Below are positions 1 to 41,309 of a stretch of 41,309 nt of DNA, piece by piece. Source of the stretch: Aestuariivirgaceae bacterium (lineage in GTDB: Bacteria; Pseudomonadota; Alphaproteobacteria; Rhizobiales; Aestuariivirgaceae); the NCBI GenBank assembly GCA_028282065.1, contig JANQIR010000168.1, positions 1 to 41,309 of the forward strand, in the 5' to 3' direction. The notes beneath the pieces are model-generated. The model saw nothing but the letters and a program-made list of their open reading frames with translations, made no database searches and was not told the origin of the DNA. Positions within the stretch are counted from its first letter, which is position 1. Each line of letters starts with the position of its first letter. The position numbers and the translations under genes are program-made.

Positions 1-1434
1 TTGAAGGTGGTTATTCCGGCAGCGCAGTTGGAACAAAGGATGATGACCCGGTTGGGTGAAATGGCGGCCAGTGCCCGAATTCCGGGCTTTCGCCCAGGCA
101 AGGTTCCGGTCAATCACCTCAAGAAGATCTATGGTAAGTCGGTCATGGCCGAGGTGGTGCAACAGACCCTTGATGACAGCTCCAAGGAAGCGTTGGTCCA
201 GCAGAACCTGAAACCTGCTTACCAGCCCGAGATCGGGCTCACCGAGGACGAGCAGGAAATCAAATCGGTGATCGATGGTGAATCCGATCTGTCCTACACA
301 ATGACATTCGAGATTGTTCCAACCGTTGCCGTCGATGATTTCTCAGAACTGGAGTTTGACAGTTTTCAGGTCGATGTGAGCGATGAGCACGTCGAAGAAT
401 CGCTGACGGCGATCGCCAATCAGTATCGCGACTTCGAACCGCGTGCCGAAGGTGCGAAGGCCGAAGCCGGCGACCGGGTGATCATCTCGTTCGTTGGGCG
501 CGTCGATGGCACGGAGTTCGAGGGCGGCTCAGCAGAGAGTGTGCCACTGGAACTGGGCTCGAACAGCTTCATTCCAGGTTTTGAGGACCAGCTTGTAGGG
601 ACCAAGGTGGGCGATGACGTGGTGGTCAAAGTCACATTTCCCGACGACTATGCGGAAAGCACTCTGGCGGGCAAGGACGCGGAGTTTTCTGTGGCCGTCA
701 CGGAAGTTGAGGGCCCGAAGGAGGCCGAGGTCGATGACGAACTGGCCCAGCGCCTTGGCATTGAGGACCTCGCCAAGTTGAAGGACATGGTGCGCGAGCA
801 GGTTGGCTCGGAATTTTCGAAGATGACGGAAATGAAATTGAAGCGGGACGTGCTCGACACGCTCGACACGAAATACCGCTTTGAGTTGCCGGAAAAGCTT
901 GTTGAGGCCGAGTTCAATCAGATTTGGGCTGCGCTGACCAGGGAGATGGAGCAGCAAAAGCAGACCTTCGAGGACGACAACACGACCGAAGAAGACGCCA
1001 GGAAAGAATATAACGAAATTGCCGAGCGCCGCGTGCGCCTTGGGTTGGTGCTGGGCACAATCGGTGAGCAGGCCGGTATCCAGGTCTCCGAAGAGGAAAT
1101 GCAGCAGGCACTGATGGAGCGGGCGCGGCAGTTCCCGGGTCAGGAAAAGCAGGTGTTTGACTTCTACCGCAACAATCCCGATGCGATGATCGAGCTGCGC
1201 GGGCCGATCTTCGAACAGAAGGTCGTTACCCACATTGCCGAAAAGTCGAAGATCAACGAAAAGTCGGTCTCGCGTGAAGAGATGATGAAGCTCATTGACG
1301 ATCCTGACCACGATCCGGACCAGGATGGCGATAAGAAACCTGCAAAGAAGGCCGCCGCCAAGAAACCTGCGAAAAAGGCGGCCAAAAAGCCCGCGAAGAA
1401 AGCCGCAGCAGACGAAAACGAGACGCAGGACTGA
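1..1434 (+). CDS. tig: Trigger factor (ribosome-associated chaperone/peptidyl-prolyl isomerase), 5' truncated
   Basis: Trigger factor binds the ribosome exit tunnel and shields nascent chains. The ribosome-docking signature GFRPGKVP is at residues 29-36 of the visible part, an FKBP-like PPIase domain spans about 157-237 (GDRVIISFVGRVDG to the AEFSVAVTEVEG end), and the helical chaperone domain follows to about 430. The TTG at base 1 is probably an internal Leu codon: family members usually have about 15 more N-terminal residues, so the true start lies upstream of the window. The C-terminus (about 445-470) is a histone-H1-like run of KKPAKKAA repeats preceded by an acidic DPDHDPDQDGD stretch. 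It is followed by a convergent histidine kinase gene after 64 bases in which I see no convincing terminator. Confidence 0.97.
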   Translation: MKVVIPAAQLEQRMMTRLGEMAASARIPGFRPGKVPVNHLKKIYGKSVMAEVVQQTLDDSSKEALVQQNLKPAYQPEIGLTEDEQEIKSVIDGESDLSYTMTFEIVPTVAVDDFSELEFDSFQVDVSDEHVEESLTAIANQYRDFEPRAEGAKAEAGDRVIISFVGRVDGTEFEGGSAESVPLELGSNSFIPGFEDQLVGTKVGDDVVVKVTFPDDYAESTLAGKDAEFSVAVTEVEGPKEAEVDDELAQRLGIEDLAKLKDMVREQVGSEFSKMTEMKLKRDVLDTLDTKYRFELPEKLVEAEFNQIWAALTREMEQQKQTFEDDNTTEEDARKEYNEIAERRVRLGLVLGTIGEQAGIQVSEEEMQQALMERARQFPGQEKQVFDFYRNNPDAMIELRGPIFEQKVVTHIAEKSKINEKSVSREEMMKLIDDPDHDPDQDGDKKPAKKAAAKKPAKKAAKKPAKKAAADENETQD

Positions 1435-1498
1435 AGGAGAGGGCCGTCAGGGACCCGTTGACCCTTGGGGGTGAGGCGGGCGGCAGGGCGTGTGCCTG

Positions 1499-4400
1499 TT
1501 ATGCCGCCTCTTGCTGCTTGCCTTGCCCGCTGATGGGCAGCCACATCAATACGGTGGTGCCTTTGTTCTGTTCCGTGGTGATCTCGACATCACCACCATG
1601 CCGGGTGAAAATCTGCCGGGCGATTGGCAATCCAAGACCAACGCCGAACCCACGAGTTGAGAATAGTGGCTCCAAGGCCTTGGCGCGGGTCTCTTCGTCC
1701 ATGCCATGGCCTGTGTCGGTCACGATGATCTCAAAACGGTCGCCCACGACCTCGGCACTGACATAGATCTTCCCTGTGCCGTCAGCATCCTTGTCTTCCA
1801 ACACGGCCTGTGTGGCGTTTGTGAGCACTTTGTGAAGAGCGTTCCTGAGCGCGGTCGCATCGGCGTTTGCCTCGCATCCCATTTCTGGAACATCGATGTG
1901 AATATCTATGTTCTCCGCGAAGCTGTATGTGCTCACATCATTGCTGACGACCTTGTACAGATCTACAGGTTTTGCCGTGATTTCGGTTGCAAGCGTGTAT
2001 TCGTAACAGTCGGTTAGAACGTTGGTCATGCGCTGGATGGTGCGCTCGGAGCGTTCGAATGCCTTTTCGAGATTTGGCTGGTTGCCGAGCTTGGAGCGAA
2101 TGACATAGAGCGTTGTTTTCAGGGCGTTCAGCGGATTGCGCAACTCGTGACTGAGGCTTGCTGTCAACTTGCCCAAGGTCGCCTGTCGCTCGGCGGCGAT
2201 CAGCGATGATTGCAGGTCCTTCAATTCTCGTGTGCGCTCTTCGACACGCTCTTCCAGGAACTCGTTTGCCTGTTCAAGCTCCAAGCGGGCGCGTTCGAGC
2301 CCTTGTTCGGCGCGCACCTGTTCGGTGACATCGATTTGCGCAAGAATGCGACCGCCGTCCGGCAGGGGTGAGACGCGCACCTGGATCGAGCGGCCGATCG
2401 AGGGAAAGTGAATCTTCAAGTTCTTGGGCTCAATGCCGTCATAGCACAGCAGGTCGAGCCGTTCCTTGATCAGCAACCGAAGTTCGTCTTCGTCTCGGGC
2501 TTCCCCAAGGTCTCCACGCTTGGCGACCAGCGTGACGTGTTCCTTGAAGTTTCGAACATGGGCATATTCTTCCGCTGTGAACCCGTGTACTTCCGCTGCG
2601 CGCCGGTTCTTCAAGCGGATGTTGCGATCCTTGTCCAGCCACATGACCGACTGTGTGAGGTTGTCCAGGACGGTCTGCAATTCGTTGCGTTGTTCTTCTA
2701 TTTCGTTTCGGGCAGTCAATTCCGCGGTGATATCAGAATGGGTGATCAGCCGGCCGCCATCGGGCGTTCCGATATTTCTGACGTGTACGTGACGGCCGGA
2801 ACCTGTGAGATACGTGTAGAAACTCAGACTGTCACCAGCGGCCGCGCACAGGAATGCGATGCGGTTGCGGACAAGTTCATCAAGGTCCTTGGCGTTCGAA
2901 TCTCCCGACATTTGCGCGAGATCCCCGCGCTTGGCGAGCAGCATCAGATGATCGTAGAGCGTTTCGACGGATGCGTATTCTTCTTCGCTGAATCCGTGAA
3001 TGTCCAATACCTTCGGATTTTTGAGCAACAGCTTGTTGTTCTTGTCGAACCACATGACCGACTGTGACATGTTGTCGACGATCATCTTCAGATCGTTGCG
3101 TTGCTTTTCGATTTCGGCCTCTGCGGCGATCTCGTCAGTGATATCAGTCTGCGTGAGGAGCCGTCCGCCGTCTGGTGTGCAGGTAAGTCGGACCTGCAGG
3201 TGACGGTCAATGGAGGGAAGATAGATGCGGAAATTCTCCACACCATCCAGTTCCCTGAAGAAGTATTCGGCACGATCCTTGACCAGGCTTTCAAGATTTC
3301 CGGCGTAATCGGACTGTCCTACCAGGTCACCTCTTTCGGCAAGAAGCATCAAATGGTCTTCCAGGCACAAGACCCGCGAATAGGTTTGATCGTCGAAACC
3401 GTGCACTTCAGCGGACTGCGTGTTGCGTAGCTTGAGCGTCCTGGATCCGTCAAACCACATGACCGACTGTGACAGGTTGTCCAGGATCATCTGCAGGTCG
3501 TTGCGCTGCCGCTTGATGTGCTTTGCCTGCCGCGCCGCGTTTGACAAAGCATCTTCCAGCCGCATCTCCGTAAGGACTTCTTTGGTGACGTCGACATGCG
3601 TGATGATGATGCCATGAGCCGGAATTTTGACCATCCGGGTTCGCAAGTGCCGGTCCTGCCTGACGAGATGCAGCCGTTTGTTGGTGCTGGTTTCATATCC
3701 TTCCGACAGCCAAGCCATGTGTTGCCGGGCGAGCTCTTCTTCGTCCCCATCTCCAAGTTCGCCCTTGTGTGCCAGAAGCCGGCAATAATCGTACATGGAC
3801 TTGCATGCGGCAATTTCATCTTCGCTGTACTGGTGGAGTTCGCTGGCGCGTGGATTGTGAAATCTAAGGGACCCGTCCTGGTCAAACCACAGCACGGACT
3901 GCGACAGGTTTCCGAGCACCAACTCCAGCTCTTTCGACTTTCGCCGGTTTTCTTCCTGCAGCGCATGCTCCCTGGCGGCGAGCTTGTTGCGGTCCTCGAC
4001 CTCTTTGGTTTCGTCGCGGCCGGTGCCCCGGAAGCCTCGAAACTCGCCATCCTTGTTATATGTCGGCCATCCGCTGATAACCAGGTGACGTGGCCGGCCA
4101 TCCGAACCGATTCTCACATACCTGAAACCCTCGAACGCCCTTTGGTTCTCCAGGTCGTCGAGATGTTGGCTCCAGATGGCTTCGTCTTTATTGTTGCGCG
4201 CCAGTTCGAGGCGGCTCGTGCCAATGATCTCTGCCGGATCTATGCTGCCCCGGGTGCGCACATTGTCCGACAGGTAGGAAAAGATATAGTTCCTGTCGGT
4301 TTCCCAGAACCAGAATTCGGTTTGAGCGGCAAAATCCTCCGTGCGCCGCTGCAGCTGGTCGCGTTGAAGCTCGATGGCCTTTAGGTGGTCGGCTTCCAAA

Positions 4401-4918
4401 GAGCGCACCCTCGCTCTTTCAATGGCTTCTTCGGTTTCGTCGCGCGCCGCGCCCCGGTAACCTTGAAATTTCCCATTTTGATCGAAGACCGGCCAGCCGC
4501 TGGTCACGAGATATTGAAGGTCGCCTTTCTTATCGAGTCTGGTATAGCGGAAGTTCTTGAACGGTCGTCTGTTGTCGAGGTCGTCCAAATGCTGCTGCCA
4601 GGCGGAATCATCACCCATGAGTTTGGCGAAGTCCCTGCGGCTGACGCCGATGTTTTCGCTGGCCGCGTGCCCGCATAAGGCTTCGACATTTTCTGAAAAG
4701 TACACGAAGCGGTGATGCTCGTCGGTTTCCCAGAACCAGCAATCTGCCTGTTTTGCGAAGTCTTCCATACGCGATGTGGCTGCGGCGAGTTGCCCTTTCG
4801 TGCGAGCAAGTTCAGCTTCCAGTTCCGATACGCGTTGTTTGGGCGTCTTCGCGGTTTCGCCGGTCATAGTTGATAGAGCCTCATCTATGTCTGGGCTGCG
4901 TGCTGAATTTTGGACCAC
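1499..4918 (-). CDS. Soluble multi-PAS sensor histidine kinase (orphan)
   Basis: A 1139-residue kinase without membrane segments or signal peptide, so probably a cytoplasmic sensor. Two similar PAS/PAC units come first (about 55-165 and 195-305, both opening with a WFWETD motif and closing with RDETEE/RDETKE). Four tandem PAS_7-like units follow (about 333-450, 475-597, 610-735, 745-870), each opening with a variant of DNLSQSVMWFD. A coiled coil (870-912) leads to the HisKA H-box SHELRNPLNAL with the phosphorylatable His924, an N-box (NALHKVLTNATQAV, Asn1034), DTGHGM and GFGVGLGLPIA. No response regulator lies next to it. It sits between tig and clpP, divergent from clpP. The ligands of the PAS domains cannot be told. 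A start at Met18 (MTGETAKT) is also possible. Confidence 0.95.
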   Translation of the reverse strand: MVQNSARSPDIDEALSTMTGETAKTPKQRVSELEAELARTKGQLAAATSRMEDFAKQADCWFWETDEHHRFVYFSENVEALCGHAASENIGVSRRDFAKLMGDDSAWQQHLDDLDNRRPFKNFRYTRLDKKGDLQYLVTSGWPVFDQNGKFQGYRGAARDETEEAIERARVRSLEADHLKAIELQRDQLQRRTEDFAAQTEFWFWETDRNYIFSYLSDNVRTRGSIDPAEIIGTSRLELARNNKDEAIWSQHLDDLENQRAFEGFRYVRIGSDGRPRHLVISGWPTYNKDGEFRGFRGTGRDETKEVEDRNKLAAREHALQEENRRKSKELELVLGNLSQSVLWFDQDGSLRFHNPRASELHQYSEDEIAACKSMYDYCRLLAHKGELGDGDEEELARQHMAWLSEGYETSTNKRLHLVRQDRHLRTRMVKIPAHGIIITHVDVTKEVLTEMRLEDALSNAARQAKHIKRQRNDLQMILDNLSQSVMWFDGSRTLKLRNTQSAEVHGFDDQTYSRVLCLEDHLMLLAERGDLVGQSDYAGNLESLVKDRAEYFFRELDGVENFRIYLPSIDRHLQVRLTCTPDGGRLLTQTDITDEIAAEAEIEKQRNDLKMIVDNMSQSVMWFDKNNKLLLKNPKVLDIHGFSEEEYASVETLYDHLMLLAKRGDLAQMSGDSNAKDLDELVRNRIAFLCAAAGDSLSFYTYLTGSGRHVHVRNIGTPDGGRLITHSDITAELTARNEIEEQRNELQTVLDNLTQSVMWLDKDRNIRLKNRRAAEVHGFTAEEYAHVRNFKEHVTLVAKRGDLGEARDEDELRLLIKERLDLLCYDGIEPKNLKIHFPSIGRSIQVRVSPLPDGGRILAQIDVTEQVRAEQGLERARLELEQANEFLEERVEERTRELKDLQSSLIAAERQATLGKLTASLSHELRNPLNALKTTLYVIRSKLGNQPNLEKAFERSERTIQRMTNVLTDCYEYTLATEITAKPVDLYKVVSNDVSTYSFAENIDIHIDVPEMGCEANADATALRNALHKVLTNATQAVLEDKDADGTGKIYVSAEVVGDRFEIIVTDTGHGMDEETRAKALEPLFSTRGFGVGLGLPIARQIFTRHGGDVEITTEQNKGTTVLMWLPISGQGKQQEAA

Positions 4919-4998
4919 CTGAAGAACCGCAGCCTGCGGAGCTTGACTGATTGCCTAAAAATGGACTGAAAGTCTTAAGAAATGGCTGGCTGCGGCAT

Positions 4999-5026
4999 GA
5001 CGAACTTTGACCCCTTTCAGTTCGTC
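4999..5026. promoter_or_regulatory. Inverted repeat in the kinase/clpP divergent intergenic region
   Basis: GACGAACT (4999-5006) and AGTTCGTC (5019-5026) are perfect 8-base arms around a 12-base centre. It lies 107 bases upstream of the clpP start and 81 bases upstream of the kinase start, where an operator for either gene could sit. No T-tract follows on either strand, so it does not look like an intrinsic terminator. Function is inferred from position only, and a repeat of this size can occur by chance. Confidence 0.3.
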
Positions 5027-5132
5027 GAAACGTCGCTTATGTAAGGGCATCCACGAAGTGGCGAATCACGGCATCGCCTGTTGAACTATGCGTACGCCGT
5101 CAGCCTGTTAAACGACTGTTCCAGAGGAAATC

Positions 5133-5759
5133 ATGCGCGATCCGGCCGATACATATATGAACACGCTCGTCCCAATGGTGGTTGAGCAGACCAACCGCGG
5201 AGAACGGGCGTTCGACATATATTCCCGTCTTTTGAAGGAGCGGATCATCTTTGTGACCGGCCCCGTGGAGGACCATATGGCCACGCTGGTGGTTGCCCAG
5301 CTTCTGTTTCTGGAGGCCGACAACCCCAAAAAAGAAATTGCCATGTACATTAACTCTCCAGGCGGCGTCGTGACGTCAGGCATGGCGGTCTATGACACGA
5401 TGCAGTTCATCAGGCCGGCGGTGTCCACCACGGTGATCGGCCAGGCAGCGTCAATGGGCTCGCTGTTGCTGTGCGCCGGCGAAAAGGACATGCGCTTTGC
5501 CCTGTCGCACGCCCGGGTCATGGTGCATCAGCCGTCCGGCGGGTTCCAGGGACAGGCTTCTGACATTGAACGCCACGCCAAGGAGATCATTGAGTTGCGA
5601 TCGCGGCTCAACCAGGTCTATGTCAAGCATACTGGTCAGAAACTGGATGCAATTGAAAAGGCGCTGGACCGCGATACCTTCCTAACGGCAGAGGGCGCCA
5701 AGGACTTCGGTCTTGTGGATCAGGTGATCGACAAGCGGCCTGAACCGTCGGATGAGTGA
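5133..5759 (+). CDS. clpP: ATP-dependent Clp protease proteolytic subunit ClpP
   Basis: Serine peptidase that forms the tetradecameric proteolytic chamber working with ClpX or ClpA. The 208-residue length is typical. The catalytic triad is visible: Ser107 in GQAASMGS, His132 in VMVHQPSGG and Asp181 in LDRDTFL, spaced exactly as in the E. coli enzyme. The substrate-binding strand [12 protein letters not shown] is at 72-83. The ATG is preceded by an AGAGGAAA ribosome binding site. clpX follows 275 bases downstream, so the two are linked but not tightly coupled. I did not find a clean heat-shock promoter upstream. Confidence 0.98.
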
Positions 5760-5818
5760 TCTAAAACGGGTCTGGGCTGGTAAACTTACGTTGAGCATGG
5801 GGGCAAAGACTTGCGGTC

Positions 5819-5833
5819 AATCAACGGTTGATT
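5819..5833. promoter_or_regulatory. 15-base palindrome between clpP and clpX
   Basis: AATCAAC-G-GTTGATT is a perfect 7-base inverted repeat around one central base, 202 bases upstream of the clpX start and 60 bases after the clpP stop. Its odd-centred compact form resembles a repressor operator. Nearby is a short direct repeat of ACCATG. A palindrome of this size is expected a few times by chance in 41 kb, so this is a weak call. Confidence 0.25.
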
Positions 5834-6034
5834 AACCATGACTGACCATGCTCAGATGATTTCCGGGCCTTTTTGCGGATTCCCGGTAAAAGGGGTCGGT
5901 GCGGCGATGTGTTGCGCCAATCGGCATGAAAGTTGCTGATTTGGTCCAAGGCAGGTACATGTGGATAAAAGGCGTCTGGTTTTGGTTCACGCCATTGACA
6001 TGACAGACAGCAGTTTAGTGGCCAAGGAGAATTT

Positions 6035-7312
6035 ATGAGCAAGGCAAGTGGGGGCGACAGCAAGAATACCCTCTACTGCTCCTTCTGCGGCAAGAGCCAG
6101 CATGAGGTGCGTAAGCTCATTGCGGGACCGACAGTGTTCATCTGTGATGAATGCGTCGAGCTGTGCATGGATATCATTCGCGAGGAAAACAAGTCCTCGC
6201 TGGTGAAGTCTCGTGACGGCGTGCCGACACCGACGGAGATTTGCCGTGTCCTTGATGATTATGTGATTGGTCAGGCACAGGCCAAGCGTGTTCTGTCTGT
6301 AGCAGTGCACAATCACTACAAGCGCCTGAACCACGCCCAGAAAAACAACGACGTTGAGTTGGCGAAATCGAACATATTGCTCGTTGGTCCGACCGGATGC
6401 GGCAAGACATTGCTGGCACAGACGCTGGCGCGGATCCTCGATGTGCCGTTTACCATGGCCGACGCGACGACTTTGACCGAAGCGGGTTATGTCGGTGAAG
6501 ACGTTGAGAATATCATCCTGAAATTGCTTCAGGCTGCTGACTACAACGTTGAGCGCGCACAGCGCGGTATCGTCTATATCGATGAAGTCGATAAGATTTC
6601 CCGCAAGGCCGACAACCCGTCAATTACCCGTGATGTTTCAGGCGAAGGCGTGCAGCAGGCCCTGTTGAAGATTATGGAGGGCACCGTTGCTTCTGTACCG
6701 CCGCAAGGTGGCCGCAAGCATCCCCAGCAGGAATTTCTGCAGGTTGATACAACCAACATTCTGTTTATCTGCGGTGGTGCGTTCGCCGGCCTTGATAAGA
6801 TTATCAACCAGCGCGGCAAGGGAACCAGCATCGGTTTTGCAGCTGAGGTGCGCGATGAAGATGACCGGCGCACGGGTGAAATTCTTCGGAGTTTGGAGCC
6901 GGAAGACCTTTTGAAGTTCGGTCTGATTCCGGAGTTTGTCGGACGCTTGCCCGTCATTGCCACCCTGGAAGACCTCGACGAGGCGGCCTTGATGCAGATC
7001 CTGGCCGAACCCAAGAACGCGTTGGTAAAGCAGTATCAGCGTTTGTTTGAAATGGAAGACGTCTCGCTGACCATTAAGGAAGACGCTTTGCGCGCCATTG
7101 CTCAAAAGGCGATCGAACGTAAGACCGGCGCTCGAGGGCTGCGGTCCATCATGGAGGGTATTCTGCTCGACACCATGTTCGACCTGCCCGGCATGACGGG
7201 TGTCGAAGAGGCGGTCATATCCAAGGATGTGGTATTTGGCGAAGCCAAGCCGTTGTTGATCTATTCCGACAAGGACGAGCAGACCGCTGCCAAGGACTCC
7301 GCGTCCGCATAA
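6035..7312 (+). CDS. clpX: ATP-dependent Clp protease ATP-binding subunit ClpX
   Basis: AAA+ unfoldase that feeds substrates to ClpP. The N-terminal zinc-binding domain has Cys15, Cys18, Cys37 and Cys40 (CSFC and CDEC). Walker A GPTGCGKT is at 118-125, the pore loop GYVG at 151-154 and Walker B IVYIDE ends at 184. The ClpP-contact loop region with [10 protein letters not shown] lies further on. Length 425 is normal. The ATG follows a good AAGGAG site. The gene is followed by convergent glycosyltransferase genes rather than directly by lon, which is 3.8 kb away here. Confidence 0.98.
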
Positions 7313-7342
7313 GACCTTTTCCCGGTGTTTTCGAGTTGACCT

Positions 7343-7361
7343 GCCGGCTCACAAGGCCGGC
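7343..7361. terminator. Weak hairpin between convergent clpX and glycosyltransferase genes
   Basis: GCCGGC (7343-7348) and GCCGGC (7356-7361) pair across a 7-base loop. On the + strand GGGTGTGTTTT follows, a poor T-tract; on the - strand no T-tract follows. It overlaps the last codons of the minus-strand gene. It could slow or end transcription from either side, but it is not a textbook intrinsic terminator. Confidence 0.35.
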
Positions 7362-8086
7362 GGGTGTGTTTTGACGCTGGATTGGCGGGGGCTACTACGT
7401 CGCAATGCCGACCGGATAATCACGCCCAGAATGGCCTTACCAGCCAGGAAAGTACCCTTGATCGTCCCCGATATCTTGGACACGCCGATCCTGCGGCGAT
7501 AGTCGACTGGCACCTCAAGCGCCCGCAAACCAAGCTGGGCGCTGCGCACCTGCATTTCGACGGTCCAGCCAAAGGCTTGGTCCTTCATGTCCAGCCGTTC
7601 CAATGCCGTGGCGGACACGGCTCGGAATGGTCCCAGGTCCGTGAAGCGCACCCCCCAGAACAGCCGGATCAGAAAACAGGCAAGCATGTTACCGAACCGT
7701 TGTTGCGGCGTTAGGGCGCCTGCTTCGACATTGCCGCGTAGGCGTGAGCCGATGACCATATCCGCCTGGTCATGGGCAATCGGATCGGTCAACCGGTGCA
7801 TGTCGGCGGGGTAGTCGCTGTAGTCACCGTCCACGAACACGATAATGTCAGCCTTTTGGTGGACATGTGCAATGCCGGCCAGGCAGGCCGCGCCGTAGCC
7901 ACCCTTCGGCTGGGAGACAACTTCGGCGCCGGCTGCCTTGGCGGCCCGTGCGGTGCCATCTGTCGAGCCGTTGTCTGCCACGACAATCAGATCCGCCCAG
8001 GCAGGAATTTCGGCAATGACCTTACCGATGGCGTATTCCTCGTTCAGCGCAGGTATGATGACGCTTACAGTTTTGCCTTGCCGCAT
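7349..8086 (-). CDS. Family 2 glycosyltransferase (polyprenyl-phosphate sugar synthase-like)
   Basis: GT-A fold glycosyltransferase of the dolichyl-phosphate mannose synthase type. It opens with SVIIPALNEE (8-17), has the ADNGSTDGT nucleotide-sugar loop (38-45) and the metal-binding DGD at 86-88 (FVDGDYSDYP), then VIGSRLRGN and the acceptor-side segment GWTVEMQVRS. At 245 residues it lacks the extra C-terminal membrane pair found in some relatives. Its start is 6 bases from the end of the GT-C gene, so the two are co-transcribed. A likely reading is that it makes a lipid-linked sugar donor that the membrane GT-C enzyme uses. The actual sugar cannot be told. Confidence 0.88.
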   Translation of the reverse strand: MRQGKTVSVIIPALNEEYAIGKVIAEIPAWADLIVVADNGSTDGTARAAKAAGAEVVSQPKGGYGAACLAGIAHVHQKADIIVFVDGDYSDYPADMHRLTDPIAHDQADMVIGSRLRGNVEAGALTPQQRFGNMLACFLIRLFWGVRFTDLGPFRAVSATALERLDMKDQAFGWTVEMQVRSAQLGLRALEVPVDYRRRIGVSKISGTIKGTFLAGKAILGVIIRSALRRSSPRQSSVKTHPPAL

Positions 8087-8092
8087 ATCGGG

Positions 8093-9550
8093 TCACTCCA
8101 CCTGCACCTTGGTGGTGCCTTCGCTCCGTTTGCGGCCAATGTGCTGCCGGGCAACGTCCCAGGCCAGCAAGCTCCACACTGGCAGCCAGATCAGCCAAAC
8201 TGCCCCATTATGGTACAGTTGCGCCTGATCGCGTGGATCAAAATGAAAGAAGGTGTAGTGCAACGGAATGAGTGCTGTGATGGCGATCAGGCCACGCATC
8301 GGGAGAAACGGCAGGAACGCCGCCAGCCAAACGAAGTACCAGGGAAATTGTGTCGGACTGACCAGAAACAAGACTGCTACTGTCGCCGCGGACCGCTTGA
8401 TCCAGGTCGGATTGTCCGGGGGGCTTGCCGCGTTCAGCCAAAGCACGAAAGCGCCGAGAATGGCCACGACGATGGCGCGTGCGATGACGTCAGGGCCGAT
8501 TGTTTCAAAACCGAAGGCGGAATGAAACTGCCCGGCGAGCCATTTCACAATGATGAATAAGGCTGATGAGGCCTGCCATTTTTGGGCATAAGCCAAGAAG
8601 CCGGACGAGCTGTCGAGGCCCGAACTGACCACCGGCCAGGCGAGAGCACCGACCACAATAGTGAACACCAGCCCATAAACCAGCAAGCGCAGCGGTGAGG
8701 TCAGATACGGTCTCACCAGTCCGGGCAGAAGGACAGCGGGCCACAGCTTTGCACCAGCCGCGATGGCAAGCATGGCCGAGGCGGGGAGCGGTCTGGCGGC
8801 GCATGCCAGTGAAACCGCCGCCAGGACCGGCAGGAGGACAATCGGCTCCATATGTGCAGAGTTGAACAGTTCCTTCACGACCACAGGATTCCACCAATAG
8901 AGGCTGGCCCACAGGGGGGATCGGCCGACCTGCCGCAGCAACGTGAAAATCATGATCAAGACACCAGCATCGGCAAGGAGAAGCACAAAACGCCATCCAT
9001 CAAGGCTGAAGGGCTTGATAAAATATGCCGCCGCGAAGGCTGCCTGGGCGACTGGCGGGTAGACGGTGCGGTACTCGGGATAATTGACCCGTTCCAAAAC
9101 CGGTCCGCCAGCCGTTGCAAGGGCTGCCATCGGTGCAGGGAGATTGCGACCTTCCGTGACGTGCGCCGGTGAGTGTGTGAACGGGTTAAGGCCATTGGCC
9201 GTCAGGGCACCGTCCCATAGGTACCGGTTGTAGTCATCTTCCAGGATTGGTTCGGCGCCGAACTGCACTGCGCGCATCACCAATCCTGCCAAGACGACCC
9301 AAATCAGGAGGAAGGAAAAACGCCCCGCGGGCTGTGAACCGGAGAGTTGAATCAGACGGGGCACTGCGCAGACGAACACGATACCGGCCGCGACGTATCC
9401 TGCAACGAACCAGGCGACCGGCATATCGCCGACCTCAATGTCATAGCCGAAAGCCGGCCCGGCAAGGCGCAGCGCGAGGGAGAAGGCGATCAGCACAACC
9501 CCTGCCGTCAGCCACCAGCCTGCCATTGCCACACGTTCTGGATTTTTCAA
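8093..9550 (-). CDS. Multi-pass GT-C glycosyltransferase (polyprenol-phosphate sugar dependent, MptA/GT87-like)
   Basis: A very hydrophobic 485-residue protein with about 11-13 membrane helices. The first periplasmic loop carries the acidic motif EDDYNRYLWDG (104-114), characteristic of GT-C enzymes that use polyprenol-phosphate-linked sugars. RTVYPPVAQ and a NSAHMEP segment also match this type. The start is uncertain: the longest frame begins with TTG at 9550, with an alternative ATG at 9526. Neither has a strong ribosome binding site. Together with the GT2 gene directly downstream it forms a two-gene donor-synthesis and transfer module. The acceptor (lipopolysaccharide core, exopolysaccharide or a lipid) is not shown by the sequence. 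Confidence 0.82.
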   Translation of the reverse strand: MKNPERVAMAGWWLTAGVVLIAFSLALRLAGPAFGYDIEVGDMPVAWFVAGYVAAGIVFVCAVPRLIQLSGSQPAGRFSFLLIWVVLAGLVMRAVQFGAEPILEDDYNRYLWDGALTANGLNPFTHSPAHVTEGRNLPAPMAALATAGGPVLERVNYPEYRTVYPPVAQAAFAAAYFIKPFSLDGWRFVLLLADAGVLIMIFTLLRQVGRSPLWASLYWWNPVVVKELFNSAHMEPIVLLPVLAAVSLACAARPLPASAMLAIAAGAKLWPAVLLPGLVRPYLTSPLRLLVYGLVFTIVVGALAWPVVSSGLDSSSGFLAYAQKWQASSALFIIVKWLAGQFHSAFGFETIGPDVIARAIVVAILGAFVLWLNAASPPDNPTWIKRSAATVAVLFLVSPTQFPWYFVWLAAFLPFLPMRGLIAITALIPLHYTFFHFDPRDQAQLYHNGAVWLIWLPVWSLLAWDVARQHIGRKRSEGTTKVQVE

Positions 9551-9574
9551 ATTCTCGCAGGTGGTGTTCTGATC

Positions 9575-9811
9575 TTAGCCATGGAAGCTGCCGCGCCGTG
9601 TCCGCTTTTTCTTCTTCTTTTTCTTTTTCTTCTGGTAGGCGGTATTCTGGTCAATGGCCATGGACTTCCAGTTCTGGTCCGCCTGCCAACCTGCTCCGGC
9701 CGGAGAGGCCCCGATCAACGCCGCGCCGCTTACCGATACGATACCAATGGTCAGCGCGGTAGCAATGCCGGCCAGTACAGACTTCGGGTGGGTGCGGGTA
9801 AATGATCTCAT
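9575..9811 (-). CDS. Small exported protein with a nine-lysine C-terminal tract, unknown function
   Basis: I do not recognise the family. The ATG at 9811 follows a GAGGAAA site and gives 78 residues; a longer frame opens at 9871. Residues 1-40 form a clear Sec signal peptide (basic MRSFTRTHPK, hydrophobic core, cleavage likely after SPAGA). The mature part would be only about 38 residues: GWQADQNWKSMAIDQNTAYQ, nine consecutive lysines, then RTRRGSFHG. The lysines use a mix of AAA and AAG, so this is not one homopolymer run. It ends 24 bases before the GT-C gene and probably shares its transcript. It may be a cationic peptide of the envelope or a leader whose lysine tract slows ribosomes ahead of the glycosyltransferase. 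Confidence 0.6.
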   Translation of the reverse strand: MRSFTRTHPKSVLAGIATALTIGIVSVSGAALIGASPAGAGWQADQNWKSMAIDQNTAYQKKKKKKKKKRTRRGSFHG

Positions 9812-9957
9812 GGGTTCGTTTTCCTCGATGCGCGACCGCAGGTCACCGGTTGCAATTGGTTTGCCGAACATAGAGAGCTTTTGGCGGCGTCAGAAATCAA
9901 TTGGCCTTCACAAATAATTCAGTCCGCGGCGATGAACTTGTGTCTTGAGCCGGGCGT

Positions 9958-10863
9958 ATGGGCACCACATCGTTACGCATGACGTCAACCCCGCTCAAGA
10001 AAGATCAAACTGAGATGCAGGCAACCGCTTCACTTCTTTTATCGAGATTGACCAGGATTGGCCTGTTGTGCCTGACGCTCGCTGCCGTTTCCGGCTTCAG
10101 CTTTTCGTGGCGCTCTTCGGCGCCCGAACTGTGGGAGGGCTGGGAAGTCCACGACAATGCCAACTCCGCAAAAATCGATCACTCGACTTGGGATAGCCTG
10201 CTGAAACGCTATGTGACGAAGGGCAGGCAGGACGTGAACCTGTTTGGCTATGGAAAGGTGTCCCGGCAAGATCGGGAGCGGCTCGATGAATATATAAAGT
10301 CCCTGGCGGCGCTGGAAATCACGGCTTATTCGCGCAGCGAACAGCTGGCATATTGGCTGAACCTGTATAATGCGCTGACTGTTCAGGTGATCTTGCAGCA
10401 CTATCCCGTCAAATCAATCAAGGATATCGACATCTCCGGCCTGCTGGCCAACGGTCCATGGGGCAAGGAACTTGTTGAAGTAGAGGGTGAAAAGCTCAGC
10501 TTGGATAATATCGAGCATGAGATACTGCGTCCTGGCTGGAAAGATCCGCGCATCCATTACGGTGTCAATTGTGCGTCTATTGGCTGTCCCAACTTGCAGC
10601 CGGACGCATTTACCGGCGCGAGCGTGGATGACATGCTGACAGCTGGCGCAAAGCAATATGTCAACAGTCCCCGCGGCCTGTCCATTCGAAATGGCAGGGT
10701 TACGGTTTCAAAGATTTACTCGTGGTTTGCCTATGACTTTGGCAATTCGAAGGAAGGCGTGATGCGCCATCTCCTGAAATATGCATCCGCAGAACGTGCG
10801 CACCAGCTTAAGACGGCTGGCGACATTCACGACACGCGATATGATTGGGCGCTCAACGAGTGA
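9958..10863 (+). CDS. DUF547 domain protein, membrane-anchored or secreted
   Basis: The body matches the DUF547 family: SRSEQLAYWLNLYNALTVQ at about 118, ANGPWGKE, and the conserved IHYGVNCASIGCPNLQ with two cysteines at about 200-215. An N-terminal hydrophobic stretch (LTRIGLLCLTLAAVSGFSFSW) looks like a signal peptide or anchor, placing the domain in the periplasm. The start is uncertain: ATG at 9958, 9979 or 10015, the last giving the most compact signal peptide. DUF547 proteins have no established enzymatic role that I can state. It is divergent from the lysine-tract gene and lies 292 bases upstream of lon. Confidence 0.85.
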   Translation: MGTTSLRMTSTPLKKDQTEMQATASLLLSRLTRIGLLCLTLAAVSGFSFSWRSSAPELWEGWEVHDNANSAKIDHSTWDSLLKRYVTKGRQDVNLFGYGKVSRQDRERLDEYIKSLAALEITAYSRSEQLAYWLNLYNALTVQVILQHYPVKSIKDIDISGLLANGPWGKELVEVEGEKLSLDNIEHEILRPGWKDPRIHYGVNCASIGCPNLQPDAFTGASVDDMLTAGAKQYVNSPRGLSIRNGRVTVSKIYSWFAYDFGNSKEGVMRHLLKYASAERAHQLKTAGDIHDTRYDWALNE

Positions 10864-10905
10864 ATTGAGTGAGCCGATACGTCTGCAAGGCGGACGTTTC
10901 AAGGC

Positions 10906-10934
10906 CTTGAACTTACCCTGTGGAAACGCCATTT
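10906..10934 (+). promoter_or_regulatory. Heat-shock (RpoH-type) promoter candidate for lon
   Basis: CTTGAAC (10906-10912), a 14-base spacer, then CGCCATTT (10927-10934). This is close to the sigma-32 consensus CTTGAAA, 13-15 bases, CCCCATNT. Transcription would begin near 10942, leaving a leader of about 210 bases before lon. The same bases can also be read as a poor sigma-70 promoter (TTGAAC, 17 bases, CATTTT). Lon is a classic heat-shock gene, which supports the reading. Confidence 0.45.
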
Positions 10935-11038
10935 TGTTCACAACCGGGCAAACTCCAAACTCGAATCACAACAGCTCGTATATTGTTCGTGGTACAAAGC
11001 CCGGCTGAGCCAAGGCGCCGCAGGTCCAGCGGCCTTAA

Positions 11039-11056
11039 AACCATTGTATAATGGTT
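11039..11056 (+). promoter_or_regulatory. Inverted repeat overlapping a TATAAT box upstream of lon
   Basis: AACCATT (11039-11045) and AATGGTT (11050-11056) are perfect 7-base arms around GTAT. A perfect TATAAT lies inside at 11047-11052, 104 bases before the lon start. No good -35 box stands 17 bases upstream. If this is a housekeeping -10 element, a protein bound to the repeat would block it. If transcription starts further upstream, it would be a small leader hairpin instead. Confidence 0.35.
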
Positions 11057-11155
11057 GCAGGATTGCCCATGTATTGGGGGTCGGCATGCAAGGAGCGGAT
11101 CAGTCCAAATTCGGAGTGAAAGCGGCGGCCGAAACGAAAGGTTTGAGAAGACAAA

Positions 11156-13585
11156 ATGAGCGACAGCACAGTAACGAAGTCCGAATCCTCCGACGGTGGC
11201 AATCTGTTTCCCGTCCTGCCTTTGCGCGACATCGTCGTGTTTCCACACATGATCGTGCCGCTGTTCGTCGGCCGTGAAAAGTCCATAAAAGCCCTTGAGG
11301 AGGTCATGCGCGAGGATTCACGGATCCTGCTCGCTGCCCAGCGAGATGCCGCTGACGATGATCCCAGCCCTGAAGGCATTTATGAGGTGGGCACGGTCGC
11401 GTCCATACTTCAGCTTTTGAAACTGCCTGACAACACGGTGAAGGTACTGGTCGAAGGCAATGAGCGTGCGCGAATTCGGCAGTTTGACGGCACGGCGGAC
11501 TTCTTTAAGGCCGAAGTCGAGTTGATGCCGGATATTGCCGATGAGTCTGGTGAGGCCGAGGCGCTGGCGCGCACCGTGGTGTCGCAATTCTCCAGTTATG
11601 TGAAGCTGAACAAGAAAGTTCCGCAGGAAGCCATCGAGAGCATCGGTCAGATTGACGATCACGCCCGCCTTGCCGATACGGTTGCCGCTCATATCGCCAT
11701 TAAGATATCCGAAAAGCAGGAACTGCTTGAAATTCCGTCCGTGACCGAAAGGCTTGAAAAGGTCTATGCGCTGATGGAAGGCGAGATTTCCGTGCTGCAG
11801 GTGGAAAAGCGCATTCGCTCGCGGGTCAAGCGCCAGATGGAAAAAACCCAGCGCGAGTATTATCTGAACGAGCAGATGAAAGCCATTCAGAAGGAGCTTG
11901 GCGACGGCGAAGAGCGCGATGAGATGGCCGAGCTTGAGGAAAAGATCGCCAATACCAAACTCTCCAAGGAGGCGCGCGAAAAGGCCGAAGCTGAACTTAA
12001 GAAACTGCGCCAGATGAGCCCCATGTCGGCGGAAGCGACAGTGGTGCGTAACTATCTGGACTGGCTGACCGGGATACCGTGGGGCAGGAAATCAAAGGTC
12101 AAGAAGGATCTGAATTTCGCCCAGGGCGTGCTCGATGCCGATCACTACGGCCTCGACAAGGTTAAGGAACGCATCGTTGAGTATCTCGCCGTTCAGCAGC
12201 GCACCAATAAGCTGCGTGGCCCGATCCTTTGCCTTGTAGGGCCGCCCGGCGTTGGTAAGACGTCGCTTGGCAAGTCCATTGCAAAGGCCACCGGCCGTGA
12301 GTTCGTCCGTATGTCACTCGGCGGTGTGCGCGATGAGGCCGAGATCAGGGGGCACCGCCGCACCTACATCGGTTCGATGCCGGGCAAGGTCATCCAGTCG
12401 ATGAAAAAGGCAAAGAAATCCAATCCTTTGTTCCTCCTCGATGAGATTGATAAAATGGGTATGGATTTTCGCGGCGATCCGTCCTCCGCGCTGTTGGAGG
12501 TGCTCGATCCGGAGCAGAATTCGACATTTATGGATCACTACCTTGAGGTTGAGTACGACCTGTCCAATGTCATGTTCGTGACGACGTCGAATACGCTGAA
12601 CATCCCGCCGGCCCTGATGGACCGCATGGAGATCATCCGTATCGCGGGTTACACAGAAGAAGAAAAGGTCGAGATTGCCCGGCGCCATCTGATCCCGAAG
12701 GCGGTGACCAGCCATGGCTTGAAGGACGGTGAGCTTGATATCGGTGATGACGCTCTGAAAGACGTAATACGCCGGTACACCCGCGAAGCTGGTGTGCGTA
12801 ACCTTGAGCGTGAAATCAACACGCTTTGCCGAAAGGCCGTCAAGGAGCTGTTGACGTCGAAAAAGCGGAAAATCAAAGTCACTGGCAAGACGCTTGAGGA
12901 CTTCCTCGGTGTACCGAAGTTCCGCTTCGGTGAAGCAGAGCGCGAAGACCAGATCGGTGTTGTTACCGGCCTTGCCTGGACCGAGGTGGGCGGTGAGTTG
13001 CTCACGGTCGAAGCGGTTATGATGCCTGGCAAGGGTAAGATGACCGTTACCGGCAATCTGCGCGACGTTATGAAGGAATCAATTTCCGCAGCGTCGTCCT
13101 ATGTCCGCTCGCGCTCTTCGGCGTTCGGTATCAAACCGCCTGTTTTTGACAAAAAGGACATTCATGTTCACGTGCCCGAGGGTGCGACTCCGAAGGACGG
13201 TCCATCTGCAGGTATCGCCATGGTGACGGCAATCGTGTCCGTCATGACGGGCATCAAGGTTAAGAAGGACGTCGCAATGACCGGCGAAATTACCCTTCGT
13301 GGCCGGGTGCTGCCGATCGGCGGCCTGAAGGAAAAGCTCCTGGCAGCGCTGCGCGGTGGGATCACTAAAGTCCTGATTCCGGAAGAAAACGTCAAGGATC
13401 TCGCCGAGATCCCGAACAGCGTGAAGGATGGTCTTGAGATCGTGCCCGTTTCACGTATGGATGAAGTTCTGGTCTACGCTCTGGAGACGGCTCCTGAAGC
13501 GATTGAGTGGGACGAGGAAGCTGAGGAAGCCGCTGCTGCGGCGGCCGCCAAGGACGAAGCGGATGCGCGCGTGACGGCGCACTGA
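11156..13585 (+). CDS. lon: ATP-dependent protease Lon
   Basis: Cytoplasmic AAA+ serine protease for damaged and regulatory proteins. The N-terminal substrate domain opens with [20 protein letters not shown]; Walker A GPPGVGKT is at 362-369, Walker [10 protein letters not shown] follows. The Ser-Lys catalytic dyad is Ser684 ([11 protein letters not shown]) and Lys727 ([12 protein letters not shown]), with the same 43-residue spacing as in E. coli. Length 809 is normal. The ATG follows a GAGAAG site. The C-terminus ends in a low-complexity acidic and alanine-rich tail ([20 protein letters not shown]). A strong intrinsic terminator lies 46 bases after the stop. Confidence 0.98.
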
Positions 13586-13631
13586 TTTCGTTTGCAACGG
13601 TGGGCTCCACGCCTGCTGTTTTGCCAATTTA

Positions 13632-13660
13632 AGGGGTCTGCGAAAGCAGGCCTCTTTTTT
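13632..13660 (+). terminator. Rho-independent terminator of lon
   Basis: A 10-bp stem (13632-13641 paired with 13646-13655, two G-U pairs) closes on a GAAA tetraloop and runs into six T residues (13655-13660). This is the best intrinsic terminator in the window and ends the lon transcript before the two-component genes. Confidence 0.9.
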
Positions 13661-13873
13661 GTGTCGTTCGAAGATTGCCGGTTACGTCGCCCAAACCGCC
13701 GCGATTGGCGCTTGTCCGGTGATAGAGCGTGGGCGAGCCTAAGGCATTTTTTAATAAAGATCGACTATTGTTCGCAACCGCTGGGCAGCAGAATGCCGTG
13801 GCGAACGATTGAGTTATCCCGGCGGACTCCAAATCGAGAGGCCGGTTTAACGAAGGCCCACGGTTAAGGACAC

Positions 13874-15478
13874 ATGACTGCAAAGATGACCGAAGCAGAT
13901 CAAAATTCCCAACCAGATGCTATCGACTTGCGCGCCAAAAATGCGACTGGCGATGTCGACGGTAGGTGGCCGAAGATCCATCTGATCTATTTCTTTCTCG
14001 CGGCGTTCGATCTTATTGCTGTGGCTGGTGGCTTGTATCTCGGACATCGGGTCATAGACATCTTTACCAGAACGGTTGAAATGGATAGCCAATGGGAAAG
14101 GCGTTCAACAGAAGCCCGTAAGCTGGTGGACATTGCAGCCGATGCCAATGAAATCGGTATCAGTGTGTTCGATACCGGAAAATTCAAGGAAGTTCGTGTC
14201 GCTTTCACGAGTGAAGTGACATCATTCAACACGCTCTTGAATGCGATGCGCCAGGACATAGAGCAAAATCTCAACGCGCAAATGGCCGAACGACCGTTGC
14301 GTTTGCTCGCTGATGCAAGCAATGCCATGCGTCAACTCGACCGCAACGCAAAGACCATGAGCGACCAGTTGCGTAACGGGTATGTCAGTCGGGCCAATTT
14401 CACGCTCGTTGCGATGCAGCGCGAGTACCGGAAACTGCGCAAGACCGTTGAGGAATTGCACGGCCTGTTCGCCGATGTAAAACGGGCCAATTTCGCTGCC
14501 AATGAGCACAACGTTGCCCAGGTCGCGAAGTATGAATACGTCATTGGCGGCATGATCGTCATTATGGTCCTGTGTGTCGCCGCGTATGGCCATTTCATCG
14601 GTCGCCTGATCAAGCGCAAATACATGGAGCTGCAAAAGGCAAATGCCGACACGCGCGCCTTTGCCGAGGAGCTGGAAACTGTCAATAGAGAGATAAGCTC
14701 TCTGAACCGAGATCTTGCGGACAACATGAAGAAGCTGTCCGAAGCGCAAGAAGAGATTATCCGCTCCGGCAAGCTTGCTCAGCTTGGTCAGCTGACGGCG
14801 ACCGTTGCACATGAAATCCGCAATCCGTTGGGTGCCGTGCGAACGGCTGCGTTTCTCCTTGAGCGTAAGTTCAAGGGAAAGGTTGAGGGTGTCGAACGGC
14901 CGCTCCAGCGCATCAACAACGGTGTTGTCCGGTGCGATGGCATCATAACTGAGTTGCTGGATTTTGCCCGTTCAAGGACGTTGCAGCGCGAGGCATTGAT
15001 CATTGATCATTGGGTGACAGGCATTGTGAGGGAACAGGCCGAACGCCTACCGCCACAAATCGATATTGAGTGCAGGTTGGCCCTCGGTGAAACAACAGCC
15101 GGCATTGATCCTGAGCGGATGGAACGTGTGCTCATCAATTTCCTCAACAACGCCTCTGAAGCAATGGTTGGCAAGGGAGATGTTGCTGCAGCGGTCGTCA
15201 CCGATAGTCCAAAGATCATAGTCGAAACCCGTGCCACAAGCAGGGGAATTGAAATTTCGGTCAAGGATAATGGCCCAGGCATTTCGGAAGAGAATTTGAG
15301 CAAGATCCTGGAGCCGCTGTTCACGACGAAGAGTTTTGGCGTCGGACTTGGATTGCCTGGGGTTGAAAAGATTCTGGTCCAGCACGGCGGTGGATTGGAT
15401 ATTGAAAGTCAGGAAGGGCAGGGCGCTACGTTTACCGCGTGGTTCCCAATTGAATCAGCGGTTAAGGAGGCCGCATGA
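13874..15478 (+). CDS. Membrane-bound sensor histidine kinase
   Basis: 534 residues. Membrane helices at about 36-58 and 221-243 enclose a helical periplasmic sensor region of about 160 residues with no family I recognise. A coiled coil (about 248-300) connects to HisKA with the H-box VAHEIRNPLGAV (His313), an N-box (INFLNNASEAMVG), DNGPGIS and FGVGLGLPGVEK of the HATPase domain. Its kinase core resembles that of the soluble multi-PAS kinase at 1499-4918. The ATG follows AAGGA. Its stop overlaps the start of the response regulator by four bases (ATGA), so the pair is translationally coupled. The upstream 200 bases are AT-rich around 13746-13765 and could hold its promoter. Confidence 0.95.
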   Translation: MTAKMTEADQNSQPDAIDLRAKNATGDVDGRWPKIHLIYFFLAAFDLIAVAGGLYLGHRVIDIFTRTVEMDSQWERRSTEARKLVDIAADANEIGISVFDTGKFKEVRVAFTSEVTSFNTLLNAMRQDIEQNLNAQMAERPLRLLADASNAMRQLDRNAKTMSDQLRNGYVSRANFTLVAMQREYRKLRKTVEELHGLFADVKRANFAANEHNVAQVAKYEYVIGGMIVIMVLCVAAYGHFIGRLIKRKYMELQKANADTRAFAEELETVNREISSLNRDLADNMKKLSEAQEEIIRSGKLAQLGQLTATVAHEIRNPLGAVRTAAFLLERKFKGKVEGVERPLQRINNGVVRCDGIITELLDFARSRTLQREALIIDHWVTGIVREQAERLPPQIDIECRLALGETTAGIDPERMERVLINFLNNASEAMVGKGDVAAAVVTDSPKIIVETRATSRGIEISVKDNGPGISEENLSKILEPLFTTKSFGVGLGLPGVEKILVQHGGGLDIESQEGQGATFTAWFPIESAVKEAA

Positions 15479-15867
15479 CTATGGCTGACACACTTCGGAT
15501 CATGGTGGTGGATGATGACACCGACGCGGCAGATTCACTGGCTGAATTGTTCGAGATGGAAGGCCATGATGTTACCGTCGCCTATAGTGGCGAGGACGCC
15601 GTCGAAAATTATCAGAATGCGGACTTCGACATCGGCTTCATGGATATCATGATGCCGGGGAAGAACGGGGTTGAGAGCTTCTTCGAAATCCAAAGCCTGA
15701 AGCCAAACACCAAGATGTATATGATGACCGGCTTTTCGGTCGATCAGCTCATCCAACAGGCGATCGATCATGGTGCCCTTGGTGTTCTTTCGAAGCCTGT
15801 GGATCTGAACAAGGTGTTGGCGGCGCTTGATGACCTGATGTCGACCTCCGCTCAGGTCGGACATTGA
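15475..15867 (+). CDS. Single-domain (CheY-like) response regulator
   Basis: A 130-residue receiver domain with no output domain. The acidic pocket is Asp13-Asp15 (VVDDDTD), the phosphoacceptor Asp57 (GFMDIMMPG), the switch Thr85 (MMTGF) and Lys107 (LSKPVD). It is translationally coupled to the preceding kinase, its evident partner. Without a DNA-binding or enzymatic part it must act by protein contact, as a phosphate sink, or as one step of a phosphorelay. The soluble PAS kinase 10 kb away has no regulator of its own and might also use it. Confidence 0.93.
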   Translation: MTMADTLRIMVVDDDTDAADSLAELFEMEGHDVTVAYSGEDAVENYQNADFDIGFMDIMMPGKNGVESFFEIQSLKPNTKMYMMTGFSVDQLIQQAIDHGALGVLSKPVDLNKVLAALDDLMSTSAQVGH

Positions 15868-16194
15868 CGCACGCAAGAATCCGCAGACGGTGATGCCCTT
15901 CATTGCCCGTCTCACCGCCCTGAGCGCAATCGCCCGCGCGTGCTACCGCGGTAAAATCGTTGGCAAATCAATGCGTTCGGCGAATCATTTTCTGACCGAA
16001 AACGTACCATGCTGCAATGTGGCCGCGTGATTGCGCCTCCACATGCATCCCGCAACTCCTTGTTTTTGCGTCACAATCCTGGCACTGCCCCATAATACTT
16101 GCAATTTGGCCCGAAATTCCGCGATTTTTCCGGGCAGGGCAGTACCGCGTAACCGCGTAATGAAGGCCTTCCGGCCAAAATTCCAGGAAAGGAC
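15868..16194 (+). other. Intergenic region and leader upstream of hupB
   Basis: I see no gene in these 327 bases. There is a -10-like CATAAT at 16091-16096 with a poor TTGCGT 19 bases upstream. The region also has nested symmetry: GGCACTGCCC (16081-16090) pairs with GGGCAGTACC (16137-16146) at nine of ten positions, enclosing a shorter imperfect repeat CCCGAAA/TTTTCCGGG. A direct repeat ACCGCGTA follows twice in tandem from 16144. These could be the terminator of the two-component operon and the promoter or leader of hupB. Confidence 0.4.
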
Positions 16195-16203
16195 ATGGGT
16201 CTC

Positions 16204-16479
16204 ATGAACAAGAACGAATTGATTGCAAAGGTCGCCGAGGATGCAAGGTTGACCAAAGGCGCAGCTGGCGAGGCAATCGAAGCGACGCTGGAGAATATCA
16301 TGAAGGCGTTGCAGCAAGGCGACGATGTGCGCCTTGTTGGCTTTGGTACGTTTTCGGTATCAAGACGGGCCGCGACGCGTGGCCGTGATCCGCGCACCGG
16401 GGCCACCATCGACATTCCGGCAACGAAGAATGCCAAGTTCAAAGCCGGCAAAGCGATGAAGGAAGCTGTTAACGGCTGA
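16204..16479 (+). CDS. hupB: DNA-binding protein HU (beta-type)
   Basis: Small histone-like nucleoid protein that bends and compacts DNA as a dimer. The sequence shows MNKNELIAKVAEDARL, the dimer core, VGFGTFSVSRRAATRGRDPRTG with the DNA-clasping beta arm (RDPRTGATIDIPA), and the KFKAGKAMKEAVN C-terminus. The start at 16204 gives the usual 91-residue form. An in-frame ATG at 16195 has a slightly better spaced AGGA and would add Met-Gly-Leu. It lies downstream of lon as in other Hyphomicrobiales, but the two-component pair separates them here. A 12-bp terminator hairpin stands 164 bases downstream. Confidence 0.96.
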   Translation: MNKNELIAKVAEDARLTKGAAGEAIEATLENIMKALQQGDDVRLVGFGTFSVSRRAATRGRDPRTGATIDIPATKNAKFKAGKAMKEAVNG

Positions 16480-16643
16480 ATGGCACCACCGAAGCTTGCA
16501 GGCAACGCCAGCAGAAGGTAGTGGCCGGCTGCAGGACGGGGGTGGAGCCAGGTTGGCGTCGGTAGGTTATCAAAAGCTATCGCAAGACAAAGGGCGCTAA
16601 GGGTCCGCCCGGCCCCTTGATATAGATGTAGAGTCAGAAGACC

Positions 16644-16680
16644 AAACCGCGCGGACATCAGTATAGATCCGCGCGGTTTT
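16644..16680. terminator. Bidirectional terminator between hupB and the OmpA-family gene
   Basis: AAACCGCGCGGA (16644-16655) and TCCGCGCGGTTT (16668-16679) form a perfect 12-bp stem around a 12-base loop. The stem is G/C-rich with flanking A/T runs, so both strands end in three to four T residues. It stands just past the stop of the convergent OmpA gene and 165 bases after hupB, as expected for a shared terminator. Confidence 0.8.
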
Positions 16681-16691
16681 GATATGTGCCG

Positions 16692-17747
16692 TCACCGGTC
16701 CGTCCTGACCAGCTCAACCCTGCGGTTGAGGGCGCGTCCCTGAAGGGTTTTGTTGGTCGCCTTTGGCTTTGTGAGTCCCCATCCGCGGGATGTCAGACGG
16801 GCCGCGTTGATACCGTGCCGTTGTACCAGCGTGTTCATGACGGAACGTGCCCGCGCCTCAGACAGGCGCTGATTGACCGACGCACCGCCGATGGAATCGG
16901 TATGCCCCTCGATGGAAAGCGTCCAGGTCGGGTTGAGTTCCAGTGTCTTCGCAATGTCGGCAATCAGGGAGCGCGCTTCAGGCCGGATCGATGCTTTGTT
17001 GAAATCGAAGTGAATGCCGTAGACTTCAAGCCGGCGGCGTGTTGCCAGCGTTTGTTCCATGGCCTTTTGCTGTGACTGGCCGGCAGCGATGCGCACGATC
17101 TTTGCGGTTCTCGGGCGGTTTTCCCAAGAAAACTGTATATTTGACATCAGCATCATCGGATTGTTGCGGTTGTTCAGGAAGAAGAACTCCGCGAAACCCT
17201 GCCGGCTGCCGGTTCTGAACACACCGCGCGCATGCAGTGCCGGCACGTCGACGGCTCTGCCGACGACGATAATGGGGACCCTGGTGTCGCGGTTGACCAC
17301 CGTAAGGACGCCGGCAATGCTCGAAAGCTTGGTGTCGTATGCAAGTGCGAGCGGTGCCTGGCCCGTGTTTCGGAGTTGCTCGAATGTTGCAGAGGAAAGG
17401 CCAAGTGTAGTTGAGCCGGGAATCGTCACCGGCATTCCCCGGCCGAAACCAATCACGTACAGCCCGGAGTTCTGCCGGTCGGCAGCCAAGATGTTACGTT
17501 TGGATACGAGGCCCCGGGTGCTCGCATAGCTAACAGAGTACCCAGTGGGTCCGGCGCCTGCAATGCTCGTCAACGCCTCGGCATCCGGACCGAATCCACT
17601 TGTAAAAGCTGTCTTGAGCTCGACGCCTGGCTGCAGCGTAAACGCCCCCATATCCTGCGCTGCCACACTGTCGAAGCGACCGAGCCCTAACGCGGCTGTA
17701 ACGGCAAGGGCCGCATGGATCATCAACCTGACTAGCTTGTTTTGCAT
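16692..17747 (-). CDS. OmpA-family peptidoglycan-binding envelope protein
   Basis: The C-terminal third is an OmpA domain: GIHFDFNKASIRPEA, LSIEGHTDSIGG, NQRLSEARARSVM and GWGLTKPKATN...GRALNRRVEL, which bind meso-diaminopimelate in peptidoglycan. I start it at 17747, where a GGAG site stands six bases upstream and the protein opens with a signal peptide (MQNKLVRLMIHAALAVTAALG...VAAQ); the open frame extends to 17861 without a good start. About 200 residues of unrecognised sequence separate signal peptide and OmpA domain, with IPGSTTLGLSS and VVNRDTRVPIIVVG segments. It has no lipobox cysteine and no obvious beta-barrel, so it is probably periplasmic. It is convergent with hupB. Confidence 0.9.
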   Translation of the reverse strand: MQNKLVRLMIHAALAVTAALGLGRFDSVAAQDMGAFTLQPGVELKTAFTSGFGPDAEALTSIAGAGPTGYSVSYASTRGLVSKRNILAADRQNSGLYVIGFGRGMPVTIPGSTTLGLSSATFEQLRNTGQAPLALAYDTKLSSIAGVLTVVNRDTRVPIIVVGRAVDVPALHARGVFRTGSRQGFAEFFFLNNRNNPMMLMSNIQFSWENRPRTAKIVRIAAGQSQQKAMEQTLATRRRLEVYGIHFDFNKASIRPEARSLIADIAKTLELNPTWTLSIEGHTDSIGGASVNQRLSEARARSVMNTLVQRHGINAARLTSRGWGLTKPKATNKTLQGRALNRRVELVRTDR

Positions 17748-17941
17748 CAATATCTCCGCTGTCTTGAACCTGCCCCGGCGGTTTACACACTTTCCTATAC
17801 AGGAAGTTGCACTTAAGGCCATATGCACGATTACGCTGATATGGGCTATAGTCGTTTCCATTGGTCTTGAATGTATCGCCCGGTTTGGTTACACAGCGTC
17901 TGCGGCAACCTTGACAGACGATCGCACGTAAGCAGGTCAGG

Positions 17942-18017
17942 GGGCGGTTAGCTCAGCTGGTAGAGCGCCACGTTTACACCGTGGATGTCGGCGGTTCGAT
18001 CCCGTCACCGCCCACCA
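17942..18017 (+). tRNA. tRNA-Val (anticodon TAC)
   Basis: Acceptor GGGCGGT (17942-17948) pairs with ACCGCCC (18007-18013). The anticodon stem CCACG/CGTGG encloses TTTACAC, giving anticodon TAC at 17975-17977. The T-arm has TTCGATC. Discriminator A and an encoded CCA close the gene at 18017. A TTGACA lies 31 bases upstream but no -10 box fits it. Confidence 0.97.
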
Positions 18018-18118
18018 TCCCGCGTCTTTTTCTGGATCTATAATGGGCCTGACGCGGCGTGGAGCGCCGTGAATCCGGTTGTCGCATAGGACCTGTGGAA
18101 ATGGCCGGATTGCGGTGC

Positions 18119-18148
18119 TTGACTTGGACGGGCGAAATGCCCTAAAGA
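18119..18148 (+). promoter_or_regulatory. Possible promoter of tRNA-Asp
   Basis: TTGACT (18119-18124), an 18-base spacer and TAAAGA (18143-18148) would start transcription about 35 bases before the tRNA. The -35 box is good, the -10 box poor. Cotranscription with tRNA-Val upstream is an alternative. Confidence 0.3.
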
Positions 18149-18192
18149 CGTCACTCTTGCCGCACGGGAAGTTACCTAGTCCGGCAAATTGC

Positions 18193-18269
18193 GCGGGTGT
18201 AGCTCAGTTGGTTAGAGTGCCGGCCTGTCACGCCGGAGGTCGCGGGTTCGAGCCCCGTCACTCGCGCCA
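18193..18269 (+). tRNA. tRNA-Asp (anticodon GTC)
   Basis: Acceptor GCGGGTG (18193-18199) pairs with CACTCGC (18259-18265, one G-U). The anticodon stem CCGGC/GCCGG encloses CTGTCAC, giving anticodon GTC at 18227-18229. The T-loop is TTCGAGC, the discriminator G, and CCA is encoded at 18267-18269. Confidence 0.97.
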
Positions 18270-18375
18270 TTATTTCTCAAGAATTTGGCAGTGTCTTCGG
18301 TTCGCTGGTTGATAGGATCAGCCGGCTTGTCGTTCCAGTTCTCATGGTTTGGCACCTTGAGTTGTTACCAGACGG

Positions 18376-18410
18376 AGCCCGGCTGGCGAACACGCTTTGC
18401 CAACCGGGCT
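18376..18410. terminator. Stem-loop between tRNA-Asp and the convergent rtcB-like gene
   Basis: AGCCCGG-c-TGGC (18376-18387) pairs with GCCA-a-CCGGGCT (18399-18410), eleven of twelve positions, with an 11-base loop. It begins 13 bases after the minus-strand stop codon, a place for a terminator. Neither side has a T-tract, so a Rho-independent role is doubtful; it may instead protect mRNA 3' ends. Confidence 0.4.
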
Positions 18411-18422
18411 GTGATGCTGCGA

Positions 18423-19727
18423 CTACGTTCGCCACGGCGCCTGTTGCTCCCAATCGCCGGCCATGATGCAGCCGTGTGGGATGACCTCGTCAACAATTTC
18501 TGCAAGTCCAAAGTGCTCAATCTGCCGCTTGACCTCGGCGGCGTTCTTATATCCGGACGGCAGTTCGGTCGGGTCGGGGATGCCTGTGAAAAAGCGTGCA
18601 TCGATCCCGGCAGTCTCGGAGTCCAGATCTCCCATCTGACGCCGCCGGTGCTCGGAGCGAGAGAAATTCCGTCCGGCTCCATGGGGTGAAAACCCAAGCG
18701 CGTCCGGGTTGTTGCGGCCTCGAACGATAAGGACGGGTTGCGCCATGTTGAGCGGGATCAGCGTCAGATCGGTTGCATCGTCAGCCCACCCGCTGAAAGC
18801 CGGTGTTGCCCCCTTGCCGTGATAGAAAAGGCCGTCACTCTTGCGGAATACGAAGTTGTGCTCGTTCCAGAACCTGTCCGAGGCTTTGCCGACCGATTCA
18901 TGGATTGCAAAGTGGTTTGCCTTGGTCCATGCGCGCACCAACTGCAGGGCTTTCCAGTAATGCTCACCCTCGCGCGTATCCGCAGGAATCCATGCGTTGT
19001 TTCTCAAGGTCTCCGGCGAAAGGTCTTGCCGATAGCGATCTGCGACCCGCATGCCTTCCTTATACAGCCTGGCCCCAAGGCCTCTTGAACCATGGTGTGT
19101 GACCAGCGCCGTCTCGCCCGTGGAACGCAGCTCGCCGACGAAGGCAAAGTGGTTGCCGTCTCCCTGGGTGCCAAAATGATGGTTGGCGGTCGCAACCATG
19201 TTCTTCGTGAAGAAATTTGCACCTAAACCATCACCGATTTCGGATGGCATCGGCATGTCTTCACGCCCGCCGGGGCCAAAGTGGGTCGCCGCATGTACGG
19301 CGTCCAATACGTCCGCCGGTTTCTTGTTCCGGTAAATTGAAATGGCCACAGAACAACAGATATCGGCGGAATGCATGCCGGGATGGATTGCAGTTGATGC
19401 CGCTACGCCGCCAACGGGAATTGTGCCGACTGGTCCGGCGGGGCAAGCGTCCGGCATAACCGCCGCGGCCGTAATGACCGGGGTTTTGATCATTTCCTGA
19501 ACGGACTCGCATACCGATGCAAGGTTGGCTTCCTCGTCCGGATTGGTCGCCTCTGCCAACAGGGCAAACTGCCTGCCATCGACCAGCGGCAGCGCCGGTG
19601 GAGGAAGGTGCTTTTCCAAAGCATCTTTGTTCAGCACTCCTGTCTTGTTTGCTTCGGCCAGCATTGCACCAATATGCTTTCCGGGCGGAATGCCAAGTGC
19701 CAGAATATCCTTGCCTGTAAACGCCAT
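18423..19727 (-). CDS. rtcB: RtcB-family RNA ligase
   Basis: RtcB joins RNA 2',3'-cyclic phosphate or 3'-phosphate ends to 5'-hydroxyl ends using GTP and Mn2+. Counting from ATG 19727, the metal ligands can be aligned: Asp122 and Cys125 (HSADICCS), His193 (GDGNHFAF), His211 (THHGSRGLG) and His290 (NEHNFVF), and the guanylylated histidine would be His349 (PHGAGRNFSRSEHRRR). The metal loop reads DICC rather than the common DIGC. The frame also opens three codons earlier at 19736, but AGGG is better spaced for 19727. No archease or RtcA gene lies nearby. It is convergent with the two tRNA genes, which may hint at RNA repair, though adjacency alone proves nothing. Confidence 0.88.
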   Translation of the reverse strand: MAFTGKDILALGIPPGKHIGAMLAEANKTGVLNKDALEKHLPPPALPLVDGRQFALLAEATNPDEEANLASVCESVQEMIKTPVITAAAVMPDACPAGPVGTIPVGGVAASTAIHPGMHSADICCSVAISIYRNKKPADVLDAVHAATHFGPGGREDMPMPSEIGDGLGANFFTKNMVATANHHFGTQGDGNHFAFVGELRSTGETALVTHHGSRGLGARLYKEGMRVADRYRQDLSPETLRNNAWIPADTREGEHYWKALQLVRAWTKANHFAIHESVGKASDRFWNEHNFVFRKSDGLFYHGKGATPAFSGWADDATDLTLIPLNMAQPVLIVRGRNNPDALGFSPHGAGRNFSRSEHRRRQMGDLDSETAGIDARFFTGIPDPTELPSGYKNAAEVKRQIEHFGLAEIVDEVIPHGCIMAGDWEQQAPWRT

Positions 19728-19833
19728 TACGACCATGCCCTGTTAAATATAATGTCTTTACGACGCAGGGACTGGACCTGTAATTCCGCGTGTAGACTGC
19801 CGCCTGCCGCCTGCCGGCACGGTTTACAGGAAT

Positions 19834-20463
19834 TTATCTTTGAGTAACAGATTTTAAGCCCAGCAGAATTGCTGCTGCGACCATGAAGCCTCCGCCAGCA
19901 CGTTCAATCCAAACCTTGGCGGTTCCCTTGAACCGTGCCGCTACCCAACTTGCACTGAACCCATATGCGGTCAGAAAAAATCCATCCATGGCAATGTACG
20001 TTGCAGATAGAATGAGGAGTTGCGGCCAGAACGCGCTATCTGCAGAAATGAACTGAGGAAAAAGGGCGGCGAAGAAGACAACGGCTTTCGGGTTTGCGGC
20101 TGAGGTTAGAAATCCCTGCATCCATAGGTTTTGCAACGACACCTTGGGCCGTGTCTTGTTCAGCTTGGGATCATCTGGTTTGGCGCGCCTTATCATGCGG
20201 ACACCAAGCCACAACAGGTAGGCAACTCCGGCCCATTTGATGACGGCAAGAGCGGTGCCTGACGCAGCAATGATTGCTGCCAATCCAAGGCCGGCCGCTA
20301 GCATCTGTAGAGCGTTGGCGGAAAGATCACCTGCTGCAGTGAACAGGGCGCGACGAAACCCGTGTGCTGCGCTGTTTGACAACATCAGAAGTTGGCTCGG
20401 ACCTGGAGTGCTCATCAAAGCAAGCACGGTGATGACGTATAGGGTCCAGCTGTCGAGCGTCAT
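19834..20463 (-). CDS. LysE/RhtB-family amino acid exporter
   Basis: A 209-residue inner-membrane protein with about six helices. The N-terminus (YVITVLALMSTPGPSQLLMLSNSAAHGFRRAL) carries the LysE/RhtB signature with the PGP turn, and FLTSAANPKAVVFFAALFPQF matches the second conserved block. These proteins export amino acids such as homoserine, threonine or lysine; the substrate here is not evident. It lies upstream of the rtcB-like gene on the same strand, 107 bases apart, and could share its transcript. Confidence 0.9.
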   Translation of the reverse strand: MTLDSWTLYVITVLALMSTPGPSQLLMLSNSAAHGFRRALFTAAGDLSANALQMLAAGLGLAAIIAASGTALAVIKWAGVAYLLWLGVRMIRRAKPDDPKLNKTRPKVSLQNLWMQGFLTSAANPKAVVFFAALFPQFISADSAFWPQLLILSATYIAMDGFFLTAYGFSASWVAARFKGTAKVWIERAGGGFMVAAAILLGLKSVTQR

Positions 20464-20721
20464 GCGTACACCTTCACTCGTTCATTGCGGTGATCATCCT
20501 TTGCGCGTGAATTTAGAGCATGTCTTGCTCATGTTGAAATAATTCTGTTTGCTACCCCAGCGGATGCCCCGCTGTCGGAACGGTCGCTGCGACAGATGTT
20601 CGGTCGGCGAAGTTAAAGGGACGGGCAGTCAAGCGGCATTGCGGTCGGATCACTGGCCGCACAGTCGATTCTACCCAAGAACCGCTGCCACGACTCGAGA
20701 CCGCATTGCCGCCCGAGAATG

Positions 20722-21069
20722 TCAGCCGGCCAGCGGATCAGGACCAAAGCGGTTATCGCCGCGGGTGCCTTCAAGGATACCGAGGTCAACAATCAGCCAG
20801 ATCGCGCCGACTAGCGGCACAAGCAGGAGCAAAAGCCACCATGCCGATTTGTCGCGGTCGTGGCATCGCTTGGCATAAACCGCCAGTGCTGGATAGATGA
20901 AGAGCAGGCCCAAGATACCGCTGGCGATTGCGCCCGCTTCCGGCCCGAGAATTGTGTAGATAACAATCTGCAGAACGATACTGATTCCGATCAGAATTAA
21001 GATGCCAATCCAGAAGGGTTGCCGATTGATTCGACCGTTAAAACTTAAGAATAGCTGAGAATAATCCAT
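20722..21069 (-). CDS. DUF805 family membrane protein
   Basis: A 115-residue protein with about four hydrophobic segments. It shows the DUF805 pattern: FLSFNGRINRQPFWIGIL at the start, LAVYAKRCHDRDKSAWWLLLLLVPLVGAIWLIV in the second half, and a GTRGDNRFGPDPL C-terminus. The function of the family is unknown. The 258 bases between it and the LysE-type gene contain no further gene or clear signal. Confidence 0.9.
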   Translation of the reverse strand: MDYSQLFLSFNGRINRQPFWIGILILIGISIVLQIVIYTILGPEAGAIASGILGLLFIYPALAVYAKRCHDRDKSAWWLLLLLVPLVGAIWLIVDLGILEGTRGDNRFGPDPLAG

Positions 21070-21376
21070 TGGACGGGTCTCCTGATTGTTCTGGAAGAGC
21101 AGTTTGTTCTTTGAGTGAGCGAGCAGCGATTACGCTACGGCACTTTTACGCTATTGTCGACGCGCTGTGAACCCAATTCAACAGATCGCGAAGGTCACCT
21201 GTGACGTTAGGGGAGCTTTCACTGAGGTGGTGTTATGCGGCGGTGAAACCGGATACAGCCGGTCGGAAAGCGCTCGGCTTTGGGCTTGCGGTGCCTGATC
21301 GGCTGCGCTACCACGGCAGAAGCGGGAGCCAAACTGCGGCGCCGTAGTGGGGCGCGCCGCAAAGGGCGGTATTGAT
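21070..21376 (+). other. Intergenic region upstream of the nuo operon
   Basis: No gene is seen in these 307 bases, which must hold the nuoA promoter and probably the divergent DUF805 promoter. Two small hairpins lie in it: ACCGG/CCGGT (21248-21263, six-base loop) and AAAGC/GCTTT (21267-21281, five-base loop). I found no convincing -35/-10 pair. Confidence 0.4.
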
Positions 21377-21742
21377 ATGGAAGACTTGCTTCGAAGCTAT
21401 CTGCCGATTGCGATTTTTATGGGCATCTGCGCAGCGATCGCGCTGGCCCTCATGGCATCTGCGCTCATCCTTGCCGTCAGGAAGCCGGATCCGGAAAAGC
21501 TCTCAGCATATGAGTGCGGATTCGATGCGTTTGATGATGCGCGGATGAAGTTCGATGTCCGTTTCTATCTGGTCGCCATTCTCTTCATCATTTTCGACCT
21601 CGAAGTGGCGTTTTTGTTTCCCTGGGCCATTACGTTGAAAGAGGTCGGTGTTTTCGGCTTTTGGTCGATGATGATCTTCCTTGGCATCCTGACCATCGGG
21701 TTCATTTATGAATGGCGCAAGGGGGCTTTGGAATGGGACTGA
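21377..21742 (+). CDS. nuoA: NADH-quinone oxidoreductase subunit A
   Basis: Three-helix membrane subunit of complex I near the quinone channel. Conserved segments are visible: [45 protein letters not shown] start it at the ATG at 21377, giving the usual 121 residues; a GTG at 21347 would add ten non-conserved residues. An AAGGG site precedes it. It is the first gene of the complex I operon and its end overlaps nuoB by ten bases. Confidence 0.97.
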
Positions 21743-22284
21743 CGGAGCCTGGACGCGGTGCTGCGGCACCGGTTGTCATGACCCCGGAGCAGCAGGCATT
21801 TTATTCGACGGTCAATGCTGAGCTTGCGGACAAGGGGTTTCTGGTCACTTCGACCGATGACCTGATCAATTGGGCACGGACCGGATCCTTGATGTGGATG
21901 ACCTTTGGCCTTGCCTGTTGTGCGGTCGAGATGATGCAGGCCTCCATGCCGCGCTATGATGTCGAGCGATTCGGATTTGCCCCCAGAGCTTCGCCACGGC
22001 AGTCGGATGTGATGATCGTGGCAGGCACATTGACCAATAAAATGGCGCCCGCCATGCGCAAGGTCTACGACCAGATGCCGGAGCCGCGTTACGTTATCTC
22101 CATGGGGTCCTGCGCCAACGGCGGCGGCTACTATCACTATTCCTATTCCGTGGTTAGAGGGTGCGACCGGATTGTGCCGGTCGACATCTATGTTCCGGGA
22201 TGCCCGCCGACGGCCGAAGCACTGGTTTATGGCATCCTGCAACTGCAAAAGAAAATCCGCCGCACAGGCACCATTGAACGGTAG
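21733..22284 (+). CDS. nuoB: NADH-quinone oxidoreductase subunit B
   Basis: Peripheral-arm subunit that carries cluster N2, the last iron-sulfur centre before quinone. From ATG 21733 the N2 ligands are the tandem Cys62-Cys63 (LACCAVEMM), Cys127 (GSCANGGG) and Cys157 (VPGCPPT). I prefer 21733 over the in-frame ATG at 21712 because AAGGGGG stands seven bases before it and the overlap with nuoA stays short. Length 183 fits the family. Confidence 0.97.
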
Positions 22285-22291
22285 CGTAAAC

Positions 22292-22918
22292 GTGACAGAC
22301 GGCATCGAAATAGACGAAACCCTGCTCGATATTGGTGAGCACGCCGCTGCCGAATTAGGCAATGATGTGGTGCAATGGCAGGTGGCTCATGGCGAACTCA
22401 CTTTGGAGGCCCAGGCGGCCGGCATCACGAAGGTGCTGAAATTCCTTCGCGATGATCCAACCTGCCGGTTTTGCTGTTTCATTGATATTTGTGGTGTCGA
22501 TTACCCTGAGCGCGATAAGCGGTTTGACGTCGTCTACCACTTGTTGAGTCCGTATCAGAACGCCCGCGTTCGGGTAAAGATTGCAACAGACGAATCGACC
22601 CCGGTTCCGAGCGTGGTAGATATTTTTCCATCGGCCAACTGGTTTGAACGAGAGGCGTTCGATCTCTACGGTATCTTGTTTTCCGGCCATCCGGATTTGC
22701 GCCGCATTCTGACGGACTACGGATTTGCCGGGCACCCGCTTCGTAAGGACTTCCCGCTCACCGGCCATGTCGAAGTGCGGTATGACGATGAGACCAAGAA
22801 GGTGGTCTACGAGCCGGTCAAGCTGGTGCAGGAGTTCCGGAATTTTGACTATCTGTCGCCGTGGGAAGGCACTGACTATGTACTGCCGGGCGATGAGAAG
22901 GCCGGAGGAGGATCTTGA
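22292..22918 (+). CDS. nuoC: NADH-quinone oxidoreductase subunit C
   Basis: Peripheral-arm subunit (30 kDa type) linking the hydrogenase-like module. [50 protein letters not shown] and the [26 protein letters not shown] signature are present. The start is a GTG at 22292, seven bases after the nuoB stop; the open frame reaches back to 22172 inside nuoB but those residues are unlike NuoC. It gives 208 residues. Its last base is the first base of the next gene (TGATG). Confidence 0.96.
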
Positions 22919-23343
22919 TGAGCGAAGTGCAGGGCACTTGCCTTTGTGGCGCAGTGAAGTTCACCGCCGTTCCGGTCAGTTCCGAAGTCGGTGCATGTCA
23001 CTGCACGACGTGCCGGGGCTGGTGCAGCGGACCCTTTATGGGCATCGACTGCGGCGCGACGCTTCAGGTTGAGCAGACCGATAGCCTGGGTGTTTACAAC
23101 TCGTCCGAATGGGCCGAGCGCGGCTTCTGCAAGACATGCGGGTCTTCACTGTTCTACCGGTTGAAGGATTCTGGACAATCGTTCGTATCGGTCGAGGCAT
23201 TGGGCGTATCGGGCAATGCCACGCTATCGGACGAGGTATTCGTTGACGAGAAACCGGACTATTACGCGTTTGCGCAGGCAACCAGAAAGATGACGGGCCC
23301 CGAACTGTTTGCCTTATTCCAGGATCAAGGTGAAGCCAAGTGA
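22918..23343 (+). CDS. GFA / CENP-V fold zinc protein inside the nuo operon
   Basis: A 141-residue protein of the glutathione-dependent formaldehyde-activating (GFA) family. The zinc cysteines are visible: Cys8 and Cys10 ([10 protein letters not shown]), Cys27, Cys29 and Cys32 ([10 protein letters not shown]), Cys71 and Cys74 ([12 protein letters not shown]). Few family members have a proven reaction, so activity with glutathione adducts is only a possibility. The gene begins at an ATG overlapping the nuoC stop by one base after a strong GGAGGAGG site, and ends overlapping the nuoD GTG start (GTGA), so it is fully coupled within the operon. No direct repeats flank it, unlike the DUF559 gene. 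Confidence 0.92.
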
Positions 23344-24530
23344 GCCAGGTAGACGTTCGCAACTTCAACATCAATTTCGGACCGCAGCACCCGGCCGCGC
23401 ATGGCGTTCTGCGTCTCGTTCTGGAACTTGACGGAGAGGTTGTCGAGCGGGTCGATCCGCATATCGGCCTGCTGCATCGTGGAACCGAGAAGCTTATCGA
23501 GCACAAGACTTATCTGCAGGCGGTGCCTTACTTTGACCGGCTGGACTATGTCGCGCCGATGAACCAGGAGCATGCCTTCGCGCTGGCGACGGAGAAGCTG
23601 TTGGGTATTACGGTGCCGCGCCGCGGACAGCTCATCCGGGTCCTGTACTCCGAGATCGGCCGGATCCTGTCCCATTTGCTCAATGTCACGACACAGGCCA
23701 TGGACGTTGGTGCGCTGACGCCGCCCTTGTGGGGCTTTGAAGAGCGCGAAAAGCTGATGGTCTTTTATGAGCGCGCCTCCGGTTCGCGAATGCATGCGGC
23801 CTATGTTCGCCCCGGCGGCGTGCATCAGGACCTGCCGCAGGACCTGATCGACGACATAGCCGGTTTCTGCGAGAGCCACTGCAATGTGCTGGACGATATT
23901 GAGGGCCTGTTGACTGAGAACCGGATCTTCAAGCAGCGCAATGTTGATATCGGTGTGGTGAGCCTTGAGGAGTGCTTTGCCTGGGGCTTTTCCGGCGTCA
24001 TGGTTCGCGGCTCGGGCGGTGCCTGGGATCTGCGTAAGGCACAGCCCTATGAGTGCTATGACGAAATGGAGTTCGACATACCCATAGGCAAGAACGGCGA
24101 CTGCTATGACCGGTATCTGATCCGCATGGAAGAAATGCGCCAGTCGGTGTGGATCATGCAGCAGTGCATCGACAAACTGAACGCGCCTGAGGGTAAGGGC
24201 CCTGTGTCATCGGCCGACGGTAAAGTCGTGCCGCCCAAGCGTGGTGAGATGAAACAATCGATGGAAGCTCTGATTCACCACTTCAAGCTCTATACGGAAG
24301 GCTACAAGGTCCCGGCCGGCGAGGTATATGCCGCCGTGGAGGCTCCTAAAGGTGAATTCGGTGTCTATCTTGTCTCCGATGGAACCAACAAGCCCTACCG
24401 ATGCAAGATCCGCGCGCCCGGGTTTGCACATCTTCAGGCCATGGATTTCATCTGCCGCAAGCACATGCTGGCTGATGTTTCGGCCATCCTCGGATCTCTC
24501 GATATCGTCTTTGGGGAGGTGGACCGGTGA
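23340..24530 (+). CDS. nuoD: NADH-quinone oxidoreductase subunit D
   Basis: The 49-kDa-type subunit that lines the quinone-binding pocket with Nuo[58 protein letters not shown] and the C-terminal [14 protein letters not shown]...[14 protein letters not shown] are typical. Length 396 is normal. It starts with GTG overlapping the GFA stop, with AAGGTGA upstream. Its last codons and stop lie in the 21-bp repeat that flanks the inserted DUF559 gene; the EVDR ending is the native one. Confidence 0.98.
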
Positions 24531-24535
24531 GTGTG
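24515..24535 (+). repeat. 21-bp direct repeat, left copy (nuoD end / DUF559 start)
   Basis: This segment is identical at all 21 bases to 25021-25041. It consists of GGAGG, a seven-base spacer, GTG start overlapping the TGA stop (GTGA), then GTGTG. Three further bases upstream (TTG) also match, with one mismatch between. It holds the ribosome binding site, the nuoD stop and the start codon of the next gene, so the whole translational-coupling signal was duplicated. Confidence 0.92.
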
Positions 24536-25036
24536 GTTGTGGAGTACACCTCCCCTAGAAAAGGGGAGGTCGGCGCGCAGCGTCGGGTGGGGATTGATGT
24601 GACAGAGTTCGATCGAACACGCGGTAAGACAGCTCGGGCACGACGGTTAAGGCGAGATGCCACCGATGCTGAACGGCATCTTTGGCAGCGTCTTCGTCAG
24701 GGGCAAGTGTTGGGGGTCTCGTTTCGGCGCCAGCATCCGGTTGGCCCTTACGTTCTGGATTTCTATTGCTCAGCCGCGAGATTGGCCATTGAGCTGGATG
24801 GTAGCCAGCACGGCTGTTCCGAGCAGGTACTGTCGGATAAGGTGCGCTCGGAATTCCTTTGTGAACGCGGAATCCGCGTGGTGCGGTTTTGGAACCACGA
24901 TGTGTTGGGTAACGTCGAAGGTGTGCTGGAAATGATCAGCGAGGTTCTTTCGTCAACCCCCACCCTGACCCTCCCCCTTTCTGGGGGAGGGGAACACCCC
25001 CTCCTTCGACGCGAAATTGAGGAGGTGGACCGGTGA
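24527..25036 (+). CDS. DUF559 (Vsr-like nuclease fold) protein inserted in the nuo operon
   Basis: The core (residues about 35-140) is a DUF559 domain: [46 protein letters not shown] and [15 protein letters not shown]. Candidate catalytic residues of this endonuclease-like fold are Asp78, Glu89, Asp91 and His95. Residues 1-3 (MSV) derive from a copy of the nuoE start, 7-21 ([15 protein letters not shown]) are a read-through of a palindrome, and the end repeats the EVDR of nuoD after a second palindrome (about 144-156). An older start may be the GTG at 24599 (TEFDRTRGK). Proven activity for this family is scarce; no role in complex I is expected. Confidence 0.9.
24548..24585. repeat. REP-like double hairpin at the left end of the DUF559 cassette
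   Basis: ACCTCCCC (24548-24555) and GGGGAGGT (24563-24570) are perfect arms around TAGAAAA. Directly after it CGGCGC (24571-24576) pairs with GCGTCG (24580-24585), one G-U pair, around three bases. The two stacked hairpins are translated as part of the DUF559 N-terminus. From memory, similar palindromes are dispersed in Hyphomicrobiales genomes; that needs a search. Confidence 0.75.
24969..24991. repeat. REP-like hairpin at the right end of the DUF559 cassette
   Basis: CCCTCCCCC (24969-24977) and GGGGGAGGG (24983-24991) are perfect 9-base arms around TTTCT. It lies inside the C-terminal codons of the DUF559 gene ([11 protein letters not shown]), 29 bases before the right copy of the direct repeat. 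Its composition is like that of the left hairpin but the sequence is not identical. Confidence 0.75.
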
Positions 25037-25041
25037 GTGTG
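25021..25041 (+). repeat. 21-bp direct repeat, right copy (DUF559 end / nuoE start)
   Basis: Identical to 24515-24535. Here the GGAGG site, seven bases upstream of the GTG, serves nuoE, and the TGA ends the DUF559 frame. The spacing and GTGA overlap are the same as at the left copy. Confidence 0.92.
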
Positions 25042-26058
25042 CGCCGTCTTGATCCCGTTCAGCCGGAAAGCTTCAAGTTCACCCGCGACAATCTGAAGTG
25101 GGCCAAGGACACCATCAGGAAATATCCGGCAGGCAAGCAGGCGTCTGCCGTGATCCCGGTGTTATGGCGCGCTCAGGAACAGGCCGGTGGTTGGACCAGC
25201 GAGCCGGCCATGCGTTACGTCGCCGACCTGTTGGACATGTCATACATCCGTGTCTACGAGATCGCGACATTCTACACGATGTTCCAGCTGTCGCCGGTCG
25301 GCAAGACGGCGCATGTTCAGGTATGCGGTACGACGCCGTGCATGTTGCGTGGTGCCGAAGACCTGATCAAGCTATGCAAGCGCAAGATTGCAGGGACGCC
25401 TCACACGTTGTCGGAAGACGGAAACTTCTCCTGGGAAGAGGTCGAATGCCTCGGTGCCTGCGTGAACGCTCCTATGGTGCAGATCTGGAAGGATGTTTAC
25501 GAAGATCTTACGCCAGAGTCGCTTGAGGCCGTTCTCGACGGGATGGCGGCTGGCCGTGAAGTGAAGCCGGGCCCCCAGGTCGACCGGCAGTTTTCAGCAC
25601 CCGCAGGCGGCCCGACAACGCTGACCAGCCTCAACGGATCGAAGCCGAAAGCCGCGGCTAAAAAATCGTCCTCAAAGGCAACGGCCGCTACAGCCAAGAA
25701 GGCCGCTACAGCCAAGAAGGCCGCTCCGGCAAAGAAGCCTGCTGCAGCAAAGAAAGCCGCGAGCCCGGCCAAACCGGCCACTAAGGGTAAGCCGAAGGCA
25801 ATGAAGAAGCCGGCCAAGCCGGACAATCTGAAGCTCATTTCAGGCGTTGGGCCGAAGCTTGAAGGGGTGCTGAACGAACTCGGCATTTACAAGTGGCACC
25901 AGATTGCGAAATGGACCAAGACGGAAGTGGTCTGGGTTGACGACTATCTGAAGTTCAAGGGCCGCATCGAACGCGATGACTGGATTGCACAGGCGTCCGT
26001 GCTGGCGGCAGATGGACCGGACGAACACGCCCGCCGCTTTGGCAGGAAGGCGAAGTAG
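25033..26058 (+). CDS. nuoE: NADH-quinone oxidoreductase subunit E with helix-hairpin-helix tail
   Basis: 24-kDa-type subunit holding the [2Fe-2S] cluster N1a: Cys98 and Cys103 ([11 protein letters not shown]), Cys139 and Cys143 ([10 protein letters not shown]). The thioredoxin-like core ends near residue 185. A Lys/Ala/Pro-rich linker (about 205-265) and a helix-hairpin-helix-type domain follow ([31 protein letters not shown], then [17 protein letters not shown]), giving 341 residues, about twice the length of E. coli NuoE. Such tails are, as far as I know, usual in Hyphomicrobiales. The GTG start is preceded by GGAGG and overlaps the stop of the inserted DUF559 gene. Confidence 0.97.
25687..25722 (+). 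repeat. 18-bp tandem repeat in the nuoE linker
   Basis: Two perfect head-to-tail copies of GCTACAGCCAAGAAGGCC (25687-25704, 25705-25722) encode ATAKKA twice, with a degenerate third unit (GCTCCGGCAAAGAAG) after them. Such a repeat can change length by slippage without shifting the frame. Confidence 0.85.
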
Positions 26059-26069
26059 AGGCTGCGACC

Positions 26070-27389
26070 ATGCTGCAGGATCAAGTCCGCATCTTTACCA
26101 ACCTCTACGGACTGCACGATCCGGGCCTCAAGGGCGCGATGAAGCGCGGCAACTGGCACAATACCAAGAAGTTCGTGTCGATGTCGCGGGAGCAGATCGT
26201 CAACGAGGTCAAGGCTTCAGGCTTGCGCGGACGCGGTGGAGCAGGGTTCCCGACGGGGCTGAAATGGTCCTTCATGCCGAGGGAGGTAGGCGAACGCCCG
26301 CACTATCTCGTTGTAAATGCCGATGAATCCGAACCGGGCACGTGTAAGGACCGGGAGATCATGCGCCACGATCCGCATTTGCTGATCGAGGGTTGTCTGA
26401 TTGCCGGACGCGCCATGGGGTGCCAGGCAGGCTACATATACGTGCGCGGCGAGTTCATCCGTGAACGTGAGGCGCTGCAGCGTGCCATCGACGAGGCCTA
26501 TGAGGCAAAGCTGATCGGCAAGAACAACAAGCATGGCTGGGACTTTGATCTGTATGTCCATCACGGCGCTGGCGCTTACATCTGCGGTGAAGAAACAGCC
26601 CTTCTGGAGAGCCTGGAGGGAAAGAAGGGGCAACCGCGCATGAAGCCGCCGTTCCCGGCCAATGTCGGGCTCTATGGTGCGCCCACCACCATCAACAATG
26701 TTGAGTCGATTGCCGTCGTGCCGGACATCATGCGCAGAGGTGCGGGATGGTTTTCCAGCCTGGGGCTTGAGAACAACACCGGCACCAAGCTCTTTTGCAT
26801 TTCAGGCCATGTCAACAATCCCTGCAATGTCGAAGAGGAGATGGGTATTCCGTTCCGCGAGCTCATCGACAAGCACTGCGGCGGCATCCGCGGCGGCTGG
26901 AGCAATCTCAAGGCGGTGATCCCCGGCGGATCTTCGGTGCGCTGTGTGCCGGCGCATCAGATCGTCGATTGCCCGATGTGCTTCGACAATCTTGCCAAGC
27001 TCAAATCCGGCCTGGGCACCGCGGCTGTCATCGTCATGGACAAGTCGACGGATATGATCAAGGCGATTGCCCGGCTGGCTTATTTCTATAAGCACGAGTC
27101 TTGTGGACAGTGCACGCCGTGCCGGGAAGGCACGGGCTGGATGTGGCGGGTTTTGACCCGCATGATTGAAGGCAGGGCGGAAAAACGCGAAATCGATATG
27201 CTGCTGGATGTCTCGCGACAGATCGAGGGGCACACGATCTGCGCGCTTGGTGACGCTGCGGCTTGGCCGGTACAGGGACTGATCACCCACTTCCGCCACG
27301 AAATTGAAGCCCGGATCGATCAATACACGGCCAATCCGGATCCCGACGGCGCTGTGAGCGAGAAGGTAGCCATGGAGGCCGCGGAATAG
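26070..27389 (+). CDS. nuoF: NADH-quinone oxidoreductase subunit F (NADH- and FMN-binding)
   Basis: 51-kDa-type subunit where NADH is oxidised. The FMN/NADH region [38 protein letters not shown] and [19 protein letters not shown] are present. Cluster N3 ligands are Cys345, Cys348, Cys351 ([12 protein letters not shown]) and Cys391 ([13 protein letters not shown]). Length 439 is normal. It starts 11 bases after nuoE. Confidence 0.98.
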
Positions 27390-27393
27390 GGGC

Positions 27394-27579
27394 ATGAAAC
27401 ACCTGGCCCGGATAAATCTCGGCAGACTGCACGATGATGCGGACGGTCCGCGCGCGGCGCAGTTCATGGACTACGCCGGAGGCGTCAGGTTGGTTGGGAA
27501 TGCCCGTCCGGCCAGCCGGAAGGCTGAAAAGCGCAACACTGTAACTAGGATTTCGATCAATGCCGAAGCTCGTCGTTGA
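27394..27579 (+). CDS. Doubtful short ORF between nuoF and nuoG
   Basis: The gap between nuoF and nuoG is 170 bases, long for this operon. A 61-codon frame opens five bases after the nuoF stop ([18 protein letters not shown]...) and runs 20 bases into nuoG. Its ribosome binding site (AGGGG) is too close to the ATG. It is hydrophilic and basic, with no domain I recognise. It may be a small coupling peptide, a gene remnant or chance. Confidence 0.3.
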
Positions 27580-29653
27580 TGGCGCGGAAATAGAAGTCGA
27601 AAACGGCACCACGCTGCTGCAGGCGTGCGAATCTGCCGGCGCGGAAATCCCGCGCTTTTGTTACCACGAGCGCTTGTCGATTGCCGGCAATTGCCGGATG
27701 TGCCTGGTGGAGGTCAAGGGTGCGCCAAAGCCACAGGCCTCGTGCGCCCTTTCGGTCAACGACCTGCGCCCTGGGCCGAACGGCGAACCTCCCGAGGTGT
27801 TTACCAAGAGCGCGGCGGTAAAGAAGGCGCGCGAAGGCGTCATGGAATTTCTGCTGATCAACCATCCGCTCGATTGTCCGATCTGCGATCAGGGCGGCGA
27901 GTGTGATCTGCAGGATCAGGCCATGGCCTATGGTATTGACAAGAACCGTTTTTCCGAGGCCAAGCGCGCTGTTGAGGACAAGTATATCGGGCCACTGGTC
28001 AAGACGGTGATGACGCGCTGTATCCAGTGCACCCGCTGCGTCCGGTTTTCCACTGAAGTCGGCGGCGTCGAGGAACTCGGGCTCATTGGTCGCGGTGAAG
28101 ATGTCGAGATAACGACCTATCTCGAAGCGGCCATGAAATCTGAGATGCAGGGCAATGTCATCGACCTGTGCCCCGTCGGCGCTTTGACCTCGGCGCCGTA
28201 TGAGTTCAAGGCGAGGCCCTGGGAGTTGCGTAAGACAGAGACCATCGATGTCATGGACGCGGTCGGCTCGAATATTCGCGTAGACGTGCGCGGCCGCGAG
28301 GTTATGCGTATTCTGCCGCGCATGCATGAAGACGTGAACGAGGAGTGGATATCCGACAAGACACGCTTCATCTGGGACGGGTTGCGCGCGCAGCGTCTCG
28401 ACCGCCCATACATTCGTGAGAATGGAAAACTGCGCGCGGCGACGTGGCACGAAGCCTTCGAGGCCATTGCCGGGGCTGTGAGGGCTTCATCACCGGAGCG
28501 GATTGCCGCGCTTGCCGGTGCGTTGTGCGGCGTAGAGGAAGTCTATGCTCTTAAGGAACTGATGCGCGCCATCGGCTCGCCAAACACTGACTGCCGTCCG
28601 GCCGGATCGACAGCAGGGTCGAAGGGAGGACGCGGCAGCTACCTGTTCAATGCGACAATTGCCGGTATAGAGGATGCCGATGCGGTCCTGCTGATCGGCA
28701 CCAACCCGCGCCACGAGGCAGCGGTGTTGAATTCGCGTATTCGCAAACAGTGGCTGGCAACGTCCATGCCGATTGCCGTGATCGGAGAGGCTGCAGACTT
28801 ATCGTATGATTACATGCATTTGGGAGTGGGGCCGGACTCATTATCTGAGCTTGCGGGTGGCAAGGGTAAGTTTGCAAGTACGTTGAAGAAGGCAGAGCGC
28901 CCCCTGATTATCGTAGGGCAGGGTGCGCTCGCCCGCCCAGACGGTGCCGGTATCCTTGCCTTGGCGACAGAGGCTGCCCGCCGCTATGGTGTGCTAGGTC
29001 AGGATTGGAACGGCTTATCCGTCTTGCAAACCGACGCCGGTCAGGCGGGGGCTTTGGACGTCGGTTTCCTGCCTGGCGAAGGGGGGCTGGATACGGCAGG
29101 CCTTCTCAAGGCGGCCGGCGGCGGAGGTCTGGACGTGGTATATCTCCTCGGGGTGGACGAGGTTGATATGAAGGACCTCGACAAACCCTTCGTGATCTAT
29201 CAGGGCTCGCACGGCGATGCCGGCGCGCATGCTGCCGATGTGATCCTGCCCGGAGCGGCTTACACTGAAAAATCAGCAACTTATGTCAATACGGAAGGGC
29301 GTCCGCAATTGGCGCGCCGGGCGGCTTTCCCGCCTGGTGAAGCGCGCGAGGACTGGGCGATCATCCGGGCGTTGTCCGAAGTTCTGACTGTAACATTGCC
29401 GTTTGACAGTTTGAACGACCTGCGCGCCGGGATCTATGAGGCTTTGCCGCATCTTGCGCAGATCGATACGGTCACACCGGCTGACGTGGAGGAACTGGCG
29501 AAGCTGGCAGACGGCGGTGCGAAGGTGTCCAAGACTGCGTTTTCCAACGTGGTAAGGGATTTTTATTTGACCAATCCGATTGCCCGCGCATCGGCGGTCA
29601 TGGCCGAGTGTTCCGCGCTCCGCAGGGGCGCGCATAAAGAGGCGGCGGAGTAG
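27560..29653 (+). CDS. nuoG: NADH-quinone oxidoreductase subunit G
   Basis: 75-kDa-type subunit that relays electrons. [2Fe-2S] N1b uses Cys34, Cys45, Cys48 and Cys62; N5 uses His102, Cys106, Cys109 and Cys115 ([14 protein letters not shown]); N4 uses Cys154, Cys157, Cys160 and Cys204. The extra cysteines of the E. coli N7 cluster are absent, as in mitochondria and alphaproteobacteria. The molybdopterin-oxidoreductase-like C-terminal half carries no cofactor in known complexes. Length 697 is typical for alphaproteobacteria and shorter than the E. coli protein. Confidence 0.98.
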
Positions 29654-29660
29654 GGCGGCG

Positions 29661-30695
29661 ATGACGGAAATCATTTGGACAGTCGGCATCATTGCCCTGC
29701 AGAGCGTTGCGCTTCTGGTCGCTCTTTTGGTGATCATTGCCTACCTGCTTTACGCCGACCGCAAGATCTGGGCGGCCGTTCAGATGCGCCGTGGGCCGAA
29801 TGTCGTTGGACCGTGGGGTCTGCTTCAGTCCTTCGCGGATTTACTGAAGTTCGTGCTCAAGGAAGTCGTGATTCCCGACGGCGCCAACAAGGGCGTATTC
29901 ATGATTGCCCCCCTGGTGGCGTGTACGCTGGCGCTGTCAGCTTGGGCTGTCATACCGGTCAACTACGGATGGGCCATAGCTGACATAAATGTCGGTATTC
30001 TCTTCATTTTTGCCATCTCTTCACTTGAAGTCTATGGCGTGATCATGGGCGGTTGGGCGTCCAACTCGAAGTATCCTTTCCTTGGCGCATTACGGTCGGC
30101 GGCACAGATGGTGTCTTACGAAGTGTCGATCGGCTTTGTGATCATCACCGTGCTATTGTGCGCTGGATCTTTGAATTTGACGGAAATCGTCATGAGCCAG
30201 TCAACCGGATTGGGCACGTCGATAGGGCTGCCGAATTCGTTCCTGGACTGGTACTGGCTGCCGCTGCTTCCGATGTTCGGCATTTTCTTCGTGTCGGCTT
30301 TGGCGGAAACCAACAGGCCGCCATTTGATTTGCCGGAAGCGGAATCCGAACTCGTTGCCGGGTTCATGGTGGAATACTCGTCCACGCCCTATTTGCTGTT
30401 CATGCTTGGTGAGTATGTGGCGATCACCTTGATGTGCGCGATGACGACCATTCTGTTTCTTGGAGGGTGGTTGCCGCCGTTCGATTTTGCTCCGTTCACG
30501 TGGGTTCCCGGTGTAATCTGGTTCTTGATCAAGGTTTGCGCGGTGTTCTTCATGTTCGCCATGGTCAAGGCCTTTGTACCGCGCTACCGTTACGATCAGC
30601 TGATGCGGCTCGGGTGGAAGGTTTTCCTGCCATTTTCCCTGTTCTGGGTAGCGCTGACAGCCGGCGTGCTGGTGGCGTTCGGATGGGCGCCATGA
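29661..30695 (+). CDS. nuoH: NADH-quinone oxidoreductase subunit H
   Basis: Eight-helix membrane subunit that forms the quinone tunnel and links the two arms. [38 protein letters not shown] and [26 protein letters not shown] are the signature loops. I start at ATG 29661, seven bases after the nuoG stop; the frame opens earlier inside nuoG but those residues are not NuoH-like. This gives 344 residues. Confidence 0.97.
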
Positions 30696-30707
30696 GGGAG
30701 GCTGGAC

Positions 30708-30956
30708 GTGGAATTCACCTATCTGAGCCTGCTGGGCGCATTCATCATGCTGGTCATCGGGCTTGTGGGCTACACGCTTTTGTACCGGCTGCTGTATCCG
30801 GTGATGCGCGAACGGCACGAGCGGGCAAAGGTGACAGGAAAGCATGGTGCGGATCCGGCCTTCACATGGGGTGTGATCCGTTTTGTCGCTCTGGTGATCT
30901 TGCCCGTATGCGGTTTTGTTTTCGGCAATCCGGTTTTGACAGACGTCATCTGGTAG
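30708..30956 (+). CDS. Small two-helix membrane protein between nuoH and nuoI
   Basis: I do not recognise a family. The GTG at 30708 has GGGAGG seven to eight bases upstream, and the frame gives 82 residues. Hydrophobic helices lie at about 5-26 (YLSLLGAFIMLVIGLVGYTLLY) and 55-78 (WGVIRFVALVILPVCGFVFG), joined by a charged loop (RERHERAKVTGKHGADP). It is spaced 12 bases from nuoH and 14 from nuoI, as tightly as real operon members. It could be an accessory subunit or assembly factor of complex I, which is inference from position and topology alone. Confidence 0.8.
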   Translation: MEFTYLSLLGAFIMLVIGLVGYTLLYRLLYPVMRERHERAKVTGKHGADPAFTWGVIRFVALVILPVCGFVFGNPVLTDVIW

Positions 30957-30970
30957 GCAGGTAAAAGCTC

Positions 30971-31459
30971 ATGAGAGTCGGACAGGCAATCCAATCGCTG
31001 TTTCTGCAGGAATTCGTCGGGGCGTTCTTCTTGTCGATGCGGTATTTCTTTGCGCCGAAGGCGACGGTGAACTACCCCTTCGAAAAAGGGCCGGTTTCAC
31101 CGCGTTTTCGCGGCGAACACGCATTGCGCCGGTACCCGAACGGTGAGGAACGCTGCATTGCCTGCAAGCTGTGTGAGGCAATCTGTCCGGCACAGGCGAT
31201 AACCATCGAGGCCGGACCGCGCCGCAACGATGGCACGCGCCGCACGACGCGTTACGACATCGACATGGTCAAGTGCATTTACTGCGGATTCTGCCAGGAA
31301 GCTTGCCCGGTTGATGCGATCGTTGAGGGGCCCAACTTCGAGTTTGCCACGGAAACACGCGAGGAATTGTTGTTCGATAAGGAAAAGCTGCTGGCCAACG
31401 GGGACCGGTGGGAGCGCGAGATCGCCAATAGCATTGCGCTCGACGCACCTTACCGTTAA
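30971..31459 (+). CDS. nuoI: NADH-quinone oxidoreductase subunit I
   Basis: TYKY-type 8Fe ferredoxin subunit with clusters N6a and N6b. The two motifs are Cys62, Cys65, Cys68, Cys72 ([12 protein letters not shown]) and Cys102, Cys105, Cys108, Cys112 ([12 protein letters not shown]). The amphipathic N-terminus attaches it to the membrane arm. Length 162 matches alphaproteobacterial and mitochondrial relatives. Confidence 0.98.
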
Positions 31460-31499
31460 AGCACACCGGCGAGCGGGACACCGAGGGGATACGGAATAG

Positions 31500-32111
31500 A
31501 TGGCTGCTGCCTTCTTCTTTTACCTGTTTTCTGCCGTGACGGTCGCGGCGGCCGTTATGGTCATTGCCTCGCGCAATCCGGTGCATTCCGTGCTGTTCCT
31601 GATATTGGCCTTCTTCAATTCCGCCGGCCTTTTCCTGCTGCTTGGCGCCGAATTCCTCGCCATGATTCTGGTCGTCGTTTATGTCGGGGCCGTCGCGGTG
31701 TTGTTCCTGTTTGTCGTCATGATGCTGGATATCGACTTTGCCGAGCTGCGGGAAGGCATGCTCACGTACCTGCCGGTCGGCGCGACCATTGGGCTGATCC
31801 TGCTCGTCGAACTGGCGCTAGTGCTTGGCACGTGGGTCACCTCGCCCGAGGCTGGATCGGTGATGGCGGCGCCTGTGACTGTCGGCGAAGGGGTGACCAA
31901 CACCGAGGCCATCGGCCTGTTGCTCTATACCCGCTACATCTATTTCTTCCAGGCCGCCGGTCTGTTGCTGCTGGTTGCCATGATCGGCGCCATTGTTTTG
32001 ACGCTGCGTCACAAGGAGGGCGTGAAGCGGCAGGACATTTCCGATCAGGTGGCGCGCACACCTGAAACGGCAGTGGAAATACGCAAGGTAAAGTCGGGGC
32101 AGGGTCTATGA
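31500..32111 (+). CDS. nuoJ: NADH-quinone oxidoreductase subunit J
   Basis: Membrane-arm subunit with five helices. [54 protein letters not shown] is the conserved core including the pi-bulge helix. Length 203 is normal. The 40 bases before it contain no gene. Its stop overlaps the nuoK start (ATGA). Confidence 0.97.
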
Positions 32112-32416
32112 TCATCGGTCTGGGACACTATCTGACGGTTGCCGCGATCTTGTTTACCATCGGGATTTTCGGCATCTTTCTGAACCGCAAGAACGTCATC
32201 GTCATATTGATGTCGATTGAGCTGATGCTTCTGGCGGTCAACATTAATCTCGTGGCCTTTTCGTCATTCCTCAACGATCTCGTCGGTCAGATTTTCGCTC
32301 TTCTGGTGCTGACCGTCGCTGCCGGTGAAGCGGCGATCGGTCTGGCCATTCTCGTCACCTATTTCAGAAACCGCGGCTCGATTGCCGTGGAAGACATTAA
32401 CCTCATGAAGGGCTGA
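32108..32416 (+). CDS. nuoK: NADH-quinone oxidoreductase subunit K
   Basis: Three-helix membrane subunit (102 residues) with the two proton-path glutamates visible in [18 protein letters not shown] and [18 protein letters not shown]. It overlaps nuoJ by four bases and ends 11 bases before nuoL. Confidence 0.98.
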
Positions 32417-32427
32417 CCGGCGCCGCT

Positions 32428-34437
32428 ATGAACACGGTTTTTCTGCTCATCGTCTTTCTGCCGCTGGCTGGTGCAATCATTGCCGGAATTTTCGGAACCG
32501 CCGTGTTCCGTTATGTCGGCAACGCTGCGCCCTCGCAGGACCATGGCGAAGGCCATCATCACGACCATGACGGACCACGCTGGCCGGCACTGCTGACGTC
32601 TGGTCTGCTGGTCGTTGCGGCGCTGTTGTCCTGGTACGCGTTTTTTGACGTTGCGGTTGCCGGCAACACCTACAAAGCAGTTTATGTCGCCAATTGGATC
32701 AATTCCGGCGGACTGGCTGCGGACTGGAGCTTGCGCGTCGACACATTGACAGTCGTGATGTTGGTGGTCGTCAACACGGTGTCGTCCCTCGTTCATATCT
32801 ATTCCATCGGCTACATGAGCCACGACCCGCATCAGCCGCGATTCTTCAGCTATCTGTCGCTGTTCACCTTCGCCATGCTGATGCTTGTGACCTCCGACAA
32901 TCTGCTGCAGATGTTCTTCGGCTGGGAAGGCGTCGGGCTGGCTTCATATCTGCTGATCGGGTTCTGGTATAAGCGGCCGTCTGCGAACGCTGCGGCAATC
33001 AAGGCCTTTGTCGTCAACCGGGTTGGGGACTTTGGTTTCGCGCTGGGGATATTCGCAACCTACAAGGTCTTCGGCTCTATCGAGTTCGACACGATCTTCA
33101 ACGCCGCGCCCGAACAGGCCGGCAAGACCATGGATTTCCTGGGCTACCAGGTCGACATCATGACGACCATCTGTCTGTTGCTGTTCATGGGAGCGATGGG
33201 CAAGTCGGCGCAGTTTATCCTGCATACCTGGTTGCCGGATGCCATGGAGGGTCCGACGCCGGTTTCCGCCCTGATCCATGCCGCGACCATGGTTACCGCC
33301 GGAGTGTTTCTGGTGGCGAGAATGTCGCCGTTCTTCGAAATTTCCCAGGATGCGGCGCTTGTCGTGACTTTGATCGGAGCTGTGACGGCGTTTTTCGCTG
33401 CGACTGTCGGATTGGTTCAAAACGACATCAAGCGTGTGGTCGCCTATTCGACCTGTTCGCAATTGGGCTACATGTTCGCCGCCCTCGGCGTTGGAGCTTA
33501 CGGCGTTGGGATCTTCCACCTTTTCACCCATGCTTTCTTCAAGGCCCTGCTGTTCTTGGGCTCCGGCTCCGTGATCCATGCCATGTCCGACGAACAGGAC
33601 ATGCGCAACATGGGCGGGCTCTATCCGCATCTGAAGAAGACCTGGGCCATGATGTTGATCGGTACGCTGGCGCTGACCGGTTTCCCGTTCACAGCCGGGT
33701 ATTTCTCCAAGGATGCGATCATTGAAGCAACCTATGCAGCCCACACCGGCATGGGCCAGTTCGCCTTTGTCCTTCTCGTGACAGCAGCATTCATGACCTC
33801 GTTTTATTCGTGGCGTTTGATGTTCATGACGTTCCATGGACGCCCCCGCGCTTCCAAGGAGGTGATGAGCCACGTTCATGAATCGCCCAACGTGATGCTC
33901 GTGCCGCTTTACATTCTGGCGCTGGGGGCGCTTGTGGCCGGTTTCGCCTTCAAGGAATACTTCGTCGGACACGACGAGGCGCTGTTCTGGGGAACGTCTT
34001 TGTATCGCTCGCCCGACAACACCATTGTGCAGGATCTCCACCATGTACCGGCTTGGGTGATCTGGTCGCCATTCGTCGCCATGGTTCTGGGATTTGCCCT
34101 GTCCTGGCTGTTTTACATCCGCTCGCCGGAACTGCCGTCCAGACTCGCGACGCGGCATGAACCGCTGTACAAGTTCCTGCTCAACAAGTGGTACTTCGAC
34201 GAGATTTATGACTTCTTTCTGGTCAACCCGGCCAAGTGGCTTGGACGGTTTCTCTGGAAGAAGGGCGATGGCTGGCTGATTGATGGCTTTGGGCCGGACG
34301 GCGTGTCCGCACGCGTCATCGATGTGACCAACCGGATCGTCAAGCTTCAAACGGGCTATGTCTATCACTACGCCTTCGCAATGCTGATCGGCGTGGCGGC
34401 TCTCGTTACCTATTACATGTTTGCGGGGGCGCACTGA
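32428..34437 (+). CDS. nuoL: NADH-quinone oxidoreductase subunit L (antiporter-like)
   Basis: The distal proton-pumping subunit with the long lateral helix; 669 residues. [17 protein letters not shown] carries the key Glu, [30 protein letters not shown] the lysine and histidine helix, and [19 protein letters not shown] the next conserved block. An early loop (about residues 35-48) is unusually histidine-rich ([13 protein letters not shown]). Its TGA shares a base with the nuoM ATG. Confidence 0.98.
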
Positions 34438-35951
34438 TGTCGAACTGGCCGATACTCACTGCTGTCACCTTCATTCCGCTCTTCGGGGCGTTGTTTATCC
34501 TGGTGATCCGGGGGGACGATGCTATCGCCGTACGCAACATGCGTGGCACGGCTTTGTCCACCACCTTGATCAACATGGTGTTGGCGCTTCTGATCTGGCT
34601 CAACTTTGACGCATCGAAGACGGGATTTCAGTTTCAGGAAAAATATGCCTGGATGTCTTCGACATTCAGCTACCATATGGGTATCGACGGTATTTCGATG
34701 CCGTTCGTCGTCCTTACGGCAATTTTGATGCCGATCTGTATTCTGGCAAGCTGGAATATCACCACGCGCGTAAAGGAATACATGGTGGCGTTTCTGGTGC
34801 TGGAAACGCTGATGATCGGTGTGTTCTGTGCGCTTGATCTGGTGTGGTTCTATCTGTTCTTCGAAGGCGGTCTGATCCCGATGTTCCTGATCATCGGGGT
34901 ATGGGGCGGACCGCGCCGTGTCTACGCCAGTTTCAAGTTCTTCCTCTACACGCTGCTCGGCTCGGTCCTGATGCTGCTGGCGATCATGGCGATCTACTGG
35001 CAGACGTCGACGACCGACATTGCCGAACTGCTCAAGCACTCCAATATTCCTGCTGGTATGCAGACTTGGCTGTGGCTGGCCTTCTTTGCCTCCTTTGCTG
35101 TCAAGATGCCCATGTGGCCGGTTCACACCTGGCTGCCTGACGCGCATGTCGAGGCGCCGACGGCAGGCTCCGTGGTGCTGGCGGCAATCCTGTTGAAGAT
35201 GGGTGGCTACGGATTCTTGCGCTTCTCGCTGCCGATGTTCCCGATCGCCTCTGAAATGTTCGCGCCGATGGTGTTTGTGCTGTCAATTGTGGCCATTGTG
35301 TACACGTCCCTGGTGGCGTTGATGCAGGAGGACATGAAGAAGCTCATTGCCTATTCCTCTGTGGCGCATATGGGTTTTGTGACCATGGGCATATTCACGC
35401 TCACCCGCCAGGGGATCGATGGTGCAATCTTCCAGATGATTTCGCACGGCTTCATTTCCGGCGCATTGTTCCTGTGCGTGGGCGTGATCTACGACCGAAT
35501 GCATACAAGGGAAATCGCCGCCTATGGCGGCTTGGTGAACCGGATGCCGCTTTACGCCGCCGTGTTCATGGTGTTCACCATGGCTAATGTCGGCTTGCCG
35601 GGGACGTCGGGCTTCGTGGGTGAATTCCTCACTCTGGTCGGCGCATTCCATGCCAATACCTGGGTAGCGTTTTTCGCAACGACGGGCGTCATCCTGTCTG
35701 CCGGCTATGCGCTTTGGCTGTACCGCAAGGTGGTATTCGGAGTGCTCGAAAAGGATAGCCTTAAGGCGATTTCCGACATGAACCGTAGGGAGGCGGCTTG
35801 TCTGTTGCCCTTGCTGGTGCTGACAATCTTCTTTGGTGTGTATCCTGCGCCGGTGCTCGATGCGATTTCCGTGTCGGTTGATACTTTGTTGATGCAGGTG
35901 CAGGCCGGATTGAATGCGGCCGGCACGGCCTCGACTGCTGCCTTGAATTGA
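34437..35951 (+). CDS. nuoM: NADH-quinone oxidoreductase subunit M (antiporter-like)
   Basis: Proton-pumping membrane subunit, 504 residues, about 14 helices. [17 protein letters not shown] contains the key Glu, [42 protein letters not shown] the lysine helix, and [16 protein letters not shown] the adjacent block. It is coupled to nuoL by a one-base stop/start overlap. Confidence 0.98.
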
Positions 35952-35963
35952 TCGGAACCGAAG

Positions 35964-37403
35964 ATGAATATCCTCGCACATGCTGATGCCGTCGCTGCCC
36001 TGCCGGAGATCTTTATGTCCGTCATGGCGATGGCGCTGCTGATGCTCGGCGTCTTTCGCCGCGCGCCGTCATCCGATCTGATCAGTATGCTGTCACTTGC
36101 GGTGCTGGCATTGACGGCGGCGCTGGTGATCTTCGGATCGACGGGCACGGTTACGGCGTTTCACGACGCATTTGTGGTCGACACGTTTGCGCGGGTGATG
36201 AAGGTGCTGACGCTGTTCGGTTCCGCTGCGGCAATCATCATGTCGGTCCATTTCATGAAGGTTGAGCGGATCGAGCGCTTCGAATATCCGATCCTGATCC
36301 TGTTGGCGACGGTCGGTATGATGGCCATGATTTCCGCCCAGGATCTGATTTCGCTCTATATGGGGCTCGAAGTGCAGTCGCTTGCACTTTACGTTGTGGC
36401 GGCGATAAATCGCGACTCTGCCCGGTCGTCAGAGGCCGGGCTGAAGTATTTCGTACTGGGCGCTTTGTCTTCCGGCATGCTGCTCTATGGCTGCTCGCTG
36501 ATATATGGATTTACCGGCACAACCTCGTTCGATGGCATCGCGGAGGTCCTGAAAGCCGGTGACGCGCCGGTCGGTCTGATCTTCGGTCTGGTGTTCCTCA
36601 TTGCCGGTCTTGCGTTCAAAGTGTCTGCGGTCCCGTTTCATATGTGGACACCGGACGTCTACGAAGGCGCACCGACACCGGTTGCAGCGTTCTTTGCGGC
36701 GGCACCGAAAATTGCTGCTATTGCGATATTTGTTCGTGCCATGGTGTCGCCGTTCCCAGGCATCACGCCTGATTGGCAGCAGATCATTGTCTTCATTTCC
36801 ATCGCCTCTATGGTGCTTGGGGCTTTTGCCGCCATCGGCCAGGAGAACATCAAACGACTACTGGCTTATTCGTCCATCGGGCATATGGGATATGCATTGG
36901 TCGGCCTTGCCGCCGGCAGCCAGGAAGGTGTGCGTGGCGTGGTCATTTATATGACCATCTATTTGTTTATGACGCTAGGCAGCTTTGGTTGTGTTCTGGC
37001 CATGCGCCGTCATGGTTCCGCGGTTGAGGAAATCTCTGACTTGGCCGGCCTTGCCCGCAACAACAAGACGCTGGCGTTTATTTTGGCCATGCTGATGTTC
37101 TCGCTGGCGGGTATTCCGCCTCTGGCAGGATTCTTTGGAAAGTATTTCGTATTCCTGGCGGCGATTCAGGCCAATCTCTATGCGCTGGCTGTCATAGGTG
37201 TCATCGCCAGCGTGGTAGGCGCGTATTACTATCTGCGGATCGTGAAAATAATGTATTTTGACGAACCTGCCGACAACTTCGATGACATGCCGGCGGAAAT
37301 CAGGTTTGTCGTCGGTGTCTCCGGGGTGTTTGTGCTTGGTTTTGTGCTGATTTCCCGGGAGGTTTTTATCATGGCGCAGGCTGCCGCTGCGTCGTTGTTT
37401 TAG
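35964..37403 (+). CDS. nuoN: NADH-quinone oxidoreductase subunit N (antiporter-like)
   Basis: Third antiporter-like membrane subunit, 479 residues. [47 protein letters not shown] and [16 protein letters not shown] are the conserved blocks. It ends the nuo series; birA begins seven bases later with no terminator between, so birA and rnj probably share the transcript. Confidence 0.98.
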
Positions 37404-37410
37404 GATTTGT

Positions 37411-38205
37411 ATGAGCACTGCTGCGTCCGGCCTGCCGGCCGGTTACCGGCTTGCCGAACTGGGCCGGACCGACTCGACCAATATGGAAGCACAGCGCCGG
37501 TTCGCCGCCGGCGAACGCGGGCCGCTTTGGATCAGGGCGCAATCGCAAGACGCAGGCCGAGGGCGCAAGGGCAGGCAGTGGGTTTCAGACCCCGGTAATC
37601 TGTTTGCGAGCCTCCTCATCAGCCTGGATGTGCCGGTTGCAGCCGCCAATCAGCTCAGCTTTGTTGCAGGTCTCGCCGTTCAAGAAGCCCTGTCGACGTT
37701 TGCTCCCTCGACATGCCGCGTCTTGCTGAAGTGGCCCAACGATGTGCTTCTAAACGGCCGCAAGGCCGCAGGGATTTTGGTCGAATCTTTGGACGGCGCC
37801 GGAAACGCTGCTTCGGCGTTTGCAATCGGTTGTGGCTTAAACATTGCCCATGCGCCACAGGAAGCACGCTATCCTGCGACAGCGTTAAACGCTGAGGGTG
37901 CCCATGCAACCGCCGGATTGGTTTTCGGCCAGCTTACCGTAACAATGGTGCACTGGATTTCGCTTTGGAACTGTGGCGCGGGATTTGATCGAATTTCCGC
38001 TGCCTGGCGCGACCGTGCCGCTGGTCTTGGCGAACCTCAGACCGTCAATCTTGGCCGGGAATGTGTAACAGGCGTGTTCGAAGGTCTCGGGCCGGATGGG
38101 GCGATGCTGCTGCGTCTGCCGGACAACAGCCAACGAGCACTATATTTCGGTGATGTGTCGCATGCATCCAGCTCTGAACCTGCTCTAAGCGGAGGCGGTA
38201 CGTGA
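37411..38205 (+). CDS. birA: Biotin-[acetyl-CoA-carboxylase] ligase
   Basis: Attaches biotin via biotinyl-AMP to carboxyl carrier proteins. The biotin loop GRGRKGRQW is at 49-57 and KWPNDVLLNGRKAAGILVE at 107-125. The 264 residues comprise the catalytic and C-terminal domains only; the N-terminal winged helix of E. coli BirA is missing, so it should not repress genes. Its stop overlaps the rnj GTG start. Confidence 0.96.
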   Translation: MSTAASGLPAGYRLAELGRTDSTNMEAQRRFAAGERGPLWIRAQSQDAGRGRKGRQWVSDPGNLFASLLISLDVPVAAANQLSFVAGLAVQEALSTFAPSTCRVLLKWPNDVLLNGRKAAGILVESLDGAGNAASAFAIGCGLNIAHAPQEARYPATALNAEGAHATAGLVFGQLTVTMVHWISLWNCGAGFDRISAAWRDRAAGLGEPQTVNLGRECVTGVFEGLGPDGAMLLRLPDNSQRALYFGDVSHASSSEPALSGGGT

Positions 38206-39887
38206 ACGCCGCAAAGCGCCACGGCAAACCCGGTGAATTGGTGTTCCTGCCCTTAGGTGGTGCCGGTGAAATCGGCATGAACATGTACCTCTATGGTCAC
38301 GGGACAGCACGGCGCCGTAGCTGGATCATGGTCGACTGCGGCGTAAAATTCGCCGACGAACGTAACCCGGGAATCGATGTGATCCTTCCCGACACATCCT
38401 ACATCGAGGCCAATCGCAAGGATCTCTTGGGCATTATTGTCACGCATGGCCATGAAGACCACCTGGGCGCGCTAGCATGGTTGTGGCCCAGGTTGCAGGC
38501 ACCTGTTTACTGCACACCCTTCACCGCGGAGTTGCTGAAGCGCAAGTTCGATGAGGCGGGATTGTTGGGCGAAGTGCCTTTGCGCGTTGTTTTGCCGGGC
38601 TCGCACATCGAGCTTGGATCATTTGATATCGAGCTTGTTTCCGTTACACACTCGATTCCCGAGCCCAATGCCTTGGCGATCCGCACGCCATCGGGAACGG
38701 TTGTCCACTCTGGTGACTGGAAGCTCGATCGTGCGCCGCAAATTCCGCCGCATATGGATGAAGCCCGCCTTCGCGAAATCGGTGACGAAGGGGTTGATGC
38801 GCTGATCTGCGATTCCACCAATGTGTTGCGCGAAGGTGTTTCACCGTCTGAGGCGGATGTGGCGGCGACATTGACCGAGATCATCGCCAATGCGCCGCAC
38901 CGCGTTGCCGTGACGACCTTCGCATCACATGTCGGTCGCATGGAGTGCGTGATCCGCGCTGCCCGTCAGGCGGGGCGGGAAGTGGTCGTGGCCGGCCGGG
39001 CCATGCGCACCATGATAGACGCTGCACGGGAAGTGGGATTGCTGAAAGATGCAGGCCAGCTTCTGGAGCCAAATGTTTTCGGCTTCCTGCCGGCCTCGAA
39101 GGTGCTTTTGCTGTGCACTGGCTCCCAAGGAGAGCCGCGCGCGGCGCTGGCCAGAATTGCAGCTGACTCACATCCCGAGATCGCGTTGGAAAACGGTGAC
39201 ACGGTGGTCTTTTCGTCCAAAACAATTCCCGGCAATGAAAAGGCCGTGACAGCGATACACAACAATCTGGCCGGATTGGGCGTGGAGATCGTCACATCTG
39301 ATGAAGCGCTTGTACATTCCTCCGGTCATCCAAGGGAAGGTGAACTCGAACAACTCTACGAATGGGTCAGACCGAGACTGCTTGTGCCGATGCATGGTGA
39401 AATGCGTCACTTGCAGCAACATACATTGTTTGCCGAAAAGTGTGGGATTGCGGAGGCGGTGCTTGCAGTGAACGGTGATATGGTGCGCCTTGCGCCAGGG
39501 CCGGGTGAGATTATCGACGAGGCGCCCGCTGGAACGCTGCATGTTGATGGACGCCTCATTGTACCATCATTTGACGGACCTGCGCGCTTTCGTCGAAAGC
39601 TGTCGTTTGCCGGTGTGGTGTTCGTCTCGCTTGTTGTCGGCGACAATGGCCGTATGGACGTTGACCCTCAGATTACGCTCGAAGGCATTCCGGAAGAAGC
39701 CGAGTCCGGTCAGGAAATGTCAGACTATCTGCTTGATATCGTCGATCAGTCCTTCGGCGCCATACCTCGCGCCCGGCGGATGAGTGATGACGTTGTTATG
39801 GATACGGTGCGCAGCGCGGTTCGTCGTGCTGGCGAAACCGCCTGGGGAAAGCGTCCCATATGCCGGGTGACGGTGCATAGGGTATAA
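38202..39887 (+). CDS. rnj: Ribonuclease J (metallo-beta-lactamase / beta-CASP)
   Basis: RNA-processing nuclease with endo- and 5'-3' exonuclease activity. The zinc motif HGHEDH is at 82-87, preceded by LPLGGAGEIGMNM and MVDCGVKF; VVHSGDWKLD, LICDSTN, LLCTGSQGEPRAALARIA and SSGHPREGELEQLYEWVRPRLLVPMHGEMRHL are the further beta-CASP blocks. Length 561 is typical of alphaproteobacterial RNase J. It starts with GTG overlapping the birA stop. Confidence 0.96.
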   Translation: MNAAKRHGKPGELVFLPLGGAGEIGMNMYLYGHGTARRRSWIMVDCGVKFADERNPGIDVILPDTSYIEANRKDLLGIIVTHGHEDHLGALAWLWPRLQAPVYCTPFTAELLKRKFDEAGLLGEVPLRVVLPGSHIELGSFDIELVSVTHSIPEPNALAIRTPSGTVVHSGDWKLDRAPQIPPHMDEARLREIGDEGVDALICDSTNVLREGVSPSEADVAATLTEIIANAPHRVAVTTFASHVGRMECVIRAARQAGREVVVAGRAMRTMIDAAREVGLLKDAGQLLEPNVFGFLPASKVLLLCTGSQGEPRAALARIAADSHPEIALENGDTVVFSSKTIPGNEKAVTAIHNNLAGLGVEIVTSDEALVHSSGHPREGELEQLYEWVRPRLLVPMHGEMRHLQQHTLFAEKCGIAEAVLAVNGDMVRLAPGPGEIIDEAPAGTLHVDGRLIVPSFDGPARFRRKLSFAGVVFVSLVVGDNGRMDVDPQITLEGIPEEAESGQEMSDYLLDIVDQSFGAIPRARRMSDDVVMDTVRSAVRRAGETAWGKRPICRVTVHRV

Positions 39888-39896
39888 ATTCAAGGC

Positions 39897-39916
39897 GCCG
39901 CAAGATGGGCGGCTTT
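39897..39916 (+). terminator. Weak hairpin after rnj
   Basis: GCCGC (39897-39901) pairs with GCGGC (39909-39913) around seven bases, followed only by TTT. AAG and CTT outside could extend it with a bulge. It stands 10 bases after the rnj stop and may partly end the nuo-birA-rnj transcript. Confidence 0.35.
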
Positions 39917-39953
39917 CCCCGGAATTCTGCTAATTCTGCCGGCCCGAACATGT

Positions 39954-39959
39954 TATAAT
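39954..39959 (+). promoter_or_regulatory. TATAAT box immediately upstream of parC
   Basis: A perfect TATAAT ends nine bases before the parC ATG. Transcription would start about 39966, leaving at most a few untranslated bases. No clear -35 box is seen at 17 bases distance (TAATTC), and no ribosome binding site precedes the ATG, which fits a leaderless mRNA. Confidence 0.4.
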
Positions 39960-39968
39960 GTGCGAATC

Positions 39969-41309
39969 ATGAGCGATCTTTCTCCTCCCCCTGATTCTGA
40001 TGGAATAGAACCCGTTAATCTGCGCGACGCGCTTGAAGAGCGCTATCTGGCCTACGCGCTGTCAACCATCATGCACCGGGCTTTGCCCGATGTGCGCGAC
40101 GGGCTGAAACCGGTTCATCGGCGTGTCCTCTATGCCATGCGCCTGTTGCGCCTGAATCCCACGGAGGGCTTCAAGAAGTGCGCCAAGATTGTCGGAGAGG
40201 TAATGGGTAACTATCACCCGCACGGCGATCAGGCGATCTACGATTCCCTTGTGCGCTTGGCGCAGGACTTTGCTGTGCGGTATCCGCTCGTCGAAGGGCA
40301 GGGCAATTTCGGCAATATTGACGGTGATAACGCCGCCGCCATGCGTTACACCGAAGCCCGGCTGACCGATGTGGCGATTGCTCTGTTGGACGGCATCGAT
40401 CAGGACACGGTCAATTTTCGCGAGACCTATGACGGCGAAGACACCGAACCGGTGGTATTGCCCGGTGCGTTTCCCAACCTCCTGGCGAACGGTGCCTCGG
40501 GGATCGCGGTCGGCATGGCAACCTCAATCCCTCCGCACAATGCGGGAGAGCTTTGCGATGCGGCTCTTCATCTGATCAAGTTTCCCAACGCGACCATAGA
40601 TAAGTTGCTGCAATTTGTGCCGGGGCCCGACTTTCCGACAGGCGGTATTCTGGTCGATGACCGGGAGACGATCGCCAACGCCTACCGTTCAGGCAAAGGC
40701 GCCTTCCGGGTGCGCGCGCGCTGGGAGCGTGAAGAACTTGGTCGCGGACAATGGCAGGTCGTGATTACCGAGGTTCCCTACCAGGTGCAGAAGGGGCGTC
40801 TGGTCGAGAAAATCGCCGAACTCCTCAACGAGCGAAAGCTGCCGCTGCTCGGCGATGTGCGTGATGAGTCCGCCGAAGACATCCGGTTGGTGCTGGAACC
40901 AAAGAGCCGGTCGGTCGATCCGGTGCTGCTCATGGAATCCATGTTCAAACTAACGGAACTGGAAAGCCGCGCATCGTTGAACATGAACGTTTTGTCGGGC
41001 GGGACTGTCCCGAAGGTCATGTCGCTGTCCGAAGCGCTGCGCGAGTGGTTGGATCATCGTAAGGAAGTCCTGGTCCGGCGCACAAACTACCGCCTGGAAC
41101 AAATCGCCAAGCGGCTGGAGGTTCTCGGCGGTTACCTGGTGGCGTACCTCAATCTGGACGAGGTCATCCGCATTATCCGCGAAGAAGATGAGCCCAAGAA
41201 GGTTCTGATGGCCCGCTTCGAGCTGACGGACGGACAGGCCGAAGCCATCTTGAACATGCGCCTGCGCGCCCTGCGAAAGCTCGAAGAGATCGAGATTCGT
41301 AAGGAACAT
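39969..41309 (+). CDS. parC: DNA topoisomerase IV subunit A (3' truncated by window)
   Basis: Breakage-reunion subunit that decatenates chromosomes with ParE. 447 codons are present, open to the window edge. The catalytic tyrosine is Tyr127 ([11 protein letters not shown]). The quinolone-resistance region reads [13 protein letters not shown], so the position usually Ser in enterobacterial ParC is Gln88 and the Glu position is Asp92. [23 protein letters not shown] favours ParC over GyrA, in which a GSVDGD-type loop is usual. The ATG at 39969 has no ribosome binding site. Confidence 0.95.

Follow-up and report, generated by a model that had tools for sequence, protein, structure and literature searches.

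The window, i.e., the whole stretch of 41,309 nucleotides that was analyzed, carries a gene for a small protein of 78 amino acids with a predicted signal peptide and a lysine-rich C-terminus (Lys-tail gene), which is followed by genes for a GT-C membrane glycosyltransferase and a GT2 glycosyltransferase and preceded by a divergent gene for a DUF547 protein (Table 1). The initial annotation had recorded the signal peptide, a mature part of about 38 residues, nine lysines followed by RTRR, a distance of only 24 bases to the next gene and the position upstream of a glycosyltransferase pair, and all of these features are present. In addition, we note that the gene is located on the minus strand, that a DUF547 gene (9958-10863, plus strand) diverges from it and that its product has a conserved RGS[F/Y] end.

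Table 1. Genes and sequence features of the Lys-tail locus; positions refer to the window.
Feature	Position	Strand	Remarks
ClpX-like gene, module flank	6035-7312		Name from reading the ORF translation
GT2 glycosyltransferase, 245 aa	7349..8086	minus	Resembles polyprenyl-phosphate-sugar synthases; Pfam, NCBIfam
GT-C membrane glycosyltransferase (GT87-like), 485 aa	8093..9550	minus	Weak Pfam GT87 and fold match
Gene for small, predicted exported Lys-tail protein, 78 aa	9575..9811	minus	ATG at 9811, stop TAA 9575-9577; homologues in 13 other genomes
RTRRGSFHG end	9578..9604	minus	R-G-S columns invariant in 13-row alignment
Nine-lysine tract	9605..9631	minus	AAG AAA AAG AAA AAG AAG AAG AAA AAG; basic tract in 14/14 members
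Variable mature linker GWQADQNWKSMAIDQNTAYQ, residues 41-60	9632..9691	minus	Little conserved in alignment
Predicted signal peptide, residues ~1-40, ending ASPAGA	9692..9811	minus	Read from sequence
Intergenic region, 146 bp	9812..9957		Between, and common to, the divergent Lys-tail and DUF547 genes
DUF547 (PF04784) gene, predicted exported	9958..10863	plus	Divergent in 13/14 loci
Lon gene, module flank	11156-13585		Name from reading the ORF translation

The complete product reads MRSFTRTHPKSVLAGIATALTIGIVSVSGAALIGASPAGA/GWQADQNWKSMAIDQNTAYQ-KKKKKKKKK-RTRRGSFHG, the slash marking the estimated signal peptide cut. The signal peptide was assigned by eye on the basis of its n, h and c regions and the sequence ASPAGA/GW, and the cut was placed by a simple A-x-A rule, so that the mature part is estimated at 38 residues with a net charge of +11 and the spacer from the cut to RGS (Ser75) at about 35 residues. 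The 24 bases to the next gene separate the stop codon from the GT-C start TTG 9550, while other in-frame starts would extend this distance to 42 or 48. Small exported proteins are often missed in annotation, and a named family for the product was not found in either Pfam or NCBIfam (0 matches). A search of the 146-bp intergenic region for a sigma-70-type consensus site did not yield any.

With regard to the glycosyltransferase pair, similarity of the GT-C to Pfam GT87 (E 6.6e-5, 23.2 bits) stays below the gathering cut-off of 25. A structure model with a mean pLDDT of 84.9 has a GT-C-like fold and matched PimE, GPI mannosyltransferase I, AftA, ALG3 and ALG6 in Foldseek at a probability of 1.00, PimE 9dm7 being the best match (E 1.2e-3) and TM-scores by target reaching up to 0.59. 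The GT2 protein matches Pfam Glycos_transf_2 above the cut-off and NCBIfam AglJ at E 9.9e-38, yet with 130 bits vs. a model cut-off of 325. No flippase gene was detected in the immediate neighborhood of the pair, where ClpX-like and DUF547 genes are located. The DUF547 protein matches Pfam PF04784 with 89.9 bits (cut-off 27). Its AlphaFold model (pLDDT 80) did not produce a good match among solved structures (Foldseek best E 0.4, VIA-align 2 best Z 4.7), and a sequence search returned a single match with an E value of 0.95, results that speak neither for nor against the idea of a transglutaminase-like enzyme that might act on the lysines.

The initial annotation had named missing conservation of the lysine tract and the signal peptide as an outcome that would refute it. 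This outcome did not occur: Export signal, basic tract and the place before the GT-C gene were found to recur in 14 alphaproteobacterial genomes of Parvibaculaceae-type, Hyphomicrobiales, Rhizobiaceae and Roseovarius-type affiliation (the window, G001, G014, G019, G031, G034, G094 and G169 as well as the genomes of loci L029, L030, L031, L033, L034 and L035). The GT-C/GT2 pair lies directly downstream in 14/14 cases, including Roseovarius albus, for which the motif script listed no GT-C start and the gene was seen by reading the locus. Roseovarius albus (CECT 7450, L030) is also the one exception to the divergent arrangement of DUF547, which holds for the other 13 of the 14 genomes; in this species, a DUF547 gene is absent from the immediate vicinity of the tail gene. 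A protein search of 100 related genomes uncovered short exported Lys-run ORFs at the same place in the window and in five further genomes, while a contig scan with a GT-C alignment yielded 80 loci, among which a script flagged 15 for an upstream tail ORF. Eleven of these were accepted as carrying the ORF directly upstream, five of them apparently the same genomes as in the other searches (L028 = G169, L032 = G094, L041 = G034, L044 = G031, L065 = G019), and four (L045, L051, L070, L101) were rejected as fragments or frames without the motif. Within the family of the source organism, six out of 69 genomes contain the GT-C and all six also contain the tail gene. The gene occurred once per genome wherever copy number was checked (7/7). 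GT-Cs of the Hyphomicrobiaceae type are not accompanied by a nearby tail gene, so the tail is not required by every such GT-C.

Two other kinds of short ORFs were encountered in the course of these surveys. One Hyphomicrobium locus (L038:4783-4956) features a different exported-looking, cysteine-containing ORF of 57 residues before the GT-C, and L111:1270-1731 (G195) and L112:1417-1740 (G089) encode short exported-looking proteins of a different family with basic, Gly/Tyr/Trp-rich C-termini, e.g., RRRGRRRRRGRRRRRRRRGGAWYWYWAPYWYW.

Profile searches underdetect the family, as evident from alignment profile A4, which missed the tail gene present in G001. They gave six matches in 297 genomes of the order (three true, three rejected on reading), at least five true cases (five read as true) among 12 matched genomes out of 69 from the family, the window alone among 385 genomes sampled from the class, two matches, one of them inside a 1055-residue frame, in 295 genomes of a family sample around G735 and one in 101 genomes of a family sample around G740. 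A profile built from the tail only scored the genome of L033 (G738) under threshold although the gene is present. Within the 14 genomes, it produced matches beyond the known tails at E values of 0.0077 to 9. Those that were translated looked out of frame, lay internally or lacked the motif at the end and were not accepted as additional tailed proteins; a match in L151 (E 2.9), with RRRRGSYS inside a 73-residue frame, was likewise taken as chance.

In an alignment of 13 rows, the R-G-S columns do not vary at all and three Lys columns hardly do, whereas linker and signal peptide are variable. The tail ends in basic residues plus GS, mostly as RGS[F/Y], with RRGSFHG, RRGSYSG, RRGSYFN, RRGSYN, RRGSFK, RRGSFHR, RRGSFY, RRGSFSGA, GGGSFGR and RFGSFF among the members and TRYPAGKGS (twice), TRYPAGQGS and TRYPCGKGS in four Anderseniella-type genomes. 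The tract consists of Lys in most members, of Lys and Arg in some, and contains admixed Glu (E/R) at two Rhizobiaceae loci. Charge is thus kept while residues differ, and the estimated mature parts carry net charges of +7 to +17. The Lys-tail gene is under purifying selection, with whole-gene dN/dS values of 0.09 (G019), 0.07 (G014) and 0.14 (G034) for gap-free relatives; the corresponding values for the tail (0.09, 0 and 0.06) are rough as tail dS is based on about 11 sites.

For phylogenetic analysis of the GT-C proteins, 35 rows were used, chosen from alphaproteobacterial loci that make up a part of the 80, L039 and L063 included, with G014 added. In the maximum-likelihood tree the 14 tail-associated rows formed one clade (support 99/98), which all 200 bootstrap trees (100%) recovered. 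Row L049 of this clade starts at a contig end (contig C78 of G001) and was counted as tail-bearing via contig C59 of the same genome, where a second GT-C start is preceded by a tail gene and a divergent DUF547 gene. The two GT-C starts on contigs C59 and C78 (L134 and L133) overlap and differ, and probably two strains are merged in this bin. When trimmed sequences were compared irrespective of phylogeny, 13 GT-C rows of the tail clade had a lower net charge than 18 rows from outside it (P 9e-4), and a D/E at residue 184 is specific to this clade. Lower charge and an acidic residue 184 would fit docking of a cationic peptide, if weakly.

Tails resembling that of the small protein were also found at the ends of some DUF547 proteins. 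In eight other operons, DUF547 is encoded on the same strand immediately before the GT-C, and here strict GS[FY] tails were present in 2/8, loose ones in 3/8 and none in 3/8 cases. The DUF547 proteins encoded directly upstream of the GT-C at L047:3957-4883 and L159:2-1486 end with RRRRGSFYGQSR and SLGSYTK, respectively. The loose tails, i.e., SYYSGGS (L063), GSRGGGFGS (L067) and RGFGGGGS (L070), have little in common apart from Gly, Ser and an aromatic residue. The proteins of L096, L160 and L161 have no such tail. As controls served 28 DUF547 loci (30 from a class search minus one without an ORF by the filter applied and minus the window), in none of which a GT-C was found in the flank; GS[FY] or basic tails occurred in 0/28, and three proteins end in plain GS. 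In the tail clade, 13 members have DUF547; in 12 of them the protein stops no more than one residue after YDWxLN, and in the remaining one (L033) a short GQVPPAG follows this motif. From this distribution, the tail would seem to be a single module that occurs in two forms, as a fusion to DUF547 and as a free peptide. The loose DUF547 tails may share their function with the free tail peptide.

Codon choice within the tracts differs from that in other genes. AAA-AAA was present in two of 84 Lys-Lys pairs, where shuffling gave 7.5 on average (P 0.002), while long ORFs of the same loci contained 24/120 with 20 to 22 expected (Fisher P 9e-5 for tracts vs. other genes, shared ancestry being ignored). 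Runs of AAA codons reduce expression and cause ribosome sliding (PMC4363877). Since AAA-AAA is rarer in the tracts than in shuffles and other genes, we do not regard poly-A slippage or AAA-driven stalling as the function of the tract; from this avoidance, the gene looks tuned to accurate translation of the tail. RNA structure at the junction between tail gene and GT-C gene did not exceed that of shuffles, neither for 120 nt (mean z -0.25, 14 loci) nor for 200 nt (mean z -0.19, 13 loci), much as at the GT-C/GT2 junction (mean z 0.31, nine loci).

Invariable placement directly before members of one GT-C clade indicates that the gene is not a random stretch of letters but probably encodes a dedicated partner, and coupling to this single clade points to the GT-C as the likely partner. 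Selection at the amino acid level, retention of charge, avoidance of slippery codons and a junction without RNA structure in excess of shuffles together favor a protein that acts as such over a device for setting codon speed. We therefore read the small protein as an exported, strongly cationic partner dedicated to the GT-C encoded right after it, which would be an extracytoplasmic polyprenyl-phosphate-sugar glycosyltransferase, an interpretation to which we assign a probability of about 0.5. The obligatory place before the GT-C start would be equally expected of a cis-acting leader. We infer export and docking as well as the identity of sugar and acceptor within the following scheme: The signal peptide would direct the small protein across the inner membrane. 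There, its flexible linker together with the [K/R]n-RGS[F/Y] end would attach, through charge and through the short conserved motif, to the GT-C on its extracytoplasmic side or to the putative anionic acceptor of this enzyme and thus bring enzyme, acceptor and DUF547 protein together. The GT2 would transfer a sugar to polyprenyl phosphate in the cytoplasm, and the GT-C would pass it on outside. The tail may act in cis where it is part of DUF547 and in trans where it is a separate peptide. The initial annotation had offered two explanations, a cationic peptide that binds anionic envelope polymers made or modified by the enzymes encoded downstream, and a leader whose slow translation controls the GT-C gene. 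Its observation was right and is stronger than originally stated, its interpretation is half right and partly supported: The link to the downstream enzymes gains from coupling to the GT-C and from selection at the protein level, while the slow-lysine leader is weakened by the replaceability of Lys by Arg or E/R, by AAA-AAA avoidance and by junction RNA without excess structure, and retains a layout that agrees with three out of four properties of arrest peptides.

Published searches for such peptides (PMC10987492, PMC7897499) looked for small ORFs that lie upstream of sec or yidC and whose products have an export signal, more than 30 residues of spacer and a conserved C-terminus. The Lys-tail gene agrees in the last three of these four properties, its export signal being assigned by eye. 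The main rival of the preferred reading, though unlikely in our view, is thus a regulatory nascent chain acting in cis: Its polybasic-RGS[F/Y] end would slow down or halt the ribosome until the chain is pulled by export and would thereby make GT-C translation dependent on export, in analogy to SecM and ApdP, which act on sec genes. The gene resembles those of SecM and ApdP as a small exported ORF upstream of a gene for a membrane protein, the gap to the next gene is mostly short, the position before the GT-C is absolute even where the tail ends DUF547 in related operons, and cationic nascent chains slow ribosomes (PMC9207662). Unlike in SecM and ApdP, on the other hand, the downstream gene encodes a GT-C in 14/14 genomes and not a sec or yidC product, the ends are RGS[F/Y], KGS or QGS instead of a RAPP/RAGP-type motif, and RNA structure in excess of shuffles was not seen at the junction. 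In addition, sliding-prone AAA-AAA is avoided, and the tract varies between Lys, Arg and E/R, which is at odds with a residue-specific arrest motif.

The peptide (or, in other operons, DUF547) could also be the acceptor itself, glycosylated by the GT-C at the Ser of RGS in a protein glycosylation system with one substrate. The invariance of this Ser in the 13-row alignment, the single tail gene per genome, the fact that either a small protein or DUF547 can carry such a tail and the resemblance of the GT-C to polyprenyl-P-hexose transferases are in line with such a function, which we nevertheless consider rather unlikely as it leaves the long basic tract without explanation and as the nearest fold matches of the GT-C act on lipids or lipid-linked glycans and not on proteins, which holds true for PimE, ALG3 and GPI mannosyltransferase I. 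Even less probable is an ordinary exported cationic peptide, e.g., an envelope stabilizer or an antimicrobial-like peptide that happens to share the operon; the high mature net charge and the weakly conserved linker would be compatible with it, while strict linkage to one GT-C clade and the single copy per genome argue against it. A spurious ORF, arisen by chance or as a sequencing artefact as the low complexity of its homopolymer-like run might suggest, can practically be dismissed because the gene is found in 14 genomes with conserved frame and position and dN/dS values of 0.07–0.14.

A more far-reaching proposal is put forward only tentatively, as we do not regard it as likely: The polybasic-RGS[F/Y] C-terminus may be a portable tag, present on one exported protein per genome, either DUF547 or the Lys-tail peptide, that serves as an address label for a dedicated GT-C, which would dock to it or glycosylate its conserved Ser in a form of extracytoplasmic glycosylation with a single client. 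Little is known about accessory proteins of extracytoplasmic GT-C enzymes. A peptide strictly inherited with one GT-C clade and its DUF547-fused counterpart provide a handle on the roles of DUF547 and GT-C, and the system offers a clean test of the idea that a polyprenyl-phosphate-sugar glycosyltransferase could be steered, or its translation controlled, by a short basic tail. A published report of such a peptide was not found in the open-access literature, which does not establish its absence from print.

Three-component extracytoplasmic glycosylation (PMC11127046) combines a flippase and a GT-C with a polyprenyl-phosphate-sugar synthase. The GtrA/GtrB/Gtr* and GT136 systems resemble the locus studied here in that a GT2-type enzyme, which is a putative polyprenyl-phosphate-sugar synthase in the present case, and a GT-C are encoded in one operon, whereas here an adjacent flippase gene is absent and genes for a cationic peptide and a DUF547 protein, both predicted to be exported, are added. 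RmpD of Klebsiella (PMC10294653) is likewise tiny, has a hydrophobic N-terminus and a conserved basic C-terminus and acts on a surface-glycan machine (Wzc). The analogy is a purely functional one; the C-terminus of RmpD is cytoplasmic, whereas that of the Lys-tail protein is predicted to reside outside. GT87 mannosyltransferases are represented by PimE, the best PDB fold match of the GT-C model, alongside the weak Pfam GT87 similarity below the cut-off; we know of no peptide partner of PimE. Mycobacterial HBHA is a larger adhesin that acts outside the cell and possesses a C-terminal Lys-rich, glycan-binding tail; the Lys-tail peptide would have in common with it a Lys-rich C-terminal tail on a protein located outside the cell, a location that is predicted for the peptide.
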